The notes under the pieces were generated by a model. The model was not told the DNA's origin. It worked only from the letters and a program-made list of their open reading frames with translations, and made no database searches. Below, piece after piece: positions 1-64,000 of a stretch of 64,000 nt of DNA. The DNA is from Acidobacteriota bacterium (GTDB lineage: Bacteria > Acidobacteriota > Vicinamibacteria > Vicinamibacterales > UBA2999). The stretch is taken from positions 1 to 64,000 of the forward strand of contig JAUYQQ010000021.1 of NCBI GenBank assembly GCA_030697165.1, given 5' to 3'. The first letter of the stretch is position 1; each line of letters opens with the position of its first letter. A program made the position numbers and the translations under genes.

Positions 1-223
1 CGTGTGCCACAGCATTTGTGGGCCCGAGTACGGCCACCCCTGCGTCCGGTTTTGTCCGGCGAACGTTTACGAGATGGTCGACAACGGTGCTGGTGGACTC
101 AAGCTGCAGATCAACGCGTCGAACTGCGTGCACTGCAAGACGTGCGACATCATGGACCCGTACGGCGTCATCACCTGGGTCGCTCCTGAAGGCGGGGAAG
201 GCCCCTCCTACGACGGGATGTGA
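1..223 (+). CDS. Electron transfer flavoprotein-ubiquinone oxidoreductase, C-terminal fragment
   Basis: This is the last ~73 codons of an ETF-ubiquinone oxidoreductase; the 5' part lies outside the window. In the family this protein passes electrons from reduced ETF (acyl-CoA and amino-acid dehydrogenation) through FAD and a 4Fe-4S cluster to the quinone pool at the inner membrane. The visible part is the ferredoxin-like cluster domain: a Cys-containing segment [11 protein letters not shown], then [13 protein letters not shown] with the C-x2-C-x2-C ligands, then the typical tail [17 protein letters not shown]. The frame is open to base 1, so the apparent GTG at base 2 is not a real start. The family match is strong; only completeness is uncertain. 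Confidence 0.93.
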
Positions 224-232
224 ACGATTAGG

Positions 233-277
233 GTGCCTAAGGTGCCTAGGGTGCCTAGGGTGCCTAGGGTGCTACCC
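233..277. repeat. Nonanucleotide tandem repeat (GTGCCTAGG)
   Basis: Four consecutive 9-nt units (the first ends AAG instead of AGG) followed by a decayed fifth, in the short gap between the ETF-QO stop and the acyltransferase start. No promoter or terminator is recognisable in it. It belongs with the other 9-nt arrays of this window (19846-19872, 42987-43022). Confidence 0.9.
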
Positions 278-289
278 TTCTGCTAGCTG

Positions 290-964
290 ATGGTCGAAAC
301 TCCCGATTGGCGCCAGTCGCCGCGCAAGCGCGCTGAAGTGGCTACGATCGCCACGCTGGGGTATCCCGTCGTTCGGGCGTTGACCTCGACCTGGACCTGG
401 AAAGTAAGCGGCGCTGAGCACGTCGACGCCATCACCGCGGCCGGCCATCACCCCATTCTCGCCTTGTGGCACGGTCGCATCCTGGCCGCAACGCCCTACT
501 TTGCAAACCGCGGCATCGTCGCCATGGCCAGCGAGAACTTCGATGGCGAGTGGATCGCGCGCCTGCTCGGCAAGTTCGGCTACGGTGCCGCCCGAGGTTC
601 GACCTCCAGGGGCGGTCCTGCGGCCCTCAGGCAGCTTGTAAGGGACGTGAAGGCCCACGGAGTGGCCTTTACCGTGGACGGCCCACGTGGGCCCGCAGAG
701 GTCGCCCAGGCCGGTGCCGTGTGGCTGGCCAGGGCCACCGGCCAGCCGCTGCTGCCGTTCCACTCGGAGGCGGCATCCAGCTGGACTCTGAGGAGCTGGG
801 ACCGGACACAGATTCCGAAGCCGTTCACGACCGTGGCGATGGCTATCGAGCAGCCGATCTACGTGCCGAGGGACGCAGACACCGACGCCCTCGAGACATG
901 CCGGCGTAACCTCGAGACTTCGCTCAAAGCCGCGCAGTCAGAGTGCCAGAAGTTGTTGGCCTAG
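290..964 (+). CDS. Lysophospholipid acyltransferase-like protein (DUF374)
   Basis: 224-aa protein of the DUF374 branch of the lysophospholipid/lipid A acyltransferase superfamily, expected at the inner membrane and probably acting on lipid A or a phospholipid precursor. Visible motifs: LALWHGRIL near residues 58-66, in the position of the acyltransferase HxxxxD-like box; ENFDGEWIARLLGKFGY; GSTSRGG near 102-108; and the DUF374 signature DGPRGP near 129-134. The first ~30 residues are basic then hydrophobic, consistent with membrane association. It starts ATG at 290, just after a 9-nt tandem array, and stands alone before a large intergenic repeat. The acyl donor and acceptor cannot be told from sequence. 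Confidence 0.85.
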   Translation: MVETPDWRQSPRKRAEVATIATLGYPVVRALTSTWTWKVSGAEHVDAITAAGHHPILALWHGRILAATPYFANRGIVAMASENFDGEWIARLLGKFGYGAARGSTSRGGPAALRQLVRDVKAHGVAFTVDGPRGPAEVAQAGAVWLARATGQPLLPFHSEAASSWTLRSWDRTQIPKPFTTVAMAIEQPIYVPRDADTDALETCRRNLETSLKAAQSECQKLLA

Positions 965-990
965 CGCCCGCCTTGGCGGAGTCTTGGCGG

Positions 991-1242
991 GGCCGCAGAT
1001 TTCGCAGATTCACACAGATACCGGGCGGCCCGACGCGGAGCTTCGCTCCCGCGGACCGAGCAGGCAAAACTCAGAAACGAGAGTGGCGGTGCTCAAGAGC
1101 ACTCTCGTTTCTGAGTTTTACCTGCTCGGTCAGGCCGGTTGGGAGAACACCAACCGGCCTGCGTCGGGCCGCCGTGTCTTGTGTCACTTGGCGGTCGCCT
1201 GGTTACTGTAATCGGTGACCAATCGTGTTTAATCTGTGGCTG
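991..1242. repeat. Cloverleaf repeat element, copy 1
   Basis: The 343-nt gap between the acyltransferase and the sigma factor is filled by a ~250-bp element. Flanks carry CAGATT-type phrases (left ..CGCAGATTCACACAGAT, right AATCTGTGGCTG). Its core is a nested fold: a perfect 13-bp outer stem GGCGGCCCGACGC (1024-1036) with 1161-1173, enclosing three hairpins: a 5-bp one (1037-1049), a 31-bp one with one mismatch (1055-1085 with 1100-1130), and a perfect 12-bp one (1131-1142 with 1150-1161). A second copy lies at 3151-3400 in the same orientation. No ORF is conserved in it. Confidence 0.9.
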
Positions 1243-1307
1243 TCTTCCCTGGCCAGTGGCCCGGTGAGAGGTTTGGCCCTGGCCGGCGTTCTTAGTAGTA
1301 GAGACAC

Positions 1308-1820
1308 ATGACGCTCGACCCGGAGGCGCTCTTCGTCGCAAATCAACCACGCTTGTTCAGGTATTTCCTGCGGGCGGTGGGACAGGTCGAGACGGCCCGT
1401 GACCTGACGCAGGACGTGTTCCTGAGAGTGAGCCGGACAGCGGTCCCGCAGGCTCCGGACGGCGAGGTCAGGGCATGGCTCTTCCGCATTGCCCGGAACC
1501 TCGCGCTCGACCACTTCCGCAAGCACGGACGGCAACAGAACCTTGCCGCGGTGGTAGACGAGGGCGCGCCGCCGTCGCAGGAGGTCGCACTGGCAGTGAA
1601 CGAGGCGCTTGCCTTGCTGCCTGACCTCGACCGTGACGTGTTCCTAATGCGGGAGATGGCGGGACTGGGATACGAGGAGATTGCGCGTGCCTGCGAACTG
1701 ACGCCCGACGCCGTACGCTCGCGCATCCACCGCGCACGACTGCAGTTGCGTGCGCGACTGGCGACCCCCATCGCAACAAGACGGACAATCCCGATGCGGC
1801 TGTCCGGCCGCGAACCTTGA
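1308..1820 (+). CDS. ECF-type RNA polymerase sigma factor
   Basis: 170-aa extracytoplasmic-function sigma factor that directs RNA polymerase to a dedicated promoter set. Sigma-70 region 2 runs from about residue 10 to 75 (LFRYFLRAVG..ARDLTQDVFLRV..VRAWLFRIARNLALDHFRK), and region 4 from about 98 to 150 with a helix-turn-helix (LLPDLDRDVFLMREMAGLGYEEIARACELTPDAVRSRIHRAR is the segment, shown by its ends). It starts ATG at 1308. The next gene, 8 nt downstream, encodes a small single-pass protein that is probably its anti-sigma partner, and a secreted protein follows, giving a likely three-gene signalling operon. The group cannot be assigned further. Confidence 0.9.
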   Translation: MTLDPEALFVANQPRLFRYFLRAVGQVETARDLTQDVFLRVSRTAVPQAPDGEVRAWLFRIARNLALDHFRKHGRQQNLAAVVDEGAPPSQEVALAVNEALALLPDLDRDVFLMREMAGLGYEEIARACELTPDAVRSRIHRARLQLRARLATPIATRRTIPMRLSGREP

Positions 1821-1828
1821 GAGTTCAC

Positions 1829-2164
1829 ATGAGCAGCCCACACGACGTGATTTCCGCGTTTCTGGATGACGAACCGTTTGACTCGAGCCAGCTGGCTCAG
1901 GCTCTCAGCGAGCCGGACGGCCGCGCGCTGCTGCTCGATCTGCTGGCCTTACGCCACGTGGTGCAGCCGGGCAAAGAGGCCACCGCGTTCGAGCGGCCCG
2001 CGGGTCGGCTGGGGCCGCGAACTTTCATTGCGGCAGCCGCGGTGGTTGTCGCCCTCGTCGGAGGCTATCTGCTCGGCGAGCGCCGGGCTGGGATGACCGA
2101 TGCGACGGCGCCTGCCGCGACGAGAGTCGTCGACGCACCCGCCGCGTGGCAAGAGCTTCCGTGA
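1829..2164 (+). CDS. Putative anti-sigma factor, single-pass membrane protein
   Basis: 111-aa protein starting ATG 1829, 8 nt after the sigma factor stop; an upstream in-frame TTG is less likely. The N-terminal half (MSSPHDVISAFLDDEPFDSS..LLLDLLALRHVV) resembles the short cytoplasmic sigma-binding helices of small anti-sigma factors. A hydrophobic segment near residues 66-83 (FIAAAAVVVALVGGYLLG) is a clear membrane helix, and ~25 residues follow outside. No zinc-binding HxxxCxxC motif is present, so it is not a ZAS-type anti-sigma. The role is inferred mainly from position and topology. Confidence 0.6.
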   Translation: MSSPHDVISAFLDDEPFDSSQLAQALSEPDGRALLLDLLALRHVVQPGKEATAFERPAGRLGPRTFIAAAAVVVALVGGYLLGERRAGMTDATAPAATRVVDAPAAWQELP

Positions 2165-2174
2165 GGAGGATGCG

Positions 2175-3113
2175 ATGAGAAGGAGTGCCCTTTGTCTGCT
2201 GTTCGTCCTGGCTTCTGCCGACGTCGCGAACGCGCAAACTTACCAGGATCTGCGGATTCAGCTCGAGGCGTACGTGTGGTGGCCAGACGGAGGCGAGAAA
2301 CCGGCCGGCGTCAGCAGAAACACGGGCCCGGTGGTCATCGGCGCTCCGGCGCGAAGCACCTTCTCGCTTGGAGACGCGTGCGACAGGTTTCAGGTGAGTT
2401 CCGACGACTCTGTGATCGACGGTGCGGTCACCGTCTGGAAGATCGAGACCACCGCCGTTCGTGTCGTTGGCAACGCCGTAACGTTCCGACTGCGGTGGGT
2501 GCGCCTGGCCGTGGGCCTGCAGATGGAGCAGTATTCTTTCGAGTCCGGAACCGGAACCCGGATCCCAGAGGAGGTCGAGCTAACGCTACGTCCAGGGGAG
2601 TCGTGGCCAGTCGATCCTGTGCGAGTCCCGCCAGGGGCAAAGACGACTCATGGACGGCCTTGCGCCGGCGAAGCGTCGATTCGGGTCTCGGTGGAGAACA
2701 ACCCCTGGGAGGAAGAGGAGCGTCGCCTGGTCGTGGCCGACCTTTGGCTGGTCGAGCGGCTTCCGGACGGCGGTGAGGCGCAACGCGGCGGTCCGATCTC
2801 CGTGAGGGGGTTGCCCAATCGCCCCTTCCGCTTCTACTTCGACAGCATCGTCGAATCGAAGATCGCACTCGATCTGTACGGCATTCTCGTGGCGCGGCTG
2901 GGGACCGATGCAATATTCGTTACCATCGAAACACGTAGCCGCTGGGCGCCCGGTCCGCAGAATATTATGGGGCCGCAGCAGTCAGTGACATCAGATATCG
3001 AGGTGAAGCCGGCAGAAACCGTCGAGATCCGCCTGCCGCTGCTCGGTGATCACGCCGGCCCATTTGCCAAGCGCGCCTATTCGATCAGGATCCGCGTGCG
3101 CCAGCTCCGCTGA
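2175..3113 (+). CDS. Secreted protein of unknown function in sigma-factor operon
   Basis: 312-aa protein. ATG 2175 is preceded by GAGGAGGA at 2163-2170, which decides this start over an in-frame ATG further upstream. Residues 1-21 (MRRSALCLLFVLASADVANA) form a classic signal peptide ending in ANA before QTYQD. The mature part is rich in beta strands and polar residues, with no recognised domain; it has one early Cys (GDACDRF) and one later (GRPCAGEAS), which could form a disulfide. It is third after the sigma and probable anti-sigma genes, so it may be a sensor, ligand or product of that system. I do not recognise the family. Confidence 0.6.
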   Translation: MRRSALCLLFVLASADVANAQTYQDLRIQLEAYVWWPDGGEKPAGVSRNTGPVVIGAPARSTFSLGDACDRFQVSSDDSVIDGAVTVWKIETTAVRVVGNAVTFRLRWVRLAVGLQMEQYSFESGTGTRIPEEVELTLRPGESWPVDPVRVPPGAKTTHGRPCAGEASIRVSVENNPWEEEERRLVVADLWLVERLPDGGEAQRGGPISVRGLPNRPFRFYFDSIVESKIALDLYGILVARLGTDAIFVTIETRSRWAPGPQNIMGPQQSVTSDIEVKPAETVEIRLPLLGDHAGPFAKRAYSIRIRVRQLR

Positions 3114-3150
3114 CCTGCCGGCCGGGCGGCCGCCTTGGCGGAATTCGACG

Positions 3151-3400
3151 GGCCACAGATTCCGCAGATTCACACAGATGCTGAGGCGGCCCGACGCGGA
3201 GCTTCGCTCCCGCGGACCGAGCAGGTAAAACTCAGAAACGAGAGTGGCGGGCTCAAGAGCACTCTCATTTCTGAGTTTTACCTGCTCGGTCAGGCCGGTT
3301 GGAAGAACACCAACCGGCCTGCGTCGGGCCGCCGTGTCTTTGCGTCGCTGAGCGGTCGCCTGCTTGAATCGGTGTCTAATCGGTGTCTAATCGGTGGCTC
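3151..3400. repeat. Cloverleaf repeat element, copy 2
   Basis: Second, same-orientation copy of the element at 991-1242. The 13-bp outer stem is 3185-3197 with 3321-3333. The long hairpin arms are 3216-3246 and 3260-3290, again 31 nt with one mismatch at a different position from copy 1. The terminal hairpin CAGGCCGGTTGG/CCAACCGGCCTG is intact with a changed loop. The left flank reads CCACAGATTCCGCAGATT and the right flank has two copies of GGTGTCTAATC. It fills the 305-nt gap before the deacetylase gene. Confidence 0.9.
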
Positions 3401-3418
3401 TTTGGCTACGCTATAGAG

Positions 3419-4345
3419 ATGCCGCTCGTCCTCGTCAGCTCGACCCGGTTTGTCGATCACGTCACGCCTGCGGGACACCCGGAACGGCCGGAACGCGCTG
3501 AAATGCTCGCGGCCGTGGCCGCTCGCTTCCGCGATGCCGGCGGAACCGTGCTCGAACCGCGGCCGGCGACCGACGACGACCTGGCGCGGGTCCACACTCG
3601 TGAGCACATCGCCGGCATCGTCGCCGTCCGTGGCCGTGCCACGATGATCGACGAAGACACGTTTACGTCGCCCGATTCCGACGACATCGCGCGCCTCGCG
3701 GCCGGTGCCGTCCTGACGGCCGTGGACCACGTGCTGGACGGCCCTGCCGGGACGCGCGCCCTGGCTCTCGTGCGGCCCCCTGGCCATCACGCTGAGGCCG
3801 GAAAGGCGATGGGCTTTTGCCTCTACAACAACATCGCCGTCGGCGCCGCCTACGCGCGGTCGCGCGGCCGGTCGCGTGTGGCCATCGTTGACTACGACGT
3901 GCACCACGGCAACGGCACCCAGGCGATGTTCTATGAGGATCCGACCGTGCTGTTCGTGTCGTCGCACCAATACCCGTTCTGGCCGGGGAGTGGGGCGGTC
4001 AGCGAAACCGGGCGGGGCGTTGGGGAGGGCTTCACACTGAACGTGCCGCTCACCATGGGCGATAGGGACGATGTGGTGGAGCGCAAGTACGCGGAGCAGG
4101 TCCTGCCGCGGCTTCGCCAGTTCAAGCCGGAGCTGCTGATGATCTCGGCGGGCTTCGACGCGCACGAGCAGGACCCGCTGGGACAACTCCGCATGACCAC
4201 CGCCGGCTTTGCGCGCCTGACCCAAGCGCTGTTGGACGTCGCTGGCGAAGCTTGTGAGGGCAGGGTCGTCCTGGTTACCGAAGGCGGATACGACCTGGAG
4301 GCTCTTTCAGAGAGTCTAGATGCGGTGATTGAGGTCTGTCGGTAG
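3419..4345 (+). CDS. Histone deacetylase family protein (zinc amidohydrolase)
   Basis: 308-aa class II HDAC/acetylpolyamine amidohydrolase-type enzyme; bacterial members deacetylate small amines such as acetylpolyamines, or acyl-lysine. Visible catalytic features: RPPGHHAE (the His-His pair) near residues 118-125, YDVHHGNGTQ (zinc Asp and His) near 159-168, SAGFDAHEQDP (second zinc Asp) near 244-254, and GGY near 288-290 carrying the catalytic Tyr. The start is ATG 3419; the reading frame is open 12 codons further up but that part lies in repeat sequence. It ends 18 nt before leuS, in the same direction. The substrate is not predictable. Confidence 0.9.
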   Translation: MPLVLVSSTRFVDHVTPAGHPERPERAEMLAAVAARFRDAGGTVLEPRPATDDDLARVHTREHIAGIVAVRGRATMIDEDTFTSPDSDDIARLAAGAVLTAVDHVLDGPAGTRALALVRPPGHHAEAGKAMGFCLYNNIAVGAAYARSRGRSRVAIVDYDVHHGNGTQAMFYEDPTVLFVSSHQYPFWPGSGAVSETGRGVGEGFTLNVPLTMGDRDDVVERKYAEQVLPRLRQFKPELLMISAGFDAHEQDPLGQLRMTTAGFARLTQALLDVAGEACEGRVVLVTEGGYDLEALSESLDAVIEVCR

Positions 4346-4363
4346 TAAAATCGACGGATCACC

Positions 4364-6802
4364 GTGGCTGAATATCATCCCCAAGACCTCGACAAGAAGT
4401 GGCAGCAGCACTGGGCCGACACCCAGGCGTTTGAAGTCACCGAAGACCCTTCGAAGCCCAAGTTTTACTGCCTCGAGATGTTCGCGTATCCCTCGGGACA
4501 TGCGCACGTCGGTCACGTCCGCAACTACATCATCGGCGACGTCGTCTCGCGCCTGAAGCGGCTGCAAGGCTTTAACGTCCTGCACCCGTTCGGGTGGGAT
4601 GCCTTCGGCCTGCCGGCCGAGAACGCCGCGATCAAGAACGGCATCCATCCCGAGACGTCGACGCTCGACAATATCGCGCACATGAAGGGGCAGTTGCAGC
4701 GGCTGGGCATCAGCTACGCCTGGGGCCGCGAGTTGGCGACCTGCCTGCCGAACTACTACCGCTGGAACCAGTGGTTGTTCACGCGCATGTTCGAGAAGGG
4801 CCTGGCCTATCGCCGCCGCTCGACCGTGAACTGGTGCCCGAGCTGCAACACCGTGCTGGCCAACGAGCAGGTGGTCGACGGCGCCTGCTGGCGCTGCGGC
4901 ACCAAGGTGACGCAAAAGGACCTGGAACAGTGGTTCTTCAAGATCACGCACTACGCGGACGACCTGCTGCACGCCGCCGAGGGCCTGTCGAAGTGGCCCG
5001 AGAAGGTGCTGACCATGCAGCGGAACTGGATTGGGCGGTCTGAAGGCGCCAAGGTCCGGTTCCCGATTCAGGGGGAAGACGCGTCGATTGAAGTGTTCAC
5101 GACCCGCATCGACACCATTTTTGGCGCCACGTTCATGATGCTGGCGCCCGAGCACGCCCTGGTCAACTCGTTCGCCAAGGAATCGGCCGACGAACAGGCT
5201 TTCATGGAGAAGGCGCAGCGTTTCCGGTCGCAGGATCGGGCCGGCCGCCTGACTGGCGAAGTAGAGAAGGAGGGCTTCTTCACCGGCCGCTTCGTCATCA
5301 ACCCGTTTACGAACAAGCCCATTCCGATCTGGGTCGCCAACTACGTGCTCGCTGAGTACGGCACTGGCGCCGTGATGGGCGTGGCGGCCCACGACGATCG
5401 CGATCGCGAGTTTGCGACGAAGTATGGCCTGCCCATTGTCCCGGTCGTGAACGACGAGGACGTGCTGATCGACTCGGGCAAGTACAGCGGGAGGTCCGCG
5501 CCCGAGGCCATGAAAGCCATCACCGCAGAAGCCGAGGAGCGGGGCATTGGTGAAGGCACCGTGCAGTTCCGGCTGAAGGACTGGGGCATCTCGCGCCAGC
5601 GGTATTGGGGCACGCCCATTCCGATGATTCACTGCCCGGTTGATGGGGTGGTGCCGGTTCCGGATGACCAACTGCCGGTGACGCTGCCCAACATCACCGA
5701 GTTCACCGGCCGCGGCGACTCGCCGCTGGTCAGCGTGCCGGAGTTCGTGAACGTCACGTGCCCGAAATGTGGCGGCCCGGCCCGGCGCGAGACCGACACC
5801 ATGGACACGTTCGTCGATTCGTCCTGGTACTTCTACCGGTTCGCCGACGCCCACAACGACCAGATGCCGTTCGACCCGAAGAAGGTCGCCTACTGGTGCC
5901 CGGTTGACTTCTACAGCGGCGGCGTCGAGCACGCCATCCTGCACCTGATCTACTCGCGCTTCTTTGCCCGCGTTTTCCATGACCTGGGCATGACCGAACA
6001 CACCGAGCCGTTCACGCACCTGCTGACGCAGGGCATGGTGCTGAAAGACGGCGCGGTGATGTCGAAATCAAAGGGCAACGTCGTCGATCCGGATTCGATG
6101 ATCCAGAAGTACGGCTCCGACGCCCTGCGGCTCTATGTGATGTTCGTCGCCCCTCCCGAGAAGGAAGTCGAATGGTCCGACTCGGGCCTCGAGGGCAGCT
6201 TCCGCTTCCTCGCCCGGGTGTGGCGCGCCGCCGACCAGTGGCGCGAGCAAGTGGTGGCGAGCGGCGGCGGGGCGATCGACCACGCCGGCCTGACCGCCGC
6301 CGAGCGCGGCCTGCGGCGCAAGACGCACGACACCATTCGCCGCGTGACGCAGGACATCGACGTCCGCCAGCAGATGAACACCGCCGTGTCGGCCATGATG
6401 GAGCTGGTCAACGAGCTCTACGCCTTCACCGATAAAGGCGAGCGGTCGGCGCAGGCACCGAAGGTGGCGCGCGAGGCCATCGAAGCGCTGATCGTGATGC
6501 TGTCGCCGTTCTCGCCGCACACCATGGAAGAGCTGTGGCAGACGTACGGCCACCAGGACGGCCTGGCCGGAGCCTCGTGGCCGGCGTTTGAGGCCGCTGT
6601 GGCCAAGGCCGAGGAGTTGGAGATCCCAGTACAGGTCAACGGCAAGCTGCGCGGCCGGGTGGTCGTGGCGGCAGATATCGACGATCAGGCCCTGGAGGCG
6701 CTGGCGCTGGCGGACCCGAACGTCCAGGCGCATATCGCCGGCAAGGTCATCAAGAAGGTCGTGATCGCCAAGGGTCGCCTTGTCTCGGTGGTTGTGGCCT
6801 AA
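4364..6802 (+). CDS. leuS: Leucyl-tRNA synthetase
   Basis: 812-aa class I aminoacyl-tRNA synthetase charging tRNA-Leu in the cytoplasm. The HIGH-type motif is PSGHAHVGH at residues 43-51; the connective-peptide editing domain follows (residues ~220-410, with the [12 protein letters not shown] segment); the KMSKS-type motif appears as [10 protein letters not shown] near 566-575; the anticodon-binding and C-terminal domains complete the usual bacterial length. A zinc-type cluster [18 protein letters not shown] is present. The start is GTG 4364, since no ATG fits. lptE follows after 10 nt and holA overlaps lptE, so leuS-lptE-holA is probably one operon, an order also common in proteobacteria. 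Confidence 0.97.
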
Positions 6803-6812
6803 TATTCCGAAG

Positions 6813-7364
6813 ATGATGGTTACCAGACGACAGGCGTTGCGAGCGCTACCGGTGATGGCCGCCGGCATCGGGGCCGCGTCATGCGGCTACGCGCTGGCCG
6901 GCCGGGGCTCGTTCCTGCCGGAGTACATCAGGACGCTCGGCATCCCGATGTTCGGCAACACCACGGCCTTTCCGACCATCGAGCAGGTCCTGACGCAGAA
7001 GGTCCGTGAAGAGTTCCAGGCCAGCGGCCGCTACGAAGTGATCCCATCCGACGGCGGCGCCGACGGCATCGTCCGCGGCGAGATCACGTCGGTGTCGACC
7101 CAGCCGGTCGGCCTGAACGACGCGCAGCTGGCATCGCGCTATCGCTTCACCATGGTCGCCAAGGTCGGGTTCGAGGACGTGAAGCAGCAGAAGACGCTGT
7201 GGGAGAACGCGGCGTTGTCGTTCTCTGAAGAGTACGACCTCGGTTCACCGACCAGCACCGCGCAGGATTTCTCAGCCATTGTCGGCGGCAATCGCGCCGC
7301 GTTCGATCGCATCGCGACCGACTTCGCCAAGTCGGTGGTCAGCGCCATTCTCGAGGCCTTTTGA
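6813..7364 (+). CDS. lptE: LPS-assembly lipoprotein LptE
   Basis: 183-aa outer-membrane lipoprotein that plugs the LptD barrel and helps deliver LPS to the cell surface. The N-terminus MMVTRRQALRALPVMAAGIG has a twin-arginine-like RR and a hydrophobic stretch followed by AASC, a plausible lipobox with the lipidated Cys near residue 24. The family hallmark follows: GYALAGRGSFLPEYIRTLGIPMFGN, with the GY..LP..I..I.IP.F.N pattern, and later the extended strand repeats typical of LptE. Start ATG 6813 (ATG 6816 possible). It sits between leuS and holA, the conserved neighbourhood for this family, which supports the call despite low sequence conservation. Confidence 0.85.
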   Translation: MMVTRRQALRALPVMAAGIGAASCGYALAGRGSFLPEYIRTLGIPMFGNTTAFPTIEQVLTQKVREEFQASGRYEVIPSDGGADGIVRGEITSVSTQPVGLNDAQLASRYRFTMVAKVGFEDVKQQKTLWENAALSFSEEYDLGSPTSTAQDFSAIVGGNRAAFDRIATDFAKSVVSAILEAF

Positions 7365-8347
7365 GCTCCGTCCTCGAGGTCCGCAAGCAGATCAAGTCGG
7401 GCCAGACGGCGCCGCTCTACCTGCTCGAGGGCGACGACCTGCAGTCGCGACACGACCTGGCGCTGGAGTTCGCCGCCGTCGTCGACGAAGGGCTGCACGC
7501 GTTTAACGTCGAGAGCCTCTACGCGAACGAAGCCAGCAACGCCGCCGGCCGTGATGGGCTCATCGGCAACATCCTGTCCACCGCCCGGACCCTGCCGATG
7601 ATGTCGCCGCGGCGCGTGATTATCATTCACGAGGCCGAGACCCTGCTGTCGCCGAAGCGGGGCGCCAAGGACGAGGACGAGTTGCCGGGCCTTGGCGATG
7701 CGAAAAAGGGCAAGCGCGGCACGACGCCGGTGGAAGAGCTCGAAGCCTATTTCGAGAAGCCCGAGCCGATGACGACGCTGGTGTTTGTCGCGGGCGGGTT
7801 GGACGGCAATCGCCGTCTCGTGAAGTTGCTTCGCAAGAAAGCCGACTGCGTCGACTGCGGCTCGCTCGACTCGCCTCGAGACGCGGCGCTGTGGATTCAG
7901 AAGCGCCTCGAGAAGGACGAGCTGACGATCGAGCCCAAGGCGCTGTCGCTGCTGCTCGATACGACCGGCCTGAGCCTGGGGCGCATTCGCGCGGAGATCG
8001 AAAAGCTGGTGCTGTATGCGGCGGGGGAATCGGTGCTGACCGCCAATCACATCCGCGACCTGGTGATGCCGCAGAACGAGCCGGGCGAGGACTTCGCGCT
8101 GGGCAAGGCGATCTGGAACGCCGATGCTGCCGGCGCGTTGCGCGAGATTGCCGCGCAGATTGATGCCGGGGCGCAGCCGCCGATGATCCTGGGCCAGATT
8201 CGCGCGGCGGCCATTCGCCTGCGGCCCGACACGCGCGTCAAGAACAGCCTCGACGCGGTGTTTCGCACCGACCTGGCGATCAAGTCGTCGGTCGGGGCGC
8301 CACGGTTTCTGCTGGAACGGCTGGTCGTCGAGATCTGCGGGCGCTGA
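7361..8347 (+). CDS. holA: DNA polymerase III delta subunit
   Basis: 328-aa clamp-loader subunit that opens the beta sliding clamp. The N-terminal AAA+-like domain shows the delta pattern LYLLEGDD near residues 19-26 (no functional Walker A, as usual for delta) and MSPRRVIIIHEAE near 80-92; the middle carries TTLVFVAGGLDGNRRLVKLL; the C-terminal collar domain has the QIRAAAIRLR segment. The apparent start is TTG 7361, overlapping the lptE stop as TTGA, which suggests translational coupling; no ATG lies in a suitable position. The length matches the family. Confidence 0.92.
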   Translation: MSSVLEVRKQIKSGQTAPLYLLEGDDLQSRHDLALEFAAVVDEGLHAFNVESLYANEASNAAGRDGLIGNILSTARTLPMMSPRRVIIIHEAETLLSPKRGAKDEDELPGLGDAKKGKRGTTPVEELEAYFEKPEPMTTLVFVAGGLDGNRRLVKLLRKKADCVDCGSLDSPRDAALWIQKRLEKDELTIEPKALSLLLDTTGLSLGRIRAEIEKLVLYAAGESVLTANHIRDLVMPQNEPGEDFALGKAIWNADAAGALREIAAQIDAGAQPPMILGQIRAAAIRLRPDTRVKNSLDAVFRTDLAIKSSVGAPRFLLERLVVEICGR

Positions 8348-8349
8348 TC

Positions 8350-8370
8350 AGGCGGGTCTGAAGCCCGCCT
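8350..8370. repeat. Short palindromic hairpin (AGGCGGG..CCCGCCT)
   Basis: Seven-bp stem AGGCGGG/CCCGCCT with loop TCTGAAG, placed between the convergent stops of holA and the ADOP permease. It could act as a two-way terminator, but no T-tract follows, and it belongs to the dispersed hairpin family also seen at 28742 and 50617. Confidence 0.8.
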
Positions 8371-10989
8371 CTACTCCACCCGCAGCGATTCGCACGGGTC
8401 GGCATTCGCCGCCCTCCGGGCCGGCACATAGCAGGCCAGTGCCGCCACGGCGAGCATCAGCGCAGCGGCTCCGCCGATCGTGGCGGGGTCGGTCGGTGCG
8501 ACGCTGAACAGGAATCCGCGAAGCAGCCGCGCGCCTCCGATGACGCCCGCCAGCCCGACTGCGACCCCAGCAGCGGCTACCATCAGGCCGCGTTTCACGA
8601 CCAGCTGAAGGATGTCGAGCCAGGCCGCGCCGAGCGCCATGCGGACGCCGATCTCCTTGCGGTACTGCGACGCGATCGTGCTGAGCACGCCGTACAGGCC
8701 GGCCGCGGCCAGCAGCAGCGCCAGGGCCGCGAATCCCGTCAGGACGAACAATGCGAAGCGGCGCGTGATCAACGTGTTGTCCACGAGCTCCGCGAGCGTG
8801 GCCGTGCGATAGAACGTCTGCAGCGGGTCGAACGCCCACACTTCCCGCTGGGCGGTGTCGATCAGGGCCGCCGGATCCACGCTGGTTCTCGCCACCACCG
8901 TGATCGATCCGGTCGGGAACTGTGCGAACGGCAACAGCACCTCGGCGCGCGGCGCCTCGTCCAGGCGCTCGTGGCGCAGCGCCGGCACCACGCCGACAAT
9001 CTCCATCGTCACGGGTTTCCCCTGCCGGGTCATCTCGAGACGTTGTCCGACCGGCTCGATGTCTCTGAGGTAGCGCTCGGCGAAGGCTTCACTCACCACC
9101 GCGACCCGGGGCGAGGCCGACCCGTCTCGGTCGTCGAGCAGCCGCCCCTTCAACGGCCGGACGGCCATGACCGAGAAGTAGCCAGGCGAGGCGACGTTGT
9201 ACGAGGCGCGAATTCCCTCCCCCGGCGGCGGGGCCGGTTGATCGACCAGTCGCATGGCCCCCTGGGTGTCGATGTTCGACTCGATGAACGGCATGGCCTG
9301 GACCACACCGACGTGCTGGACGCCCGGGATCGAAGCAATGGTGGCGGTGAGGCGATCGTGGAAGGCACGCAGTCCGGCGGGGCCAGGGTTGCGATCCCAC
9401 GCGAACAGCTGCATGACCATCACGTTGTGGCGATCAAATCCCGGCTCGACGTCGAGCAGGTTGACGAAGCTGCGCAGCAGCAGGCCGGTGCCCGACACGA
9501 GCATCAGCGCCAGGGCGACCTCGGCAATGACAAGGACGGATCGCAAGTTGCGCTGCGATCGATCACCGGTCATCGTGCGATGTCCTGGTGCCTGCAGACC
9601 AAGCCCGGACAGCCGGATCGCCGGCACCAGCCCCGCCGTCAGGGTCACGCCGACGGCCAGGAGCACGGCAAAGCCGATCGCCCAGCCATCGACATGCAAC
9701 GTGTCGATCCACAGCACCTCGCGAGGACCGTAGGTGGCGAGCGACCGCATCGCCATGTGCGCCAGGAACAGCGCCCCGGCCGATGCCACGGACGCCAGGA
9801 GCAGGGTCTCGACGAGCAACTGGCCGACCAGCCGTCTGCGACTTGCGCCGAGCGCGATTCGGAGGGCCAGCTCCTGCTGCCGCACCGCGCCGCGAGCAAG
9901 CAGTAGATTCGTGACATTCACGCAGGCAATCAGCAACACCGCGATCACGGCGCCGCCGAACAACGTGACCGCCGGCCGGGCATCGCCCACGAGGTGCTCG
10001 CGGAGCGTGATCACCTCGGCGCGCACGCCCTTGTTGGTGCGGGGATTCGCTGTCTCGATCTGCGCGGCGATGGCATCCATCTCGACGCGCGCCTGTGTCA
10101 GCGACACCCCGTCCCTGAGCCGGCCGGTCACGCTCCAATAGCCGCCGGTGCGAATGCGCGGCTCGAACTCCTGGATCACTTTCGCGACGTACAACCCGGT
10201 TTGTCCCGGCACGTCCTCCTGGAAGTGCGGCAGGAAATCGTCGGGCAGGATCCCCGCGACCAGGAACTGGCCGTCATCAAGAGGAATCGTCTTGCCGACG
10301 ATGGCGGGATCGGCATTGAAGTGGGACCGCCAGAAGCGAGCGCTCATGACCGCGGCCCTGGCGCCGCCGCGCGTGTGCTCCTCCGGAACGAAGAAGCGGC
10401 CCACCTGTGGTGTGATGCCGAAGGTTTCGAAGAAGCCTTCGGTGACGAGCACCGCCCTGACGACTTCAGGACGTTCTCCGCCAGTGTAGTCAAAGCTGTA
10501 AGGCTCGACGCCCGCCAGTTTCGTGAAACTCGTGGCGCGCTCACGCCAGTCGAGGAAATTGCCCGGCGCGACATCGCTTCGACCAGCTGCCGAGGGCAGT
10601 CGCTCCCAAACGGTCACGATACGCTCGGGCTCGTGGTACGGCAGTGGCCGCAGGAGGATCTGCGACACCACGCTGAACGCTGTGACCGAGGCGGCCATAC
10701 TGAGCGCAAGAATGCCGACGGCGGTGACGGCGAATCCAGCCTGCTGCCGCCATTGCCGGAAGCCGTGCCGCAGGTCGTCGATCGCCTGCAGATCGGCGAT
10801 CTCTCGCTGGCGGATCCAGAAGGCGTCGCTGAAGGCCCCGAGCGCATGCCGCACCAGGGGGGCGTGCGGGTCCGACACCGATGCCAGTTCGGCCGTCCAC
10901 TCGCGCCGCCAGTCGTCGCGCAGGCGCGCGGGTACCAGGAGGGCGGCGAGGTCGATCAGGCGGTACGCGCGTGACTGGGGCGTCATCAA
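8371..10989 (-). CDS. ADOP-family orphan ABC permease (MacB/FtsX-like)
   Basis: 872-aa inner-membrane permease of the acidobacterial duplicated orphan permease type: two FtsX/MacB_PCD modules fused in one chain, without an ATPase gene beside it. The N-terminus has the family's cytoplasmic preface (RDDWRREWTAELAS, residues ~22-35) and a helical segment before the first membrane helix (FAVTAVGILALSMAASVTAF, ~83-102). The first extracytoplasmic MacB domain follows, then helices around GGAVIAVLLIACVNVTNLLLARG with the LALRIALGASRRRL cytoplasmic element, and a second set ending in RKEIGVRMALGAAW and the C-terminal helices. It overlaps the PadR gene by 4 nt (one transcription unit). Substrate unknown; MacB relatives handle peptides, lipids or drugs. 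Confidence 0.9.
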   Translation of the reverse strand: MMTPQSRAYRLIDLAALLVPARLRDDWRREWTAELASVSDPHAPLVRHALGAFSDAFWIRQREIADLQAIDDLRHGFRQWRQQAGFAVTAVGILALSMAASVTAFSVVSQILLRPLPYHEPERIVTVWERLPSAAGRSDVAPGNFLDWRERATSFTKLAGVEPYSFDYTGGERPEVVRAVLVTEGFFETFGITPQVGRFFVPEEHTRGGARAAVMSARFWRSHFNADPAIVGKTIPLDDGQFLVAGILPDDFLPHFQEDVPGQTGLYVAKVIQEFEPRIRTGGYWSVTGRLRDGVSLTQARVEMDAIAAQIETANPRTNKGVRAEVITLREHLVGDARPAVTLFGGAVIAVLLIACVNVTNLLLARGAVRQQELALRIALGASRRRLVGQLLVETLLLASVASAGALFLAHMAMRSLATYGPREVLWIDTLHVDGWAIGFAVLLAVGVTLTAGLVPAIRLSGLGLQAPGHRTMTGDRSQRNLRSVLVIAEVALALMLVSGTGLLLRSFVNLLDVEPGFDRHNVMVMQLFAWDRNPGPAGLRAFHDRLTATIASIPGVQHVGVVQAMPFIESNIDTQGAMRLVDQPAPPPGEGIRASYNVASPGYFSVMAVRPLKGRLLDDRDGSASPRVAVVSEAFAERYLRDIEPVGQRLEMTRQGKPVTMEIVGVVPALRHERLDEAPRAEVLLPFAQFPTGSITVVARTSVDPAALIDTAQREVWAFDPLQTFYRTATLAELVDNTLITRRFALFVLTGFAALALLLAAAGLYGVLSTIASQYRKEIGVRMALGAAWLDILQLVVKRGLMVAAAGVAVGLAGVIGGARLLRGFLFSVAPTDPATIGGAAALMLAVAALACYVPARRAANADPCESLRVE

Positions 10990-11300
10990 CCCTCGCTTTC
11001 AACCGGACGCAGCAGCTTGGTCCCGGCGACAGCCAGGCCCCGTGCCCGTGCCACCGCCTCACGGGCCATGGTGCCGCCGCCGGCCGTCAGTTCGTAGTAC
11101 CGCCGCGCCGGGCGCTGCTGCTTGCGGGCAACGCCCTCCTTTTCCCACCGTGAGCGCACGAAACCTTCGGCGTCGAGACGCCGGAGAATCGGGTACACCG
11201 TTCCGCTTGGTAGGCCGGTCGCGTCCATGATGTCGAAGCCATGGTGCCGGCCATCGAGCAAGGCCTGGAGGACAAGGGCAGTGGGGTAGGTCAGCCGCAT
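10986..11300 (-). CDS. PadR-family transcriptional regulator
   Basis: 104-aa winged-helix repressor. The PadR core is intact: LVLQALLDGRHHGFDIMDATGLPSGTVYPILRRLDAEGFV spans the recognition helix and the wing (given here by its ends, residues ~10-50), followed by RRYYELTAGGG, the typical wing strand. A short C-terminal helix would dimerise. Its 3' end overlaps the start of the ADOP permease by 4 nt, so it most likely autoregulates the pair. A TCTAC-CTAT-GTAGA palindrome lies 15 nt upstream of the start. The inducing signal is unknown. Confidence 0.92.
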   Translation of the reverse strand: MRLTYPTALVLQALLDGRHHGFDIMDATGLPSGTVYPILRRLDAEGFVRSRWEKEGVARKQQRPARRYYELTAGGGTMAREAVARARGLAVAGTKLLRPVESEG

Positions 11301-11314
11301 GGCGTCTATATTAA

Positions 11315-11328
11315 TCTACCTATGTAGA
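11315..11328 (-). promoter_or_regulatory. Candidate PadR operator
   Basis: Inverted repeat TCTAC-CTAT-GTAGA just upstream of the PadR start, within a longer AT-rich segment bounded by GTCTA (11304) and TAGAC (11331). The position fits autorepression, which is common for PadR proteins; binding is inferred. Confidence 0.5.
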
Positions 11329-11387
11329 CTTAGACGCAGGTCACCGGCGAAAGGTTGGTCGGCGAGCCTGATTGGGGGGAGGAGTCA

Positions 11388-11439
11388 GGCGGCACTAAAG
11401 TGCCGCCCTTCTGGCACGGACGGGTCTAGCGACCCGTCC
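11388..11439. repeat. Two adjacent hairpins downstream of rpsT
   Basis: Hairpin 1 is GGCGGCAC-TAAA-GTGCCGCC (11388-11407); hairpin 2 is GGACGGGTC-TAGC-GACCCGTCC (11418-11439), which abuts the rpsT stop codon (11440-11442, minus strand). They may terminate the rpsT transcript. The TAAA loop links hairpin 1 to the family described elsewhere in the window. Confidence 0.8.
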
Positions 11440-11700
11440 CTACTTCGCGGCTTTGGCGGCGAGGCGCGACTTCAGGCGCGACGCGGTGTTCTTGTGAATG
11501 ATGCCCTTCGTGGCCATCTTGTCGACGAGCGACTGCAGCGTCTTCAGCGCAGCCTTGGCGCCTTCGACATTCTTGTCGTCGAGTGACTTCCGGACAGCCT
11601 TCAGGCCGGTGCGGAGCTTGGAGCGCAACTCACGGTTGTGTTCGCGCCGCTTCACGTTCTGCCGATTGGCCTTCAGGGCCGACTTGTTTCTCTTCGCCAC
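11440..11700 (-). CDS. rpsT: 30S ribosomal protein S20
   Basis: 86-aa basic protein binding the 5' domain of 16S rRNA in small-subunit assembly. The sequence begins MAKRNKSALKANRQNVKRREHNR and ends with the conserved GIIHKNTASRLKSRLA block, both diagnostic for S20; predicted to be three long helices. It is single-copy here and transcribed alone on the minus strand. Paired hairpins directly follow its stop. Confidence 0.98.
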   Translation of the reverse strand: MAKRNKSALKANRQNVKRREHNRELRSKLRTGLKAVRKSLDDKNVEGAKAALKTLQSLVDKMATKGIIHKNTASRLKSRLAAKAAK

Positions 11701-11750
11701 GTCACAGACCTCAATCTCAAAGGGATGCTAAACACGTAATCATAGCACCC

Positions 11751-12437
11751 TCAGCGCCGACTGACCAACTCGTAGGCGCCAGAGGCCGGGGGCTTGTTCG
11801 AATAGCGGGCGACCGGCTTGCCGTTCACCAGTTCCATCCATTTGTAGATGGCGCTGGGCGGGGCCGAGGGGGCCGCACCGGTGATTTTCTTGACGTAGTT
11901 CTGGGTCTCCTTGAAGGGCGGCACGTCGCCGTACTTCTCGACGTTCCCCATGCCGGCGTTATACGCGGCCAGGGCCAGTTCCACGTTCTGGTTGTAGCGG
12001 TTGAGCAAGCGCTTCAGGTAGGTCACCCCGCCCCGGATGTTCTGGTCGGGCTCGAATGGGTTGGCGACGCCCAGTTCGCGAGCGGTGGCCGGCATCAGCT
12101 GCATCAGGCCCATGGCCCCCTTGGTGGAGACCGCCGAAGGGTTGAAGGCCGATTCCACCTGGATGACGGCGCGAACCAGGTCTGCCGACACGCCCATGCG
12201 CTGCGAATGCTCGTTGATCGAGCTGTCGTACAACGCGCTTTTCTTGACGGCGAGAGGCTTGGTGGCGCGCACGCCGGACGAGCCGGGGACCTCATACGTG
12301 CTCATGCCGCCGCGATCCTCGCGCGGCCGATCCGACAACACCAGCTTGCCGTCGGCGTCGCGCCAGGAATAGATCTGCGCGAATGCCGGCGAAGCCAGGC
12401 CGAGGGTCAACGCGAGGATAAGGAGGCTGCCTTTCAA
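11751..12437 (-). CDS. Lytic transglycosylase with DUF4124 domain
   Basis: 228-aa secreted murein hydrolase. Residues 1-20 (MKGSLLILALTLGLASPAFA) are a signal peptide. Next comes a small DUF4124-type module (QIYSWRDADGKLVLSDRP). From about residue 90 to 200 an SLT/Slt70-type catalytic domain follows: VIQVESAFNPSAVSTKGAMGLMQLMPATA contains the catalytic Glu (QVES) and the GLMQLMP signature, then AYNAGMGNV. It would cleave the MurNAc-GlcNAc bond to form 1,6-anhydro-MurNAc in the periplasm. It lies between rpsT and alaS on the same strand with no evident coupling. Confidence 0.92.
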   Translation of the reverse strand: MKGSLLILALTLGLASPAFAQIYSWRDADGKLVLSDRPREDRGGMSTYEVPGSSGVRATKPLAVKKSALYDSSINEHSQRMGVSADLVRAVIQVESAFNPSAVSTKGAMGLMQLMPATARELGVANPFEPDQNIRGGVTYLKRLLNRYNQNVELALAAYNAGMGNVEKYGDVPPFKETQNYVKKITGAAPSAPPSAIYKWMELVNGKPVARYSNKPPASGAYELVSRR

Positions 12438-12494
12438 GGACCTTTAGTCTACCTTATCGGCGACTTTGGTCCGGAAGCACAGGCCTCGTCCGCG

Positions 12495-15185
12495 TCAGGC
12501 CCCCAGCAGCTTCTCCGTCAGCAGTCGAGCTTCCTTGAGCAATTCCGCTATCTTCGCCGGCTCTTTGCCGCCGGCCTCGGCGAAGTCGGCGCGGCCGCCC
12601 CCGCCCCCGCCGACGATGGGGGCCAGCTGCTTCACCAGTTGTCCGGCGGGAGCCTTCTTGGCGAGATCGGGAGTCACCGTGGCGATGAGCGCCACCTTGC
12701 CGTCGGGCATGGCGGCGGCCAGCACGACGACGCCGCTCTTGAGGCGCGACTTCAGGGTGTCGGCCAGGGCGCGGAGCGATTCCTTGTCGACGTCCTTGAC
12801 CTCGCGCGCGATGAACGTCGCGCCGGCGATCTCCACCTGGTCGTCATCCTTGGCGCCACCACCGCCACCCAGGGCCAGCTTGGTCTTGAGCTGCTGGTTC
12901 TCCTTCTGCAGGCGGGTCACCAGCTTGCCCTGCGCATCGAGCCAGTGCTCGAGTGGGCCCGGAGGTGCATACGCGCGCGCCACATTCAGATCGCGAATCG
13001 CGCCTCGCGCGAAATCGAGTGCGCCGAGGCCGGTGAGGGCCTCGACGCGCCGCACGCCGGCGGCGACGCCGGACTCCGCGGTGATCAGCAACGAGCCGAT
13101 GTCGCCCGTCGCGCGCACGTGCGTGCCACCGCACAGCTCGGTGCTGAACGAGCCATCGCCGACGGCCACCACGCGGACCTTGTCGCCGTACTTCTCGCCG
13201 AACAGCGCCATGGCGCCCGACGCAATCGCCTCCTGCGTATTGCGCACGGCCGTGTTGACGGTCTCGTTCTTCAGGATCGCCGCATTGACGATGCGCTCTA
13301 CTTCGGCGAGCTGCTCGGGCGTCGGCGCCGAGAAGTGCTGGAAGTCGAAGCGCAGGCGATCGGGAGACACGAGGGATCCCGCCTGCTTGACGTGCGGGCC
13401 GAGCACCTTGCGCAGCGCCGCGTGCAGCAGGTGCGTGCCCGTGTGGTTGCGGCGCGTGGCATCGCGCAGGCTGGTGTCGACGTGCGTCGAGACCAGGTCG
13501 CGCAGCGCCAGCCGGCCCTCGATGTTCTCGACGCGGTGCAGCCGCGGCAGCCCGGGACCGAGTCGCGAAACGCCGGTGACGCGCGAGCGCTGGCCCGAGG
13601 CGGGCTCCATCCAGCCCTGGTCCGACACCTGGCCGCCAGCCTCCAGGTAGAACGGGGTCTTGCCAAGCGCCACGTAGCCGTTCTCGCCGGCCTCGAGTGA
13701 CGTGACCGACGTCTTCTGATCGTTGAACAGCGCCAGGACCGGCACGCCTTTCAGCGCCGTGTCGGCGTAGCCGTCGAAGTGATCGCCGACGGCGCGGAGC
13801 TCTTCGCGCTCGTCATCGGACATGAAGGTGAAGTCGTCGCCCTTCTTGCTGTCGAAGGACCCACCGGCGCGCGCCTTGACGCGCTGGCCCTCCATCGCCG
13901 CGTCGAACCCTTCGGCATCGAACCGCAGGCCCTGGTTGCCCGCCAGGTCTTCGATGAAGTCGCGGGGCAGGCCGAAGGTGTCATACAGCTTGAAGGCCTC
14001 GTCGCCCGGCACGACCGTGGTGGTCCTGGCGGCGCGTTCGAGGACCTCTTCGAGGCGGGGGAGGCCGCCGGTCAGCACGGCGTCGAAGCGCTCTTCTTCG
14101 CTCTTGATCACCAGCACGACCGCATCGCGACCGGCCTTCAGCTCCGGGTAGGCGCCGCCCATCTCGCGCACCACGACGTCGGCCAGCGAGAACAGGAAGG
14201 GCTCGTGCAGGCCGAGCTTGCGGCCATGGCGCATCGCGCGACGCATGATCTTGCGCAGCACGTAGCCCCGCCACTCGTTGGAGGGCACCACGCCGTCGGC
14301 GATCAGGAAGGTGGCGGCGCGCACGTGATCGGCGACGACCCGCATCGAGACATCGGTGGCCGACATCGACTTGCCGTACTGGTGTCCCGACTGCTCGCCG
14401 ATCGCGGTTAGCAGCGGCATGAACAGCGGCGTGTCGTAGTTCGACATGGTGCCCTGCATGACCGCCGAGATCCGTTCGAGGCCCATGCCGGTGTCGATCG
14501 AGGGCGCCGGCAGGGGCGTCAACGTGCCCTGGTCGTTGCGCTCGAACTCCATGAACACGTTGTTCCAGATTTCAACGAACCGCTCGCTGCCGGATTCGAC
14601 GTCAACGACGAAGTTGCCGGTACCGGAGACCTGGGTGCCGCGGTCAACGTAGATCTCCGAGCAGCGGCCGCACGGCCCGGTGTCGCCCATCGCCCAGAAA
14701 TTGTCGGCCATCCCCAGCTCGCCAATGTGGTCGGCGGGCACGAAGTCGAGCCAGCGCTGGTACGCGTCCTCGTCCCGGGGAATGCCCGGCGCCCCCTTGA
14801 ACACCGTCACGTACAGCGTCGCCGGATCCAGTTTCCATTCCTTGGTCAGCAGGTTCCACGCCAGCTCGATGGCGTCGTGCTTGAAGTAATCGCCGAACGA
14901 GAAGTTGCCGAGCATCTCGAAAAAGGTGTGGTGGCGCAGCGAAGGCCCGACGTTGTCGAGGTCGTTGTGCTTGCCGCTGACGCGCATGCACTTCTGCGAC
15001 GTGGCCGCGCGCGCGTAGTCGCGCTTCTCGCGGCCGAGGAACACGTCCTTGAACTGGTTCATCCCGGCGTTGGTGAACAGCAGCGTGGGGTCGTCGCCGG
15101 GCAGCAGGGGGCTGCTGGGGACCACGCGGTGGCCGTGATGTTCGAAGTATTTCAGGAAGGAAGCGCGAATCTCCGCCGGATGCAT
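12495..15185 (-). CDS. alaS: Alanyl-tRNA synthetase
   Basis: 896-aa class II synthetase charging tRNA-Ala. The N-terminal catalytic domain starts MHPAEIRASFLKYFEHHGHRVVPSSPLLP and includes TNAGMNQFKDVFLG; the editing domain carries the zinc-type motif HTGTHLLHAALR with the distal CGGTHVRATGDIG (HxxxH and CxxxH ligands), which clears mischarged Ser/Gly; the C-terminal coiled coil and C-Ala region are Gly-rich near the end (GGGGGGRADFAEAGG). Length is normal. It is preceded by recX, a pairing often seen in bacteria where recX and alaS sit in the recA region; recA itself is not in the window. Confidence 0.98.
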   Translation of the reverse strand: MHPAEIRASFLKYFEHHGHRVVPSSPLLPGDDPTLLFTNAGMNQFKDVFLGREKRDYARAATSQKCMRVSGKHNDLDNVGPSLRHHTFFEMLGNFSFGDYFKHDAIELAWNLLTKEWKLDPATLYVTVFKGAPGIPRDEDAYQRWLDFVPADHIGELGMADNFWAMGDTGPCGRCSEIYVDRGTQVSGTGNFVVDVESGSERFVEIWNNVFMEFERNDQGTLTPLPAPSIDTGMGLERISAVMQGTMSNYDTPLFMPLLTAIGEQSGHQYGKSMSATDVSMRVVADHVRAATFLIADGVVPSNEWRGYVLRKIMRRAMRHGRKLGLHEPFLFSLADVVVREMGGAYPELKAGRDAVVLVIKSEEERFDAVLTGGLPRLEEVLERAARTTTVVPGDEAFKLYDTFGLPRDFIEDLAGNQGLRFDAEGFDAAMEGQRVKARAGGSFDSKKGDDFTFMSDDEREELRAVGDHFDGYADTALKGVPVLALFNDQKTSVTSLEAGENGYVALGKTPFYLEAGGQVSDQGWMEPASGQRSRVTGVSRLGPGLPRLHRVENIEGRLALRDLVSTHVDTSLRDATRRNHTGTHLLHAALRKVLGPHVKQAGSLVSPDRLRFDFQHFSAPTPEQLAEVERIVNAAILKNETVNTAVRNTQEAIASGAMALFGEKYGDKVRVVAVGDGSFSTELCGGTHVRATGDIGSLLITAESGVAAGVRRVEALTGLGALDFARGAIRDLNVARAYAPPGPLEHWLDAQGKLVTRLQKENQQLKTKLALGGGGGAKDDDQVEIAGATFIAREVKDVDKESLRALADTLKSRLKSGVVVLAAAMPDGKVALIATVTPDLAKKAPAGQLVKQLAPIVGGGGGGRADFAEAGGKEPAKIAELLKEARLLTEKLLGA

Positions 15186-15220
15186 CGCTCTATTGTAAGC
15201 CCCTTGTCTCGCCGAAGCGC

Positions 15221-15676
15221 CTAGCGCGAAGGCGGACGGAGCCGTTTCATGATGGCGTCGAAGGCAAACCCCTGGGCGGCGAGGCCGCGGACGATGCGGG
15301 CGCGGCCTTTGTCGTCGAGATCCTTGGGGGTTGTGCCGCGCAGGCGCCGCTCCAGGGCGCGATCGAGCAGGGCCCCTTCGTCAACCTCCTCGAACACTTC
15401 GTTGACGGCCGATTCGGCGACGTCGCCGTCGATGCCGAGCGAACGCAGCTTCTGGATGACGCGGGCCCGGCCGCGGTGGCGGACGCTACTTTCCAGCCGG
15501 GCGGCGGCCAGCGCCACCCGCCGATCGTTCACCGTGCCGTCCTGCCGCAGCCGTTCCACGGCCGCCTCGATCTCGTCGTCTTCGAACTCGCGGCGGGCGA
15601 GGCGCGTCCGGATCTGTGATTCGGACAGCTCCCGGCGCGAGAGCATGGTCAGCGCGGTGAGATAGGCGTCAGCCAC
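15221..15676 (-). CDS. recX: Regulatory protein RecX
   Basis: 151-aa RecX-family protein, a modulator that caps or blocks RecA filaments. It consists of three tandem three-helix repeats: ALTMLSRRELSESQIRTRLARRE (residues ~7-29), then AAARLESSVRHRGRARVIQKLRSLGI, then ALERRLRGTTPKDLDDKGRARIVRGLAAQGFAFDAI. Start ATG-type codon at 15676 gives the normal length. It ends 35 nt before alaS in the same direction; recA is not adjacent here. Confidence 0.9.
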   Translation of the reverse strand: MADAYLTALTMLSRRELSESQIRTRLARREFEDDEIEAAVERLRQDGTVNDRRVALAAARLESSVRHRGRARVIQKLRSLGIDGDVAESAVNEVFEEVDEGALLDRALERRLRGTTPKDLDDKGRARIVRGLAAQGFAFDAIMKRLRPPSR

Positions 15677-15685
15677 GATCTGATT

Positions 15686-15802
15686 ATCCGCCTAAAGGCG
15701 GATGCTACATCGATGTGGTGTCCGGCTTTAGCCGGACCATACCGCCATGTGGTGTCCGGCTTCTTGACCGGCCGTAGCCTTGGCGAAGGCTGTTAGCCGG
15801 AC
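15686..15802. repeat. Cluster of three dispersed hairpins
   Basis: Gap between recX and pilT. Hairpin 1: ATCCGCC-TAAA-GGCGGAT (15686-15703). Hairpin 2: GTCCGGC-TTTA-GCCGGAC (15720-15737). Element 3: arms GTCCGGC (15754-15760) and GCCGGAC (15796-15802) enclosing an inner AGCCTTGGCGAAGGCT palindrome. Copies 2 and 3 are preceded by the constant leader ATGTGGTG. Element 3 is a clear homologue of the coding copy at 19878-19925. Confidence 0.9.
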
Positions 15803-15803
15803 C

Positions 15804-17009
15804 TCACTGTCCGAACCGGGTAATCTCCGGCGGCTTGGGCGCCGGCTTGGCCGCCGCGGCCGCGCCCGGCTTCGCGCCGGGCCTGGCCGGGCTGGCGAAG
15901 ATGGTGCCGGCCATCTGGTCGCGCGACATATCCGCGGTGTTTGAAATGCCCTGCACCCGCAGCTTGAACTCGTCCACGTTCGAGGCCCAGCGCAGCGCCT
16001 CGTCGTAGCTGATCAACTCTTCCTGGTACAGGCTGAAGATCGACTGATCGAAGGTCTGCATGCCGTACTGTGACGTGCCCTGCGCGATGGCGCCGGCAAT
16101 CAGGTGCGTCTTGTCCTTGTCGACGATGCAGTCCTTGATGAACGGGGTGGCGACCAGCACCTCAACCGCCGGGGCGCGGCCGACGCCGTCCTGGCGCGGA
16201 ATCAGGCGCTGGGCGATGGCCGCCCGCAGCACCGACGCCAGTTGCAGGCGGATTTGCTTCTGCTGGTGCGGCGGGAAGACCGAGATGATGCGGTTGATGG
16301 TCTCGGTCGCATCGAGCGTATGCAGCGTCGAGAAGACGAGGTGGCCGGTCTCGGCGGCGTGCATCGCCGTCTCGATGGTTTCCATGTCGCGCATTTCGCC
16401 GACCAGGATCACGTCCGGGTCCTGGCGCAGGGCGCTGCGCAGCGCATAGGCGAACGACCGCGTGTCGACGCCGATCTCGCGCTGGTTGATGATGCACTGG
16501 TTGTCGCGGTGCAGGTACTCGATCGGGTCTTCGATCGTGATGACGTGCGAAGTGCGGGTCTTGTTGATGTAGTCGATCATCCCGGCCAGCGTCGTGCTCT
16601 TGCCGCTGCCGGTGGTGCCGGTCACCAGCACCAGGCCGCGCTCTTCCTCGGCAATCTTCTTCAGCACGGGCGGCAGGCCCAGTTCGTCGAGGCTCTTGAC
16701 GTTGACCGGAATGACCCGCAGGACGCAGCCGATGGTGCCGCGCTGCTGGAACACGTTGCAGCGGAAGCGCCCCAGGCCGGGGACGCTGTACGCCAGGTCC
16801 ACTTCCTGCGAGTCCTTGAATTTCTGGCGCTGGGCGGTCGACATGATCGACGCGGCCATCTCGACCAGGTCTTCGTGATTGAGTTGCTTCTCCGCCGACA
16901 CCGGGGCCAGGTGTCCGTGGATGCGGGCCATGGGGTAGCTGCCGACCTTCAGGTGCAGGTCGGAGGCGCCCTTCTCGACAGCGAGTTTCAGCAGGTCGTT
17001 GACGTGCAT
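15804..17009 (-). CDS. pilT: Type IV pilus retraction ATPase PilT
   Basis: 401-aa hexameric AAA+-like motor that depolymerises type IV pili for twitching motility and DNA uptake. N-terminal PAS-like domain: MHVNDLLKLAVEKGASDLHLK. Walker A is GTTGSGKSTT near residues 134-143; the Asp box and Walker B region includes DPDVILVGEMRD; the His box is GHLVFSTLHT. The C-terminal ~60 residues extend into an Ala/Pro/Lys-rich tail (ASPARPGAKPGAAAAAKP), longer than in standard PilT. The start ATG 17009 is chosen over an upstream in-frame codon because it restores the conserved N-terminus. comEC elsewhere in the window also belongs to natural transformation. Confidence 0.95.
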   Translation of the reverse strand: MHVNDLLKLAVEKGASDLHLKVGSYPMARIHGHLAPVSAEKQLNHEDLVEMAASIMSTAQRQKFKDSQEVDLAYSVPGLGRFRCNVFQQRGTIGCVLRVIPVNVKSLDELGLPPVLKKIAEEERGLVLVTGTTGSGKSTTLAGMIDYINKTRTSHVITIEDPIEYLHRDNQCIINQREIGVDTRSFAYALRSALRQDPDVILVGEMRDMETIETAMHAAETGHLVFSTLHTLDATETINRIISVFPPHQQKQIRLQLASVLRAAIAQRLIPRQDGVGRAPAVEVLVATPFIKDCIVDKDKTHLIAGAIAQGTSQYGMQTFDQSIFSLYQEELISYDEALRWASNVDEFKLRVQGISNTADMSRDQMAGTIFASPARPGAKPGAAAAAKPAPKPPEITRFGQ

Positions 17010-17028
17010 CGGTCCCCCAGATTGTTGA

Positions 17029-17991
17029 CTAGCTGGCCTGGCCCGCCGAAGCCTCGGCGAAGGCGGCAACTCCTACCGGCGTGAGCCAGTTGTGCGTGTC
17101 GGGCAGTTCGCCGCGGAGAATGCCGAAGAACCGCTGTTGCAGGGCTTCGGTCACCGGTCCGCGCTGGCCGTTGCCGACGGTGATCTTGTCGATCGAGCGA
17201 ATGGGGGTGATCTCGACCGCCGTGCCACAGAAGAACGCTTCGTCCGCGAGGTAGACAAACTCGCGCGGGAGGGACGTTTCCCGCACGGTGAAACCCAGGT
17301 CGGCGGCGAGCGTGATGACCGTCTCGCGCGTGATGCCCTGCAGCACGGACGAGCCGAGCGAGGGGGTATAGATCACGTTGTCCCGCACCAGGAACAGGTT
17401 CTGCCCGCTGCCTTCGCTGAGCAACCCGCTCTCGTCGAGCGCGATCGCGTCGGCGTAGCCGTCGAGCACCGCCTGCATCTTGATGAGGGCGGAGTTGGCG
17501 TAGTTCGCCGTGCCCTTGGCGAGCGCCGGCAACGTGTTTGGCGCGAGACGGGTCCACGAGCTGACGCCGACGTCGATGCCGTGCTCCAGGGCCTCGGCGC
17601 CCATCATCAGGCTCCATTCCCAGACCACGACCGAGGCGTCAACCGGGCACGGCCGCGGATCGAGCGTCAGCGAGTCGTAGCCGCGGTAGACCAGCGGCCG
17701 GATGTAGCAGCTCTTGAAGCCGTTGACGCGGACCGTGTCGAGCACCGCCTGCGAGAGCTCGGCCTGCGACCAGCGCGGCTCCATGCGATAGACGCGGCAC
17801 GAGTCCATCAGCCGGCGCATGTGCGGCTCGAGACGGAAGATGTTGGTGCCGGTCTTCGAGTCGTAGGCGCGAATGCCCTCGAAGACGCCGGTGCCGTAGT
17901 GCAGCGCGTGTGAGGCGACGTGGATGGTGGCGTCCTGCCAGTCCACCAGCGACCCGTTCATCCAGATTTTGCCGGTTCCCGCAAATGCCAT
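17029..17991 (-). CDS. ilvE: Branched-chain amino acid aminotransferase
   Basis: 320-aa fold-type IV PLP enzyme interconverting Leu/Ile/Val and their 2-oxo acids. Conserved elements: HYGTGVFEGIRAYD near residues 31-44, LAKGTANYANSALIK with the expected PLP lysine in LAKG, and EGSGQNLFLV and GTAVEITPIRSID in the C-terminal half. Start ATG 17991 gives MAFAGTGKIWMNG. The last ~14 residues (AAFAEASAGQAS) are translated from a GC-rich palindromic repeat at 17040-17062 and are not part of the conserved fold; the original stop was probably displaced. Confidence 0.95.
   Translation of the reverse strand: MAFAGTGKIWMNGSLVDWQDATIHVASHALHYGTGVFEGIRAYDSKTGTNIFRLEPHMRRLMDSCRVYRMEPRWSQAELSQAVLDTVRVNGFKSCYIRPLVYRGYDSLTLDPRPCPVDASVVVWEWSLMMGAEALEHGIDVGVSSWTRLAPNTLPALAKGTANYANSALIKMQAVLDGYADAIALDESGLLSEGSGQNLFLVRDNVIYTPSLGSSVLQGITRETVITLAADLGFTVRETSLPREFVYLADEAFFCGTAVEITPIRSIDKITVGNGQRGPVTEALQQRFFGILRGELPDTHNWLTPVGVAAFAEASAGQAS
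17040..17062. repeat. Palindromic repeat forming the ilvE 3' end
   Basis: On the minus strand this reads GCCGCCTTCGCCGAGGCT followed by TCGGCGGGC, an imperfect hairpin translated in frame as AAFAEASAGQ at the ilvE C-terminus. It is related by sequence phrase (CGCCTTGGCGGA, CCGCCAAGGCTACGGCGG) to others in the window. Confidence 0.7.
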
Positions 17992-18019
17992 GATGGCGGA
18001 TTGTACTCCGGGCTGAGGT

Positions 18020-18086
18020 CCGCCTGAAGGCGGCCGCCACATGTGGCGGGGCAGTCGTTGGTGGAGGCAACCCTTCCGGGTTGCCT
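18020..18086. repeat. Three hairpins between kinase and ilvE
   Basis: CCGCC-TGAA-GGCGG (18020-18033), a perfect 16-bp palindrome CCGCCACATGTGGCGG (18034-18049), and GTGG + AGGCAACCC-TTCC-GGGTTGCCT (18065-18086). The last belongs to the GGTGGAGGCAACCC family also at 29129, 36701 and 41670, and overlaps the kinase stop codon by two bases. Confidence 0.85.
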
Positions 18087-19074
18087 ACTGGCGTTCGGAG
18101 CAGAAGGGACAGACGTCGGCGCGGGCCGCCAGGGCCTTGCCGCACTTCCAGCAGAACTTGGCCTGCACGGTTTCGCGTGCCTTGAGGCGGGCCTGGATGT
18201 CCTGGACCTCGTCCGACGCGGTGCTGGCCGCACCCGGGGCCGGCCGCCAGGGACGCCGGCCCGCCGGGCTTGGGGCCGGTTGACGGGCCGCGAGCACCGC
18301 ATCCAGCAGGTCCGAGGCGCGCTGGTAGCGCGACGGGATGTCGGCGGCGATCGCCTTCATCACGATGTCGCTGATCGCCTTGGGCAGCTTCGGGTTCTTC
18401 AGCTTCGGCGGCGATGCCAGTTCGCCGCGCATCAACTTGTCGAGGTCGGCCGGCATCGGCGTGTCGTACGGGAGCACACCGGTGAACATCTGGTACATGG
18501 TCACGCCGAGCGAGTAGATGTCCGAGGCAAACACCGCCTTGCCCTGGAACTGCTCGGGGGCCATGTACGGCGGGCTGCCGATCACCGTCGTGCCATGTGC
18601 CGCGATCTCGAGGAAGCGCGAGGTGCCGAAGTCGGCGACCTTGATCAGCCCCTGCCCGGTCACCAGCACATTGCCCGGCCGCAGGTCGCGATGGATGACG
18701 CCGTGCTTGTGCGCGTGGTCCATCGCGTTGCAGATCTGGCAGGTGTAGTCGAGCGCGCGGGCGAGGTCCAGCGTGCCATCGCGATCGATCACGGCCTCGA
18801 GCGTGTCGCCCGGCACGTACTCCATCACGATGAAGAACACATCGTCTTGCTTCTCGGCCGTGAGCACCGTGACGATGTTGGGATGGCTGAGCGTGGCCAG
18901 CAGGCGGGGTTCGCGGAGCAGTTCGCTGAAGTCGATGTTCTGGCGATGCGGGACCTTGATCGCCACCTTCTTGTCGATCCAGGTGTCTTCGGCGAGGTAG
19001 ACGCTGCCAAAGCCGCCGCTGCCAAGAGGGGAGAGGATGCGGTACTTCCCGACCGTTTGTCCGCGAAAGAACAT
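18085..19074 (-). CDS. Ser/Thr protein kinase with C-terminal zinc ribbon
   Basis: 329-aa Hanks-type kinase without membrane segment. N-lobe: LGSGGFGSVYLAEDTW (Gly loop, residues ~17-32) and VAIKVP (ATP-binding Lys). Catalytic loop HRDLRPGNVL, with Arg in place of the usual Lys after HRDL; the catalytic Asp is kept. DFG is present as VADFGTSR, and the APE region as YMAPEQF. After residue ~260 there is a Pro/Ala linker, a short helical segment (VQDIQARLKARETVQ) and a four-Cys zinc ribbon FCWKCGKAL..CPFCSERQ at the very end. It is probably an active cytosolic kinase. It is divergent from rsmE with only 25 nt between starts. Confidence 0.9.
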   Translation of the reverse strand: MFFRGQTVGKYRILSPLGSGGFGSVYLAEDTWIDKKVAIKVPHRQNIDFSELLREPRLLATLSHPNIVTVLTAEKQDDVFFIVMEYVPGDTLEAVIDRDGTLDLARALDYTCQICNAMDHAHKHGVIHRDLRPGNVLVTGQGLIKVADFGTSRFLEIAAHGTTVIGSPPYMAPEQFQGKAVFASDIYSLGVTMYQMFTGVLPYDTPMPADLDKLMRGELASPPKLKNPKLPKAISDIVMKAIAADIPSRYQRASDLLDAVLAARQPAPSPAGRRPWRPAPGAASTASDEVQDIQARLKARETVQAKFCWKCGKALAARADVCPFCSERQ

Positions 19075-19099
19075 CTGTGCGCATGAGTATACTCTCCGC

Positions 19100-19834
19100 G
19101 TGCGCCCGCGTTTCTACGTGCCCGACCTCGATGCTGCCGCGGCGAGCGTGCCGGTGCCCGACGATGAGGCCGAGCATCTGGTGCGCGTGTTGAGGCTGGG
19201 GATCGGGGCCGAGGTGGAGGTGTTGGACGGCCGCGGCGGGTTGTGGCGGGCCGAAGTCGTCGAAGCGGGGAAGCGGTCGGCCTCAGTGCGCGCGATCGAA
19301 CCAGTCGCGCCGGCGCCGGAGATCGGCCTGCCGATCGACTTGGTCATCAGCGTGCTCAAGGCCGACAAAATGGACGACGTTGTTCGCGACGCCGTGATGC
19401 TGGGCGCCACCGGCATTCGCCCCGTGGTGAGCGACCGCAGCGAGATCACCCTGTCGACCGTGGAGAAGAGCCAACGCGTGGCGCGGTGGCAGCGCATTGC
19501 CGTGTCGTCGGCCAAGCAGTGCGGGCGGGCAGTCGTGCCGATCGTGGCGCCCGCGCAGACGCTGGCCGGCTACTTCGCGCAGCCGGTGGACGCCGTGCGG
19601 CTGGTCTGCGTCGAGCCTGCTGCCGGCGGGGGCACACGACCCGTGCAGGAGATTCCCAAACCGGCTGCGGCGCATGTGATAGTGGGCCCAGAGGGCGGGT
19701 GGACGGCTGCCGAACTGACGGCGGCGCTAGCTTCCGGGGCGATGGCCATGTCGCTTGGCGGCCGCACGTTGCGTGCTGACGCGGCGCCCCTGGTGGCATT
19801 GACGGCCTTGTTAACGACCTGGAGTGAACTGTGA
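19100..19834 (+). CDS. rsmE: 16S rRNA (uracil(1498)-N(3))-methyltransferase
   Basis: 244-aa SPOUT-class methyltransferase modifying U1498 in helix 44 of 16S rRNA. It begins with the N-terminal PUA-like domain (RFYVPD..DEAEHLVRVLRLGIG), followed by the SPOUT trefoil knot (VIVGPEGGWTAAELTAAL and MSLGGRTLRADAAPL). Start: GTG 19100 giving MRPRFYVPD; the frame extends further upstream but overlaps the divergent kinase start. In many bacteria rsmE follows prmA in the dnaK/dnaJ operon; here it lies about 2.4 kb away on the opposite strand. DUF1028 overlaps its stop by 1 nt. Confidence 0.93.
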   Translation: MRPRFYVPDLDAAAASVPVPDDEAEHLVRVLRLGIGAEVEVLDGRGGLWRAEVVEAGKRSASVRAIEPVAPAPEIGLPIDLVISVLKADKMDDVVRDAVMLGATGIRPVVSDRSEITLSTVEKSQRVARWQRIAVSSAKQCGRAVVPIVAPAQTLAGYFAQPVDAVRLVCVEPAAGGGTRPVQEIPKPAAAHVIVGPEGGWTAAELTAALASGAMAMSLGGRTLRADAAPLVALTALLTTWSEL

Positions 19835-20634
19835 TGAGAGTCAAAGGGCGGGTAGGGCTGGTAGGGCTGGTTGTGGCGTCCGGCTTCTTGACCGCCGGAG
19901 CCTCGGCGAAGGTGGTTAGCCGGACCGTTCTTGCCCAGGACCCGACTGGCATGCCGCCACCGGTGGCGACGTTCTCCATTCTCGGGTATGACCCGGACAC
20001 GGGCGAGGTCGGTGGTGCCGTGCAGTCGCGCGTGTTCTCGCTGACCGGCGTGCTGACCGCCGATGCCGACGCCGGCGTGGTCGCCACGCAGGCGATTGTC
20101 GATGTGAGCTACGGACCGAAAGGCATCGCGCTCTTGAAGGCCGGGATGAAGCCCGACGCCATCATCAAGGCCATCTGGGAGAGCGACCCCGATCCGCAGC
20201 CCGAACGCTGGACCAAGCAGGGCCGCCAGTTTGCCGTGATCGATCTCCAGGGCAACACCGCCGTGTTCACCGGGCCCAAGGCCAGCACGTGGGCGGGGCA
20301 CAAGCAAGGCAAGTTCAGCACCGCGCAGGGCAACATCCTTGCCGGTCCAGCGGTGGTCGAGGGGATGATCAAGGCGTTCGAGGAAACCAAGGGCCACCTC
20401 TCCCTGCGGCTGATGGCGGCGCTCGATGCCGGCCAGGCCGCCGGCGGCGATACCCGCGGCATGCAGGCCGCATCGATGGTGATCGTCAAGAAGGGCGGCG
20501 GGGTGTGGCTGAACAACGACACCGTGCTCCGCTTCCAGGTGGACGACAGCCCTGATCCGTTCAAGGAGCTGCGACGAGTGGTCGAGAACTGGAACGCCGC
20601 GCGCGAGAAGGGCAGCCAGCGGCCGGTGAAGTGA
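19834..20634 (+). CDS. Secreted DUF1028 protein (Ntn-hydrolase-like)
   Basis: 266-aa DUF1028 protein; the family is predicted to have an Ntn-hydrolase fold of unknown substrate. The conserved core starts near residue 42 with ATFSILGYDPDTGEVGGAVQS and includes VDVSYGPKGIALLKAG, the Gly-rich AAGGDTRGMQAAS, and a C-terminal VDDSPDPFKELRRVVE. ATG 19834 overlaps the rsmE stop (TGATG). Residues 5-31 form an apparent signal peptide (VGLVGLVVASGFLTAGASA then KVVSRT) that is encoded entirely by repeats: a 9-nt tandem array then a long hairpin element matching the noncoding copy at 15754. This makes the export signal look newly acquired. Confidence 0.85.
   Translation: MRVKGRVGLVGLVVASGFLTAGASAKVVSRTVLAQDPTGMPPPVATFSILGYDPDTGEVGGAVQSRVFSLTGVLTADADAGVVATQAIVDVSYGPKGIALLKAGMKPDAIIKAIWESDPDPQPERWTKQGRQFAVIDLQGNTAVFTGPKASTWAGHKQGKFSTAQGNILAGPAVVEGMIKAFEETKGHLSLRLMAALDAGQAAGGDTRGMQAASMVIVKKGGGVWLNNDTVLRFQVDDSPDPFKELRRVVENWNAAREKGSQRPVK
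19846..19925 (+). repeat. Nonamer array plus hairpin repeat encoding a signal peptide
   Basis: Three 9-nt units (GGGCGGGTA, GGGCTGGTA, GGGCTGGTT; 19846-19872) run straight into leader GTGGC and the hairpin arms GTCCGGC (19878-19884) and GCCGGAC (19919-19925), with TTCTTGACC and GCCTCGGCGAAGG inside, matching the intergenic element at 15754-15802. All of it is read in frame in the DUF1028 gene. Confidence 0.9.
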
Positions 20635-20671
20635 TCGCCAGGGCACTCGCCGTGCATCCTCCTGGATGGTG

Positions 20672-21067
20672 TTAGCTGGTGAACTGCAGTTGTCGAATCA
20701 AGTCCTGGAACGCCGGGACCGCGCGGAGCGGGTCAAAGCGCGGGTCCACGCCGATCCAGATCGCTGACGGCAGGCGCGCCTCAACCGATTCCTGCAGCAG
20801 GGAGAGGGCGCGGTCGCTGCGTCCGCGTGCCAGTTCGACAAACGCCAACCGATCCGGTGACAGCCGCCGGTTGGCATAGGCGGTCGCGCTATCGCGCGAG
20901 GCGTTGGGCTCGAGTTGTAGTGCCACCCTCGACTCGGCCAATGCCGGCTCGAGGCGGTTGTTCGCCATCAGCAACTGGGCAGTAGCTGGTGGACTCCACA
21001 CCGGCGGCGTGATCGACGGGGCCTGGGGTTCGAGGGGGCGAACGATCCATGGGCGTGTCGCCGGCAT
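20672..21067 (-). CDS. TPR-like protein fragment
   Basis: Up to 131 aa if ATG 21067 is used, 10 nt after the LuxR-type gene stop on the same strand. The N-terminal third is Pro-rich and unconserved; the rest (AQLLMANNRLEPALAESRVALQLEP..LAFVELARGRSDRALSLLQESVEARLPSAIWIGVDPRFD) looks like the C-terminal helical repeats of the large TPR proteins that follow winged-helix DNA-binding domains in this phylum. It may be a remnant of such a gene, or a small third gene of the sigma-LuxR unit. I favour a remnant. Confidence 0.4.
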   Translation of the reverse strand: MPATRPWIVRPLEPQAPSITPPVWSPPATAQLLMANNRLEPALAESRVALQLEPNASRDSATAYANRRLSPDRLAFVELARGRSDRALSLLQESVEARLPSAIWIGVDPRFDPLRAVPAFQDLIRQLQFTS

Positions 21068-21077
21068 CCTATCCGAT

Positions 21078-21296
21078 TCAAGGCGGGGATATCCGGTGGG
21101 CCATCCACAGGGCAAGTTGCACACGCCCTTCAACGTCCGCCTTCCGGCACGCGTTGGCTACGTGCTTCTTCACGGTGCGCTCCGCGATGCTAAGCGACTC
21201 GGCGATGCGCTTGTTGCGCCATCCGAGCGACACCGCCATGGCCACGCGGTGCTCTTGTGGCGTCAGTATCCCGCTGGCCTTCGTCACAGGGCACAC
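21078..21296 (-). CDS. Small LuxR/GerE-type HTH regulator
   Basis: 72-aa stand-alone LuxR-C-like DNA-binding domain: LTPQEHRVAMAVSLGWRNKRIAESLSIAERTVKKHVANACRKADVEGR gives the four-helix GerE fold with the conserved TPxE start, the IAESL..ERTVKKHV recognition helix and the following helix (extent residues ~11-58). No receiver or autoinducer domain is present. Its start overlaps the end of the preceding sigma-factor gene by 13 nt, so the two are probably translated together. Confidence 0.75.
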   Translation of the reverse strand: MCPVTKASGILTPQEHRVAMAVSLGWRNKRIAESLSIAERTVKKHVANACRKADVEGRVQLALWMAHRISPP

Positions 21297-22180
21297 TCGT
21301 GGTCACGCGCCGCGCCGATCCACGCGTCGAGTGACTCGCGCGTGACGCCGTCGCGTTCGAGTGCGTGGCGGACGGTTCGTAGCAACCGTTCGCAGCGCCG
21401 GTACAACGGTCTTGCTTCCCCCAGCCCGTCCTCCGCCAGCGCCGAGACGGTCGCGTCGTCCACATAGCGCCGGATCAGAAGGTGCTGGTCGGTGGGGGGC
21501 AGTGACCGCAGGGCCCGCTTGAGCAGGATCAAGGTGCGCTGGCGGTCGCGGGCGGCTTCGGCGTGCGCCTGGAGGTCGACCGGAGGCTCGCAACGGTGCT
21601 GGTCGACCAACTCGGCGGGCACGAATGTTCGTCGTGGCCGTTTGGGCAATTGCTCGTGAAGGCCCGCGAGTCCGGACCAATCTGAGGCGGGGTGAGCCGT
21701 ACGAAACCAGCATTGCGCCTGATCCAGGGTCATGCCGTCGCGGCGAACCAGGCGATCGAACAGCACGCCGGAGGCGCCCAGTTGCCGGGCGGCGACACAG
21801 GGCCGCCAGCGTCCCCAGGAGCGGTTGCGCAGGTCGAGCAGGAGATGATGCGCGATGCGGGTGAGATAGGTTTCCAGAGTGCCCTGGGCCCGGAATCGCC
21901 GGATGATTCGGCCTTGTCCTGCGGTGATCTTGAGCCACAACTCAGACTGCAACTCGGCGGCATCGTCGCTGGTCAGGCGGAAGCGCCTGGCCGTGTGGGC
22001 AATGGCCCGGTCAACGGCGTCGACGCAGAGGCGATGCAGCTCGTGGGGATGGGGACTGACCGGGGTCGGAACCTGGGGCCGGTGGGCCACGTTGACCGCT
22101 GGAAGCCGCTCGCCCGATGCCGCCTTGAGTGCTGCTAACGCCAACAGAACCTCCTTGGGGTGACCTTTGGGGCAGGTCAC
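21284..22180 (-). CDS. Atypical sigma-70 family RNA polymerase sigma factor
   Basis: 298-aa protein. Residues ~55-120 resemble sigma region 2: VDRAIAHTARRFRLTSDDAAELQSELWLKI and FRAQGTLETYLTRIAHHLLLDLRNR. The C-terminal part (LILLKRALRSLPPTDQHLLIRRYVDDATVSALAEDGLGEAR..LYRRCERLLRTVR) corresponds to region 4 with a helix-turn-helix. A long, poorly conserved linker joins the two, making it larger than ordinary ECF factors. It is followed by an overlapping LuxR-type gene. The likely role is control of an accessory regulon; targets are unknown. Confidence 0.7.
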   Translation of the reverse strand: MTCPKGHPKEVLLALAALKAASGERLPAVNVAHRPQVPTPVSPHPHELHRLCVDAVDRAIAHTARRFRLTSDDAAELQSELWLKITAGQGRIIRRFRAQGTLETYLTRIAHHLLLDLRNRSWGRWRPCVAARQLGASGVLFDRLVRRDGMTLDQAQCWFRTAHPASDWSGLAGLHEQLPKRPRRTFVPAELVDQHRCEPPVDLQAHAEAARDRQRTLILLKRALRSLPPTDQHLLIRRYVDDATVSALAEDGLGEARPLYRRCERLLRTVRHALERDGVTRESLDAWIGAARDHECAL

Positions 22181-22262
22181 TTTGGTCGCATAGGAGGAAA
22201 CGCCGGCCGGGCCGAAACCGAACAGCTGGCGGAAAAATAGTTGGGCTGGCGCGGAGGGACGA

Positions 22263-23168
22263 CTAGCGGGGCCGGCTCAAACGGAGGGCCTGCCAGTTGT
22301 CTTCCGCCAGGCGCTGGGCTTCGGTGAACCCCGGGAAGGCCGCGAGCACGGCATCGATCTCGGTGTGGTCGAAGCCGCTGAGGATCAGGCATCCGCCCCG
22401 CTTCACCAGCACGGCAATTGCCGCACCACTCGAGGTCAACATCCCGCCGGTGAGGTTTGCGAGCACCAGGTCGGCGGCGGCGGGTGGCGAGGTGCGGAAG
22501 TCTGACACCTCGAAGGTGATGGTGTCGGGCAGCGTGTTCATGCGCGCGCTCGACTCCGCCGACTGAATCGCGTCGGCGTCGACGTCGATCCCGACCGCGC
22601 GACGCGCGCCGCTGAGCGCGGCGGCCATGGTCAGCACGCCGGAGCCGGTGCCCAGATCCAGCACCGTGAGGTCCGAGACATCCAGGTCAGACAACAGCCG
22701 CAGGCACATGCGGGTCGTCGCATGATGGCCCGTGCCGAACCCCATTGACGGCTCGATCACGATCACCGTCGCATCGACATCGGCGGCCGGCAGATCCCAC
22801 GGCGGCGCGATGATGAAGCGCCCGGCGTGGATCATGGTCAGGGTGGCCTGCGAGCGGGCGGCCCAGTCGTCGTCTGGCAGGTCGACCGATTCGATGGCGA
22901 GATCGGGCAGCCCCTCGCGAATGGCCGCGGCGGCCTGGTCGCGCTCGGTCGCGTCGTTGAAGCAGATGTTCCAGTGCAGCGGCGTCGGGGGCGGATCGGG
23001 AATGGGCGGGTAGGTCGGATCCCACAGCCCGCCCGGCGGCAACGGCCGCTCGGCGAGATCGTGGATGGCGACCGGTGAGTAGTCGGTGAGGACCGCGGAC
23101 ACCATGTCTTCAGAGTCGTCCACGACGCTGGCCCGGAGAACCAGCGCCGGCCAGGTGCGATTACCCAA
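22263..23168 (-). CDS. prmA: Ribosomal protein L11 methyltransferase
   Basis: 301-aa class I SAM-dependent methyltransferase trimethylating ribosomal protein L11. The N-terminal substrate-recognition domain is divergent; the catalytic domain shows IEPSMGFGTGHHATTRMCLRLL (family signature), LDLGTGSGVLTMAAAL (SAM motif I), and VLANLTGGML in place of the usual LANIL-type motif. The putative TTG start at 23168 overlaps the dnaJ stop by 8 nt. This completes the conserved hrcA-grpE-dnaJ-prmA order. Confidence 0.92.
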   Translation of the reverse strand: MGNRTWPALVLRASVVDDSEDMVSAVLTDYSPVAIHDLAERPLPPGGLWDPTYPPIPDPPPTPLHWNICFNDATERDQAAAAIREGLPDLAIESVDLPDDDWAARSQATLTMIHAGRFIIAPPWDLPAADVDATVIVIEPSMGFGTGHHATTRMCLRLLSDLDVSDLTVLDLGTGSGVLTMAAALSGARRAVGIDVDADAIQSAESSARMNTLPDTITFEVSDFRTSPPAAADLVLANLTGGMLTSSGAAIAVLVKRGGCLILSGFDHTEIDAVLAAFPGFTEAQRLAEDNWQALRLSRPR

Positions 23169-24282
23169 AAATGTCCTTCACCTTACCGAAGATGCCGCGG
23201 TCGTCGTCTTCGCGGGCGTCGGGCTTGACCTTCTGCTCGGGCAGCGTCTCGGCGAGTTGCTCGAGCAGCTTTTTCTGTTCCTTCGACAACTTCTTCGGCG
23301 TGACAGCGGTGACGGTCACGAGAATGTCGCCGCGGCCGCGGCCCGAGACGTCGGGCATGCCCTTGCCGCGCAGGCGGAAGGTGGTGCCGGTCTGGGTGCT
23401 TTCGGGAATCTTGACGGTCTCGTCGCCGTCGAGGCCCGGTACCTTAATTTCGCCGCCGAGCGCGAGGGTCGTGAACGCGAGCGGCACCGCGCAGTGCAGA
23501 TCGTTGCCGTCGCGCTGGAAGAACTCGTGATCCTGCACGAAGATCACGACGTAAAGATCGCCGGTCGGTCCGCCCTGCGTGCCCGATTCGCCTTCGCCGG
23601 TCAGGCGCAGCCGCTGCCCGGTGGCAATGCCGGCCGGGATCTTCACGGTCAGCTTGCGGGTCTGCTCGGTCGTGCCCGTGCCGCGGCAGGTCTGGCACGG
23701 CTTGGCGATCACCTTGCCGGCGCCCCGGCACTGGCTGCAGGTGCGGGCCATGGTGAAGAAGCCCTGCTGAAAGCGAACCTGGCCCGCGCCGCGGCAGCCG
23801 GGGCAGGTCGTGGGCGAAGTGCCCGGCGCCGCGCCCGACCCCTTGCAGCTGTCGCAGGTTTCCTGGCGCGGAATCTGGATGTGCGTTTCGACGCCCTTGG
23901 CGGCCTGCTCGAACTTGATCTCGAGGTCGTAGCGCAGGTCCGAGCCGCGCTGGGGCCCGCCGCGGCGTGAGCCGCCAAACCCGAAGATGTCGCCGAGGCC
24001 GCCGAAGATGTCTTCGAACCCGGAGAACTGCGACGGGTCGAAGCCCTGCGGACCGCCACCGACGCCGGCGTGACCGAACCGGTCGTAGCGGGTGCGCTTC
24101 TCGGCGTCGCTGAGGATGGCGTAGGCTTCGGCCGCTTCCTTGAACTGCTCCTCGGCGCGCTTGTCGCCGGGGTTGCGGTCGGGATGGAGCTTGAGCGCCA
24201 GGCGCCGGTAGGAGCTCTTGATCTCCTGGTCCGTGGACGTCTTCGAGACTTCGAGGATCTCGTAGTAGTCGCGCTTGCTCAC
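23161..24282 (-). CDS. dnaJ: Chaperone DnaJ
   Basis: 373-aa type I Hsp40. J domain residues 1-70 with the HPD motif (LKLHPDRNPGD); Gly/Phe-rich segment (FGHAGVGGGPQGFDPSQFSGF..GFGGSRRGG); four CxxCxGxG zinc repeats (CDSCKGSG, CPGCRGAG, CSQCRGAG, CQTCRGTG, residues ~143-210); C-terminal substrate-binding domains. It stimulates the ATPase of DnaK and delivers unfolded clients. It overlaps grpE by 4 nt. dnaK is not in this cluster and must be elsewhere. Confidence 0.98.
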   Translation of the reverse strand: MSKRDYYEILEVSKTSTDQEIKSSYRRLALKLHPDRNPGDKRAEEQFKEAAEAYAILSDAEKRTRYDRFGHAGVGGGPQGFDPSQFSGFEDIFGGLGDIFGFGGSRRGGPQRGSDLRYDLEIKFEQAAKGVETHIQIPRQETCDSCKGSGAAPGTSPTTCPGCRGAGQVRFQQGFFTMARTCSQCRGAGKVIAKPCQTCRGTGTTEQTRKLTVKIPAGIATGQRLRLTGEGESGTQGGPTGDLYVVIFVQDHEFFQRDGNDLHCAVPLAFTTLALGGEIKVPGLDGDETVKIPESTQTGTTFRLRGKGMPDVSGRGRGDILVTVTAVTPKKLSKEQKKLLEQLAETLPEQKVKPDAREDDDRGIFGKVKDIFG

Positions 24283-24809
24283 GATGCTTTCGCGACCTTC
24301 ACGATGGCTGGGCGCAGCAAGCGTTCCCCGAGCTTGTAACCCCTGGCCAGCACGTCAACCACTTCGCCGTCGCGAGCGCCGGCCACTTCCTCGTACGCCA
24401 CGGCCTGGTGGAAGTGCGGATCGAAGTCGGCGCCGAGCGCCTCAATGACCGTCACGCCGCGCTTCTTGAGCAGGTCGGCGAGTTGCCGCTGGATCAGTTC
24501 CAGGCCGGCCTTGTATTGCTGCGCCTCGGGCGGCGCGTCAGCGGCCAGCGCGCGGTCGAAGTCGTCGGCAATCGCCAGCACGTCGTTCAAGACGTCGGCG
24601 GCCGCCCACTCGATCATGTCCTTGCGGTCGCGGTCGACGCGCTTGCGGAAGTTGTCGAACTCCGCGGTCTTGCGCAGCAGGCGGTCGTGCAGGTCATCGC
24701 GCTCGCGCTTGATCGCTTCGGCGGGCGTGCCCGCATCGGGCGGGTCGAGCGGACCAGCGTCGGTCGCAGGACTGTCAGGGGATTGTGGCTCGTTGGTTTC
24801 GTCGCTCAT
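24279..24809 (-). CDS. grpE: Nucleotide exchange factor GrpE
   Basis: 176-aa DnaK co-chaperone. An acidic, Pro-rich N-terminus is followed by the long coiled coil (AIKRERDDLHDRLLRKTAEFDNFRKRVDRDRKDM, about residues 33-66), then the beta-rich head with the family tail DPHFHQAVAYEEV..GEVVDVLARGYKLGERLLRPAIVKVAK. Start ATG 24809 (MSDETNEPQ) is preferred; the frame is open further upstream, but there it is translated repeat sequence. A 200-bp inverted heptamer array separates it from hrcA. Confidence 0.97.
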   Translation of the reverse strand: MSDETNEPQSPDSPATDAGPLDPPDAGTPAEAIKRERDDLHDRLLRKTAEFDNFRKRVDRDRKDMIEWAAADVLNDVLAIADDFDRALAADAPPEAQQYKAGLELIQRQLADLLKKRGVTVIEALGADFDPHFHQAVAYEEVAGARDGEVVDVLARGYKLGERLLRPAIVKVAKAS

Positions 24810-24824
24810 TGCGGGTTGCTTGTT

Positions 24825-25024
24825 AGTTGACAGTTGAAAGTTGGTAGTTGGTAGTTGGTAGTTGAATTTGAAAGTTGCAGTTCCAGTTGCAGTTGCAGTT
24901 TCAGTTTGCGGTTTCAGGCTATCGCTCAAAGGAGTTGCTGACGCGGCGTGACCACTTTGAACTGAAACTGCCACTGAAACTCGTAACTTCAACTGCCAAC
25001 TATCAACTCGTCAACTTTCAACTC
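24825..25024. repeat. Inverted pair of AGTTGNN/AGTTGC simple-repeat arrays
   Basis: The hrcA-grpE gap. On the + strand the left arm (24825-24918) is a run of 7- and 6-nt units (AGTTGAC, AGTTGAA, AGTTGGT x3, then AGTTGC-type), and the right arm (~24954-25024) is its approximate reverse complement (CAACTTTCAACT-type). The array would form a long imperfect hairpin in the hrcA-grpE mRNA. Confidence 0.85.
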
Positions 25025-25029
25025 CTAAA

Positions 25030-26085
25030 TCAATTTACGTCCCGCAGCACCCTGGCGACGGCGAGTGCGGCAATGTCGACCACGCTAATGGCCTTCGAGT
25101 AGCGCATGCGCGTCGGGCCAATGATCCCGACCGTGCCGGTGCTGCGGCCGTCGAAGTAGGTGGCGGCAATCAGGCTGAACGGCCGCAACTCGGGGTCGCT
25201 GTGTTCCGCCCCGATCACCACCGTGAGGCCGGGGCCGTCGATGTATTCGGTCAGGATGCCGACCAGCCGTTGCTTTTCTTCGACCATGCGCAACAGGCCG
25301 CGCAGGGTCGCCGCCGAAATGCCGCTGGCCTGGACGACTTCTTCCAGCAGGCTCGACGCCCCGTCAATGTAGACGGCCGTGGGCCGCTCGAGGTTCGCGA
25401 ACGAACTGCTGGCCAGGCGCAACGCGAGGCCCAGCAACTGGTCGTACAGCGACCGCTCCTGCTTCAGCCGGTCGACGACGCCGTCGCGCACTTGCTGCAG
25501 GGTACGGCCGGCAAACTCGGAGTTCAGGAAGTTGGCGGCCTGGGTCAGTTCCGACGCCGTGACCGACTCGCCGATGTCGACGGTCTTCTGCGACACCTGG
25601 TTGCCGCTGGCCACCACCACCACGAGAATGCGATTGCCGCTGAGCGGCACGAACTCAATGCGCTGGAACAGCGCGTCGGCGTTGGGCGGGGCAATCGCGA
25701 ATCCGACGCTCTTGCTCGCCTCCGACAGGACGTGCGAGGTGGACGACAGCAGGTCGTCCATGAGCGGGTCATCGCCGGCCTCTTGCCGCAAGCGTGCCTC
25801 CACGGCCGAGACGTCCTTGGTGGCGCGCCGGCCTTCGATCAGCATGTCCACGTAGCAGCGATAGCCGGTGTCGGTGGGCACGCGGCCCGCCGAGGTGTGC
25901 GGCTGCCACACGTAGCCCATTTCCTCGAGCTGGGCGAGCACGTTGCGCACCGTCGCCGACGACAAATTCAAGCCGGCTTTCTGGGCGAGCGCCGCCGATG
26001 CCACCGGTTCGCCCGTCTCGATATAGGAGCGAACCAAGGTTGCCAGAATGCGCCGCGTGCGGTCCGAAAGGGCAGGGCTACTCAT
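25030..26085 (-). CDS. hrcA: Heat-inducible transcription repressor HrcA
   Basis: 351-aa repressor of class I heat-shock genes that binds CIRCE operators. Winged-helix N-terminus: LSDRTRRILATLVRSYIETGEPVAS and LNLSSATVRNVLAQLEEMGYVWQPHTSAGRVPT; the central GAF-like and C-terminal domains include RVLRDVN at the end and STGTVGIIGPTRMRYSKAISVVD. Start ATG 26085 (MSSPALSDRTRRI); the 41 codons open upstream are poorly conserved. The CIRCE-like inverted repeat overlaps this start codon, so HrcA probably represses its own cluster. Confidence 0.96.
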   Translation of the reverse strand: MSSPALSDRTRRILATLVRSYIETGEPVASAALAQKAGLNLSSATVRNVLAQLEEMGYVWQPHTSAGRVPTDTGYRCYVDMLIEGRRATKDVSAVEARLRQEAGDDPLMDDLLSSTSHVLSEASKSVGFAIAPPNADALFQRIEFVPLSGNRILVVVVASGNQVSQKTVDIGESVTASELTQAANFLNSEFAGRTLQQVRDGVVDRLKQERSLYDQLLGLALRLASSSFANLERPTAVYIDGASSLLEEVVQASGISAATLRGLLRMVEEKQRLVGILTEYIDGPGLTVVIGAEHSDPELRPFSLIAATYFDGRSTGTVGIIGPTRMRYSKAISVVDIAALAVARVLRDVN

Positions 26086-26111
26086 TAGCAGTCGTATACG
26101 TGGACTGCTAG
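26085..26111 (-). promoter_or_regulatory. CIRCE-like operator of the hrcA cluster
   Basis: Inverted repeat TTAGCAGTC-N9-GACTGCTAG on the + strand (26085-26093 and 26103-26111): 8 of 9 arm positions are complementary with exactly 9 nt between arms, as in the canonical TTAGCACTC-N9-GAGTGCTAA. One base per arm differs, in a compensating way (AGTC/GACT for ACTC/GAGT). It touches the hrcA start codon. Confidence 0.8.
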
Positions 26112-26132
26112 GAATTGTAACACGCCCGGGGT

Positions 26133-28730
26133 CTAGTCGGCCCGCAGCGCCTCGGCCGGGTTGGCTGTAAGTGCCCGCCGCGCCGGAAGATAGGTCGCGA
26201 CCCAGCAAATGCCGAGCAGCACCGCGCCCACGCCGGCCAGCGTCGCGGGGTCGCGGGCCTGCACTTCGTACAAGACCGACTCGAGCGCGGTGGCCGTCGC
26301 CGCCGCGGCAATCACACCGGCGACGACCCCCAGCGTGGCAGCCACCATGCTCTGGCCGATGACCAGGCGCAACAAGCCGGGCCGGTCGGCGCCAATCGCG
26401 GTCCGGATCGCCAGCTCGTGTTTTCGCGCGGCGGTCGTCGCGGCCGTCACCCCGTAAACACCAATGGTCGAAATCAGCAGGGCCACCACCGCGGCCAGCG
26501 CCAGCAGCGCGCTCAAGGCGCGCCGTGCTTGAGTCGAGTCACTCACCAGTTCTCCCAGCATGCGCATGTCTTCCACCGGCCGCTCGGGATCCACGGCGCG
26601 AACGGCGCCGGCGAGGCCGGCCAACACCGAACGCGGATCACCGGCCGTGCGCACGAAGAAACTCGTGAAGGTCCACGGCCGCTGGAGATGCGGAACGTAC
26701 ATCTGCGCACTCGCCGCCTCCGCCATTCCGTACTGGCGCACGTCGGAGACGACCCCGATGATCTCGGGCATGGGCGGCGGTGGCAGGCCGGGCCGGCCGT
26801 TGTAGTAGCGCAGCCGCTTTCCGACGGCGCGCTCCCCGGCAAAATGCTGGCTGGCGAATGACTCGCTGATCACGACCACCGGAGGCGCATCGGTGCGATC
26901 GCGGGCTTCGATCCAGCGGCCGTCGATCACCCGCAGGCCCATGATGGCGGCGTAGCCGGGGCCGGCCGGCAGGTCGATGGCCAGCGGCTCGGACCCAGGG
27001 GCTGGCAGCGGCCTGCCATCGACGGCGAAACGACGCGTGGCGCGCATGGGCGTCATGGGCGGGTAAGCGGCAGAGGACGCCTGGGCCACACCAGGCACGG
27101 CTGCCAGTTTCTCGACCACGGCGTCGAGGAAACGTCCGCGGGCCGCCACATCCGGATAGCGGGCCGGTGGCAGGCCAACCTGGAACGTGATCACGTTTTC
27201 GGTGCGAAAGCCGGGGTCCTCGGTCACCAGACGGGCCGCGCTCTGGATGAGCAATGCCGCCGCGGCGAGCAGCACGACCGCGGCGCCGACCTCGATGCCG
27301 ACCAGCACGTGTCGGAGGCGGACGACCTTGCGAGTGGCCGATTGCGATCGCTGGCCGGTGCCGATCTGCGCGGCACTCATGACGCGGCGCGACACCACCC
27401 ATCCGAGTGTCGCCGCGGTCAGTGCCATCAATGCAAACAGGAACAACAGGACCGGTGCGTCCAGCCGGGCGCGCTCCAGTTGGTGTACCGGCACCAGCCG
27501 GCTGAGCGCGAGCAGACGGAGCAATCCCCATGCGACCCCGGTGCCCGCGACGGCGGCGAGGCCGGCCAACAGCAGGTGTTCCGTCAGCAGTTGCCGTGAA
27601 AGCCGGGAGCGGCTGGCGCCGAGGGCGGCTCGCACCGACAGCTCCGCCTGGCGACCCGCGGTGCGGACCACCACGAGGCTGGCGATGTTCGTGGCGGCCA
27701 GCAGGAAAATCGCCACCGCCGCCAGCCCGAGCACCGGGACAACGCGCCGGGCCGCCCGCGTCAATTGCCGGGCCGCCGGAACCGTCGCCACGCGGTACCC
27801 GGAGTTCGTCGCCGGATGCTCTCGTTCCAGGTCGATCGCGACCTGGCTCATGTGGGCGGCAACGGATTCCGGCGTCGCGCCCGGTTCAAGCCGCCCAATC
27901 ATCGACAGGTAGTTGGAGCCGCGCGAGCTGGTGGCGCGATCGATGGTCAGCGGCTGCCAGAACTCGCCATCGGCGGCGGGGAAGCGGACGCCCTCTGGCA
28001 GCACCGCGATCACCGTGGTCGGCTCACTGTCGATCACCAGCGACTGGCCGGTGGCGTCGAGCGAGCCGAAGCGTGCGTGGGCGAGCTTGTGACTGAGCAC
28101 GACGACCGGCGGCGCCCCGGGCAACATGTCGGCCGGTTCGAACCGGCGGCCGCGAGCCGGGGAGATGCCGAGGACGTCGAAGATGTCGGCTGACACCCAC
28201 GCGCCGGTGAGCTGTTGCGGCGTCTCGCCGCCGAAGGTGGCGCGGGTGCCCGTGAAGGCGGCCAGCGCCGAGAGTCCGCGCTTGCGTTCATGGTGATCGA
28301 GGAAGTTCAGTTCGGACCACGGGAACTCGGTGAGGTTGCGTTGCTGGTTGGTGGCCCACACATACACCACGCGCTGGACGTCGGCGCCCGGCAGCGGGTC
28401 GAACACGACACTGCGCAGCACGCTGAAGACGGCGGTGGCCGGCCCAATGGCCAGCGCCAGGGTGGCGACGGCGGTGATCGTGAAAGTCTTCTGGCGGGCG
28501 AGCCCACGGGCCGCGTGTCTCACATCCATGAGCGCCTGGTCGAGTCTCAGCCTGATCGACAGGGCCAGGACCGCCGCGATGGTGGCGAGCCACAGCCGAG
28601 CGCGGTCGGTGCCGCCGGTGCGGCGCAGCTGGTCCCCGAAGACCTCGGCCATCTCGTCGGCGAACTCGTCGCGGAACGAACGGGGCAGAATGCGGAGCAG
28701 GGCGCGATAGAGGACTGCGTGTTTCGGCAT
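26133..28730 (-). CDS. ADOP-family orphan ABC permease, second copy
   Basis: 865-aa inner-membrane permease with two MacB/FtsX modules and no ATPase partner, homologous in layout to the one at 8371-10989. N-terminal preface LYRALLRILPRSFRDEFADEMAEVFGDQLRR, then MDVRHAARGLARQKTFTITAVATLALAIGPATAVFSV leads into the first helix. Cytoplasmic elements ELSVRAALGASRSRLSRQL and HELAIRTAIGADRPGLLRL mark the two halves; it ends PARRALTANPAEALRAD. It is preceded by its own PadR gene. Paralogous PadR-ADOP pairs are a feature of acidobacterial genomes; cargo unknown. Confidence 0.9.
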   Translation of the reverse strand: MPKHAVLYRALLRILPRSFRDEFADEMAEVFGDQLRRTGGTDRARLWLATIAAVLALSIRLRLDQALMDVRHAARGLARQKTFTITAVATLALAIGPATAVFSVLRSVVFDPLPGADVQRVVYVWATNQQRNLTEFPWSELNFLDHHERKRGLSALAAFTGTRATFGGETPQQLTGAWVSADIFDVLGISPARGRRFEPADMLPGAPPVVVLSHKLAHARFGSLDATGQSLVIDSEPTTVIAVLPEGVRFPAADGEFWQPLTIDRATSSRGSNYLSMIGRLEPGATPESVAAHMSQVAIDLEREHPATNSGYRVATVPAARQLTRAARRVVPVLGLAAVAIFLLAATNIASLVVVRTAGRQAELSVRAALGASRSRLSRQLLTEHLLLAGLAAVAGTGVAWGLLRLLALSRLVPVHQLERARLDAPVLLFLFALMALTAATLGWVVSRRVMSAAQIGTGQRSQSATRKVVRLRHVLVGIEVGAAVVLLAAAALLIQSAARLVTEDPGFRTENVITFQVGLPPARYPDVAARGRFLDAVVEKLAAVPGVAQASSAAYPPMTPMRATRRFAVDGRPLPAPGSEPLAIDLPAGPGYAAIMGLRVIDGRWIEARDRTDAPPVVVISESFASQHFAGERAVGKRLRYYNGRPGLPPPPMPEIIGVVSDVRQYGMAEAASAQMYVPHLQRPWTFTSFFVRTAGDPRSVLAGLAGAVRAVDPERPVEDMRMLGELVSDSTQARRALSALLALAAVVALLISTIGVYGVTAATTAARKHELAIRTAIGADRPGLLRLVIGQSMVAATLGVVAGVIAAAATATALESVLYEVQARDPATLAGVGAVLLGICWVATYLPARRALTANPAEALRAD

Positions 28731-28741
28731 TCGTCTCTCCA

Positions 28742-28761
28742 GGCGGGTCTGACGACCCGCC
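28742..28761. repeat. Hairpin GGCGGGTC-TGAC-GACCCGCC
   Basis: Perfect 8-bp stem in the 32-nt gap between padR (stop 28763) and the ADOP permease start. It is a member of the GGCGGGTC family (8350, 50617) and may influence differential expression of the two genes. Confidence 0.85.
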
Positions 28762-28762
28762 G

Positions 28763-29116
28763 CTACGTGGTTCGAGGCTTGGTCAGCAGGTTGGCGCCGC
28801 GGGCGGCGCGCACCAGCCGCTCGAGTCGAGCGGCTTCGGCCTCGGCCACTTCGCGGCCGAGCGTCGTCAACTTGTAGGTGCGCCGCCGCTCATCGCTTCC
28901 CGCGGTGGGCCGCGTCTCCAGGATCAGCTCGTCGTCCAGGAAGCGCTTGACCAGACCGTAGAGCGTGCCGGTGCTGAGCACGACCTCGCCGTCGGTGCGT
29001 TCCTCGACGTCTTTCAGGATCTGGTAGCCGTGGCGGGGGCCGTCGGCCAGCGTCAGCAGGACATGGAACGCCGCCGGGGTCAGCGGCAGAAAGGGGGTCG
29101 GGTCTCGTTTGATCAT
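28763..29116 (-). CDS. PadR-family transcriptional regulator, second copy
   Basis: 117-aa winged-helix regulator: PAAFHVLLTLADGPRHGYQILKDVEERTDGEVVLSTGTLYGLVKRFLDDELI spans helices and recognition helix, followed by RRRTYKLTTLGREVAEAEAARLERLV (wing plus dimerisation helix). Start ATG 29116 gives MIKRDPTPF; an upstream TTG lies inside a repeat hairpin and is rejected. It forms a unit with the ADOP permease downstream. A perfect 19-bp palindrome lies ~58 nt upstream. Confidence 0.92.
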   Translation of the reverse strand: MIKRDPTPFLPLTPAAFHVLLTLADGPRHGYQILKDVEERTDGEVVLSTGTLYGLVKRFLDDELILETRPTAGSDERRRTYKLTTLGREVAEAEAARLERLVRAARGANLLTKPRTT

Positions 29117-29128
29117 CTGGTCCGGTGG

Positions 29129-29153
29129 AGGCAACCCCTTCTCGGGGTTGCCT
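29129..29153. repeat. Hairpin AGGCAACCCC..GGGGTTGCCT
   Basis: Ten-bp perfect stem with TTCTC loop and leader GGTGG, in the padR leader region. It belongs to the GGTGGAGGCAACCC family (18065, 36701, 41670). Confidence 0.85.
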
Positions 29154-29173
29154 GAAACTATGGCGTCTCACGA

Positions 29174-29192
29174 TATGTCGTGCCACGACATA
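29174..29192 (-). promoter_or_regulatory. Perfect palindrome, candidate PadR operator
   Basis: TATGTCGTG-C-CACGACATA, two 9-bp arms around one base, upstream of the second padR. The size and position fit a PadR autoregulatory site. The -35/-10 elements cannot be assigned confidently. Confidence 0.65.
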
Positions 29193-29204
29193 GTAGACGA
29201 GACC

Positions 29205-29339
29205 AATGCGGGAATAGTTGCCTTCGCAGGAGGCCTGCCGGGATTGAGGCGGGATTAAGTAGGCCGGATTGATTAGACGGGATTGATTAGATCCGTGTCT
29301 AATCTGTGCCGAATCGGTGGCTGTATTGAATCCGCGGCC
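29205..29339. repeat. Intergenic stretch with GGGATTGATTAGA and CTAATCTGTG phrases
   Basis: Non-coding gap before the amidohydrolase stop. It holds reiterated GGATTGATTAGA-type phrases and a GTGTCTAATCTGTGCCGAATCGGTGGCTG-like segment (last ~29 nt up to about 29323) resembling the right flanks of the cloverleaf elements at 1242 and 3400, without the cloverleaf core. No gene seen. Confidence 0.6.
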
Positions 29340-30665
29340 CTAGAAGCCGGCGCGCGAGGCGAGGGCGGCGGCTTCGGACCGGGCGGTGCGCGAAATCTCG
29401 GCGGCATCCCACCGGGTGGGACGAAACGCCTCGACCAGGACTTCGCCGTCAACGACCGTGGTGCGGACGTCGCTGCCTCGGGTTGCGTAGACGAGCGCCG
29501 AATAGGGGTCCTGGCTGGTCATGAACTGCGGCCGGTCGCGATCCACCAACAGGAAGTCGGCGCGCTTGCCGGCCTCAATGCTGCCGAGCTCGCGGCCGAG
29601 CCCCAGCGCGCGCGCGCCTTCGCGCGTGGCCATCCACAGCGCATCGCGGGCGGTCAGTGCCCCCGGGCCCTTGCGGACCGACTGCAGCACGGCCGCCAGC
29701 CGCATCTCTTCGAACATGTCGAGGTGGTTGTTGCAGGCCGCGCCGTCGGCGCCGAGCGACACCGAAATACCCTTCGCCCGCATCTCGACAACTGGCGCGA
29801 GGCCCGAGCCGAGCTTCAGGTTCGAACCGGGGCAGTGCAGCACCTTGACGTCATGTTCAGCCATCACCGACTGCTCGTGGTCGTCCACCCATACGCAGTG
29901 GGCCAGGCACAGGCGCGGCGACGCCAGTCCAGTGTGCGCCAGGTAGTCGATGTTCGAGCGGCCAGTTCGTTCGCGAATCAGCGTGACCTCGTTGCGGTTC
30001 TCGGAGGCGTGGGTGTGCACCACGAGTCCGTGTTCCAGCGACAGCGACGCCACCGCTTCGAGCAGGGCCTGCGAACACGACACCGCAAAGCGCGGCGCGA
30101 AGGCAGCCCGCAGGCGGCCGTTGGCACGGCCATGCCAGCGCTTGGCGACCGCCACGCTCTCGTCGAGCGAACTGGCGGTCTTCTCCAGCAAGCGCGCCGG
30201 CACCGCATCGTCCGCATCCATCATGCACTTGCCGACGACGGCGCGCAGGCCCATGGGCTCGAGTGCGGCGAACACGGCATCCGTGTCGTGCACTGTCTCC
30301 ATGGTCAGTACGGTCGTCGTCCCGCTCAGCAGCAGCTCGGAAGCCGCCTGTTGGGCCGCGGCGGCCAGCGATGCCGGTGTGTGCGCGGCTTCCATCGGCC
30401 ACACGCGCTGCTTCAGCCAGTCAAGCAGCGCCAGATCGTCGGCGTAACCGCGAAACAGCGTCTGGCACAAGTGGATGTGGGTCTGGATGAAGCCGGGCAG
30501 CAGGAAGGCCCCGTTCGCATCGATCACGCGATCGACCCGTTCGCTGGCGGGCACCTGGCCGACCGCGACGAAGCGCCCGTCGCGCACCAGCACGTCGCCT
30601 TCGACCACGTCGAAGGCATCGTTCATGGTGACGATGGTCGCCCCGCTGATTCTTAGACCGCCCAC
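29340..30665 (-). CDS. Amidohydrolase of the SsnA/TrzA-AtzA type
   Basis: 441-aa metal-dependent hydrolase of the subtype III amidohydrolase superfamily (guanine/cytosine deaminase and chlorohydrolase relatives). Metal ligands: LLPGFIQTHIHLCQTLFRG (the HxH pair near residues 60-80), HTHASENRNEV, LAHCVWVD, and SLGADGAACNN with the late Asp. The GTG 30665 start keeps the first beta strand (GLRISGATIVTMN) but lies in a hairpin; ATG 30626 is the alternative. It follows xdhC on the same strand, 26 nt away, which suggests purine catabolism, e.g. guanine to xanthine. The substrate is not certain. Confidence 0.82.
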   Translation of the reverse strand: MGGLRISGATIVTMNDAFDVVEGDVLVRDGRFVAVGQVPASERVDRVIDANGAFLLPGFIQTHIHLCQTLFRGYADDLALLDWLKQRVWPMEAAHTPASLAAAAQQAASELLLSGTTTVLTMETVHDTDAVFAALEPMGLRAVVGKCMMDADDAVPARLLEKTASSLDESVAVAKRWHGRANGRLRAAFAPRFAVSCSQALLEAVASLSLEHGLVVHTHASENRNEVTLIRERTGRSNIDYLAHTGLASPRLCLAHCVWVDDHEQSVMAEHDVKVLHCPGSNLKLGSGLAPVVEMRAKGISVSLGADGAACNNHLDMFEEMRLAAVLQSVRKGPGALTARDALWMATREGARALGLGRELGSIEAGKRADFLLVDRDRPQFMTSQDPYSALVYATRGSDVRTTVVDGEVLVEAFRPTRWDAAEISRTARSEAAALASRAGF

Positions 30666-30685
30666 GCGCGGCTGCCGCGCGTGGG
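30661..30685. terminator. Strong GC hairpin after xdhC
   Basis: Perfect 11-bp stem CCCACGCGCGG-CTG-CCGCGCGTGGG just downstream of the xdhC stop, covering the likely GTG start of the amidohydrolase. There is no T-tract, so it may be an attenuator or translational hairpin rather than a terminator. Confidence 0.5.
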
Positions 30686-30691
30686 GCCCGG

Positions 30692-31528
30692 TTAGCGAAG
30701 CGCCTTGAGGTTGGGGAACCATTGCAGCGAGGCGGCCTTCAGCGCCTCGGCCTTGCCGCGCCGCACGGCAATCAACTCGGCCGTGATGCTGACGGCAATT
30801 TCCTGGGGCGTGACCGCGCCGAGATCGAGGCCGATCGGCGCGTGAATGCGCGCGAGGCGGTCGGGATCCACGCCGCCTTCGGTCATCAGCTGCTCGTAGA
30901 GGCGGGCGACCTTGGCGCGGCTGCCGATCAGGCCCATGTAGCGCAAGTCGCGCGGGGCGAGCGCGCGCAGGGCATCGAGGTCGTTGCGATGGCCGCGCGT
31001 GACGATCACGGCATAGGCCGTGGCGGGCAGGGTCGTGCGCGCCAGCCATGCGGGAATGTCATCGACGACCACCGACGCGGCAAACGGGAAGCGTTCGCGG
31101 TTGGCAAAGGCGGCCCGGTCGTCGATCACGTGTACGCCGAACCCGGCCTCGTGCGCCATCTTCGCCAGGTAGTAGCCGACGTGGCCGGCGCCGAAAACGT
31201 ACACCGCCGGCGACGCTTCGATCGGCTCGATGAACACTTCCATCTGCCCGCCGCACACCAGTCCCGTTTCCTCGGCGAAGTCGTCGTTCAAGTCGTACTT
31301 GACGGTGGCGGGCTTGCGCGTCTGCAACACCTGGCGCGCCTTGCCGATGGCGTCGTGTTCGTAACAGCCGCCGCCGACGGTGCCGACAATGCGGCCGTCG
31401 CCGAACACCAGCATCTTGGCGCCGACGCGCTGCGGCGTCGAGCCGTTGGACGAGACGATCGTGACCAGGGCGGCCTCTTCGCCACGCGACAGCGCCTCTC
31501 CGAGCGCAGCGAAGACTTCGTGGTTCAT
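30692..31528 (-). CDS. XdhC-family molybdoenzyme maturation factor
   Basis: 278-aa XdhC/CoxI family protein; members bind molybdenum cofactor, promote its sulfuration and insert it into xanthine dehydrogenase-type enzymes. N-terminal XdhC_CoxI domain: LVTIVSSNGSTPQRVGAKMLV and GTVGGGCYEHD; then LVCGGQMEVFIEP with the conserved CGG; C-terminal Rossmann-like domain VYVFGAGHVGYYLAKMAHEAGFGVHVIDDR. The last block (YMGLIGSRAKV and IGLDLGAVTPQEIAVSITAELIA) is typical. No xanthine dehydrogenase genes are in the window, but the adjacent amidohydrolase would fit a purine-degradation set. Confidence 0.93.
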   Translation of the reverse strand: MNHEVFAALGEALSRGEEAALVTIVSSNGSTPQRVGAKMLVFGDGRIVGTVGGGCYEHDAIGKARQVLQTRKPATVKYDLNDDFAEETGLVCGGQMEVFIEPIEASPAVYVFGAGHVGYYLAKMAHEAGFGVHVIDDRAAFANRERFPFAASVVVDDIPAWLARTTLPATAYAVIVTRGHRNDLDALRALAPRDLRYMGLIGSRAKVARLYEQLMTEGGVDPDRLARIHAPIGLDLGAVTPQEIAVSITAELIAVRRGKAEALKAASLQWFPNLKALR

Positions 31529-31536
31529 TGCTGAAC

Positions 31537-31618
31537 AGTATCCAGTATCCAGATGCCAGATGCCAGTGGATGCGGGAGCCCTCTGGCTACTGGCTACTGG
31601 CTACTGGCTACTGGCTAC
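31537..31618. repeat. Heptamer arrays in inverted arrangement
   Basis: Left: AGTATCC x2 then AGATGCC x2 (31537-31564). Right: TGGCTAC x5 (31584-31618), whose reverse complement GTAGCCA matches the same AGTANCC pattern. The stop codon of the PBP gene (31615-31617) lies inside the last unit. Confidence 0.9.
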
Positions 31619-33996
31619 TGAAATCGATGCAACTCGCAACCGGCGAGCGGCTCGGTGCCAGAAAGGAAGGCCTCGTTGGTGACGCGGGGGCAGGTCGGCG
31701 TGGCAATCTTGCCGGTGTCGCGGTCCACTTCGACGAAGCTCACCCCGCCTGGCGCTTCGAAGCCGGCATTGGCGCGGCCGGCTAGGGCCTTCATCATGAA
31801 CGAGGTCCAGATCGGCAGTGCCGCCTGCGAGCCGCTGAGGCCGAGGGGCTGGTTGTCGTCGAGGCCGACCCACACGACCGTGAGCAATTCGGGCGTGAAG
31901 CCGACGAACCAGGCGTCGCGCAGGTCGTTGGTGGTGCCCGACTTGCCGGCCGCATCGTAGGTGAAGCCGGCGCCGCGGGCGCTGGCCCCGGTCCCTTCGT
32001 TCAGCACGCTGCGCATCATGTGCGTGACCAGGAACGCGGCCGAGGGCCGCGCCACGCTGGGCCCGGGCACCACCTTGGGCCTGGCATCCTGCTCGCCGCT
32101 CAGCACGTTGATAATCGGCCGCAGCTTCTTCACCGTGCCGCGGTTCGGAAACACCGTGTAGGCTTCGGCCACCTCGAGCGGGGTCAGTTCGATCACCCCG
32201 AGGGCGACCGACGGGTACGGCTTCACCTGGTCCTGGGTGCCAATCTTGGTCTTGCGCCACAGCGCGACCACCTGGTCGTACCCGGTTTGCTCGGCCACCT
32301 TGACGGTGGCGACGTTGCGCGACATGGCGAGCGCGCGGCGGAGCGTGATGGCGCCGTCATACTCGCCGTCGTAATTGCGTGGCGTCCACTCCTGGTTGTC
32401 GAAATTCCAGGTCGTCGGCTCGTCGTACACGATCGTTGCCGGCGTGATGTCGCCGGTGCCCTCGTCGGCCGCCTTCTCGAAAGCCGCGAGGAAAACGAAC
32501 GGCTTGAAGGTGGAGCCCACCTGGCGCCGCGCGTTGGCGGCGCGGTTGAACTGCGACTGGTTGTAGGAGCGGCCGCCGATGAAGGACAGGATTTCGCCCG
32601 TGCGTGGATCGATCGCGACGAGCGCCGCCTGCGCCACGCGCTGAGGGCCGCGCTTGCGGCGCGCCAGCGCCACGTCCACCCTGGCAATGCCTTCGCGGAC
32701 GGCCTCCTGGGCGTGTCGCTGCAGGTTGAGGTCGAGCGTGGTGTAGATGTCGAGCGCGCCGGGCCTGGTGGTGACGCCCGGGAACGACTGGTCGAGCGCC
32801 TCGCCGAGGAAATCGACGAAGTACGGCGCCTCGTTGTCGACGGCGCGGGCGACCACCGCGATCGGTTCCCGGGTGGCGCGTTCGGCGGCGTCGGGCGTGA
32901 TGTACTCGCCGTCGGCCATCGAGCGGAGCACCACGTTGCGGCGGTCGCGGGCGCGCTCAGGATTGTTGAACGGCGAGTGGATCTGCGGTGACTGGATCAC
33001 ACCGGCAATCAGCGCCGCCTCGCTCAGCGTCAGGTTGCGCACGTCCTTGCCGAAGAATATCTTCGAGGCTTCGGCGACGCCGTGCAGCGCGAACGAACCG
33101 CGGTGCCCCAGGTAGACGTCGTTGAGGTACAGCTCGAGGATCTCGTCCTTGGTCGCCTTGGTCTCGAGAATGATGGCCATGAACTGCTCGCGGAGCTTGC
33201 GCAGCGGCGAGCGCTGTCCGGTCTGCTGCTCGAGGGCCATTTCATCGGTCAGGAAGAAGTTGCGGGCCAACTGCTGCGTGATGGTGCTGGCGCCAGAGAG
33301 ATAGGGCTTGTCGCCGAACACGTTGGTGACGAGCGCGCCAACGATCCGGATCGGGTCGATGCCCGGGTGGTAGTAGAACCGGCGGTCTTCGATGGCCAGC
33401 ACCGCCTCCTGCATGCGGGCGGGAATCGCGTCCAGGGCGACGCGCCGCCGCTTTTCGCGCGTGCCGGTCATCAGCCCGGTCAGCAGCGGCGCATCGAGCG
33501 TGACCCGGTCCACTGCCTTGGCTGCCACCTGCAGGCGGGCAATGCGTTGCGCCACTGGCGGTGGCTTGGCCGACTTCTTCTGGAGGACCGGCGGTTCGGG
33601 GAACGACACGGTCAGGGGCTTGCCGGCCTGGTCGCCGCCGCGGGAGATCAGCACGACGGTGTGGCGATCGATGGCGAACTCGCCGGGCTGTTCGACGCGC
33701 GAGCGCTGCGCGTAGCCGACGTCGTTGAGGCGTGCGATCAACTCGCTGTGGGTGATGTTCTGTCCGGCCTGCAACGTCAGCGGGCGGCCGAACACCCGGG
33801 GCACGGCGCGATCGCGTTCGCCGTGCAGGCGCGCATCGATGATGCGGCCGTACGAGACATAGAGATAGGTCAGCGAGCCCAGCATGACCAGCACGGCCGC
33901 GCCAAGGCTCATCAGGAGATGACGGCGGTAGGGCGCCAGCCACTTCGGCCAGCGGAGCCGCGCGCGCCAGCCCGATTTCTTCGATCGTTTCTTCAA
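31615..33996 (-). CDS. Bifunctional class A penicillin-binding protein (PBP1B-like)
   Basis: 793-aa peptidoglycan glycosyltransferase/transpeptidase. A basic cytosolic tail (MKKRSKKSGWRARLRWPKW) precedes a membrane helix (LLMSLGAAVLVMLGSLTYLYV). Then comes a UB2H-like module (RPLTLQAGQNITHSELIARL), the GT51 domain (AIEDRRFYYHPGIDPIRIVGA with the catalytic Glu, ASTITQQLARNFF, ILELYLNDVYLGHRG), and the transpeptidase with RQVGSTFKPFVFLAA (SxxK Ser), SRNVATVK (SxN) and AGKSGTTND (KTG-like). The TTG start at 33996 overlaps the bshC stop as TTGA. The UB2H region favours a PBP1B over a PBP1A type. The 3' end falls in a heptamer array. Confidence 0.93.
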   Translation of the reverse strand: MKKRSKKSGWRARLRWPKWLAPYRRHLLMSLGAAVLVMLGSLTYLYVSYGRIIDARLHGERDRAVPRVFGRPLTLQAGQNITHSELIARLNDVGYAQRSRVEQPGEFAIDRHTVVLISRGGDQAGKPLTVSFPEPPVLQKKSAKPPPVAQRIARLQVAAKAVDRVTLDAPLLTGLMTGTREKRRRVALDAIPARMQEAVLAIEDRRFYYHPGIDPIRIVGALVTNVFGDKPYLSGASTITQQLARNFFLTDEMALEQQTGQRSPLRKLREQFMAIILETKATKDEILELYLNDVYLGHRGSFALHGVAEASKIFFGKDVRNLTLSEAALIAGVIQSPQIHSPFNNPERARDRRNVVLRSMADGEYITPDAAERATREPIAVVARAVDNEAPYFVDFLGEALDQSFPGVTTRPGALDIYTTLDLNLQRHAQEAVREGIARVDVALARRKRGPQRVAQAALVAIDPRTGEILSFIGGRSYNQSQFNRAANARRQVGSTFKPFVFLAAFEKAADEGTGDITPATIVYDEPTTWNFDNQEWTPRNYDGEYDGAITLRRALAMSRNVATVKVAEQTGYDQVVALWRKTKIGTQDQVKPYPSVALGVIELTPLEVAEAYTVFPNRGTVKKLRPIINVLSGEQDARPKVVPGPSVARPSAAFLVTHMMRSVLNEGTGASARGAGFTYDAAGKSGTTNDLRDAWFVGFTPELLTVVWVGLDDNQPLGLSGSQAALPIWTSFMMKALAGRANAGFEAPGGVSFVEVDRDTGKIATPTCPRVTNEAFLSGTEPLAGCELHRFQ

Positions 33997-35693
33997 ATCG
34001 TCAGGACCCAGTGGTGGCCCATCTCGAGCGGCAGCTCGTCGATCAGCCGGTCCACCAGGGCGGGTCCGTAGCGGTTCAGGAACCACACGAAGCCGACTTC
34101 ACGTTCCTGCGGGTGGCCCTGGGGGAAGGTGAGGGCCTGCGCGCGCTGGAACTGGCGGCGGAGCGTCTCGTCTTTCCGCTTGGCCGCGTGAATCACCTTG
34201 TTGTGCAGCGAATGCACTTCATGCTCGAGCTTGCCGAGGGTGGATTTGACCGTGCCTTCGAGGGTCGGGTCGATCAGCGGCACCGCCGCCGCCACCGCGG
34301 CCATGCGCTCCACGATGGCGGCCGAGGCCGCCGTGAGCGACTGCTCGACCGTGGGCGGCAGCTGGCTTTCGAGCAACTGGTTCAACGCCGCTTCGTCCTG
34401 CGCCCGCAGCGCCGTGAGCGGCAGGTCGTACTTTCTGAGGAAGCGGACGGTCGCCGAATCGGCGAGGGTCGCCGTCGCGCGCTGATACATCAGCGGCATG
34501 GGCACGCCGAAGTGCGCGTAGACATCCTTGAGCTGGCCCAGGTACGCCAGCTCGTTGGGGCCGGCGACGTAGCAAATCGTCGGGAACACCGTGTCTTGCA
34601 CGAGGGGGCGCAACAGCACGTTCGGGCTGAAGTGTTCGGGATGCGCGGTCGCCTCGGCCACCAGTTGCGGCAGGGTGAACTCGCGCTCGCCGATCAGCGC
34701 CCGGTTGCCAGTGACGTGTACGGCGGCGCGTTCGGGGTTCAGGTGAAACACCGACACGGTGCCATCGGCCAGCGTCGCTTGCGCGTGATAGCCCTTGGCG
34801 ACCAGCGCCTCACCGGCGCGCGCGGCAATCCGCGCCGTGTTGCCAGGCTCGCTCACTTCCTTGACGAACACGTCGCGGGCCAGCACCTTGGCGGCCGGGT
34901 CGGACGAGTCGTAGACCACCAGGCCATGTGGCCCGAGCACCTCTTCGAGCCACGCGCCGAACGCCGTCGCCATGCCCACACCCGGCGCATAGGTCTTGCG
35001 AAGCGAACTGATGATCGCGGCCTTGAACTCCGAGTCGGGGAGCGCGGCCTCGAGTGCGTCGACGGCGGCCGTGCTGTCGGGCGTGAGTGTCAGCTTGGCG
35101 ATGGGGAGGTGGCCGGCGCCGTCGAGATCGGCCAGGCGGATGGTGGAGGGGGCGAGCTCGGTGTCGAGCACCGTACATCCGCTGACCTCGAGCCAATCGT
35201 GATCCTCGGCGTCAATCCAGAACACCGGAACGACCGGCACCTTGTGCTCGCGCTCCACCTTGGCCGCCAGCTTCATGGCCGTCAGGGCCTTCAGCAGCGT
35301 GAAGAGCGGACCGCCAAACAAGCCGGCTTGCTGACCCGTGATCACGACGCGGGTGGCCGGGTCGGCCAGCCGCGCGGCCGACGCGCGCGCCGCCGCGGGA
35401 GCGCCGCGCGATTGCTGCTGAGCCGCCAGGATGCGCGCAATCTCTGCCGGTTGACGGGCCAGGCCCTGTGACCGCGTAATGGTGTCGGCCCACGCCGAGG
35501 CGGTGGCGGGATCGCCGGCGAAGAACGGGGCCACGTTCGCGTACGCGAACGCGTAGTCGGACGCCAGCCGCCGAATCCACGGGAAAGTACGAATGTCTAC
35601 CGCCGTTGAGGCAGAGACGGGCGAGACGTCGGAAGGCACCGCCCCGTACTGTCTCAAACGGTCACCAACACTGTCAACCGTTGGTGATAACAT
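33993..35693 (-). CDS. bshC: Putative bacillithiol biosynthesis cysteine-adding enzyme
   Basis: 566-aa BshC-family protein. In Firmicutes BshC joins cysteine to glucosaminyl malate in the last step of bacillithiol synthesis; homologues are widespread in Acidobacteria and Bacteroidetes. Family features: ATRVVITGQQAGLFGGPLFTLLKALTAMKLA (nucleotide-binding-like), VPVFWIDAEDHDWLEV, CYVAGPNELAYLGQLKDVYAHFGVPMPLMYQR, and the C-terminal coiled coil LEHEVHSLHNKVIHAAKRK. The ATG 35693 start adds ~30 residues not typical of the family. It overlaps the PBP start by 4 nt. Whether the host makes bacillithiol cannot be judged because bshA and bshB are not here. Confidence 0.9.
   Translation of the reverse strand: MLSPTVDSVGDRLRQYGAVPSDVSPVSASTAVDIRTFPWIRRLASDYAFAYANVAPFFAGDPATASAWADTITRSQGLARQPAEIARILAAQQQSRGAPAAARASAARLADPATRVVITGQQAGLFGGPLFTLLKALTAMKLAAKVEREHKVPVVPVFWIDAEDHDWLEVSGCTVLDTELAPSTIRLADLDGAGHLPIAKLTLTPDSTAAVDALEAALPDSEFKAAIISSLRKTYAPGVGMATAFGAWLEEVLGPHGLVVYDSSDPAAKVLARDVFVKEVSEPGNTARIAARAGEALVAKGYHAQATLADGTVSVFHLNPERAAVHVTGNRALIGEREFTLPQLVAEATAHPEHFSPNVLLRPLVQDTVFPTICYVAGPNELAYLGQLKDVYAHFGVPMPLMYQRATATLADSATVRFLRKYDLPLTALRAQDEAALNQLLESQLPPTVEQSLTAASAAIVERMAAVAAAVPLIDPTLEGTVKSTLGKLEHEVHSLHNKVIHAAKRKDETLRRQFQRAQALTFPQGHPQEREVGFVWFLNRYGPALVDRLIDELPLEMGHHWVLTI
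35662..35687. promoter_or_regulatory. Inverted repeat at the bshC 5' end
   Basis: TCACCAAC-N10-GTTGGTGA, 8-bp arms, in the first codons of bshC and upstream of the divergent pseudokinase. Arm length and spacing fit a repressor site, but no regulator is linked; this is a weak prediction. Confidence 0.3.
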
Positions 35694-35750
35694 TGCGAGT
35701 CGAGAAATGGACGAAAAGGCTCACCGAGGTTCGATGAGCAGACTCGGTCT

Positions 35751-37253
35751 TTGGTTACAGACGTAGTGGACGGCGACTCCCTCGAAGCGGCCTTGCGCGA
35801 CTATGGTCCCGCGGCGATTGAAGACCTATTGCCGCGCCTTCGGGCGATCGCGGAGATCCTCGACGCCGCACATGCTTCCGGCCAGGTTCACGGCCGCCTC
35901 CATCCCCAGAATATTTTCGTCTCGGCCGACCAGACGCAGGTTCATGGCCTGGACGAGACCACGGCGGCGGCCGATCAACCGGCGCGTCCGCCCTATGCAG
36001 CGCCCGAAATCGCCGCCGGCGGGCCTGCGCAACCGGCCGCCGACCAGTTTTCGCTGGGCGCGATCGCGTTCGAGTGGATGTTCGGCCGGAGAATTTCCGG
36101 GCCTGCCGTGCGGCCAATCGAGGTGCGCGCGCTGCCCGGCGTCGATCGCGCCGCGTTGGCACGGGCGTTCACGCGCGCGCTGGCGCCGCAGCCGGCCGAT
36201 CGATTCGCGTCGTGCTTGGCCTTTTGCCAGGCGCTCGAAGCCGCCGTCATCCCCGTGCTGCCTCTTGGCGGCGCCGTTGACGAAGACGAAGACGTCCTCG
36301 AAACCGGGTTCCTGCCGGAGCCCACGCCCGCCTCGCCGATCGATCTCGATGAGCTCGAGCCGGTAGCAGCCGCGGTTCCGGTCCTGGAGGAGAAAGAGGA
36401 AACGCCACTGGAATCGTTCGAGCCCCGCCTGTCGCCGCCGGTTGAGCCCGTGACATCGTGGCAGCCGAGCGCCGCTTACACGCCGGCGAAGCCGGCCGAG
36501 CGGTTTAGCGGCGGCATGTTGATCGCGGCCTGCCTGGTCGGCATGGTGGTGGGTTTCGCGGCCGGCTACATGGCGCGGCCGCGCGCGCTGCAGACGCGCC
36601 CGATCCAGACGATGGCGGCGCCCTCGAACGGCACCGAGGCCGCGGTGAGTGCGCCGGTCGCCGCAGCGCCGGTCGAAGGGCCAGCTGAGGCGGCACCGCA
36701 AGGCAACCCCAAGAAGGGGTTGCCTCCACCCGTTGAAGTGAATGCGGGCCGCCTGCTGATTCGTTCGACGCCAAGCGGGGCCAGCGTCGCGGTGGACGGG
36801 GTCGCCCGCGGCGTGACTCCGCTGGCGCTCCGCGATCTCGAGTTGGGCTCGCGCAGGGTCGCCATTACCCGCCGCGGCTATATCGCCGAGGAGCAACGCG
36901 TCGTGCTGACGCGGGCCCGTCCCTCGCGGACGCTGGAAGTTCAGCTGACGCCGTCCGCCTCCGCGGCCGCCGGCCGCTCCGGCGTGACCTTGCCGAAGCC
37001 CGCAGGTTCGCCAGCGGGCGTCGGCGGGGCAGCGATGACCGGCGGTCTGTTAGTCGAGTCGCGTCCGCCGGGCGCCACCGTGACGGTGAATGGCACCAAC
37101 CGGGGCACCACGCCTCTGACGATTGAGGCCCTGGCCCCGGGGAGCTACCGCGTCGGCCTGTCGCTGGCCGGCTATCAGAGTTTTGCCACCACGGTACGCG
37201 TGGTGGCCGGCGAGCGCGCGCGCGCGGCCGCCTCGTTGAGCGTACAGGAGTAA
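35751..37253 (+). CDS. PEGA-domain protein with truncated pseudokinase domain
   Basis: 500-aa membrane protein. Residues 1-165 match only the C-lobe of a Hanks kinase: [39 protein letters not shown], then HGRLHPQN where HRDLKPxN is expected (catalytic Asp missing), no DFG, but an APE-like YAAPEIAAG. The N-lobe with the ATP Lys is absent. An acidic linker, a membrane helix near 256-275 ([18 protein letters not shown]), and two PEGA domains outside (~332-377 and ~428-472) follow. The start is TTG 35751, as no other start codon fits. Residues ~317-327 ([10 protein letters not shown]) are translated from an intergenic-type hairpin repeat. It precedes carA by 2 nt. Confidence 0.75.
36701..36730 (-). 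repeat. Hairpin repeat inside the pseudokinase gene
   Basis: AGGCAACCCC..GGGGTTGCCT (36701-36725) followed by CCACC: an inverted copy of the GGTGGAGGCAACCC element, read in frame without stop in the linker before the first PEGA domain. Confidence 0.9.
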
Positions 37254-37255
37254 GG

Positions 37256-38389
37256 ATGAACGCGATTCTGGCACTGGAAAACGGCACCTGGTTTCAGGGT
37301 GTCTCGGCGGGCGCCGCGGGCGAGACCACGGGCGAAGTGGTGTTCAACACCAGCATGACCGGTTACCAGGAGATCCTCACGGACCCCTCGTACGCCGGGC
37401 AGATTGTCACCATGACCGCGCCGCAGATCGGCAACTACGGCGTGGCCGGGGCTGACACCGAGTCCGACAAGCCGCAGGTTGCCGGTTTCGTCATGCGCGA
37501 CGCCTCGCCGGTGTCCAGCAACTGGCGCGCCACCGGCACCCTGCGCGACTACCTGGTCCGCCACAACATCGTCGCCATCGGCGACGTCGACACGCGCGCG
37601 CTGACCAGGGCGCTACGCTCGTCGGGTGTCATGCGCGGCATTATCGCGACCGGCTCCGCGGATCCGGCGGTGCTGGTTGAGCGTGCCCGCCAAGTGCCGC
37701 ACATGGAAGGCAGCGACCTGGTCAAGGACGTCACCACGCCCGAGGCGTACGACTTTGCCACCTCGCTGGCCGACGCGGTGACCGATGCCAGCTTCGGCGT
37801 GGAGCCGCTGCGCCGCGCCAAGCGCACACTGCGCGTGGCGGCGTACGACTACGGCATCAAGACCAACATCCTGCGGCGGCTGGCCGCCCACGGTTGCCAG
37901 GTGCGGGTGTTTCCCGCGTCCACTCCCGCCGCCGAAGTGATGGCGTGGAAGCCGGACGGTATCTTCCTGAGCAACGGCCCGGGCGACCCGGCGGCGGTGA
38001 CCTACGCCGTCGACAACATCAAGGAACTGGCCGAAGGCAGCACGCCGATGTTCGGCATTTGCCTCGGCCACCAGTTGATGGGGCTCGCGCTTGGCGCCAA
38101 GACCTACAAGTTGAAGTTCGGCCACCGCGGCGGCAATCACCCGGTGAAGCAGCTCGACACCGGCGCCATTGAGATCACGTCGCAGAACCACGGCTTCGCC
38201 GTTGACCCGGACTCGCTGCCGGCGACGACGCGGGTCACGCACCTGAACTTGTACGACGGCACCATTGAGGGCCTGCGGCACATCGACAAGCCGATTTTCT
38301 CGGTGCAGTACCATCCGGAGGCCTCGCCGGGACCGCACGACGCCGACTATCTGTTCCAGGAATTTCTCGACGAAATGGAAAAGAACTAA
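37256..38389 (+). CDS. carA: Carbamoyl-phosphate synthase small subunit
   Basis: 377-aa glutaminase subunit that supplies ammonia to CarB for pyrimidine and arginine synthesis. The N-terminal domain starts [42 protein letters not shown]; the class I glutamine amidotransferase domain holds the nucleophile in [16 protein letters not shown] (Cys) and the His-Glu pair in [16 protein letters not shown] 37256 lies 2 nt after the previous stop, and carB starts right after its stop, so carAB is one operon. Confidence 0.98.
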
Positions 38390-41300
38390 GTGCCAAAACG
38401 TACAGAGATCAAGCGGGTACTGGTCATCGGGTCGGGCCCGATCGTCATCGGCCAGGCGTGCGAGTTCGACTATTCGGGCACGCAGGCCTGCAAGGCGTTG
38501 CGCGACGAAGGCCTCGAAGTGATTCTCGTCAACAGCAACCCGGCGACCATCATGACCGACCCCGAGTTGGCGGACCGCACGTATGTCGAGCCGCTGACGC
38601 CCGAGGCCCTCGAGAAGATCATCGCGCGCGAGCAGCCGGATGCGATTTTGCCCACGGTCGGCGGCCAGACGGCGCTCAACCTCGCGGTGCAGCTCGACGA
38701 GCTCGGCATTCTCAAGAAGCACAACGTCGCGCTGATCGGCGCGTCGATCCCGGCGATTAAAGTTGCCGAAGACCGCTTGTTGTTTCGCGATGCCATGAAG
38801 GAAATCGGCGTCCCCGTGCCGGACAGCGGCGTGGCCAAGACGCTGGAAGAGGCGCACGCGATCGTTGAACGGACCGGATTCCCGGCCATCATTCGTCCTT
38901 CATTCACCATGGGCGGCGTCGGCGGCGGCATTGCCTACAACCTCGAAGAGTTCAAGGACATTGCCGGTCGCGGCCTGCACTTGAGCCCGGTCCACGAAAT
39001 CCTCGTCGAGACGTCGGTCATCGGCTGGAAGGAATTCGAGCTCGAGGTAATGCGGGACGCGGCCGACAACTTCGTCGTCATCTGTTCGATCGAGAACATC
39101 GACCCGATGGGCGTGCACACCGGCGACAGCATCACCGTGGCGCCGGCGCTGACGCTGACCGACAAGGAATACCAGCGCATGCGCGACTGGGGTCGCAAGA
39201 TCATCCGCCGCGTCGGCGTCGAAACCGGCGGCTCCAACATCCAGTTCGCCATCAACCCGGACGATGGCCGGATGATCGTGATTGAGATGAACCCGCGCGT
39301 GTCGCGGTCGTCGGCGCTGGCCTCCAAGGCGACCGGCTTCCCGATTGCCAAGATCGCCGCCAAGCTCGCGCTCGGCTATCACCTCGACGAGATTCCAAAC
39401 GACATCACGCGGGTGACGCCGGCGTCGTTCGAACCCACCATCGACTACGTCGTGGTCAAGTTTCCGCGCTGGAACTTCGAGAAGTTCCCGCTGGCCGACC
39501 GCACCCTGACCACGCAGATGAAGTCGGTGGGCGAGGCGATGGCGATTGGCCGCACCTTCAAGGAGGCGTTCCTGAAGGGCGTGCGCTCGCTGGAGCTGGG
39601 CAAGGAGGGCTTGCTGTTCCGCCGGCCGCAGATGGACGTGGACGAAGCGGACGCGGGTTCGAGCGAGGACGAAGATACGGAGCTGCGCCGCAAGCTCGTG
39701 ATCCCGACTGACCGGCGCATGTGGGCGTTGTTCCGGGCGCTCGACAAGGGCTGGGACGTCGAGAAGATCCACGAGCTGACCAACATCGACCCGTGGTTCC
39801 TGCAGCAGTTCAAGGAGCTGGTCGAGCTGCGCAAGACGGCCGAGATGGTCGGCCTGCGCGACATGTCCTACGACCTGATGCGCACGCTCAAGCGCGCCGG
39901 CTTCGGCGACGGCGAGCTGGCCGACATTCTCGGCGTCAACGAGACGGCGGTGCGCGAGAAGCGCAACGAGTTGAAGGTGAAGACCGTCTTCAAGCGGATC
40001 GATACCTGCGCGGCCGAATTCGAGTCGTATACGCCGTACATGTACAGCACCTTCGAACAGGAGTGCGAGGCTGACCCGACCGACAAGCAGAAGGTGATCA
40101 TCCTCGGCAGCGGCCCGAACCGTATTGGCCAGGGCATCGAGTTCGACTATTGCTGCTGCCATGCGGTGTTCGGTTTCAAGAAAGAGGGGTTCGAGACCGT
40201 GATGGTCAACTGCAACCCCGAAACCGTGTCGACCGATTACGACACCGCCGACCGGCTGTACTTCGAGCCGCTCACGTTCGAGGACGTGATGGCGGTGATC
40301 GAACGCGAGCGCGAGGGCAACGTGGACGTGTCGTGCGTCGTCCAGTTCGGCGGACAGACGCCGCTGAAGCTGGCGCTCGGGCTGCAGGCCGCCGGGGTCA
40401 CCATTCTGGGCACGTCGCCCGACTCGATTGACCTCGCCGAAGACCGCCAGCGCTTCAATCAATTGCTGTGGGACCTGGGCATTCCGCAACCCGCCAGCGG
40501 CACCGCCACGTCGCGGGCCGAGGCGCGCGAAGTCGCGGCCAAGGTCGGCTTCCCGGTGGTGGTGCGCCCGTCGTACGTGCTGGGCGGACGCAACATGGCG
40601 ATCGTGTATGACGTCGCGACGCTCGACCGCTACATGATGACCGCGGTGGACGTGTCGCACGACCGGCCGATCCTGATCGACCGCTTCCTGGAACACGCCA
40701 AGGAGGTGGACGTCGACTGCGTCGCCGACGAAACCGGCGCCGTCGTGATTGGCGGCATCATGGAGCACATCGAAGAGGCCGGCATCCATTCGGGCGACAG
40801 CTCGTGCGTCGTGCCGCCGCCGGGATTGGGCGACCGCCACCTGGCGACCATTCGCGACTACACGCGGCGCATCGCGAAGGCGCTGAAGGTGGTCGGCTTG
40901 ATGAACACGCAGTACGCCATCAAGGACGACATGGTCTACGTGCTCGAGGTCAACCCGCGCGCGTCGCGCACGGTGCCGTACCTGTCAAAGGCCAACGGCG
41001 TGCCGCTGGCGCAGGTGGCCGCACGGGTGATGGCGGGCAAGTCGCTGGCCGACCTGGGCGTGATCGACGACATGGTGCCGGCGGGCGTGTTCGTGAAGAG
41101 CCCGGTGTTCCCGTTCGTGCGCTTCCCTGGCGTCGACACGATTCTGGGACCCGAGATGAAGTCCACCGGCGAGGTGATGGGCGGCGCCGACAACTTCGGC
41201 ATGGCGTTCGCCAAGGCGATGCTGGGCGCCGGGCAGCGGCTGCCGGAAGAGGGCTCCATCTGCATCAGCGTGAACAACGAGGACAAGGGCGAGGTGCTGC

Positions 41301-41659
41301 CCATTGCGAAGGGCTTCGCCGAGCTGGGGTTCCAGTTGATCGGCACGCGCGGCACCGCCGCGTACCTGCGAGCGCACGGCCTGGAGTGCTCGGTGGTGTT
41401 CAAGGTGAACGAGGGCCGGCCGAGCCTGGCCGACGAGATCGTCAATCGCAAGATCTCGCTGGTGGTGAACACCCCGCACGGGCGCGAGTCGTTCTTCGAC
41501 GACAAGGCTGTTCGCCGCGCGGCGATGATGGCCGGGGTGCCGTGCATCACGACGATCACCGGCGCGGCCGCGGCGCTGGAGGCGATTCGGGCCTTGAGAA
41601 CCGAAGGCCTCGAGGTCCGAGCGCTGCAGGACTACTACGCCGCCGTCGCCAGCTCCTAG
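38390..41659 (+). CDS. carB: Carbamoyl-phosphate synthase large subunit
   Basis: 1089-aa enzyme with two homologous ATP-grasp halves: [21 protein letters not shown] begins the first and [20 protein letters not shown] the second (residue ~565). The first half phosphorylates bicarbonate, the second carbamate; the C-terminal MGS-like allosteric domain starts near 960 ([32 protein letters not shown]). Start GTG 38390, immediately after the carA stop. Length is normal. A GGTGGAGGCAACCC hairpin follows the stop and could end the transcript. Confidence 0.98.
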
Positions 41660-41664
41660 GTAAC

Positions 41665-41691
41665 GGTGGAGGCAACCCTTTAGGGTTGCCT
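41665..41691. repeat. Hairpin AGGCAACCC-TTTA-GGGTTGCCT after carB
   Basis: Perfect 9-bp stem with a TTTA loop and leader GGTGG, 6 nt after the carB stop. Reference copy of this repeat family. Confidence 0.9.
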
Positions 41692-41812
41692 GGCATTGCA
41701 GGAAACGCCACGTCTTTCTCGCTGAAGCGTGGCGTGTTCTGCGTACTTAGAACGCTGTTTCTAGCATTTCCGCCGCTTTCCCGATGCCCCGCCGTTTGCT
41801 TGTGAGAGTGCC

Positions 41813-44422
41813 ATGTCACTCTCACTTGCGCTGGCCATAGCGGCTGCGGCAGGCACTGCCGTTGGCGTGTTCGCCGATTCCCTGTGGATGTCGCCGATCC
41901 GTTGGCTGTTGGCGATTGCCGCGGTCGCGACGTTCCTGTGCGCCTCCCGCCAACGCCTGGCCTGGGCTCGTCGCAGCGGGTTGGTCGGTCTCGGCGCCGG
42001 GTGCGCGCTGCTGGCGTCGGCGGCCGAGCAGGCGGCCCTTCATTCGCCGCTGCGCACGCTGCTCGAACAACGCCTGGGCGGATTCGCCATTGAAAGCGCC
42101 GGCGCCCCGCGCCTCGACACGCCGATCGCGATTGAGGGCCGGCTGCTGGCCGATGCCGCTCTCACCGACAGCGGGGCGCTGCTGCGTCTGCAGGTCGAGC
42201 GGGTGTGGATCGGGCCGTGTCCTGAGGCGGTATTGGGCGGCGTCTCGCTGACGGTGACCGGCGCCCTCGCGGCGGAAGCGATGCGCGAGTGGCGCGCGGG
42301 ACGCCGGATCAAGGCGCCCGCGCTGTTGCGCCGGCCGGCGCGCTACTTGAACGCCGGCGTGCCGGACCAGGAGCGGCTGCTCGCGAGGCGGGGGATGTCG
42401 CTCGTGGGATCGGTCAAGAGCGCCGCGCTCGTGGAGGTGACCGGCCGCGGCCGTTGGTTCGACGAGTCAGCGGCGTCGGTGCGGGCCTCGGTCAGGCGGG
42501 CGATGGCGCGCCACGTGACTGTTCGCGACCCGCAGTCGGCGGCGGTGGCAACCGCGATCCTGATTGGCGATCGCGGGTCGCTCGACCGCGACGTCGAACG
42601 GCGTCTCCAGGAGGCGGGCACCTACCACGTGATCGCCATCTCCGGCGGCAACATCGCCATCCTGGCGGGGCTGATCCTCGGAGCACTGTGGTGGCTGCGC
42701 ATTCGCGACGGCTGGGCCGCGGGGGCTGCGGTCGCAGTGTTGGCGTGGTACGCCTTCGTCGCCGGTGGCGGACCATCCGTGACCCGGGCTACCGTCATGG
42801 CGGCGATCTACTTGTCGCTGCGGATGATCGATCAGCGCACCGCGCCGTCACATGCGATGGCGCTGACCGCGGCGGCCGTGCTGGTGGTCACGCCGCTGGC
42901 CGTGGCCGACGTCGGCTTCTGGCTGACCTTCGGCGCCACCGCCGCGATCGTAGTCGGCACCACGCGTGTCGGTCCTGCTCTTCAGGCCCCACCCGCCGCA
43001 CCCGCCCTACCCGCCCCACCTGCCTGGCTCCGAGGCCCACTCCTGCTGATCGTCGCCTCCGCCTGCGCCGAGGCGGCGTTGATGCCGATCGGCGCTCTTG
43101 TCTTCCAGCGGGTCACGCTGGCCGGTCTCGTAGTGAACCTGGTCGCCGTGCCGTGCATGGCCATCGTGCAGGTGGCGTCGATGGTCACAGCCGCGCTCGA
43201 TGCCGCTGGCGCCGACAGGGTGGCGACTCTCGCCGGCCTGGCCACGCATCTGGCCGTCCGAGGCCTGATCGACAGCGCGACACTGGTGGACATGGCGCCG
43301 TGGCTCACCTGGCGCGTGCCCTCGCCGTCGCTGCTCGTGGTCGCCGCGTACTACATCTGTTTGATCGCCGCCGTTGTCCACCACGAAGGACACGAAGTGA
43401 ACCACGAAGGACGCGAATCAATAACCTTTGGAATACAAAAAAGTCTTCTTCGTGTGCTTCGTGGTGGCTCTTCGTGTGCTTCGTGGTTGGCATTCCTTCT
43501 GTTCCTATGGATAGCGATCGCGCCGCCGACATTGGCGCGGCAATTCGGCGATGGCCGTCTTTACCTCACCGTCATGGACGTGGGGCAGGGCGATGCCATG
43601 CTGGTGACCCTGCCGAACGGCCGCACGCTGATGGTCGATGCGGGCGGCGTGTCGCTGCGCGGCGACTTCGACATCGGCGATCGCGTGATCGGCCCGGCGC
43701 TGCGCGCCAGGGGCATCGTGCGCCTCGACTACCTCGCCATCACCCACAGCGATCCCGATCACATTGGTGGCGGGGCGTCCCTGGTGAAGGACTTCACGCC
43801 GCGAGAAGTGTGGGCCGGCACGTTTGTCGCCAACCACGAGCCGACGGTTAAGTTGCAGGGCGCGTCAGACCGCAACCGCTCGGCCTGGCGATGGCTGCAG
43901 CAGGGCGACCGCCTGGAGCTCGGCGGCGTCGAACTGCGCGTCCTCCATCCACCGTTGCCCGACTGGGAACGCCAAAAGGTAAGGAATGACGACTCGCTTG
44001 TGATCGAGTTGCGCTATGGCCAGGTGTCGATGCTGCTGACCGGCGATATCGGCCGGGAGGTGGAGCAGGCGCTCAGTCCGACGCTCGACCTGCTGCCGAT
44101 CGTCGTCTTGAAGTCCCCGCACCACGGCAGCGGCACGTCGAGTTCACAGGCGTTCCTCGACGCCGTAAATCCCGACGTGGTGGTGATCAGCAACGGCCGT
44201 GGGAATCCATACGGTCATCCAGTGCCACACGTGTTGGAGCGCTACCGCGGTTCAGGCGCTCAGGTGCTCCGTACGGACCAGGACGGGCAGATCGAGATGT
44301 CGACCGACGGCCGAGGCCTGGACGTCCGGACGTTCACCGGCCGCCGGCTTGCGGTGTCACAAAGGCAACCACGAAGGACGCGAAGGACACGAAGAAAATC
44401 AATTAGGAGGTGCCCATGTTGA
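41813..44422 (+). CDS. comEC: ComEC/Rec2 competence DNA channel
   Basis: 869-aa inner-membrane channel that passes single-stranded DNA into the cytoplasm during transformation. Order: N-terminal DUF4131-like region, Competence domain of many helices (HVIAISGGNIAILAGLILGALWWL and AVLAWYAFVAGGGPSVTRATVMA), then a C-terminal metallo-beta-lactamase domain (LTVMDVGQGDAMLVTLPNG, THSDPDHIGGG, LKSPHHGSGTSSS). Two repeats interrupt it in frame: a 9-nt array at residues ~391-403 (Ala/Pro-rich) and a 113-bp palindromic element at ~522-559 before the last helix. Its final ~20 residues are translated from the left inverted repeat and Shine-Dalgarno of the GxxExxY cassette. pilT in the window belongs to the same process. 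Confidence 0.92.
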   Translation: MSLSLALAIAAAAGTAVGVFADSLWMSPIRWLLAIAAVATFLCASRQRLAWARRSGLVGLGAGCALLASAAEQAALHSPLRTLLEQRLGGFAIESAGAPRLDTPIAIEGRLLADAALTDSGALLRLQVERVWIGPCPEAVLGGVSLTVTGALAAEAMREWRAGRRIKAPALLRRPARYLNAGVPDQERLLARRGMSLVGSVKSAALVEVTGRGRWFDESAASVRASVRRAMARHVTVRDPQSAAVATAILIGDRGSLDRDVERRLQEAGTYHVIAISGGNIAILAGLILGALWWLRIRDGWAAGAAVAVLAWYAFVAGGGPSVTRATVMAAIYLSLRMIDQRTAPSHAMALTAAAVLVVTPLAVADVGFWLTFGATAAIVVGTTRVGPALQAPPAAPALPAPPAWLRGPLLLIVASACAEAALMPIGALVFQRVTLAGLVVNLVAVPCMAIVQVASMVTAALDAAGADRVATLAGLATHLAVRGLIDSATLVDMAPWLTWRVPSPSLLVVAAYYICLIAAVVHHEGHEVNHEGRESITFGIQKSLLRVLRGGSSCASWLAFLLFLWIAIAPPTLARQFGDGRLYLTVMDVGQGDAMLVTLPNGRTLMVDAGGVSLRGDFDIGDRVIGPALRARGIVRLDYLAITHSDPDHIGGGASLVKDFTPREVWAGTFVANHEPTVKLQGASDRNRSAWRWLQQGDRLELGGVELRVLHPPLPDWERQKVRNDDSLVIELRYGQVSMLLTGDIGREVEQALSPTLDLLPIVVLKSPHHGSGTSSSQAFLDAVNPDVVVISNGRGNPYGHPVPHVLERYRGSGAQVLRTDQDGQIEMSTDGRGLDVRTFTGRRLAVSQRQPRRTRRTRRKSIRRCPC
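42987..43022 (+). repeat. Nonamer array inside comEC
   Basis: Four 9-nt units of the type CCCNACCCG (CCCCACCCG, CCGCACCCG, CCCTACCCG, CCCCACCTG), read in frame as an Ala/Pro-rich loop between membrane helices. Confidence 0.85.
43378..43490. repeat. Palindromic CCACGAAGGACACGAAG element inside comEC
   Basis: About 113 bp: left arm with two units (CCACGAAGGACACGAAG, ACCACGAAGGACGCGAA), an AT-rich centre (ATAACCTTTGGAATACAAAA), right arm with two reverse-complement units (CTTCGTGTGCTTCGTGG twice). No stop in the comEC frame. It shares its units with the terminal repeats of the GxxExxY cassette. Confidence 0.9.
44365..44394 (+). repeat. Left inverted repeat of GxxExxY cassette
   Basis: 30 bp starting GCAACCACGAAGG and ending GACACGAAG; 29 of 30 bases are complementary to the repeat at 44843-44872. 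It encodes the last part of ComEC (QPRRTRRTRR). Confidence 0.92.
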
Positions 44423-44814
44423 CCCGAACTACTCCGGCTTGCTCTCCTGAGGTCGAAGCGCTCGTCACTCGGACAATCGGGTGCGCTCTCCGAGTCCATC
44501 AGGCGCTCGGCCCTGGCTACACAGAGGGGCTGTATCACGACGCCATGGCCATCGACCTCGCGCTTGAGGGGCTGCGATATGAGCGTGAGGTTAGCATCCG
44601 CGTGATGTACCGTGGCCAGCCTCTCAGGCCCCAGCGGCTCGACCTCGTCGTCGACGGACAGGTTGTCGTTGAACTAAAGGCTGTCGAGAGGCTGGACCGG
44701 ATTCATCAGGCACAGCTGTTGTCGTACTTGAAGTCGGGCGGATTCAAGGTGGGACTTTTGATGAACTTCCATTCGGAGTTTCTGAAGTCGTCGCTGCGGC
44801 GTTTCGTCCTATGA
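44416..44814 (+). CDS. GxxExxY protein, putative PD-(D/E)XK nuclease
   Basis: 132-aa protein. The naming motif is G34-YT-E37-GL-Y40. Read as a RecB-type nuclease it has E37 (motif I), D76 in RLDLVVDG (motif II), E86-L-K88 in VVELKAV (motif III, ExK), and Q100-LLS-Y104 (QxxxY): the full PD-(D/E)XK plus QxxxY set. Start ATG 44416 is 5 nt after a perfect AGGAGG (44405-44410), which decides it over a GTG two codons upstream. It overlaps the comEC stop by 7 nt. The family is widespread and uncharacterised. Inverted 30-bp repeats on both sides suggest a mobile cassette. The nuclease role is an inference from motifs. Confidence 0.85.
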   Translation: MLTRTTPACSPEVEALVTRTIGCALRVHQALGPGYTEGLYHDAMAIDLALEGLRYEREVSIRVMYRGQPLRPQRLDLVVDGQVVVELKAVERLDRIHQAQLLSYLKSGGFKVGLLMNFHSEFLKSSLRRFVL

Positions 44815-44836
44815 GGCGTGACTGTCCTCACGAAGG

Positions 44837-45697
44837 TCAATTCTTCGTGTTCTTCGCGTCCTTCGTGGTTGCTTTAGCAATCACCCAGTGCGCCTCGAGC
44901 TGCGCCAGCGTCAGGTCGCGCATCCGTTCGCCCTTGCTCGTCACCTGCCGCTCCACATCGTCAAACCGCCTCTGGAACTTGTCGTTGGCCAGGCGGAGGG
45001 CCGCTTCGGGTTCCACGCCGAGCTTGCGGGCCAGGTTGGCCACGGCGAACAGCAGGTCGCCCAGCTCTTCTTCCGCCTCCGGCGACTTCGGCCCGAGGGT
45101 CTCGACCGCCTCGCGCAGCTCGCGGGTCTCTTCGTCGATCTTGTCGAGCACGTCCTCGGGCTTCACCCAGTCGAAGCCCACGGTCGCGGCGCGCGTGGCC
45201 AGTTCGTAGGCGCGCAGCAGCGACGGCATCGACCGCGGGATGCCGCTTAGCAGCGTCTTGTCGGGCTCGCCGGCGTCACTGCGTTCCTGCTTCTTGATGT
45301 CCTCCCACCGCTCTTTCACCTCGCGCGGCGTGAGCGACGCCTTGCCCACCTCCGCTGAAGCTACGGTGGGCAGGCCCTCGGCATCGAACACATGCGGGTG
45401 GCGGCGGATCAACTTGTCCGAGATCGCCTGGATGGAGTCGGCGATCGAGAAGCGCCCCTCCTCCTCGCAGATCTGCGCGAGGAACACCGCTTCGAACAGG
45501 AAGTCGCCGAGCTCGCCCTTCAGTTCCTCGTAATCCTCGCGGTCGAGCGCGTCGAGCAGCTCGTAGGTTTCGCCCAGCACGAACGGGCGCAGGGTCCGCA
45601 CCGTCTGCTGGCGGTCCCACGCGCAGCCATGCTCGGAGCGCAGCGTCCTCATGATCTCGACCAGTTGCTGAAAGCGCGCGCCCGCCAGTTGGCTCAT
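44837..45697 (-). CDS. mazG: Nucleoside triphosphate pyrophosphohydrolase MazG
   Basis: 286-aa all-alpha NTP pyrophosphatase converting (d)NTPs to NMPs; it acts in nucleotide-pool cleaning and the stringent response. Two MazG domains: CAWDRQQTVRTLRPFVLGETYELLDAL..EELKGELGDFLFEAVF (ExxE..ExxD magnesium site) and a second ELREAVETLGPKSPEAEEELGDLLFAVANLAR. Start ATG 45697 (MSQLAGARF); an upstream extension overlaps the divergent gene and is rejected. Residues ~110-118 (PTVASAEVG) come from a small palindrome, and the C-terminal KATTKDAKNTKN is the translated right repeat of the GxxExxY cassette. Confidence 0.95.
   Translation of the reverse strand: MSQLAGARFQQLVEIMRTLRSEHGCAWDRQQTVRTLRPFVLGETYELLDALDREDYEELKGELGDFLFEAVFLAQICEEEGRFSIADSIQAISDKLIRRHPHVFDAEGLPTVASAEVGKASLTPREVKERWEDIKKQERSDAGEPDKTLLSGIPRSMPSLLRAYELATRAATVGFDWVKPEDVLDKIDEETRELREAVETLGPKSPEAEEELGDLLFAVANLARKLGVEPEAALRLANDKFQRRFDDVERQVTSKGERMRDLTLAQLEAHWVIAKATTKDAKNTKN
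44843..44872 (-). repeat. Right inverted repeat of GxxExxY cassette
   Basis: CTTCGTGTTCTTCGCGTCC.. to ..GGTTGC, complement of 44365-44394 with one mismatch. It encodes the last residues of MazG (KATTKDAKNTK) on the minus strand. Confidence 0.92.
45344..45371. repeat. Palindrome GCCCACC..GGTGGGC inside mazG
   Basis: Seven-bp arms around TCCGCTGAAGCTAC, in frame in the mazG region between the first catalytic domain and the linker. It shares CTCCGC..GGCTACGG-type phrasing with 46507-46556. Confidence 0.7.
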
Positions 45698-45724
45698 GCG
45701 CCATGCTAACATTCCATCTCTTAG

Positions 45725-46576
45725 ATGAAGGCGACCGTCACCGTCCTTGGCAGCGGCACCTCGCACGGCGTGCCCATGATCGGTTGTACCTGCGCGGTAT
45801 GCCAATCAACCGATCCGCGCGATCGCCGCTTGCGGCCCTCGATTTACATCGCGGTCGAAGGCGGGCCAGCGATCCTGGTCGATACCTCGACCGACCTGCG
45901 CCAGCAGGTGCTGGCCAACCGCATTGCGCGCGTCGACGCCATCCTGTTCACGCACAGTCACGCCGATCACGTCATGGGTTTGGACGATGTGAGGCGGTTC
46001 AATGTGATGCAGGGCGGGGCGATTCCGGCGTTTGCTGATGAGCGGACCGCTGCGGATTTGCGGCGCACCTTCTCGTATATTTTCAGTCCGCCCAGCGAAA
46101 AGGGTGGCGGCATTCCAGAGGTGGCCCTCACCACGGTGACCGGGCCTTTCAACATTGGCGCGGTACGCGTTCAGCCGGTGCCGCTGTTCCACGGCTCGCG
46201 GCCGATCCTGGGATACCGGCTCGGGACGTTCGCCTACCTGACCGACTGCAATCGCCTGCCGGACGAGGCATGGCCGCTGCTCGAGGGCCTCGACGTCCTC
46301 GTGCTCGATGCGCTGCGTCACAAACCGCATCCCACCCACTTCACGGTGGCGGGCGCGCTCGAAGTGGTGGCGCGGCTGAAGCCGCGCCAGACCTACTTCA
46401 CGCACATGTGCCACAAGCTGCCGCATGCGGAGACCAACCGGTCGCTGCCGGCCGGCGTGGAGCTGGCCTATGATGGCCAGGTGGTGACGATCGACGTGGG
46501 GGATGAATCCACCTCCGCTGAGGCTTCCTCCTCCGCCAAGGCTACGGCGGACAAGCCGGCGGATCAATGGACGTAA
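45725..46576 (+). CDS. PhnP-like metallo-beta-lactamase-fold hydrolase
   Basis: 283-aa MBL-fold phosphodiesterase-like protein. Metal motif FTHSHADHVMGLDDVRRFN (HxHxDH near residues 77-82), later PVPLFHG, YLTDCNRLPDE with the bridging Asp, and a distal THMCHKLPH. An early CTCAVC pair (residues 20-26 of the GCTCAVCQS segment) is the zinc-site motif typical of the PhnP group. The C-terminal ~18 residues (STSAEASSSAKATADKP) are low-complexity and encoded by palindromic repeat sequence. It overlaps ribF by 10 nt. PhnP hydrolyses cyclic ribose phosphates in C-P lyase pathways; no phn genes are here, so the substrate is open. Confidence 0.85.
   Translation: MKATVTVLGSGTSHGVPMIGCTCAVCQSTDPRDRRLRPSIYIAVEGGPAILVDTSTDLRQQVLANRIARVDAILFTHSHADHVMGLDDVRRFNVMQGGAIPAFADERTAADLRRTFSYIFSPPSEKGGGIPEVALTTVTGPFNIGAVRVQPVPLFHGSRPILGYRLGTFAYLTDCNRLPDEAWPLLEGLDVLVLDALRHKPHPTHFTVAGALEVVARLKPRQTYFTHMCHKLPHAETNRSLPAGVELAYDGQVVTIDVGDESTSAEASSSAKATADKPADQWT
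46507..46556 (+). repeat. Palindromic repeat at the 3' end of the PhnP-like gene
   Basis: Contains ACCTCCGCTGAGGCTTCC and TCCGCC-AAGGCTAC-GGCGGA (46532-46551), translated as STSAEASSSAKATADK. Confidence 0.75.
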
Positions 46577-47505
46577 TCCACTTCCCCGACGATCCCCGGC
46601 CGCTGACGTGGCGGTCGCCGGTGCTGGCGCTCGGCAACTTCGACGGCCTGCATCGCGGCCACGTGAAAATCGTCGAACGCATCCAGCGCGGCGCGCTCGA
46701 GCGCGGCGGCACCAGCGTGGTGCTGACCTTCGATCCGCATCCGCCGAGGGTGCTGCGCCCCGATAAGGCGCCGTTGCTGCTGATGACCAAGGCGCAGAAG
46801 CTCGCCGCCCTGGCGCGCGCGGGCGTGCAGGGCGCGGCGGTGGTGCGCTTCACCCCCGAGATGTCGCAGTGGGAGCCCGAGGCGTTCGTCCGCACCGTGC
46901 TGGTCGACTGGCTGCGCGTGGCCGAGGTCTGGGTCGGCGCCGACTTCCTGTTCGGCCGCAACCGCAGCGGCAACTTCACGCTGCTCAAGTCGCTCGGGGC
47001 GCAGTACGGCTTTCGCGCCGAGAAGATCGATCCCATTCGCTACAAGGAGTTCGTGGTGTCGAGCACCCGCATTCGCCGGCTGGTGAGCGAGGGACGCGTG
47101 GACGAGGCCGGCGCGCTGCTGGGGCATCACTACGCCCTTGATGGGGTCGTGGTCGAGGGGGCGAAGCGGGGCCGGGAACTCGGCTTTCCGACCGCCAACC
47201 TGAAGACCGACAACGAGCTGATCCCGCCGCACGGCGTCTATGCGACGGCGGTCACCGTGGACGGCGCCGTCTATCCCAGCGTGACCAACATCGGCCAGCG
47301 GCCGACGTTTGGCGCCGAGCTCACCACGACAATCGAGGCGCACCTGATTGGCCGGACGATCGATCTCTACGGCAAGACCCTGGGGCTGGCCTTCGTTCAG
47401 CGGCTGAGGGACGAGCGCAAGTTTCCCGACACCGAGGCGCTCCAGGACCAGATTGCCGCGGATGTTCGCCGCGCGGCGCGATTGTTCGATAGACTATCGG
47501 TCTGA
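46567..47505 (+). CDS. ribF: Bifunctional riboflavin kinase/FAD synthetase
   Basis: 312-aa enzyme making FMN and then FAD. N-terminal adenylyltransferase: VLALGNFDGLHRGHVKIVERI (nucleotidyltransferase HxGH-like GLHRGH), TFDPHP, and the VVSSTRIRRLVSEG loop. C-terminal flavokinase: GAKRGRELGFPTANLKTDNELIPPHGVYA and the LTTTIEAHLIG segment. ATG 46567 overlaps the previous gene by 10 nt, so they are co-translated. FAD-dependent ETF-QO elsewhere in the window is one consumer. Confidence 0.96.
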   Translation: MDVIHFPDDPRPLTWRSPVLALGNFDGLHRGHVKIVERIQRGALERGGTSVVLTFDPHPPRVLRPDKAPLLLMTKAQKLAALARAGVQGAAVVRFTPEMSQWEPEAFVRTVLVDWLRVAEVWVGADFLFGRNRSGNFTLLKSLGAQYGFRAEKIDPIRYKEFVVSSTRIRRLVSEGRVDEAGALLGHHYALDGVVVEGAKRGRELGFPTANLKTDNELIPPHGVYATAVTVDGAVYPSVTNIGQRPTFGAELTTTIEAHLIGRTIDLYGKTLGLAFVQRLRDERKFPDTEALQDQIAADVRRAARLFDRLSV

Positions 47506-47510
47506 TTCGC

Positions 47511-47780
47511 ATGGCCCCCAAATCGTTCACGTTCAGGTTCACTGTTCCCCGGGATCCCCAACTGGCCGCCATCGTCGCCGACGTGGCGAATCACGCGGTG
47601 GGATACGCCGAGATCGAGGCGGCGGCAGGGGCAGACTTCGTGGCCCGGGTCGGCGTGGCCGCCGGGCACGCCCTGGCCCGGACGTCGCCGGACACGCTGC
47701 AGATCATCGTGGCCAGCAACGACACGGCCCTGACCTTCGAGTTTGATGCCGACATCGTGTCGGTGACTCACGCCGCCTGA
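47511..47780 (+). CDS. Small hypothetical protein between ribF and cysS
   Basis: 89-aa acidic protein beginning MAPKSFTFRFTVPRDPQLAAIVADVA and ending TFEFDADIVSVTHAA. It starts 5 nt after ribF and ends 2 nt before cysS, so it is surely in the operon. The FxVPxDP..V opening recalls the N-terminal strand and helix of RsbW-type anti-sigma kinases, but the Asn and Gly boxes for ATP are missing. I cannot name the family. Confidence 0.6.
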   Translation: MAPKSFTFRFTVPRDPQLAAIVADVANHAVGYAEIEAAAGADFVARVGVAAGHALARTSPDTLQIIVASNDTALTFEFDADIVSVTHAA

Positions 47781-47782
47781 CC

Positions 47783-49195
47783 ATGCGCCTCTATAACACC
47801 CTGACCCGCCAGGTCGAGCCGTTCGAGCCGCTGCGCGACAACACCGTGCGCATGTACACCTGCGGCTTGACCGTCTATGCGCGGGGGCACATCGGCAACT
47901 TCCGCACGTTTGTGAGCGTGGACGTGCTGCGGCGGGCGCTGAAGTACGTGGGCGGCTTCAAGATGCACCACGTCATGAACTTCACCGACGTGGACGACAA
48001 GACCATCGCCGGCGCCGAGAAGGCCGGCTTGCCGCTGCGCGAATACACCGACCAATACATCAAGGCCTTCCGCGAAGACGCGCTGGCGCTTGGCATCGAG
48101 CCGGTGGAAGACTCGCCGCGCGCGACCGACCCCGAGAACCTGCAGGCGATGGCCGACATGATCAACCAGCTGGGTGAGCGCGGCCACACCTACCAGACCG
48201 ACGGTTCGACCTACTTCAAGATCGCGACGCTGCCGACCTATGGCAAGCTGGCGCGGCTCGACCACGAGGGCATCCAGGCCGGCGCCCGCGTCGACTCCGA
48301 CGAGTACGACAAGGAGAACGCCCGCGACTTCGTGCTGTGGAAGGCGACCAAGCCCGGCGAACCGACGTGGGACGTCGGCTGTGGCCCGGGGCGTCCCGGC
48401 TGGCACATCGAGTGCTCGGCCATGGCGCTGCGGTTGCTGGGCGAGGCGCCGATCGACATCCACACCGGCGGCGTGGACCTGGTGTTTCCGCATCACGAGA
48501 ACGAGATCGCGCAGAGTGAAGGCGCCACCGGCAAGGAGTTCTCGAAGTTCTGGCTCCATGTCGAGCACCTGCTCGTGGACAACCAGAAGATGTCGAAGTC
48601 GGTCGGCAACTTCTACACCGTGCAGGACGTGCTCGACCGCGGCTTCCGCCTGTCGGCGCTGCGCTACATCCTGCTGTCGGCGTATTACCGCAAGCAGTTG
48701 AACTTCACGTGGACTGGCCTGGAGCAGGCCGAAGAGGCGCTGCGGCGCATCACCGACTTTCTGGGACGCGTCGGAGCCCTGTCGGGTGGCGGCGTGCATC
48801 CGGAGGTGACCGCCCGCGTGGCCGCCGCCGTCCAGGCGTTCGATGCGGCCCTCAGCGACGACCTCAACACCGCGGCCGGCCTGGGCGAGCTGTTCGACCT
48901 GATCCGCGCACTGAACATCGCCATGGACAGCAAGCAGGTGGGCGAGGCCGACGGCGCCGGCATCAAGGCCGCCTTCGACCACTTCGACCAGGTGCTCGGC
49001 GTGCTGTCGCTGCGCCACGCCGAAGAGGCGATCCCGCCCATTCCGCAGGCCGAGATCGATGCCGGCATCGAAGCTCGTCAGGACGCCCGCCGCCGCCGCA
49101 ACTTCGCCGAGGCCGACCGCATTCGCCAGGAACTGCTCGACAGGGGCGTGATCCTCGAAGACGGCCCCAAGGGCACCCGCTGGAAGCGAAAATAG
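47783..49195 (+). CDS. cysS: Cysteinyl-tRNA synthetase
   Basis: 470-aa class I synthetase. HIGH-type motif in YTCGLTVYARGHIGNFRTF, KMSKS as NQKMSKSVGNF near residues 271-281; zinc-site residues include the early Cys in TCGL and HIECSAMALRLLG..HHENE, and the C-terminal DALR helical domain follows. Start ATG 47783, 2 nt after the upstream gene. A tRNA-Cys gene lies at 52382 in the same window. Confidence 0.97.
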   Translation: MRLYNTLTRQVEPFEPLRDNTVRMYTCGLTVYARGHIGNFRTFVSVDVLRRALKYVGGFKMHHVMNFTDVDDKTIAGAEKAGLPLREYTDQYIKAFREDALALGIEPVEDSPRATDPENLQAMADMINQLGERGHTYQTDGSTYFKIATLPTYGKLARLDHEGIQAGARVDSDEYDKENARDFVLWKATKPGEPTWDVGCGPGRPGWHIECSAMALRLLGEAPIDIHTGGVDLVFPHHENEIAQSEGATGKEFSKFWLHVEHLLVDNQKMSKSVGNFYTVQDVLDRGFRLSALRYILLSAYYRKQLNFTWTGLEQAEEALRRITDFLGRVGALSGGGVHPEVTARVAAAVQAFDAALSDDLNTAAGLGELFDLIRALNIAMDSKQVGEADGAGIKAAFDHFDQVLGVLSLRHAEEAIPPIPQAEIDAGIEARQDARRRRNFAEADRIRQELLDRGVILEDGPKGTRWKRK

Positions 49196-49238
49196 CGACT
49201 CCCGACCGACTCCCGGTTCCCGACCCCCGACTCCCGGT
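49196..49238. repeat. CGACTCCCG phrase repeats
   Basis: Three copies of CGACTCCCG (49196, 49207, 49228) with variants GTTCCCGAC between them, in the short cysS-aminotransferase gap. Confidence 0.8.
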
Positions 49239-49249
49239 ATGATCAGCAT

Positions 49250-50569
49250 ATGGATGCGCCGATGATCAAAACCGCCCTGCCCGGTCCCAAAGCCAAAGCC
49301 ATTATCGAACGCGACGGCAAGGTGGTGTCGCCGTCCTACACACGGGGCTATCCCTTTGTGATGGCCCGCGGCGCGGGCGCGATCGTCGAAGACGTGGACG
49401 GCAACCAGTTCCTCGACTGCGCCGCCGGCATTGCCGTGAACTCCACCGGCCACTCCCACCCCGCCGTCGTCGCCGCCATCATCGACCAGGCGCAGAAGTT
49501 CCTGCACATGTCGGGAACCGATTTCTATTACGAACCGCAGGTGCAGCTGGGCGAGGCCTTCAACGAGATCGCGCCGTTTGGCGGACCCAAGCGATCGTTC
49601 TTCTCGAACTCGGGCACCGAGGCCAACGAGGCGGCCATCAAGCTGGCCCGGTACTCGACCGGGCGCTACGGGATGATTGCGTTCATTGGCAGCTTCCACG
49701 GACGCACGCTGGGTTCCTTGGCGCTGACCTCGAGCAAGGCCATTCAGCGCCGCGGCTTTGGTCCCATGCAGGCGGGGACGTTTCACGCGCCCTATGCGAC
49801 GTGTTACCGCTGCCCGGTGGGCCTCAGGCCCGAGACGTGCCAGGCCGAGTGCCTCGGCTTCCTCGAGCACCAGGTCCTGGTCCACCTGATCTCTCCCGAC
49901 GAAGTCGCCGGCGTCCTCGTGGAACCGATTCAGGGGGAGGGCGGCTACGTGGTGCCGGCGCCGCAGTTTCACGAGCGCCTGCGCGCGCTGACGAAGAAGC
50001 ACGGCATCCTGTTGATCGCAGATGAGGTGCAGTCGGGCATGGGCCGCACCGGCAAGATGTTTGCGATGGAGCATTTCGGTGTCGAGCCGGACATGATCAC
50101 CGCCGCGAAGGGCGTGGCCTCGGGCCTGCCGCTGGGCGTGACGACGGCGCGGGCGGAGGTGATGGATTGGCCGCCGGGCTCGCACGCCAGCACGTTCGGC
50201 GGCAACCCGGTGTCGTGCGCCGCGGCCATGGCCACGATCACGTTGCTGAAGGATTCGCTGATCAAGAATGCGGCCGAGGTCGGCGCCTTCATGATGGACC
50301 GCTTGAAAGAAGTGCAGCAGAAGCACGCCATCATCGGCGAGGTGCGCGGCCGCGGGTTGATGATCGGCATCGAGCTCGTGAAGGACCGCGTGACCAAGGA
50401 ACGCGCCGTCGCCGAGCGCGACCAGGTGGTGGACGCCTGCTTCGCGCGCGGCCTGCTGGTGCTCGGCGCCGGCAAGAACGCCATCCGCCTCTCGCCGCCG
50501 CTGGTGCTGACCAAGGCCCAGGCGACGACGGCCATCGACATCCTCGACCAGGCGCTCGGTACGCTGTAG
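49250..50569 (+). CDS. Class III PLP aminotransferase (acetylornithine/GABA aminotransferase family)
   Basis: 439-aa fold-type I enzyme. Typical elements: VEDVDGNQFLDCAAGIAVNSTGHSHP, FFSNSGTEANEAAIKLAR, SFHGRTLGSLALT, IADEVQSGMGRTGKMF (the PLP-ring Asp), and ITAAKGVASGLPLG with the Schiff-base Lys in AAKG. The overall type resembles the archaeal-like 4-aminobutyrate aminotransferases and related amino acid racemases rather than ArgD proper; a CYRCP..CQAEC four-Cys insert near residues 185-205 is characteristic of that group. Start ATG 49250 (49262 possible). Substrate uncertain; GABA or ornithine-type amines are likely. Confidence 0.9.
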   Translation: MDAPMIKTALPGPKAKAIIERDGKVVSPSYTRGYPFVMARGAGAIVEDVDGNQFLDCAAGIAVNSTGHSHPAVVAAIIDQAQKFLHMSGTDFYYEPQVQLGEAFNEIAPFGGPKRSFFSNSGTEANEAAIKLARYSTGRYGMIAFIGSFHGRTLGSLALTSSKAIQRRGFGPMQAGTFHAPYATCYRCPVGLRPETCQAECLGFLEHQVLVHLISPDEVAGVLVEPIQGEGGYVVPAPQFHERLRALTKKHGILLIADEVQSGMGRTGKMFAMEHFGVEPDMITAAKGVASGLPLGVTTARAEVMDWPPGSHASTFGGNPVSCAAAMATITLLKDSLIKNAAEVGAFMMDRLKEVQQKHAIIGEVRGRGLMIGIELVKDRVTKERAVAERDQVVDACFARGLLVLGAGKNAIRLSPPLVLTKAQATTAIDILDQALGTL

Positions 50570-50580
50570 GGTCCGGCACC

Positions 50581-50638
50581 GATGTGGCGTCCGGCTTTAG
50601 CCGGACCTTGTCGTAGAGGCGGGTCTTTAGACCCGCCT
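50581..50638. repeat. Two TTTA-loop hairpins
   Basis: Leader GATGTGGC then GTCCGGC-TTTA-GCCGGAC (50589-50606), and AGGCGGGTC-TTTA-GACCCGCCT (50617-50638), in the gap before yraN. They combine two stem families with the same loop. Confidence 0.92.
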
Positions 50639-50667
50639 ACGGGCACGGGCCTTGCTCTCCACCCGCC

Positions 50668-51036
50668 ATGACCTTCCAACGCCAGCGCCTCGGCCTCGAA
50701 GGCGAGGCATTAGCGGCCGCCGAGCTCGAACGCCTCGGGTATCAAATACTCGACCGGCGCTATCGTTCCCGCTTTGGCGAGATCGACCTCATCGCCGTAG
50801 ACGGCCCCACGGTAGTATTTGTAGAAGTGAAGACGAAGACCGATAGCAGATTTGGCGATCCCGCCGAGATGGTCACGACGCAGAAACAGCGACGCTTAGT
50901 ATCCATGGCCGAGGAATACGTCAGCGGGCACCAACTCCACGCGACCCCGTGCCGGTTCGACGTGGTGGCCGTGGATACCTCGATCCAGCCCGCCCGCATC
51001 ACGGTCTACCAGGACGCCTTCAGGCCCGGATGGTAG
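50668..51036 (+). CDS. YraN/UPF0102 family putative endonuclease
   Basis: 122-aa PD-(D/E)XK-fold protein of the UPF0102 family: GLEGEALAAAELERLGYQILDRRYRSRFGEIDLIA (Glu and GEID Asp) and VVFVEVKTKTD (ExK) form the nuclease-like active site, then DPAEMVTTQKQRRLVSMAEEYV. Family members are small and often flank ribosome or DNA-uptake genes; biochemical function is not settled. It overlaps the GalT-like gene start by 7 nt. Confidence 0.93.
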   Translation: MTFQRQRLGLEGEALAAAELERLGYQILDRRYRSRFGEIDLIAVDGPTVVFVEVKTKTDSRFGDPAEMVTTQKQRRLVSMAEEYVSGHQLHATPCRFDVVAVDTSIQPARITVYQDAFRPGW

Positions 51037-52070
51037 AAACCGAGCTCAGGCGCGACCCGATCACCGGCCGTTCCGTGATCATCGATCGGTCGCCGCACCC
51101 CCATCCCAGCGACTTCGTCCTCGAGCCCGTCCAGGTAGATGTGGCGTCCGGCGTTAGCCGGACCGTTCCTGCCTGCGCCTTCTGCGAAGGCCGCGAAAGG
51201 GATGCCGGCACCGAGCTGCTGGCGTGGCGCGACGGCGGGGCGGCCGGCGAGCCGGGATGGTCGGTGCGCGTCGTCGCCAATCGGCGGCCCATGCTTCGTA
51301 TCGAAGCGCACCAGGAGCGCCGCAGTGACGGCGTCTTCGAGGTGCGCGACGGCCTGGGCGCGCATGAAGTGGTGATCGAGTCGCCGGTGCACGACCAGCG
51401 GCTGCAGGACCTGCCGGCCGACCGGTTGTGGCGGGTGTTGTGGGCCTGGCGCACGCGGTTGCAGGATCTGAAGCGCGACACCCGCTTCGCCAGCGCCATT
51501 GTCTTCAAGAACCACGGCCGGGCCGCCGGTGCCCGGATGGACCACTCTCATTCCCAGATCGCGGCGTACCCGATCCTGCCCGAGGCCCTGGACGCCAAGG
51601 TCCGAGGTGCGGCGGCCCATTTTGGCTGGACCGGCCGCTGCGTTTTCTGCGACGTGACCGCGCAGGAATTGCAGGACGGCCGGCGGATGGTGTCTGACAC
51701 CCTTCCAATAATTGCGATCGCGCCCTTTGCGTCGCGGGTACCGTTCGAGACCTGGGTTCTGCCGCGGGTCCATTCGCCGCGGTTCGAGGAGGCGTCCGAC
51801 GCGACGCTCGAGGCGATGACGGCGGTGTTGAAGGATGTGCTGATGCGGGTGGATTGGGCGCTGGAGCGGCCGGCCTACAACCTGGTGCTGCACACCGCGC
51901 CGTTCAGTGGTGAGGCCGACCCTGCGTTCCACTGGCACCTGGAGGTCATTCCGAGGGTCACCCGCTGGAGCGGGCTCGAGTGGGGCAGTGGCGTGCCCAG
52001 GAACCCGGTGTCTCCCGAGGAGGCCGCGCGCGTCCTTCGGGGCGTAAAGCCTGTGGGGCCGGACCTTTAG
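51030..52070 (+). CDS. Galactose-1-phosphate uridylyltransferase-like protein
   Basis: 346-aa GalT/HIT-superfamily nucleotidyltransferase. N-terminal domain: LRRDPITGRSVIIDRSPHPHP with zinc-type CAFCEGRE (residues ~48-55), then RVVANRRPML; the active site is MDHSHSQIAAYPILP (HxHxQ; the middle His is the UMP nucleophile) near residues 171-185; CVFCDV and FHWHLEVIPR complete the second HIT-like half. ATG 51030 overlaps yraN. Residues ~37-46 (DVASGVSRTV) are translated from a GTCCGGC hairpin repeat, and the stop codon and last residues (VGPDL) derive from another hairpin. It could act on other sugar phosphates. Confidence 0.88.
   Translation: MVETELRRDPITGRSVIIDRSPHPHPSDFVLEPVQVDVASGVSRTVPACAFCEGRERDAGTELLAWRDGGAAGEPGWSVRVVANRRPMLRIEAHQERRSDGVFEVRDGLGAHEVVIESPVHDQRLQDLPADRLWRVLWAWRTRLQDLKRDTRFASAIVFKNHGRAAGARMDHSHSQIAAYPILPEALDAKVRGAAAHFGWTGRCVFCDVTAQELQDGRRMVSDTLPIIAIAPFASRVPFETWVLPRVHSPRFEEASDATLEAMTAVLKDVLMRVDWALERPAYNLVLHTAPFSGEADPAFHWHLEVIPRVTRWSGLEWGSGVPRNPVSPEEAARVLRGVKPVGPDL
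51138..51163 (+). repeat. Hairpin repeat inside galT
   Basis: Leader GATGTGGC, arms GTCCGGC (51146-51152) and GCCGGAC (51157-51163), loop GTTA. Near-identical to the noncoding copy at 50581-50606; here read in frame. Confidence 0.93.
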
Positions 52071-52078
52071 GTCCGGCC
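52057..52078. repeat. Hairpin GGCCGGACC-TTTA-GGTCCGGCC at the galT stop
   Basis: Perfect 9-bp stem; the galT stop TAG (52068-52070) is formed by the loop TTTA and the first base of the right arm. Confidence 0.92.
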
Positions 52079-52139
52079 GATGCCCCAGGACGCTTGCCTG
52101 TCGCGCTACCCATCTGTTACAGTGGGTTGTTCTCGGCGA

Positions 52140-52214
52140 GCGGGAATAACTCAGTGGTAGAGTGCGACCTTGCCAAGGTCGAAGTCGCGGGTTCGAATCC
52201 CGTTTCCCGCTCCA
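52140..52214 (+). tRNA. tRNA-Gly (GCC)
   Basis: Acceptor stem GCGGGAA/TTCCCGC with encoded CCA (52212-52214). The D arm contains CTCAGTGGTAGAG; the anticodon stem is CGACC/GGTCG with loop TTGCCAA, giving anticodon GCC at 52172-52174; the T arm has GCGGG-TTCGAAT-CCCGT. It reads Gly codons GGC and GGU. Confidence 0.98.
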
Positions 52215-52215
52215 T

Positions 52216-52341
52216 TCGACTCACCTTCGTTCCGCCTTCGGCGAAACGAAGTTTCGCTCATGGCTAGCCAACCTATGGAGAATGTCCTGAGCGAGCCGGT
52301 AGTCAGCCGAAGGTTGACTAGTGGCGAGTCGAAGGGCAACG
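52216..52341. repeat. Intergenic repeat between the two tRNA genes
   Basis: Contains TTCGACTCACCTTCGTTCCG at the left and GTCCTGAGCGAGCC..GGCGAGTCGAAGGG at the right, an imperfect inverted arrangement (TTCGACTC/GAGTCGAA) of the GTCCTGAGCGAG..TCGAAGGG phrase. No gene seen. Confidence 0.7.
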
Positions 52342-52381
52342 AACCCGTCCCGCGCTAGAATCAACACAGCACAATCCGAGC

Positions 52382-52455
<74 letters not shown>

Positions 52456-52487
52456 AATTCTCTTAGGGAATACGCAAGATTCCCATT

Positions 52488-52524
52488 CAGCCGAGCAGCA
52501 AGATCGCTCGGCTGTCCCATTTTT
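52488..52524 (+). terminator. Rho-independent terminator after tRNA-Cys
   Basis: Nine-bp stem CAGCCGAGC (52488-52496) / GCTCGGCTG (52506-52514), then TCCCATTTTT. Fits termination of the tRNA transcript; its position near the island edge means it may also belong to the element. Confidence 0.75.
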
Positions 52525-52550
52525 GTCCCAGTCAGCTTGATTGCTATTCG

Positions 52551-53492
52551 TTAATCGCGGCGGGGAATCCAGCTACCGATGGTCGCGCGGACGTGGTCTT
52601 CAAGCGCCGACCGGAGGTGCTCGACGGTCGACCATTTGATGTGAAGGTATTGGCGGGTATCGAAGTGCAGGTCACCGAAATCGGTGTCCCGGCACGTCCG
52701 AACCACGGTCTTCCCTAAGCCCTGCGCGAACCCAGCCTCGTAGTAAACGCTGGGGCGCTGGCCGGTGAAGTCGGCAACAACGAACTGCGCTGAGCGGATG
52801 CCTGCCATGATTCGATCAGTGATCTGGTCGTTGTGCGGTGTTCGGTCGACGCGATTGACGGTGAACCCGCAAGACTCGATTGCCGGAACGATGCCTTGTA
52901 AGTAAGGTGCGTCCATCTGCGGATCGAACCACATCGCCGCGAAGGCGGTGCCAGCGATGCCGCCAGAGTCTACCGGCCGAAGATAGTTCCAGCCACGCGC
53001 TGTGATGCGATAGTGCCGTCCAGTTATCTGCTCGTTCTGGACAAGCAAGCCCTGCTCACCGAGCGTGCCGATCAAGAAGTCCACCTCTTTTTTATTCGCC
53101 GCATCAATCATTGGCGCGAGCGTCGCCGGTAGATCGATAGAATCGCCAGCAAATTGGGTCTGTTGTTCGAACCATCTGAGCAGGGCGTCGAGTTTTCGAG
53201 GAATTGGTGTCCTGGAGTGCTCAGCGGCACGTTCTTTCCAGTCCTCACCAATTGGCACGACTCGTTCGTTGGTCGCGCTCGCGGTCTGTCGAATGTGAGC
53301 GGCAAGAAACGGCAAGATGCGCCGGTTGTCTGGTTGGGCCAGATCGGGGCCCACAGAATCCAATGGTGCCCACCAACGCCCGCAATTCGGGCAATCCTGC
53401 GAGAAGATGAGAAGCCCGTTTTCAGAGCCGCCCCACTCGTCGACGCCGTCCAACCCACAGATTCGACATTTGGTTTTAACTGGCGTGCTCAT
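52551..53492 (-). CDS. Zn-ribbon protein with nucleoside-deoxyribosyltransferase/TIR-like C-terminal domain
   Basis: 313-aa protein. Residues 9-37 form a zinc ribbon (CRIC..CPNC: C9, C12, C34, C37). A middle region (~90-185) looks helical and winged-helix-like (VDFLIGTLGEQGLLVQNEQITGRHYRITARGWNYL by extent). The C-terminal ~125 residues show the alternating strand pattern of deoxyribosyltransferase-like domains: FAAMWFDPQMD, ESCGFTVNRVD, ITDRIMAGIRSAQFVVADFTGQ, and VYYEAGFAQGLGKTVV with a catalytic-type Glu (E252). Such domains cleave nucleosides or NAD in several defence effectors. Its start overlaps the integrase stop by 4 nt, so it is cargo of the island. Function inferred, moderate. Confidence 0.65.
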   Translation of the reverse strand: MSTPVKTKCRICGLDGVDEWGGSENGLLIFSQDCPNCGRWWAPLDSVGPDLAQPDNRRILPFLAAHIRQTASATNERVVPIGEDWKERAAEHSRTPIPRKLDALLRWFEQQTQFAGDSIDLPATLAPMIDAANKKEVDFLIGTLGEQGLLVQNEQITGRHYRITARGWNYLRPVDSGGIAGTAFAAMWFDPQMDAPYLQGIVPAIESCGFTVNRVDRTPHNDQITDRIMAGIRSAQFVVADFTGQRPSVYYEAGFAQGLGKTVVRTCRDTDFGDLHFDTRQYLHIKWSTVEHLRSALEDHVRATIGSWIPRRD

Positions 53493-54691
53493 TTGTGGCT
53501 CTCGGGCCTCCTGCCCGCAGCGGCCAGCGATAGCGCGGAGGCACGGTCGCTCCCGGTCAACCCAGCAAGCTGCATCGCGGCTGCACGCAGGTCGCCGTCG
53601 CTCACGATGTTGTAGCGCTGGAAGATCGACGGCGTCTTGTGCCCGGTGAGCTTCATGGCGACCCGCTCTGACACGCCACGGCGAACCATGTGCCGAATCG
53701 CCGTTCGGCGCAGGTCATGCGGCACGCGACCGGGGCAGCCAGCGGCGATGCAGGCGACTTTCCAAGCCTTCGTGAACGCAAGGATCGACTTAGGATGCTT
53801 CTGCCCCCCGCGACTGTCGGCAACCATCCGAAAGAACACGAACGGGAAAATCTCGCCAGCCTTCTTGAGGCTGAGGTGCTCGGCATGCTGCGCCTCTAAC
53901 AACGCGCGCAGGTCGTCGGTCATGGGAAATACGCGGCCCTCGCGGTTCTTTGTTGTTCCGGCGTCTAGCCGGATCTCACCCGCGCGAAAGTCAACCTGCC
54001 GCCATTGCAGCGGCAACACTTCCGAGTCGATGCGCCAGCCGGTGATATAGGCAAACTCGATCACCGGGCGAAGCGCGGGCGGCAGATGCGCCTGGACGCT
54101 CGCGTATTGCTCCGGTTCAAAGAAGCCCGTTCGCGTGTTGTCTTCGCGCAGCAGCGGCACATACGGTTTATGCAGCAGCTTCCCCGACTGCACGGCGAGG
54201 CTAAAGACTCGCTTGAGGATCGTTAGCTCGCGGTTGATCTCCCCGTTTGAGACGCGCTCAATCGTTCGCTGCTGCTCAGGCACTTCCGTCACGGTGCCAT
54301 CTTTACGCGTGACCGTGTAAGCGCCGCGCGTGATCGTCGTCTGCGCCTGCCGGTGAGCGACGTAGGCGCGCACGAGCGCTGTGCTGATGTTCTGCATTCG
54401 GTGACTGCCAAAGAACGGAGTGAGGTGCTTACGCAGGCGACGTTCCACGGCGTCGAAGGACTTTTTGCCGTTGGTTCGGTAGTCGTTCAGGACGTCTTCG
54501 GCGGCTTCTTCAAATCGCAGACGGCCTATTTTCGGCGTCACCGCCAGGCCCTTCGCGCCGTCGCCCTCCCGCTGCCGAAGTAGATCGAGCGCGACTTTCT
54601 TTTTGTCGCTGCGGCTCGACTCTTCGTAGCGTTTACCGGCGCGACAATACCGAATCCACCACACGTCCCCGCGTTTTTTGAGTTCGCCCAT
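53489..54691 (-). CDS. Tyrosine recombinase/integrase
   Basis: 400-aa phage-type integrase. N-terminal arm-binding region (KKRGDVWWIRYCRAGKRYEESSRS), SAM-like core-binding domain (~60-200), and catalytic domain with TGWRIDSEVLPLQW (Arg I), a Lys-bearing TTKNREGRVFPM, HDLRRTAIRHM (HxxR), and GHKTPSIFQRY (His then nucleophilic Tyr). It points towards the tRNA-Cys gene and presumably integrates at its 3' end. Base composition of this block is visibly less GC-rich than the surrounding genes. Confidence 0.93.
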   Translation of the reverse strand: MGELKKRGDVWWIRYCRAGKRYEESSRSDKKKVALDLLRQREGDGAKGLAVTPKIGRLRFEEAAEDVLNDYRTNGKKSFDAVERRLRKHLTPFFGSHRMQNISTALVRAYVAHRQAQTTITRGAYTVTRKDGTVTEVPEQQRTIERVSNGEINRELTILKRVFSLAVQSGKLLHKPYVPLLREDNTRTGFFEPEQYASVQAHLPPALRPVIEFAYITGWRIDSEVLPLQWRQVDFRAGEIRLDAGTTKNREGRVFPMTDDLRALLEAQHAEHLSLKKAGEIFPFVFFRMVADSRGGQKHPKSILAFTKAWKVACIAAGCPGRVPHDLRRTAIRHMVRRGVSERVAMKLTGHKTPSIFQRYNIVSDGDLRAAAMQLAGLTGSDRASALSLAAAGRRPESHK

Positions 54692-54792
54692 GATCGGCAG
54701 TATAGGGCCAGTCGGCGCATTATCCGTGCCGCACCACTCGCAACGTAGAAAACCCCCTAGTCAATAAATCACACGATCGCTTTAATGCTGGT

Positions 54793-54990
54793 GTGCTTAC
54801 AGAAACATCGCCAAAACCTAGTCGGCTGCTCCCCGCGAAGGGCGCGGCACGCGACATGGGTATCCCGTATACGTCGCTGCGCGATCTCGTGCTTCGCGGC
54901 GAGATCCCGGTCGTCAAGATCGGGACGGCTTGGTATTTCGACCGGCGCGACCTGGATCGATTCATTCAACACGCGAAGGAAACCCTATGA
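54793..54990 (+). CDS. Excisionase-like MerR/HTH protein
   Basis: 65-aa helix-turn-helix protein: LPAKGAARDMGIPYTSLRDLVLRGEIPVVKIGTAWYFDRRDLDRFIQ by extent residues 12-58 is the classic DNA-binding excisionase domain (wHTH with the ..RRDLDRFI end). Putative GTG start 54793. It diverges from the integrase, as many recombination directionality factors do. The next HTH gene overlaps by ATGA. Confidence 0.75.
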   Translation: MLTETSPKPSRLLPAKGAARDMGIPYTSLRDLVLRGEIPVVKIGTAWYFDRRDLDRFIQHAKETL

Positions 54991-55196
54991 GCGAACAACA
55001 GAGCGAGCGCGTCACGGTGAAGCAGGCCGCAGAGATCGCAGGCGTGAGCGTTCGCACGATTGAGAAGTGGATCGCTAAAGGCGCGCTGACAACGCTGCGC
55101 GTCCCTGGCGCGCGCAAGTTGTGGTTACTCCGCGCACAAGTTACGCCGCAGACCGAAGTAGACCGACGCAGCCCGGGCAATCGGAATTTCCCATAA
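54987..55196 (+). CDS. Second excisionase-like HTH protein
   Basis: 69-aa protein with a MerR-like HTH: ERVTVKQAAEIAGVSVRTIEKWIAKGALTTLRVPGARKLWLL. Start ATG 54987 overlaps the upstream stop. Likely a paired DNA-binding regulator of the island; the last ~20 residues are unconserved. Confidence 0.7.
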   Translation: MSEQQSERVTVKQAAEIAGVSVRTIEKWIAKGALTTLRVPGARKLWLLRAQVTPQTEVDRRSPGNRNFP

Positions 55197-55309
55197 ATCG
55201 AATCCTTGTCATGCTTGATAAATCACACTTGGCGAAGAGCAGCCCGAGCGCTCTGGCACTGCGAGTAGTGTCGAAAACAAAACTCGCACCACGCGCTAAA
55301 TCAGGAAGC

Positions 55310-55317
55310 GGTTAGTC
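55310..55317. repeat. IS target-site duplication, left (GGTTAGTC)
   Basis: Eight-bp direct repeat matching 57855-57862, bracketing the IS21-family element. Confidence 0.93.
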
Positions 55318-55399
55318 CTCGGTGGACACCTCAAATCCGGCCATTGATCGACGGTTCAAATCCGGCCATTTCTGGCTGGCGACCGAGACCCATGCAGTT

Positions 55400-56160
55400 C
55401 TACTTCGTGAGCTCTTCGGCACGCAAGTCGGTGTGGACTTTCGTGCGCCAGCTCCGAGGCCCACATTTGAGCACATGTGCGTGATGGAGGAGGCGGTCGA
55501 GCAGCGCGGTCACGGCGGCCGTGTCGCCCAGCAGCTTGCCCCAGTCGTCGACGGGCCGGTTCGACGTCAGCAGCGTCGAGGCCCGTTCATAGCGCCGCAT
55601 GATTAGCTCCGGAGGTCTTCGGCCGCCGTGTGCGGGAGTTTCCGCATGCCCAAGTCGTCGATGATCAGCAGCGGGACCGTCGTCAGGTCCGCGAGGATGA
55701 TCTTGCGGGTGCCGTCCAGCGTGGCGTCGGCCAGTTCTTCGAGCAGCGTATGGGCTTCGCGATACGCCACACGGTAGCCCTGCTGGATGGCGGCGCGGCC
55801 GATCGCCTGGGCCAAGTGGCTCTTGCCGGTCCCCGGCGGGCCCAGTAAGAGCACGTCTTCCCGCTGGCCGACGAAGCGCGCCGTGGCCAGTTCGTGCAGC
55901 AGGGCCCGATTCATCTTCTTGTTAAAGTCGAAATCGAAGCGGTCGAGCGAGCGATCGGGATCGCGGAAGCGCGCCTGTTTGTGGCGCCGGTCAAAGAGCC
56001 GGTCCTGGCGCCGCTGCAGTTCGTCGCTGACCAGCGTGGCGACGAGGTCGAGCGGCGCCAGCCGCTCGGCCTGGGCGTGCCGCAGGCGCGCCTCCAGGAC
56101 ATCGGCCATGCCCGAGAGACGGAGTTGGCGGAGCGCGCGATCGAGTTCGGTCACATTCAT
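55400..56160 (-). pseudogene. istB: istB ATPase with frameshift
   Basis: AAA+ helper ATPase of IS21 transposition. The first part (185 aa) has Walker A GPPGTGKSHLAQA and Walker B LLIIDDLGMRKLP. The frame stops at 55603 after AAEDLRS, but the conserved C-terminus (MRRYERASTLLTSNRPVDDWGKLLGD..VTALLDRLLHHAH) continues in another frame from 55600 down to 55400. A single missing base around 55605-55612 restores the usual DLxELIMRRYE sequence. The element has probably lost autonomous transposition, unless frameshifting occurs. Its start overlaps the istA stop (ATGA). Confidence 0.88.
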
Positions 56161-57746
56161 GTCGGATCTCCGGTCGTGCGATCAATCAGATCGCGATACA
56201 AGGTGAGTTGACGGATGAGCGGGTCGACTTGCCGCAGGGTCAGCGGGACGGGGGGCCGCCGCTCGACGTACTTGCGGACAAAGCGATAGGTGAGGACGCC
56301 GATGTCGACGGCGGCCTGGGCCGCGTCCTCGACGACCGCCGGCCCATGTTTCTTGGCCAGCGCGAGGACCCCGAGGATCTGCCGCACGCCGTGCGCACTC
56401 CCTTGCGCCTGGATGTGCTGACAGATGGTGCTGATCGCAGGACCGGCCGTGGCGGCCCGTCCCAGCAAGGCCAGCGTCGACGCCGGCGTCCGGGCGGGGC
56501 GATCGGCGGCGGCGATCCGATGCCAGCCGCGGCGTGCGCGCAGGTGTTCGCGGAGGAGCTGCCCGGTCGTCGGGGCGATCAGCCGGACGTGGAGATCGTT
56601 CCATTGCACCTGCACCCGCTGGCCGATCCAGCCCGGCGGCGCGCTGTAGTACGCGGCCTCGACCTCGACGCAGCCATCGAGATGCACCGTGCGCGCCCCA
56701 AAGCGGTAGTAGCGAAAGGGTTCCAGCGGCAGCGGCCCGAGGGCCGGCCGTTCCTCGGCAAACATCTCGGCGACCTGGCGTTTGGTGGTGCCGTGGATCC
56801 GCGTATCGGCCCAGCGGGTCTCCCAGCGATCGAGGTACGCCTGCGCCGCCTCGAGCGACTCGAAGCGCAGTCCCTTGAGCGGTGTCTTCTGCGCGTGCCC
56901 CACGCCCGCTTCGACTTTCCCCTTGCGATCGGGATCGCGCACCCGACACGGCAGGGCGACGACGCCGTAATGGGCGAGCACGTCCCGATAGAGTGGATTG
57001 AGCGCGGGATCGTAGATGTCGGGGGTGAGCACGCCCTCTTTCAGATTGTCGGGCACGACGATCTTGGTCGTGCCGCCCAGGCGTCGAAACGTCCACTCAT
57101 GCAGTTCGGCCCACATCCGGGCGCTCGAGCGCCACACCAGCCATCGCACGCACTTGCGCGAATAGCCCAGCGTGAAGACGAAGAGGCGGGCCCGCTTGTA
57201 CTTGCCGGTCTGCGGGTCGCGGACCATCGGCCCATCCCCGCCGTAGTCGACCTGGCCTTCTTCGCCGGGTCCGGTCCTGATGACCACGCGGGCCTCGACC
57301 GGCGTGGCGCCGCGCAGGCGCACGACGAAGCGGCGGACACTCGCATACTTCGCGGTGAAGCCGTGATCGTCGACCAGGTCTTGGTAGATCGCGACCGCGT
57401 TGCGTCCGCGGGCGACCGCCGCGACGATCAGCTCGCGATACGGCTCACAGGCACTGACGCTCGGTGCGCGCGTCGGCGCCAGCCCGCCAGGGTCGGTGGA
57501 CACCCCCGACGAAATGGCCGGATTTGGCAGCGCGAGGTCGGTGGACACCTCCGGAGAAATGGCCGCTTTTGCCGGCCGTTCGCCTCGACGGCCACGCCCG
57601 CGCACGTCGATGCCTGCGGCGCGGAGGTAGCCGCCGATCGTTTCTCGGCGCACACCCGTCGCCGCCTCGATGCGTCGGAGGGACCAGCCCAGGCGACCCA
57701 GCGCCAGAATCTGTTGCTGCTTCTCTTCGTCCAAGACGTTACTCAT
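56157..57746 (-). CDS. istA: IS21-family transposase IstA
   Basis: 529-aa DDE transposase. N-terminal HTH (QQQILALGRLGWSLRRIEAATGVRRETIGGYLRAAG), then a variable linker, then the rve core: EEGQVDYGGDGPMV (first Asp), the KIVVPDNLKEGV block (second Asp), and VEAGVGHAQKTPLK (Glu); then the C-terminal Mu-type DNA-binding barrel. Start ATG 57746 (MSNVLDEEKQQ). The linker contains two 45-bp direct repeats (AISPEVSTD.. / AISSGVSTD..) whose DNA carries the element's own terminal motif CGGTGGACACC at 57494-57504 and 57539-57549. Confidence 0.92.
   Translation of the reverse strand: MSNVLDEEKQQQILALGRLGWSLRRIEAATGVRRETIGGYLRAAGIDVRGRGRRGERPAKAAISPEVSTDLALPNPAISSGVSTDPGGLAPTRAPSVSACEPYRELIVAAVARGRNAVAIYQDLVDDHGFTAKYASVRRFVVRLRGATPVEARVVIRTGPGEEGQVDYGGDGPMVRDPQTGKYKRARLFVFTLGYSRKCVRWLVWRSSARMWAELHEWTFRRLGGTTKIVVPDNLKEGVLTPDIYDPALNPLYRDVLAHYGVVALPCRVRDPDRKGKVEAGVGHAQKTPLKGLRFESLEAAQAYLDRWETRWADTRIHGTTKRQVAEMFAEERPALGPLPLEPFRYYRFGARTVHLDGCVEVEAAYYSAPPGWIGQRVQVQWNDLHVRLIAPTTGQLLREHLRARRGWHRIAAADRPARTPASTLALLGRAATAGPAISTICQHIQAQGSAHGVRQILGVLALAKKHGPAVVEDAAQAAVDIGVLTYRFVRKYVERRPPVPLTLRQVDPLIRQLTLYRDLIDRTTGDPT
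57494..57583 (-). repeat. Internal copies of IS end sequence within istA
   Basis: Two direct copies, 45 bp apart, of CGGTGGACACC followed by GAAATGGCCG; the first also contains AATGGCCGGATTTGG, identical to a stretch near the right end of the IS. Confidence 0.85.
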
Positions 57747-57854
57747 CCGGGCGAGGGACCATAGGTCCGCCGCCCTCGTCAACGTCTCGGCCGCCGTCAG
57801 TTAATGGCCGGTTTTGAGGTGTCGATCAATGGCCGGATTTGGGTGTCCACCGAG

Positions 57855-57862
57855 GGTTAGTC
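57855..57862. repeat. IS target-site duplication, right (GGTTAGTC)
   Basis: Matches 55310-55317. Confidence 0.93.
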
Positions 57863-58065
57863 ACCAAAATCCACGCTCTGCCGACCTGCAACGTGGTCCT
57901 GCCCGCTGAAAGTGCTTCCTCAATAGGGATCTCCGCGAATAACCCGCGCGGAGGAGAGAAGCAGCGTCCGTGATGGCCGACTAACAAGCAGCCATGCGTA
58001 TCAAGACGAATGATTCTTGTTCATCGCCTGCTCTAAAAGCAGGGATATGGAGAGGGTGTATCTAA

Positions 58066-58452
58066 GTGTTAATTATTCACGCTGACGGCGGCTGCAAGCC
58101 GAATCCAGGCCAGGGGCGGTTCGGTGTAGTCGCGCACCGCGACGGGCGCGAGTGTTACTCCGTGTCGCATGGCATCGGCTACGGCACCAACAACAAAGCC
58201 GAGTGGCGGGGGGCAATTGCTGCGTTGACTTTCGCCGCGACGCAGCCTGATACAGATATCGAGCTGCGGATGGATTCGCGACTAGTAGTCAAGCAGTTCA
58301 ACGGTCAATACCGAGTGAAACACGCGGACTTGAAGCCTCTCGCTGACATCGCGCGCGGTCTTGGGGATATCATCAGGGCACGCGGCGCGCGGGTCACCGT
58401 GCGATGGGTGCCTCGCGAGCAGAACACGCGGGCCGATGCGTTGGCGGCATAG
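58066..58452 (+). CDS. RNase HI-like (reverse-transcriptase-like) protein
   Basis: 128-aa RNase H fold protein with all four acidic catalytic residues: Asp in IIHADGGCKPNPG (residue ~6), Glu in NNKAEWRG, Asp in LRMDSRLVV, Asp in NTRADALA. It would cleave RNA in RNA-DNA hybrids. Length and the HADGGCKPNPGQG start match the ribonuclease HI 'rnhA-like' group found on mobile elements. The GTG 58066 start is the only good one. It lies on the right part of the island, after the IS. No reverse transcriptase is visible nearby. Confidence 0.88.
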   Translation: MLIIHADGGCKPNPGQGRFGVVAHRDGRECYSVSHGIGYGTNNKAEWRGAIAALTFAATQPDTDIELRMDSRLVVKQFNGQYRVKHADLKPLADIARGLGDIIRARGARVTVRWVPREQNTRADALAA

Positions 58453-58466
58453 GCGTCAGGTATCCC

Positions 58467-58727
58467 TTGCAAATAAAATGCCCAATTTGCAATCGAGCCG
58501 TGCCCCGGTGTCGGACCTGCAAGTCAGGGAAGCCCTCTTCGTTGCGACGGAGAGCACCAAGAGTGGCCGAGAAGGCGATTCTCGTTTACATCGTGCCGAA
58601 TCGGATCAGGTCAGCGCTTGGCTCGCCGCGCCGCGCTCGCTATCGTGCGCGCCCGGCGCGGTGCGTGGCTACTCAAGACCACGGTGAACGACAGATTATA
58701 GGAAGCCACTGCGCTGCGCGTGGTTGA
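58467..58727 (+). CDS. Possible small zinc-knuckle ORF
   Basis: 86-aa reading frame, TTG start at 58467, 14 nt after the RNase H-like gene. It opens QIKCPICNRAVPRCRTCK, a CxxC-x6-CxxC four-Cys site, followed by a strongly basic tail (SLRRRAPRVAEKA). Weak start and unknown family; it may be a co-expressed nucleic-acid-binding partner, or chance. Confidence 0.3.
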   Translation: MQIKCPICNRAVPRCRTCKSGKPSSLRRRAPRVAEKAILVYIVPNRIRSALGSPRRARYRARPARCVATQDHGERQIIGSHCAARG

Positions 58728-59118
58728 TTGGACGGCGGCAAGGGTCTGCTAGGGGCGACTCGCCTAGAACGTCGCTCTAATAGGCCTTAATGCCTCTTCT
58801 GGTTCGCTCTTGGTCCGCGGGGGTAGGGGCATGGGCAATCTCTGAGGCCTCACGTCTCCGAACCGCCTGGGTCTTCGTCGTCACGCGCGGCCGATATATC
58901 AAGACTTCACTGCCCGGAAGGGGACACGTTCGGGAGAGTCTCACTTGCGCATCATCCCGTGAGGAGCTAGGCTGCGTGCTTCGCAAGTTCGGCCGCGATG
59001 TGCCGGTAGGTCATACAGCATATAGGCTTCGGCCGATCTTCCCGATGCCTCGCGCGCGCGGCATGAACGTCAGCCGCCCGCGTCTGACCCGAGAACGGCC
59101 CTTATCGATTGCCGGCGC
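58728..59118. other. Intergenic region with no supported gene
   Basis: About 390 nt between the island's last ORF and the kinase stop. Open frames here overlap on both strands and show no family features. The right boundary of the island probably lies in or near this stretch, but I find no repeat of the tRNA-Cys 3' end by eye. Confidence 0.6.
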
Positions 59119-61770
59119 CTACGGTTTCAGCAGTGCCGGCCAGTTGAGAATCAGCGGGATCGACGTAGGCGCGGGAGGACGAACCAGCATCAGAAACCGC
59201 TGTCCGTCCAGCGACACTTCGAACGGGTCGACGAGGCCAATAGCCCCGCCGATTCCATTGCGGCTTCGAAACAACGTCGTCGGCGCGCCAGCCGTGAAAC
59301 GCTCTCCGCTGCTGACGGCCACCGTCGTCACCAAACCTCCCGGCGCAACATAGATTAGTTCCGCCCCGTCTCTGCGCCACCGTGCCCATGATCCGCCGTT
59401 GTTCGAGATGCGCCGCTTGTTCCCCGGCACGGGGAATGACTGCACGTAGATTTCCTGCCGGCCGCTCTCGTCCGACGTATACGCGATCCATCGTCCGTTC
59501 GGCGAAATCTTCGCCTGTCCTTCGTTCGCCGGTGTCTGCAGGAACCACGATCGCGGCGTCTCGCCAGTCATCGGCAGCAGACCAATGTCGAAATTTGTGA
59601 TGTCGTTGATTGCTCCTTGGATCACGTAGCGGCCGTCGCTCGACCAGTCGTCGGGACTACCTAGATAATGCTCTTTTAGGTGCTGTTCGGCGGTGCCGTC
59701 TGCAGCGTCTACCAGGCGCATGCCGCGGCCTTCCTTACGAGGGGACCTGTAAAGCATGAACTTGGCATCGGGCGACCAGACGGGAGACATCGCGTTACCC
59801 TCGTCGGCGGTAAGCCGGCTTGCGATCCCGCTGGCCAGATCGTCCACCACCCACACCTCGCGCTTGCCCGTCCGCGGGTCGCTGCGGTCCAACGCGATGC
59901 GCGTCTGGTCACGTGTCATCTCGAAGTTGAGGATTACGTCGGGTGCGCCAATGGCGCCGACCGGCTGGCCAGTCCGATCGAACCACGTCAACTGTTTCAA
60001 ATTCATTTCGGCGCCTGCGCGGTAGGCGAGCGTGCCGGAATCTGAAACAGTGAAGGTCGCATTTCCCGTACTCACGCTGTGGGATACCCGATCGACAATA
60101 CGCGCGGGGCTTCCAGTCAGTGCCAGCGACGCGAGGTCGAAACCCTGGGACATCAGCGAGCCCTGCTCGACAAATAGGAGATGTCCGGAGCGGCTGTAAA
60201 GGGCTCTCGAGCCGATGCCGGGCAGCGACTGAATGCGCTCGGAATCGAGCCAGCCAACCTGTGCGACATTCCGGCGCTGATGATCCTCGCCGGGCTGAGT
60301 GGTGAACAGAAAGCGATTGCCGTCTGGCAGAAACACCGGCCAATACGGTGACATGTTTCCAGTGTGTTGGAGCGGCGTCGGCGTGCCGCCCGTCGCAGCC
60401 ATGCGCATCAGTGGGCCAGGGGACTGTGGCACAAAGAGGATCACGTCCTGTTGGCTCCACGTGCCACCGCGTTGGTTTGGCGCGTCGGCCAGCACGCGTG
60501 GACCGCCCTCGTTCACGTTGATCCTAAAGAGCTTGCCCGCTGAGAAGTAAGCAAGCGACTCGCTGTCAGGTGACCAGAACATCTGGGCTCCGCCTGATGT
60601 TCCTTCGATGCGCTTGGAAGTTGCGGCACCGAGCGAACGAACCCACAATGCTTCGTCGCCCGATGCATCGACGGCGCTGTATGCGACCCGTGTACCATCC
60701 GGCGAGATAGCTAATGCGGCCCCGGAGGCAAAGGCGAGTTCCGCGCCTTCGGGTAGGTCGACCGACAGTTGCAGGGTCGGTGTGGCGCTCGGTGTCGCCC
60801 GGGCGTCGAGCCAGGCTAGGCCGAGAATCGCGGCAATGAGGACCGCGACCACGGCGAGCATCCAACCGAGACGCTCGTTGCCGCGGCGAGGCACTGCGAA
60901 TTGCGTCGGAGTGGCGGTCACCTGCTCGATCTCGTAGCGTACGTCGCCGATAGCCTGCCAGCGTTGCTTAACGGGCTTGACCAACGCCCGCTGCAACAGC
61001 AGGCGGAGCCGCGGATCGAGATCCGCCGGCAGCAGCGTCAGGTCCGGCTCGCTCTTCAATACCGACGCCAGGATGTCGGAGATGGTGTCACCGGCAAACG
61101 CGCGCCGGCCTGTGAGCATCTCGAACAGCACGCAGCCGAAGGAAAAGATATCGCTGCGCGCATCTACCGGCAGTCCGCGCGCCTGCTCGGGCGACATATA
61201 GGCCGCCGTGCCGAGGATGATTCCGGCCTGCGTCGCGTGAATCGACAGCGTCGGCGAATTCATCGCGGTTGCGCTCGATCCAGCCGTTGGATCAATCGCC
61301 TTTGCCAAACCGAAGTCGAGTACCTTCACAGTGCCATCAGCGCGGACCTTGATATTCGCCGGCTTCAGATCGCGATGGATGATGCCGTGGTCATGCGCGG
61401 CTTCGAGTGCCTCCGCAATCTGCCGTGCGATCGGCAATGAATCGTCGAGCGGGATCGGTCCACGCGCGATGCGCTGAGCGAGGTCCTCGCCCTCGACCAG
61501 CTCGAGAACCAACGCTGTGACGCCCCCGGATTCTTGGAGTCCATGGATGTGCGCGATGTTCGGGTGGTTGAGCGACGCCAGCACCTGCGCTTCGCGACTG
61601 AAGCGCGCGAGGCGGTCGGGATCGTTGGCGACCGCCGGAAGCAACACTTTGATCGCGACGTCACGATTCAACTTCGTGTCGCGCGCACGGTACACCTCGC
61701 CCATCCCGCCGGCGCCGAGTGGGGCCAAGATCTCGTAAGGTCCGAGCTTCGTTCCCGTCGCCAGGCTCAT
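59119..61770 (-). CDS. Ser/Thr kinase receptor with WD40/TolB-like propeller
   Basis: 883-aa membrane kinase. Kinase domain residues 1-270: [48 protein letters not shown]; a membrane helix near 304-324 ([19 protein letters not shown]); then an extracytoplasmic six-bladed PD40/TolB-type propeller with repeated units ([60 protein letters not shown]). Such kinases are expanded in Acidobacteria. Its stop is 4 nt beyond the start of the next gene region, indicating a tandem pair on the same strand. Confidence 0.93.
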
Positions 61771-64000
61771 GGCTTCGTCACCGGCGCGATCTGTCGCAAA
61801 TGGTCAAAGAAGTTGAAGAGGAACGTGAGCTTGTCGTGCTTCACCCCTGAGTCCAGCGCGCTCGGCGCAAGCGCGAACCGCATGCCGTCGGGGTGCAAGT
61901 CAAACATGCGGTTTTGGCCGCGGACGAAGTAACGTCCGTCTGACCAGAGACGCGGCTTCTCGGCGCGGAGCGAGTCGCCCTCCACGGCATAAGGCACCAC
62001 CATGATCTGGCCAAGCGGTGTCCCATAGAATAGCTCGGGCTTGGTGCGTGACCAGGTGGGATGCATCGCGCCGCTCGTCGAGATCTGCCATTTGCCGCCC
62101 GGACCGGGAAACGGTCGCGCGTACAGCTCACTGCGTCCGGATTCCTCCGAAATGTAGGCGAGCCAGCGGCCGTCTGGAGAAAACATCGGCTCCCGTTCCT
62201 GAGCCGGACTGTTCAGGAAGACAGTGGGCGTGCCGGGCTTCCATCCTGCCGCCTCGTCTCCCGCCATCGGTAGAATCATCAAGTCGAAGCCCGCTTGGTT
62301 CCGCTCCTCGAACGCCAGAAACTTGCCACTTGGATGCCAGGATGCGGGCCGCTGATGGTTGTCGCCCTCAGTGAGCCTCTGAGCGTCGCCGGTGCCATCG
62401 GCGCGTTGCCACACCAAGTTCGAGGCTGTCTGGTCCGGGCGGGGTGCGTTATACACGATGCGTCCACCATCGGGCGTCCAGACCGGCTTGCCTGCGTAGG
62501 TGGCGCCAAAGGTGAGTCGCGTCAGGCTGTCTCGGGCCCACTCGTAGATCCAAATGTCTGTCGATGTGCCGTCTACCAACTGCATGGCCAGCCTGCGCCC
62601 ATCCGGTGAGAAGAGCAGATCGAACCAGGCCGCATGCGCCGCACGCAGCGGGGTTGTCTTTCCGGCCCGATCCATCCAGGTGATCGGCCCGCCGCCGGAG
62701 TTCGTCTGCCCGGGCAGGAACACCAACGCACCGCTATCGGACACCGCGAACTGGGCGCCACCAGTACCAATATTTGACGTGACGCCTTCGAGCACGGGCA
62801 CCGAAGGCCCGGTCACGGCCAGCCGCGTCACATCAAACGGCGCGGCAAACAGCGTCCCATCGCGAAGGTAGACCAGGTGGCCCTCTTCGCGCTCGCTACG
62901 CTTCGGCGTGCCAGGCCCACTGGCGACGTATCGGCCGTGGTAGCCCCCGCGCTGGACGATAGAACGCGCACCGCTCGACGACTGCACCACAATGCTCGCG
63001 TCGTTATAGGCCGTATTCACGCTGCTGCTTGTGAAGAGCACGCCTCTGCCACCAGGCAGCACCTGTGGCCAGCGTTGCGAAACCTCGCCGTCAGCTAGGG
63101 TGGCCATCGGCTCGGGCGGGCCGCCGGCTGATGGCACACGCATCAGCGGTGCGCCGGGATTCGAGGTGGGCGCAAACACGATGGTGCCGTCCTCGCCCCA
63201 CCCACCGCCGCGACCGCCGGGCGCGTCGCACAGAGTGATGGCAGTGCCGCCAGAGACGGCGACCTTCTTCAGCTTACCGCCCGCGAAGAACCCGAGCCAC
63301 TCACCGTCGGGCGAGAAGAACGGGCTCATGGCATCATCGGTCCCAGAGAGCGCGGTCGCCTGCAGTTGGTCGAGTCGCCTGACGTAAAGCAGTGTCGTCC
63401 CGTCCCCATCCTTCTCGGCGACAAAGGCGATCAAGGTGCCGTCTGGAGAAAGGGCCGTCGCGTCTCCGGAACGGAACGACAGGGAGGCATCCGCCCCCAA
63501 CTCGGCGCTGAGTCGCACCAACGCTGAAGGCGCAATCGTCGTTGTTTGGCGCCACGGCGCCCAGACCACCACCAACGCCAACGCGAGCGCTCCGGCGATT
63601 GCCCACGGCAGTGCGCGGGACCAGGTCGGCCGCTGCGCCACGCGATGTTGCACGGCAGCACCATCAGCCACCGATGGCCCGGCCAGGGCATCATCGATGT
63701 CGATGCGAACGCCGGCGGCGGAGTCAAGCCGCCGCTTCGGATCCTTTTCAAGGCTCTTCCGCAGCAATCGGCGGATGGAGGGCGAGACGCCTGGCGGTAG
63801 CGCGTTCCAGTCCGGTTCTTTGCTCACGACCGCGACGATCGTGTCGGTGGCGTCGTCGCCCGGGAACGCACGTTGGCCGGTTAGCATCTCGAACAACACG
63901 CATCCAAGTGCCCAGATGTCCGTTCGCTTGTCGACGCTCTTGGCGCGCGCCTGTTCGGGCGACATGTACGCCGCGGTGCCGAGGATGATTCCCGCCTGCG
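61767..64000 (-). CDS. Ser/Thr kinase-propeller protein, 5' end beyond window
   Basis: Second tandem kinase; the frame is open to base 64000, so the N-lobe and catalytic loop are outside. Visible: the activation segment end [40 protein letters not shown], the C-lobe, a membrane helix (ALPWAIAGALALALVVVWAPW) and a PD40-type propeller (SPDGTLIAFVAEKDGDG, SPDGEWLGFFAGG, SPDGRRLAMQLVDG, SPDGRWLAYISEESGR). Its stop overlaps the start of the downstream kinase by 4 nt (ATGA), so they are co-transcribed paralogues. An ATG near 63965 is internal, not the start. Confidence 0.93.
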   Translation of the reverse strand, partial: QAGIILGTAAYMSPEQARAKSVDKRTDIWALGCVLFEMLTGQRAFPGDDATDTIVAVVSKEPDWNALPPGVSPSIRRLLRKSLEKDPKRRLDSAAGVRIDIDDALAGPSVADGAAVQHRVAQRPTWSRALPWAIAGALALALVVVWAPWRQTTTIAPSALVRLSAELGADASLSFRSGDATALSPDGTLIAFVAEKDGDGTTLLYVRRLDQLQATALSGTDDAMSPFFSPDGEWLGFFAGGKLKKVAVSGGTAITLCDAPGGRGGGWGEDGTIVFAPTSNPGAPLMRVPSAGGPPEPMATLADGEVSQRWPQVLPGGRGVLFTSSSVNTAYNDASIVVQSSSGARSIVQRGGYHGRYVASGPGTPKRSEREEGHLVYLRDGTLFAAPFDVTRLAVTGPSVPVLEGVTSNIGTGGAQFAVSDSGALVFLPGQTNSGGGPITWMDRAGKTTPLRAAHAAWFDLLFSPDGRRLAMQLVDGTSTDIWIYEWARDSLTRLTFGATYAGKPVWTPDGGRIVYNAPRPDQTASNLVWQRADGTGDAQRLTEGDNHQRPASWHPSGKFLAFEERNQAGFDLMILPMAGDEAAGWKPGTPTVFLNSPAQEREPMFSPDGRWLAYISEESGRSELYARPFPGPGGKWQISTSGAMHPTWSRTKPELFYGTPLGQIMVVPYAVEGDSLRAEKPRLWSDGRYFVRGQNRMFDLHPDGMRFALAPSALDSGVKHDKLTFLFNFFDHLRQIAPVTKP

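Follow-up and report, generated by a model that had tools for sequence, protein, structure and literature searches.

Cloverleaf repeats of an Acidobacteriota bacterium as probable gene-less copies of a small mobile element associated with the GxxExxY protein

The two cloverleaf repeats that lie near the beginning of a 64,000-nucleotide stretch of an Acidobacteriota genome (contig JAUYQQ010000021.1, positions 1 to 64,000; hereafter the window) are, in the reading that we consider probable, non-autonomous copies, comparable to MITEs or REPINs, of a small mobile element that in its coding form carries the gene for the GxxExxY protein. There is good support for placing them in a family of mobile units linked with GxxExxY: such units occur with or without the GxxExxY gene, are bounded by inverted motif tracts and have sites that are empty in relatives, which together fits a mobile DNA element.

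Both repeats are indeed present, at 991–1242 and 3151–3398, and share the same four parts, as the preliminary description had proposed. The cloverleaf core of copy 1 (1024–1173, assigned to the minus strand, which carries the G·U wobbles) folds into an outer stem of 13 bp (1024–1036/1161–1173), a short hairpin of 5 bp (1037–1049), a long hairpin of 32 positions with one mismatch (1054–1085/1100–1131) and a third hairpin (1132–1142/1150–1160). The lengths first given for the outer stem and the short hairpin stand, whereas the third hairpin has 11 bp and not 12. The core of copy 2 (3185–3333, minus strand) has the same parts as that of copy 1. The folding energy is -167.2 kcal/mol for the plus strand of copy 1 (shuffled mean -98.9, z -13.3) and -146.6 kcal/mol for the minus strand of copy 2 (shuffled mean -90.1, z -11.8), and none of the 200 shuffles reached the native value for either copy. 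The single mismatch of the long stem is not the same one in the two copies; it is A·C on the plus strand and thus G·U on the minus strand in both, as had been noticed. The element had not been recognised as a known noncoding RNA, and in Rfam 15 no family reaches its gathering score on either copy and two tRNAs are the only hits in the whole window. When E values up to 1 are admitted, the best matches on the copies are miRNA hairpin models that score far under the respective thresholds; we rejected these matches, which only reflect a long hairpin.

Each window copy is bounded by inverted tracts, so that the unit extends beyond the cloverleaf. The left tract of copy 1 (994–1019) consists of CRCNGATT-type units, a pattern with an expected count of 0.00 when the window is shuffled, and its right tract (1210–1240) reads AATCGGTG...AATCTGTGGC. 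In copy 2 the tracts lie at 3154–3179 (left) and 3367–3398 (right, three AATCGGTG units with an 11-bp period). A tract is about three 8-bp motifs (for example CACAGATT) spaced by 9–11 bp; in the window copies the right-hand motif is AATCNGYG and the left-hand one its complement. The motif code varies from unit to unit (CACAGATT, CACGAAG, CACAGAG and others), while the cloverleaf that it surrounds is of the same kind. The paired motif is found five times in the window (994–1010, 3154–3170, 3367–3385, 3378–3396 and 29301–29319) and never in shuffles. In the whole genome it occurs 130 times, compared with 82 for the reversed control pattern, which is not a clean control, we guess on account of periodic tracts. 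The strict motif pair is present in eight of 40 relatives, all within the genus. The fifth place in the window, 29301–29319, is a solitary right-type tract for which no partner was found. Two further arrangements were seen there: an array of approximately 11-bp period made of GGTGCCTA units just before plsC (229–277), probably a further motif family of similar style, and a distinct palindrome family resembling TCCGCCTAAAGGCGGA, which occurs in this genome and in related ones (window 15687–15736; also L082 166–226 and L152 230–308).

Comparison with genus relatives shows that sites filled by a unit in some genomes are empty in others. The interval between cdsA and dxr is filled in G000, G008 and G003, while the two genes abut in G007 and lie 17 bp apart in G004 (by BLAST); in G001 the unit is shorter and lacks the long hairpin, and G005 holds a different repeat. 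Similarly, G000 and G007 carry the unit at the L204 site, G003, G004, G005 and G006 lack it there, and G001 has a different inverted motif pair. No target-site duplication was visible by eye at the listed unit ends. At L220 and L236, G005 and G001 hold other motif families in the same intergenic sites, which thus look like insertion hot spots.

Copy 1 itself sits between plsC and an HDAC-family gene, which are adjacent in G001, G004 and G005. This interval holds both copies around a sigma operon in G000, one cloverleaf with kinase and VapBC-like genes (named by eye) in G006 and G008, and other genes in G002 and G007. The operon between the two window copies comprises, all on the plus strand, an ECF sigma factor gene (1308–1820), a probable anti-sigma gene (1829–2164; weak NCBIfam match below the cut-off) and a gene of unknown family (2175–3113). 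These three genes are likewise found side by side in L027 and L028, where the operon has no match to the repeats. Integron attC sites fold as single strands with a strand preference, as the repeats may do, and one may ask whether the repeats are recombination sites of this kind, the sigma operon and copy 2 forming a cassette joined at copy 1. Cargo lying between two near-identical foldable sites, an operon found elsewhere without the repeats and a gene content that varies among relatives would all suit this proposal. We nevertheless judge it very unlikely, as a single cargo pair was recognised and solo copies predominate. Moreover, the homology between the copies reaches some 32 bp leftward beyond the left tract (958–980 with 3120–3142), into the end of plsC, as in ordinary recombination. 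This shared stretch outside the tract implies that the unit was not simply copied from one end to the other; copy 2, a near-identical duplicate across the operon, probably arose by recombination. Unlike attC sites, the cloverleaf sites are also bounded by tracts, are themselves insertions and go with GxxExxY, and no cassette array was seen.

Cloverleaves were sought around the places of the motif pair and around GxxExxY genes. This gave 39 candidates, of which 33 were folded, 19 from the same genome and 14 from genus relatives. Five were set aside by eye for want of terminal tracts and of a convincing junction (L046:2718, L106, L160, L161 and L168), and L046:1600 was dropped as it gives no fold without G-U pairs. 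In the 32 copies measured, the long hairpin always spans 74–84 nt and the core 120–169 nt, while the 5′ long arms have hardly any sequence in common, with a mean identity of 0.54, compared with 0.49 when one of them is shuffled. A short motif recurs close to the long stem's tip in 26 of these 32, its pattern having been picked after the sequences were viewed. The spacers between the arms are mostly 0, 0, 1–4 and 0 nt. An orientation is given to the element by the spacer that separates the long hairpin from the next one, mostly 1–4 nt on one side and 0–1 on the other; as the remaining joints are mostly 0, the core forms an almost perfect four-way junction. As MAFFT alignments of many cloverleaves ignored the structure, we used a covariance model built from six alike copies. 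The model recovers 27 of the 33 cloverleaves, its own six included, misses both window copies, L022, L023, L024 and L085, and adds ten loci, all from G005 and G007. Of the 33 cloverleaves, 29 adjoin one or more CRCNGATT-type units (the other four have other motifs), many loci having been fetched by this very pattern; in a check that is independent of the pattern, nine of the ten loci added by the model have tracts on both sides, as judged by eye. Across the phylum, the model found cloverleaves in at least three of 396 genomes, all of the same genus, in a search with strict filters and eight candidates scored per genome, which allows no conclusion about rarity elsewhere.

Gene-less units and units that contain a GxxExxY gene have the same kind of ends. 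The window holds one of the latter, a coding relative without a cloverleaf: the gene (44410–44814, plus strand) lies between a left terminal tract of CACGAAGG-type motifs (44362–44396) and a right one (44841–44875), with an inverted-repeat score of 29 against a control maximum of 15. This unit (44362–44875) sits between ComEC-like and MazG-like genes, both named by eye. The encoded protein belongs to PF13366 PDDEXK_3 / TIGR04256, of the PD-(D/E)XK superfamily: TIGR04256 gives 123.7 bits for the window gene and 131.2 bits for the L146 protein (cut-off 35), and the signature residues D78, E88 and K90 are invariant in five aligned proteins. A fold predicted from the window protein alone had a mean pLDDT of 38, too low for a fold comparison with Holliday junction resolvases, a profile search of solved structures returned no significant relative, and no relatives were found in the viral contigs that were scanned. 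We know of no function for GxxExxY. One paper lists the domain beside a reverse transcriptase.

The gene is present in all nine genus genomes and in 45 of 119 genomes sampled from the phylum, as well as on plasmids of several phyla. Of the GxxExxY genes scored, 16 of 22 in the genus and 24 of 26 elsewhere in the phylum lie between inverted tracts with a score of at least 14, compared with four of 564 control spacings. This count leaves out L201 and L212, where the gene is at a contig end, and three short loci outside the genus; L158 and L198 are the same place, so that one of the six misses in the genus is counted twice. Within the genus, 12 cloverleaves lie at eight GxxExxY loci, one each at L146, L074, L199 and L203 and two each at L197, L204, L205 and L210. 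At L204, L205 and L210 the order is terminus, cloverleaf, GxxExxY, cloverleaf and terminus, while at L197, L199 and L203 the cloverleaves stand beside GxxExxY inside other motif tracts. The cloverleaf has no fixed direction with respect to the gene. Units whose ends are of the kind shared with gene-less units surround the gene at L146 and L074 with one cloverleaf and at L136, L158 and L191 with none, and many GxxExxY units and short tract pairs are devoid of a cloverleaf. Outside the genus, cloverleaf-like folds adjoin GxxExxY in L294, L296 and perhaps L303, and on a Gemmatirosa plasmid (L254, 1260–2012) the gene is flanked by two unrelated palindromes with 11-bp motifs (GGACTGAAGAA units, outer stem TCCACGTACGTG). 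It should be noted that the 579-bp GxxExxY repeats of G130, of which 18 of 20 fetched loci match at 98–100%, had been a candidate for nuclease-driven spread; this was dropped, as the repeats run into a transposase-like reading frame, which we take to be an IS5-type transposase. These loci (L307–L325) look like an insertion sequence with a built-in GxxExxY unit, mostly truncated.

We then examined whether one strand of the cloverleaf is favoured. In 30 oriented copies, folded with G-U pairs forbidden so that the count is not tilted, the stems contain 47 G·T, 20 A·C and 26 other mismatches (binomial p = 0.0013); three copies without a clear orientation (3 G·T and 3 A·C) are excluded from this 47:20. 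The oriented ones among the ten loci added by the model contribute 5 G·T and 2 A·C, for a sum of 52 to 22. L205 alone provides 13 of the 47 G·T, and the count without it is 34:20 (p = 0.076), while a sign test per element gives 17 to 7 with six ties (p = 0.064), the copies not being independent. For the window copies the favoured strand is the minus strand, and the role proposed for this strand is thus borne out as a tendency, the wobbles falling on the same element strand across the family. The bias suggests strand-specific folding; it fits folding of one strand, either as RNA or as single-stranded DNA, as well as strand-biased mutation.

In an alignment of copies 1 and 2 with their orthologues in G006 and G008, 97.7% of the cells pair, and both sides change together in four of 55 pairs, compared with none when the partner is slid by 1–3 columns. 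A shuffle control matched the number of both-side changes in 53 of 500 runs, so that this number is unremarkable, and the covariation score in three of 500, so that the score does stand out. The search for covarying pairs that had been called for finds compensating changes in these four copies. At the cdsA–dxr site, the small hairpins and the flanks are alike in G000 and G008 (19/19 for hairpin 1), whereas the long arms are 65–74% alike between these two and about half alike in G003, while remaining complementary within each genome; the plain count of 15 mismatches in 26 for G003 results from a bulge that shifts the register. Orthologous units at L215, L216 and L037 also have similar small hairpins and a mostly replaced long stem.

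Could the units simply be the genes of a structured host RNA, or of an RNA family, with transcription of the window copies from their minus strand? The strong folding, the compensating changes, the preference of G·T for one strand and a hairpin of constant length and changing sequence are what such an RNA would display. Of the selection on RNA structure hinted at in the preliminary description, the four arms, the compensating changes and the minus strand hold up; the standalone structured RNA is not supported in that form, because the GxxExxY gene may be present or absent, inverted repeats bound the units and their sites are empty in relatives. Compensating changes are themselves no proof of RNA, since template switching from arm to arm in a DNA palindrome also yields them. 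In addition, tracts like the bounding ones flank a protein gene, and the strand that folds runs antisense to its plus-strand neighbours in the window but sense at cdsA–dxr. No promoter-like site was found near either copy, the only one in the region being at 2964–2991. We give this explanation little credence.

Template switching inside the palindrome could also drive the turnover of the stem without any selection on RNA, and the repeats might then be selfish or neutral palindromes kept perfect in this way, with effects as terminators or mRNA ends, GxxExxY being a mere passenger that tolerates such sites. The largely replaced long stems whose arms stay complementary would be expected under this scenario, as would the terminator-like matches in the region (eight, compared with a shuffle mean of 1.8). 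Yet some copies lie between tandem genes that abut in relatives, the bracketing of GxxExxY is far above its control, and template switching alone would not produce a G·T preference on one strand, so that this scenario is in our opinion unlikely. Under the reading as gene-less copies of a GxxExxY element, GxxExxY, as a protein of PD-(D/E)XK type, would recognise the motifs at the termini and, on one exposed strand, the folded junction, would cut at these places, and would thereby mobilise its own unit in cis and those without the gene in trans. That GxxExxY drives the movement and acts on the junction is what we infer from these arrangements, and the folding molecule may be DNA or RNA. A bolder version, which we put forward tentatively, would have GxxExxY serve a class of mobile elements that is as yet undescribed. 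It would be a PD-(D/E)XK nuclease resembling junction resolvases, one that reads a folded single-strand cloverleaf with its built-in four-way junction and a code of end motifs; the long arm, replaced wholesale and yet self-complementary, would look as though the movement had copied it from itself.

The units can be compared with several known systems. They resemble MITEs in being short and gene-less, with inverted-repeat ends and empty sites in relatives, and differ from them by the lack of a visible target-site duplication, an internal cloverleaf with fast-changing complementary arms and no known transposase. REPINs are doublets of REP sequences that are moved in trans by RAYT, a Y1 HUH transposase whose gene is flanked by REPs. 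The likeness lies in gene-less palindromes scattered between genes and in a coding unit whose gene is flanked by the same palindromes, an arrangement seen here at L204, L205 and L210; the protein beside the palindromes is here, however, a PF13366 PDDEXK_3 protein and not a Y1 HUH transposase, and the units have a four-armed core of about 120–145 nt with inverted motif tracts at both ends. Finally, the Rpn proteins (YhgA-like, transposase_31) are of PD-(D/E)XK type, as is GxxExxY, and have a link to DNA mobility. To our knowledge, no cloverleaf units are associated with them. The Rpn nucleases belong to PF04754 (PMC5350276), as opposed to PF13366 for GxxExxY. A description of the present units was not found in the open-licence papers searched. 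The inverted-repeat units and their gene-less folded copies give GxxExxY a testable role as a mobility enzyme, which, if true, would provide a second type of enzyme, besides the HUH transposases, for the spreading of folded palindromes. They also offer a natural test case in which a 30-bp stem changes most of its sequence while staying complementary.

Follow-up and report, generated by a model that had tools for sequence, protein, structure and literature searches.

REP sequences of the GTAG class are reported to occur within open reading frames in several species (PMC3733652). Rickettsia palindromic elements (RPE; Ogata et al. 2000), which are 105-146 bp long and occur in Rickettsia, and the YPAL/RU-2 MITE, which forms part of the predicted signal peptide of Yersinia YPO1552 and for which a new exported protein was proposed (Delihas 2007), are both summarized in PMC2229807. 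In Neisseria, Correia elements come in 107- and 155-bp forms, with the open-frame form located within genes and the other form between genes (PMC2229807).

Here, we describe a REP-like palindrome in the N-terminal coding region of a DUF1028 gene in the window, i.e., the whole 64,000-nucleotide stretch of Acidobacteriota DNA that was analyzed. Very probably, a 57-nt palindrome entered, in frame, a DUF1028 signal peptide that already existed, and a 9-nt array replaced or enlarged the hydrophobic core of this signal.

The DUF1028 gene and its repeats

The window belongs to a genome of 5.39 Mb (G000); the stretches examined, including the window, come to approx. 2.46 Mb. Those close relatives that bear a name in the genome collection are Acidobacteria MAGs, two of them from Lake Baikal. 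The relevant features of the window are as follows:

15708-15738, plus strand: short-form copy of the palindrome (GATGTGGTGTCCGGCTTTAGCCGGACC), intergenic
15746-15804, plus strand: noncoding long-form copy, 58-nt type
17039-17067, plus strand: inner-hairpin remnant, overlapping the C-terminus (AFAEASAGQAS) of a minus-strand aminotransferase-like gene
19037-19834, plus strand: upstream gene, 265 aa, putative RsmE-like (by eye)
19834-20634, plus strand: DUF1028 gene, 266 aa
19846-19872, plus strand: three 9-nt tandem units (GGGCGGGTA GGGCTGGTA GGGCTGGTT), encoding GRV GLV GLV of the hydrophobic core
19870-19926, plus strand: 57-nt REP-like palindromic element, long form, encoding VVASGFLTAGASAKVVSRT
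46527-46562, minus strand: inner-hairpin remnant
50577-50607, plus strand: short-form copy

The DUF1028 protein matched Pfam PF06267 (E = 1.8e-57; 194.7 bits as compared to a curated cut-off of 26.2) over residues 46-246 and profile positions 1-193 of 193, and an NCBIfam search gave no name for it. Orthologues were found in 19 genomes of the order, 8 of the 9 genus genomes among them. As the TGATG overlap of its ATG with the stop codon of the upstream gene is common to G003, G005 and G008, the start codon is well placed; the order of the two genes is kept in several genus members.

Counted from the ATG at 19834, the 9-nt units represent codons 5-13 and the element represents codons 13-31, the first bases of the element being common to the last unit. 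An earlier note on this DNA had assigned residues 5-31 to three 9-nt units plus a hairpin element at 19846-19925, which is borne out except for the end coordinate, which was off by one (19926); its statement that the DUF1028 domain begins only after the repeats agrees with the start of the Pfam match. The noncoding homologous copy that it reported is also real, as a 67-base query around 15746-15804 matched 19872-19926 (E = 1e-13); this query matched 42 places in the genome. The window element has a predicted fold of -30.5 kcal/mol (z = -3.25).

The 9-nt units exceed chance, with 36 triple 9-nt tandems in 1.26 Mb as compared to 0 in three 200-kb Markov-3 sequences, and GGGC[GT]GGT-like arrays are present at other genome sites, both within and between genes. 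An array of the 9-nt unit TAGGGTGCC is located at 229-273 of the window, and this unit recurs many times genome-wide, in and between genes.

Sec signal peptides were judged by rule, i.e., by a basic n-region, an uncharged hydrophobic core and small residues at -3/-1. The window N-terminus has all three, with MRVKGR followed by 19 uncharged residues (Kyte-Doolittle maximum 2.82) and candidate sites at ASA-K and VLA-Q. Most of the present core is supplied by the 9-nt array.

The palindrome family and the reading frame

The family is represented in the genome by approx. 41 long and 149 short copies. The short form is GATGTRGYGTCCGGCTTTAGCCGGACC (149 exact cores in G000); its simple palindrome, GTCCGGCTT-AGCCGGAC, gave 149 exact occurrences in the genome, as compared to 0 for the reversed control. 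Copies are present in all genus members, in uneven numbers (149 in G000, 108 in G005, 4 each in G004 and G008, and 2 in G002). In the long form, the loop of the short palindrome holds a second hairpin, and one outer-stem pair of this form shows compensatory change (GC, 18; CG, 5). At least 53 of 54 short copies have GT at -5,-4, followed by GG (34) or AG (20), i.e., a GTRG tag with GTAG in the minority. With its short stem-loop and many dispersed copies, the family comes close to the GTAG-class REPs in architecture. Among the six PF01797 (Y1 transposase) genes in the genome, none has a repeat within 1.5 kb, and for this reason we class the element as REP-like rather than as a RAYT-linked REP.

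Called genes contained 33 of the 56 short copies and 7 of the 19 long copies present in 1.26 Mb, and the in-gene copies are read in several frames and in both directions (e.g., VASGFSRT, VRLKPDAT, GPAKAGH and ANHLRQGYGGQ). Under a strict rule (coding support of at least 5 bits on both sides; counts read by hand from the table), 12 of 20 copies of the 57-nt form were inside genes as compared to 0 of 17 copies of the 58-nt form (P = 7.1e-5; Fisher's test). The two forms have cores, i.e., nucleotides between the stem ends, of 44 and 45 nt, respectively. This contrast is the pattern expected from selection against frameshifts. In addition, in-frame insertions were found in conserved genes that have element-free orthologues, and in this the element behaves like the RPE.

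Several further observations concern repeats in genes and in the window. At L067:1500-1618, two long elements lie consecutively in one open frame (SGFLVRRSLGEGGSRTSGPVASGFLVRRSLGEGG), which differs from the frame of the signal-peptide copies. At C13:99285-120315 of G000 (L163 to L165), several large kinase-like genes carry 1-2 short REPs at the same N-terminal place (GLEEGPAEAGRHIG..VASGFSR); these REPs apparently spread along with gene duplication. The start of the listed minus-strand ORF 17029-18042 falls inside a REP (ATGTGGCGGCCGCCTTCAGGCGGACC, window 18017-18042), and this aminotransferase-like gene probably begins in reality with ATGGCATTTGCG at 17991; here, mechanical gene calling would yield a false N-terminus. 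A second palindromic family, GGTGGAGGCAACCC..GGGTTGCCT, has four window copies (18060-18086, 29123-29153, 36701-36730 and 41664-41691). Window positions 1024-1180 and 3185-3340 represent 98% identical blocks, approx. 2160 bases apart, with a 32-nt inverted repeat in each.

Signal peptides with and without the element

A signal-like N-terminal stretch ahead of [AG]TFSILG was read in all 19 members of the orthologue group (e.g., MKRLVMPVVLALLALVTVSA-QAPD in G008 and MIRPILLSFFVAGLGMSAIAA-QPQE in G002). In orthologues from the genus, family and order these signals are unrelated in sequence and occupy the same place, mostly with a ..A-Q end before the domain, which argues that the predicted signal is ancestral and predates the repeats. 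In silico deletion of the 57 nt yields MRVKGRVGLVGLVLAQDPTG, i.e., MRVKGRVGLVGL-VLA-QDP, which is still signal-like; its maximum hydropathy (Kyte-Doolittle, over 9 residues) is 2.78 as compared to 2.82 with the element, and the ancestral VLA-Q site immediately follows the core. An ancestral signal together with a signal-like deleted form suggests that the repeats remodelled an existing signal and did not create secretion.

In the earlier note, the repeats were taken to have created a secretion signal; on this reading, the DUF1028 protein would once have been cytoplasmic. What stands of this proposal is that the present core and a possible cleavage site come wholly from the 9-nt units and the element, and that such repeats also occur outside genes. 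The creation of secretion does not stand; the orthologue comparison that the note itself suggested found a signal-like N-terminus in the 18 other orthologues, from the genus to other families, as well as in the window gene, and with a deleted form that remains signal-like, we consider this origin very improbable. That the likeness to noncoding copies arose by chance, through a high GC content, can be practically dismissed, as a profile from which the window copy had been left out recovered it (19871-19928) from 1.26 Mb with E = 1.5e-17, and as this copy is 96% identical to a family consensus over 55 nt. According to the note, distant relatives sharing the N-terminus would have made the repeat similarity coincidental; no distant relative shares it. 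A further alternative is that the insertion weakened or destroyed export and that the gene is losing secretion or function. The element has indeed placed K and R (KVVSR) behind the hydrophobic core and ahead of the ancestral cleavage site, but the protein keeps an intact, conserved DUF1028 domain, a stretch of 19 uncharged residues is left with an ASA site ending it, and the comparable insertion at C2:39801 is common to G000 and G005, persisting between species; export loss thus seems unlikely.

According to the explanation that we favor, i.e., in-frame entry of the palindrome into an existing signal, a REP-like element, moved by some transposase, would reach many sites; gene-breaking copies would be lost, and copies that put 19 codons into a tolerant region would persist. 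The hydrophobic core would lie on one side of the insertion point and the ancestral ..VLA-Q cleavage site on the other. The window insertion has a length divisible by three and contains no stop in the reading frame. Judging from composition, the DUF1028 protein would still be exported, and the cut by signal peptidase I probably now falls within the repeat, at ASA-K (residues 23-26), a site that would replace VLA-Q (residues 32-35) or be used alongside it; we infer this shift because ASA-K is nearer to the core than VLA-Q. Signal peptides are read by composition and are therefore tolerant. The insertion may thus have persisted because a compositional signal tolerates new sequence and because this form spares the frame. 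Most simply, the element represents selfish DNA filtered by reading-frame selection.

The history of the insertion site allows two readings. In G004, whose 4-Mb genome has only 4 exact copies, one of these short palindromes occupies the equivalent position in the same frame (VASGFSRTVDAQ). The closest relatives (G003, G005 and G008) are without the element at the DUF1028 site whereas the more distant G004 has the short form, and a tree of the mature DUF1028 domain places G004 with G007, where the element is absent, and G000 on another branch. As closer relatives are without the element and the tree separates G000 from G004, there may have been either a single old insertion that was lost several times or two separate insertions at this site. 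G003 has a weak 23-nt hairpin-like stretch (E = 0.0009 against a small set of orthologue upstream regions only). In the signal peptide of G007, a palindrome-like stretch that by eye resembled a reversed inner hairpin was rejected, as the profile did not report it. In G013 (L015), short tandem repeats of the GAGCCGA type form a run directly upstream of the DUF1028 orthologue.

Six further signal peptides of G000 bear the family; for four of these, relatives were compared, and the element-free orthologues there also have a signal. In a second DUF1028 gene (C15), a reversed element lies at the cleavage region (VVTHA-PANHLRQGYGGQEAGGY-SEQD); G003 and G008 have VTVQA-QDA, and the signal is uninterrupted in six genus relatives. 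At C2:39801, the element is located right behind the start (MAE-19 aa-ITIAVAILC) in G000 and also in G005, as compared to MAR-ILILVAVLC in the element-free orthologue of G003. In the cupin-type gene C8:290155, a full element (LLMWRPAFLSAVALAEVEAGPIDAQA) separates the core from AQAIGG; it is absent in G006 (SAMAQA), G007 (PAHAQA), G002 (PAFAQA) and G008, and stretches that resemble it but are shorter occur in the orthologues of G005 and G003. The gene at C8:329064 contains only the inner hairpin (LSAVALAKVEAG), with other sequence there in G002, G005 and G007; it is the weakest case, since G008 has the similar peptide GVALAQV. Two elements are found in the signal peptide of C22:319k, and two short elements in that of C9:136739.

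These cases raise the alternative that signal peptides are a true hot spot, through target preference or an AVALAK-type cleavage region, such that insertions are favored and not just tolerated. Outside the window, 5 signal-peptide genes with the family were found in 2.4 Mb, where the share of coding DNA would predict 1.35-1.8 (Poisson P = 0.012-0.036), an excess that is suggestive, given small numbers, self-written gene and signal-peptide scripts, a hypothesis that arose during the inspection itself, and a null model that disregards the intolerance of most other coding sequence to insertions. In the first sample alone, with the window gene excluded, the excess was not significant (P = 0.16). 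A hot spot would also agree with the location of one of the 4 exact short palindromes of G004 in the DUF1028 signal peptide, and with most long signal-peptide copies being read forward, with (A)LA or ASA before K or E. We regard a hot spot as possible, though somewhat doubtful; it is compatible with in-frame entry into an existing signal and adds a cause to it. Equally tentative is the suggestion that the 57-nt, frame-neutral REP subfamily is a recurrent source of signal peptides in this lineage, above the background rate; one frame would provide a hydrophobic stretch and then A-L-A or A-S-A before K, i.e., a ready signal-peptidase site.

Comparison with known systems

That palindromic mobile elements occur within genes has been known since the work on Rickettsia, but examples in which close relatives preserve both the earlier and the later state are useful. 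Several signal peptides with and without the element within one genus make the states before and after insertion readable in close relatives, and the 57- and 58-nt forms of one element provide a natural test of reading-frame selection. It can now be tested whether signal peptides, which are compositional and not sequence-defined, are a main entry of mobile DNA into proteins.

Like the GTAG REPs described in PMC3733652, the family has a short stem-loop and is dispersed in many copies, and the GT[A/G]G tetranucleotide that directly flanks one end recalls their tag. Unlike them, it is mostly GTGG (approx. 34 vs. 20 of 54) and has an inner second hairpin in the long form, and no Y1 transposase gene of the window genome lies within 1.5 kb of the family. 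As in the RPE, a palindrome is found both between genes and in frame within conserved genes, where it would add a peptide and leave the gene unbroken; the element described here differs in that it is 27 or 57 nt long and occurs in Acidobacteria. With YPAL/RU-2, the family shares the contribution of a mobile element to a predicted signal peptide, but the window element appears to remodel the prior signal of a conserved protein. The division of length forms between genic and intergenic locations recalls the Correia elements, as the 57- and 58-nt forms are similarly split; however, the two elements are unrelated and of other size, and in the window family the difference is one of frame shift more than of stop codons. 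In the literature searched on RAYT/REP sequences and Acidobacteria, we found no description of the family. The kind of event has already been published, in the form of intragenic palindromes and a MITE-built signal peptide; what is new is this family member with clear comparative evidence.

Follow-up and report, generated by a model that had tools for sequence, protein, structure and literature searches.

In the REPIN-RAYT system a nuclease-type gene is accompanied by inverted palindromic repeats, many gene-less palindromes are dispersed over each genome, and the repeat group is tied to the type of the protein (Bertels and Rainey 2011, PMC3116915). Free-standing homing endonuclease genes, described from phages, lie beside essential genes and are apparently replaced while the flanks are kept (PMC10448857). 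The palindromic elements of Rickettsia are dispersed as well and can occur in frame inside protein genes (PMC10969869). Nuclease domains of the Cas4, lambda-exonuclease and RecB type share the PD-(D/E)XK fold and an E/D/ExK/QxxxY motif set. For GxxExxY proteins, which are widespread, no known function was found; the open library searched gave no account of what they do or of their flanking repeats, only mentions in passing. The locus studied here lies in a window of 64,000 nucleotides from an Acidobacteriota bacterium.

A GxxExxY gene between inverted unit arrays

The gene (44416–44814, plus strand) encodes 132 amino acids and belongs to the GxxExxY/PDDEXK_3 family of predicted PD-(D/E)XK nucleases, with 124 bits to TIGR04256 and 125 bits to PF13366 compared with curated cut-offs of 35 and 22. 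The reading frame starts with an ATG at 44416, with an alternative GTG start listed at 44410, and is preceded by the Shine-Dalgarno sequence AGGAGG (44405–44410, plus strand). Residues E37, D76, E86xK88 and Q100xxxY104 (E39, D78, E88, K90, Q102 and Y106 in a 134-residue numbering) are invariant across all eight GxxExxY genes of the source genome and invariant or at least 90% conserved among 60 relatives. Gene, motif set and perfect ribosome binding site are thus present as described in the first-pass annotation. The AlphaFold2 model is confident (pLDDT 91.9) and adopts a PD-(D/E)XK fold. Its nearest PDB structure is the Cas4 protein SSO0001 (Z 10.2), followed by BamHI (Z 8.0); Hjc and others match at background level, and a sequence search of the PDB with the protein returned no relative. 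Predicted fold and motifs are compatible with catalysis, short of proof. PF13366 was the sole Pfam match within the cassette, and no DDE, serine, tyrosine or HUH transposase was detected there by the same search. Matches to PADLOC models were weak and partial (E 0.002 or worse), those to PHROGs were weak, and a search of a phage collection gave no match.

The left arm (44362–44396) consists of three 9-nt units (CACGAAGGA/CGCGAAGGA/CACGAAG), and the right arm (44841–44875) is their inverted copy. The pairing of 44367–44396 with 44841–44870 at 29 of 30 positions, reported earlier, was reproduced and extends to 35 nt with 94% complementarity. The inverted-repeat score of 30 compares with at most 15 at 59 control positions of the same spacing in the same 10-kb locus. 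Both neighbouring genes run into the arms: the last codons of comEC (41813–44422, plus strand; PF03772 and Lactamase_B) are translated left arm and those of mazG (44837–45805, minus strand; PF03819) translated right arm, as had been claimed and as the reading frames ending at 44422 and 44837 bear out. The gene-less palindrome noted before within comEC is equally real; the repeat search placed it at 43381–43486, with units of the same family as the window arms. It sits in frame and is decayed or absent in relatives, like the Rickettsia palindromic elements.

The 17-mer CCACGAAGGACACGAAG occurs 85 times in the 5.39-Mb source genome with up to two mismatches, compared with one occurrence of the reversed control. 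Most copies stand in inverted pairs with under 100 nt between them; among the matches listed, the single inverted pair with arms about 0.5 kb apart is the one in the window, enclosing the GxxExxY gene. Many of this genome's gene-less palindromes (L009–L038) begin right at stop codons, with junctions such as ctaaCCACG and ttaaCCACG, which gives the impression of placement at gene ends; each of their arms contains two 17-mers. In another genome, palindromes follow each other head to tail every 160–165 nt or so, as if tandemly amplified (G059:C62:17733–18468 and G059:C74:36723–37562).

The convergent comEC-mazG junction is conserved, and about 16–17 of the 61 GxxExxY genes of the order occupy it, in several families (G000, G011, G013, G020, G023, G036 and others). 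Within the genus of the source genome, G001 carries a deletion-damaged gene between the arms, G005 has a palindrome that lacks the gene, and traces of a single arm are seen in G003, G008 and G002. The junction is clean in several relatives that are more distant. The identity of GxxExxY proteins at this site tracks that of comEC moderately (Mantel r 0.45, p=0.0002), indicating that inheritance there is largely vertical. Shared occupancy together with decayed and gene-less remnants marks the cassette as an old resident with a decay series, in which a palindrome can persist once the gene has been lost. The site is old and repeatedly occupied. A young insertion is ruled out by the shared occupancy and the remnants in sister species, which contradict the recent arrival of a unit of about 0.5 kb between two older genes proposed in the first-pass annotation.

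Inverted repeats, unit types and dispersed palindromes across genomes

Inverted repeats were scored without gaps within 400 nt of each gene, a score of at least 16 being counted as strong. Strong repeats flank 102 of 141 GxxExxY genes; of 5,810 control positions taken from the same loci, 33 are so flanked. In the source genome and its relatives the figures are 47 of 61 genes and 20 of 3,112 control positions, in other phyla (Planctomycetota, Verrucomicrobiota, Chloroflexota, Geobacter, sphingomonads and others) 55 of 80 loci and 13 of 2,698; scores below 16 were obtained for the remaining 14 and 25 copies, respectively. The cross-phylum sample was found with a single query protein and is therefore biased to the clade of that protein, nearly all of period 8. 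For comparison, 1 of 25 mazG genes was flanked by an inverted repeat. The survey proposed earlier, whether such repeats flank these genes or are as often missing, thus came out in favour of flanking, and bounding of the GxxExxY gene by inverted repeats is confirmed as general across bacterial phyla.

Six of the eight GxxExxY genes in the source genome are flanked, each by a different sequence: CACGAAGGA, CGCGAAGA, CACAGAGGA, CACGGAAA, CAGGAGGT-like units and a longer palindrome of 60 nt. One copy adjoins an apparent type I restriction specificity gene, as read by eye. Arms around GxxExxY genes nearly always comprise two to four short units with a period of 8, 9 or 11, and the units look alike, with a common CRC-NN-A-R pattern. 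A deep clade (L106, L112, L123) has long arms of 34–80 nt, two of them of the GTCTCTTGA type, which are not unit arrays. Near relatives of the protein occur in distant phyla. Six matches were found on plasmids, and the four inspected by eye, from Bacteroides, Sphingomonas, Gemmatirosa and Bernardetia, all have unit arrays around the gene. On the Gemmatirosa plasmid (L270, approximately 2290–3030) the gene has a complete palindrome on either side instead of a half-palindrome.

The unit varies from copy to copy in step with the protein tree, across phylum borders. Placed on a tree of 138 proteins, unit types require 22 changes compared with 62.7 after shuffling (minimum 56), and 8 compared with 32.9 if only the proteins from other phyla are taken. 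Many of the branches in this tree of short proteins lack resolution, so that the counts show clustering and not a detailed history. Arms resemble each other within a locus even where orthologous loci differ in unit, as do those of G011 (CACGGAG) and its tree neighbour G009 (CACGAAG). DNA homology between copies from different phyla has a sharp boundary: right ends peak sharply 40–55 nt beyond the gene, at the arm end, and among 1,276 short matches 2.7% reach more than 10 nt past the inverted repeat on the right and 0.2% on the left. Unit type and protein type are thus shown to be inherited together across phyla. Their co-inheritance is compatible with an action of GxxExxY on the palindromes but does not prove it.

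Dispersed repeats were counted in 60 genomes, a set that includes many fragmented assemblies. Genomes with GxxExxY have a median of 53 generic three-unit repeats, and genomes lacking it a median of 1 (Mann-Whitney p=5e-7, phylogeny ignored); for the reversed-pattern control the medians are 3 and 1. Equal abundance in genomes lacking the family, which the first-pass annotation had named as counting against its proposal, was therefore not observed. Five genomes without the gene are exceptions (G048 with 315 repeats, G022 with 79, G033 with 74, G055 with 28 and G019 with 14); the gene may have been lost from such repeat-rich genomes, or it may be missing from the assembly. Agreement of the dispersed units with the unit of the genome's own gene was found for CACGAAG (p=0.01) and was not significant for CACAGAG (p=0.16). 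As predictors of repeat load, GxxExxY reached t 4.2, PF05635 t 3.3 and Y1_Tnp/RAYT t 1.5. RAYT genes are accordingly a poor predictor and were rejected as the mobiliser of the palindromes.

PF05635, a four-helix bundle family of 23S rRNA intervening-sequence proteins, is unrelated to GxxExxY and served as comparator. Among the 60 relatives, 26 of 30 PF05635 genes (L238–L267) are flanked by inverted arrays compared with 0 of 86 control positions, many of the arrays being built from 7-nt units such as CAGTAGC and CGGGATT. This suggests that one small gene within inverted arrays is an arrangement of a broader class. Tentatively, GxxExxY and PF05635 might each define a widespread class of elements that consist solely of a small gene and the inverted arrays around it, with short units specific to the class (8–11 nt and 7 nt, respectively). 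They would be a categorically new bacterial mobile cassette, able to read, and perhaps also to write, the tandem-unit palindromes that belong to it; we regard this as conceivable, with the balance of probability somewhat against it.

Exchange of cassettes at the fabD-fabG junction

Starting from a Sphingomonas copy between fabD and fabG, 34 sphingomonad loci were compared. Cassettes occupy 25 of them, seven have short empty spacers, and two (L298, L301) hold another, unrelated insert of about 1.25 kb. Four cassette types occur, CGCGAAG, CGCGGAG, CGCAGAG and CGCAAAG, with left and right arms in agreement. In the 25 occupied genomes the unit type maps onto the GxxExxY tree with 4 changes (12.7 after shuffling, minimum 9), whereas the tree of fabD and fabG, with 12 changes compared with 12.7, shows no relation to it. 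Pairs of differing unit type share 93–95% identity in the flanks and 68–75% in the cassettes; in the closest pairs of the same type the cassettes are 77–96% identical. For L275/L276 and L282/L289 the identity returns to 96–100% beside the right arm and amounts to 91–92% in the last 100 nt of fabD. In the remaining pairs the two sequences differ also in the spacer beyond the arms, but not in the flanking genes.

With the unit type tied to the nuclease phylogeny and the drop in identity located at the outer arm ends or close to them, arm, gene and arm have been replaced en bloc at this junction, whatever the driver. The repeat-bounded cassette as a unit of REPIN/RAYT-like layout, as first proposed, gains support from this exchange. 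No target-site duplication was evident in the cassette end sequences; a close pair of empty and occupied sites was sought for comparison at this junction and not found, the seven short empty sites being too diverged from the occupied ones.

Proposed mechanism and comparison with known systems

Most relatives tested have the gene between inverted repeats, and at one site the whole repeat-gene-repeat box has been swapped; this has the appearance of a very small mobile cassette of an undescribed type. The reading that we favour, and hold to be somewhat more likely than not, is a minimal selfish cassette of arm, GxxExxY gene and arm that behaves like a free-standing homing endonuclease gene and is guided by its repeats. 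Catalysis, repeat recognition and movement are what we infer for it. The PD-(D/E)XK protein would recognise its own unit array, whether the repeats are in duplex form or folded into a hairpin or cruciform, and would cut palindromic or rival-cassette sites. A cassette-bearing donor would then serve the cell as template for repair of the break, and the arms would be the ends. Gene-less palindromes would be relics after gene loss or non-autonomous copies mobilised in trans.

Exchange between conserved flanks could also be passive. A host-serving gene such as a defence or repair nuclease, kept under diversifying selection, would then be swapped by homologous recombination, and the arms would be regulatory hairpins or terminators travelling with it. 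The fixed junctions, the largely vertical look of the comEC-mazG copies, the gene-less palindromes abutting stop codons and the copy beside the apparent restriction specificity gene (read by eye) all agree with such swapping. It leaves unexplained, however, why tens to hundreds of dispersed palindromes go with gene presence, why unit and protein match across phyla, and why breakpoints fall at the arm ends with the DNA of the flanking genes unchanged, and we consider it rather unlikely. A transposon with terminal inverted repeats, in which GxxExxY is the transposase, the arms are the ends and the gene-less palindromes are MITEs, would fit the inverted ends and sharp homology boundary, the gene-less copies, up to eight copies per genome, and the near relatives in distant phyla. 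The end sequences without a visible target-site duplication, the change of unit family from copy to copy within one genome, the repeated occupation of the same sites and the gene-less copies with two 17-mers per arm, which are not simple cassette deletions, make this quite improbable.

The palindromes might instead be moved by another system, RAYT/Y1 transposases or PF05635 elements, with GxxExxY as a passenger caught inside. The source genome does have six Y1_Tnp genes, and the presence of PF05635 also goes with repeat load. Y1 presence adds little to it, however, with a median of 22 repeats in GxxExxY genomes that lack Y1; PF05635 copies have 7-nt units of their own, and a passenger would not match unit to protein, so that we give this reading very little credence. 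That a small gene merely happens to lie in a repeat-rich intergenic region could be imagined for a source genome with so many repeats; it is refuted by the frequency of flanked genes relative to control positions (102/141 and 33/5,810) and has a negligible probability.

For the favoured repeat-guided cassette, the link to type-specific arrays suggests a function of the GxxExxY proteins that can be tested, and in many phyla it points to these proteins as candidate mobilisers of a class of orphan palindromes. With several types at one site, the sphingomonads offer a system ready for testing genetically whether a lone PD-(D/E)XK nuclease can drive cassette exchange.

To our knowledge, free-standing homing endonuclease genes have neither inverted unit arrays at their borders nor MITE-like palindromes. 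GxxExxY has both and differs from them in this respect, and its cleavage is presumed; a fixed site and exchange with flanks retained were found at fabD-fabG, as for the phage genes (PMC10448857). Like the Rickettsia elements, the palindrome at 43381–43486 stands in frame in a protein gene; sequences and hosts are unrelated, and the portion of that source considered here describes no nuclease gene as partner (PMC10969869). The Cas4, lambda-exonuclease and RecB-type nucleases resemble GxxExxY in predicted fold and motif set, whereas GxxExxY is a stand-alone domain of about 115 residues with no sequence match in the PDB. With REPIN-RAYT (PMC3116915) the cassettes share flanking and dispersed inverted palindromic repeats. 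RAYTs, however, are tyrosine (Y1/HUH) transposases, a type for which the cassette gave no Pfam match, whereas GxxExxY is of the PD-(D/E)XK type, its arms are tandem units of 8–11 nt, and its cassettes recur and are swapped at fixed sites.
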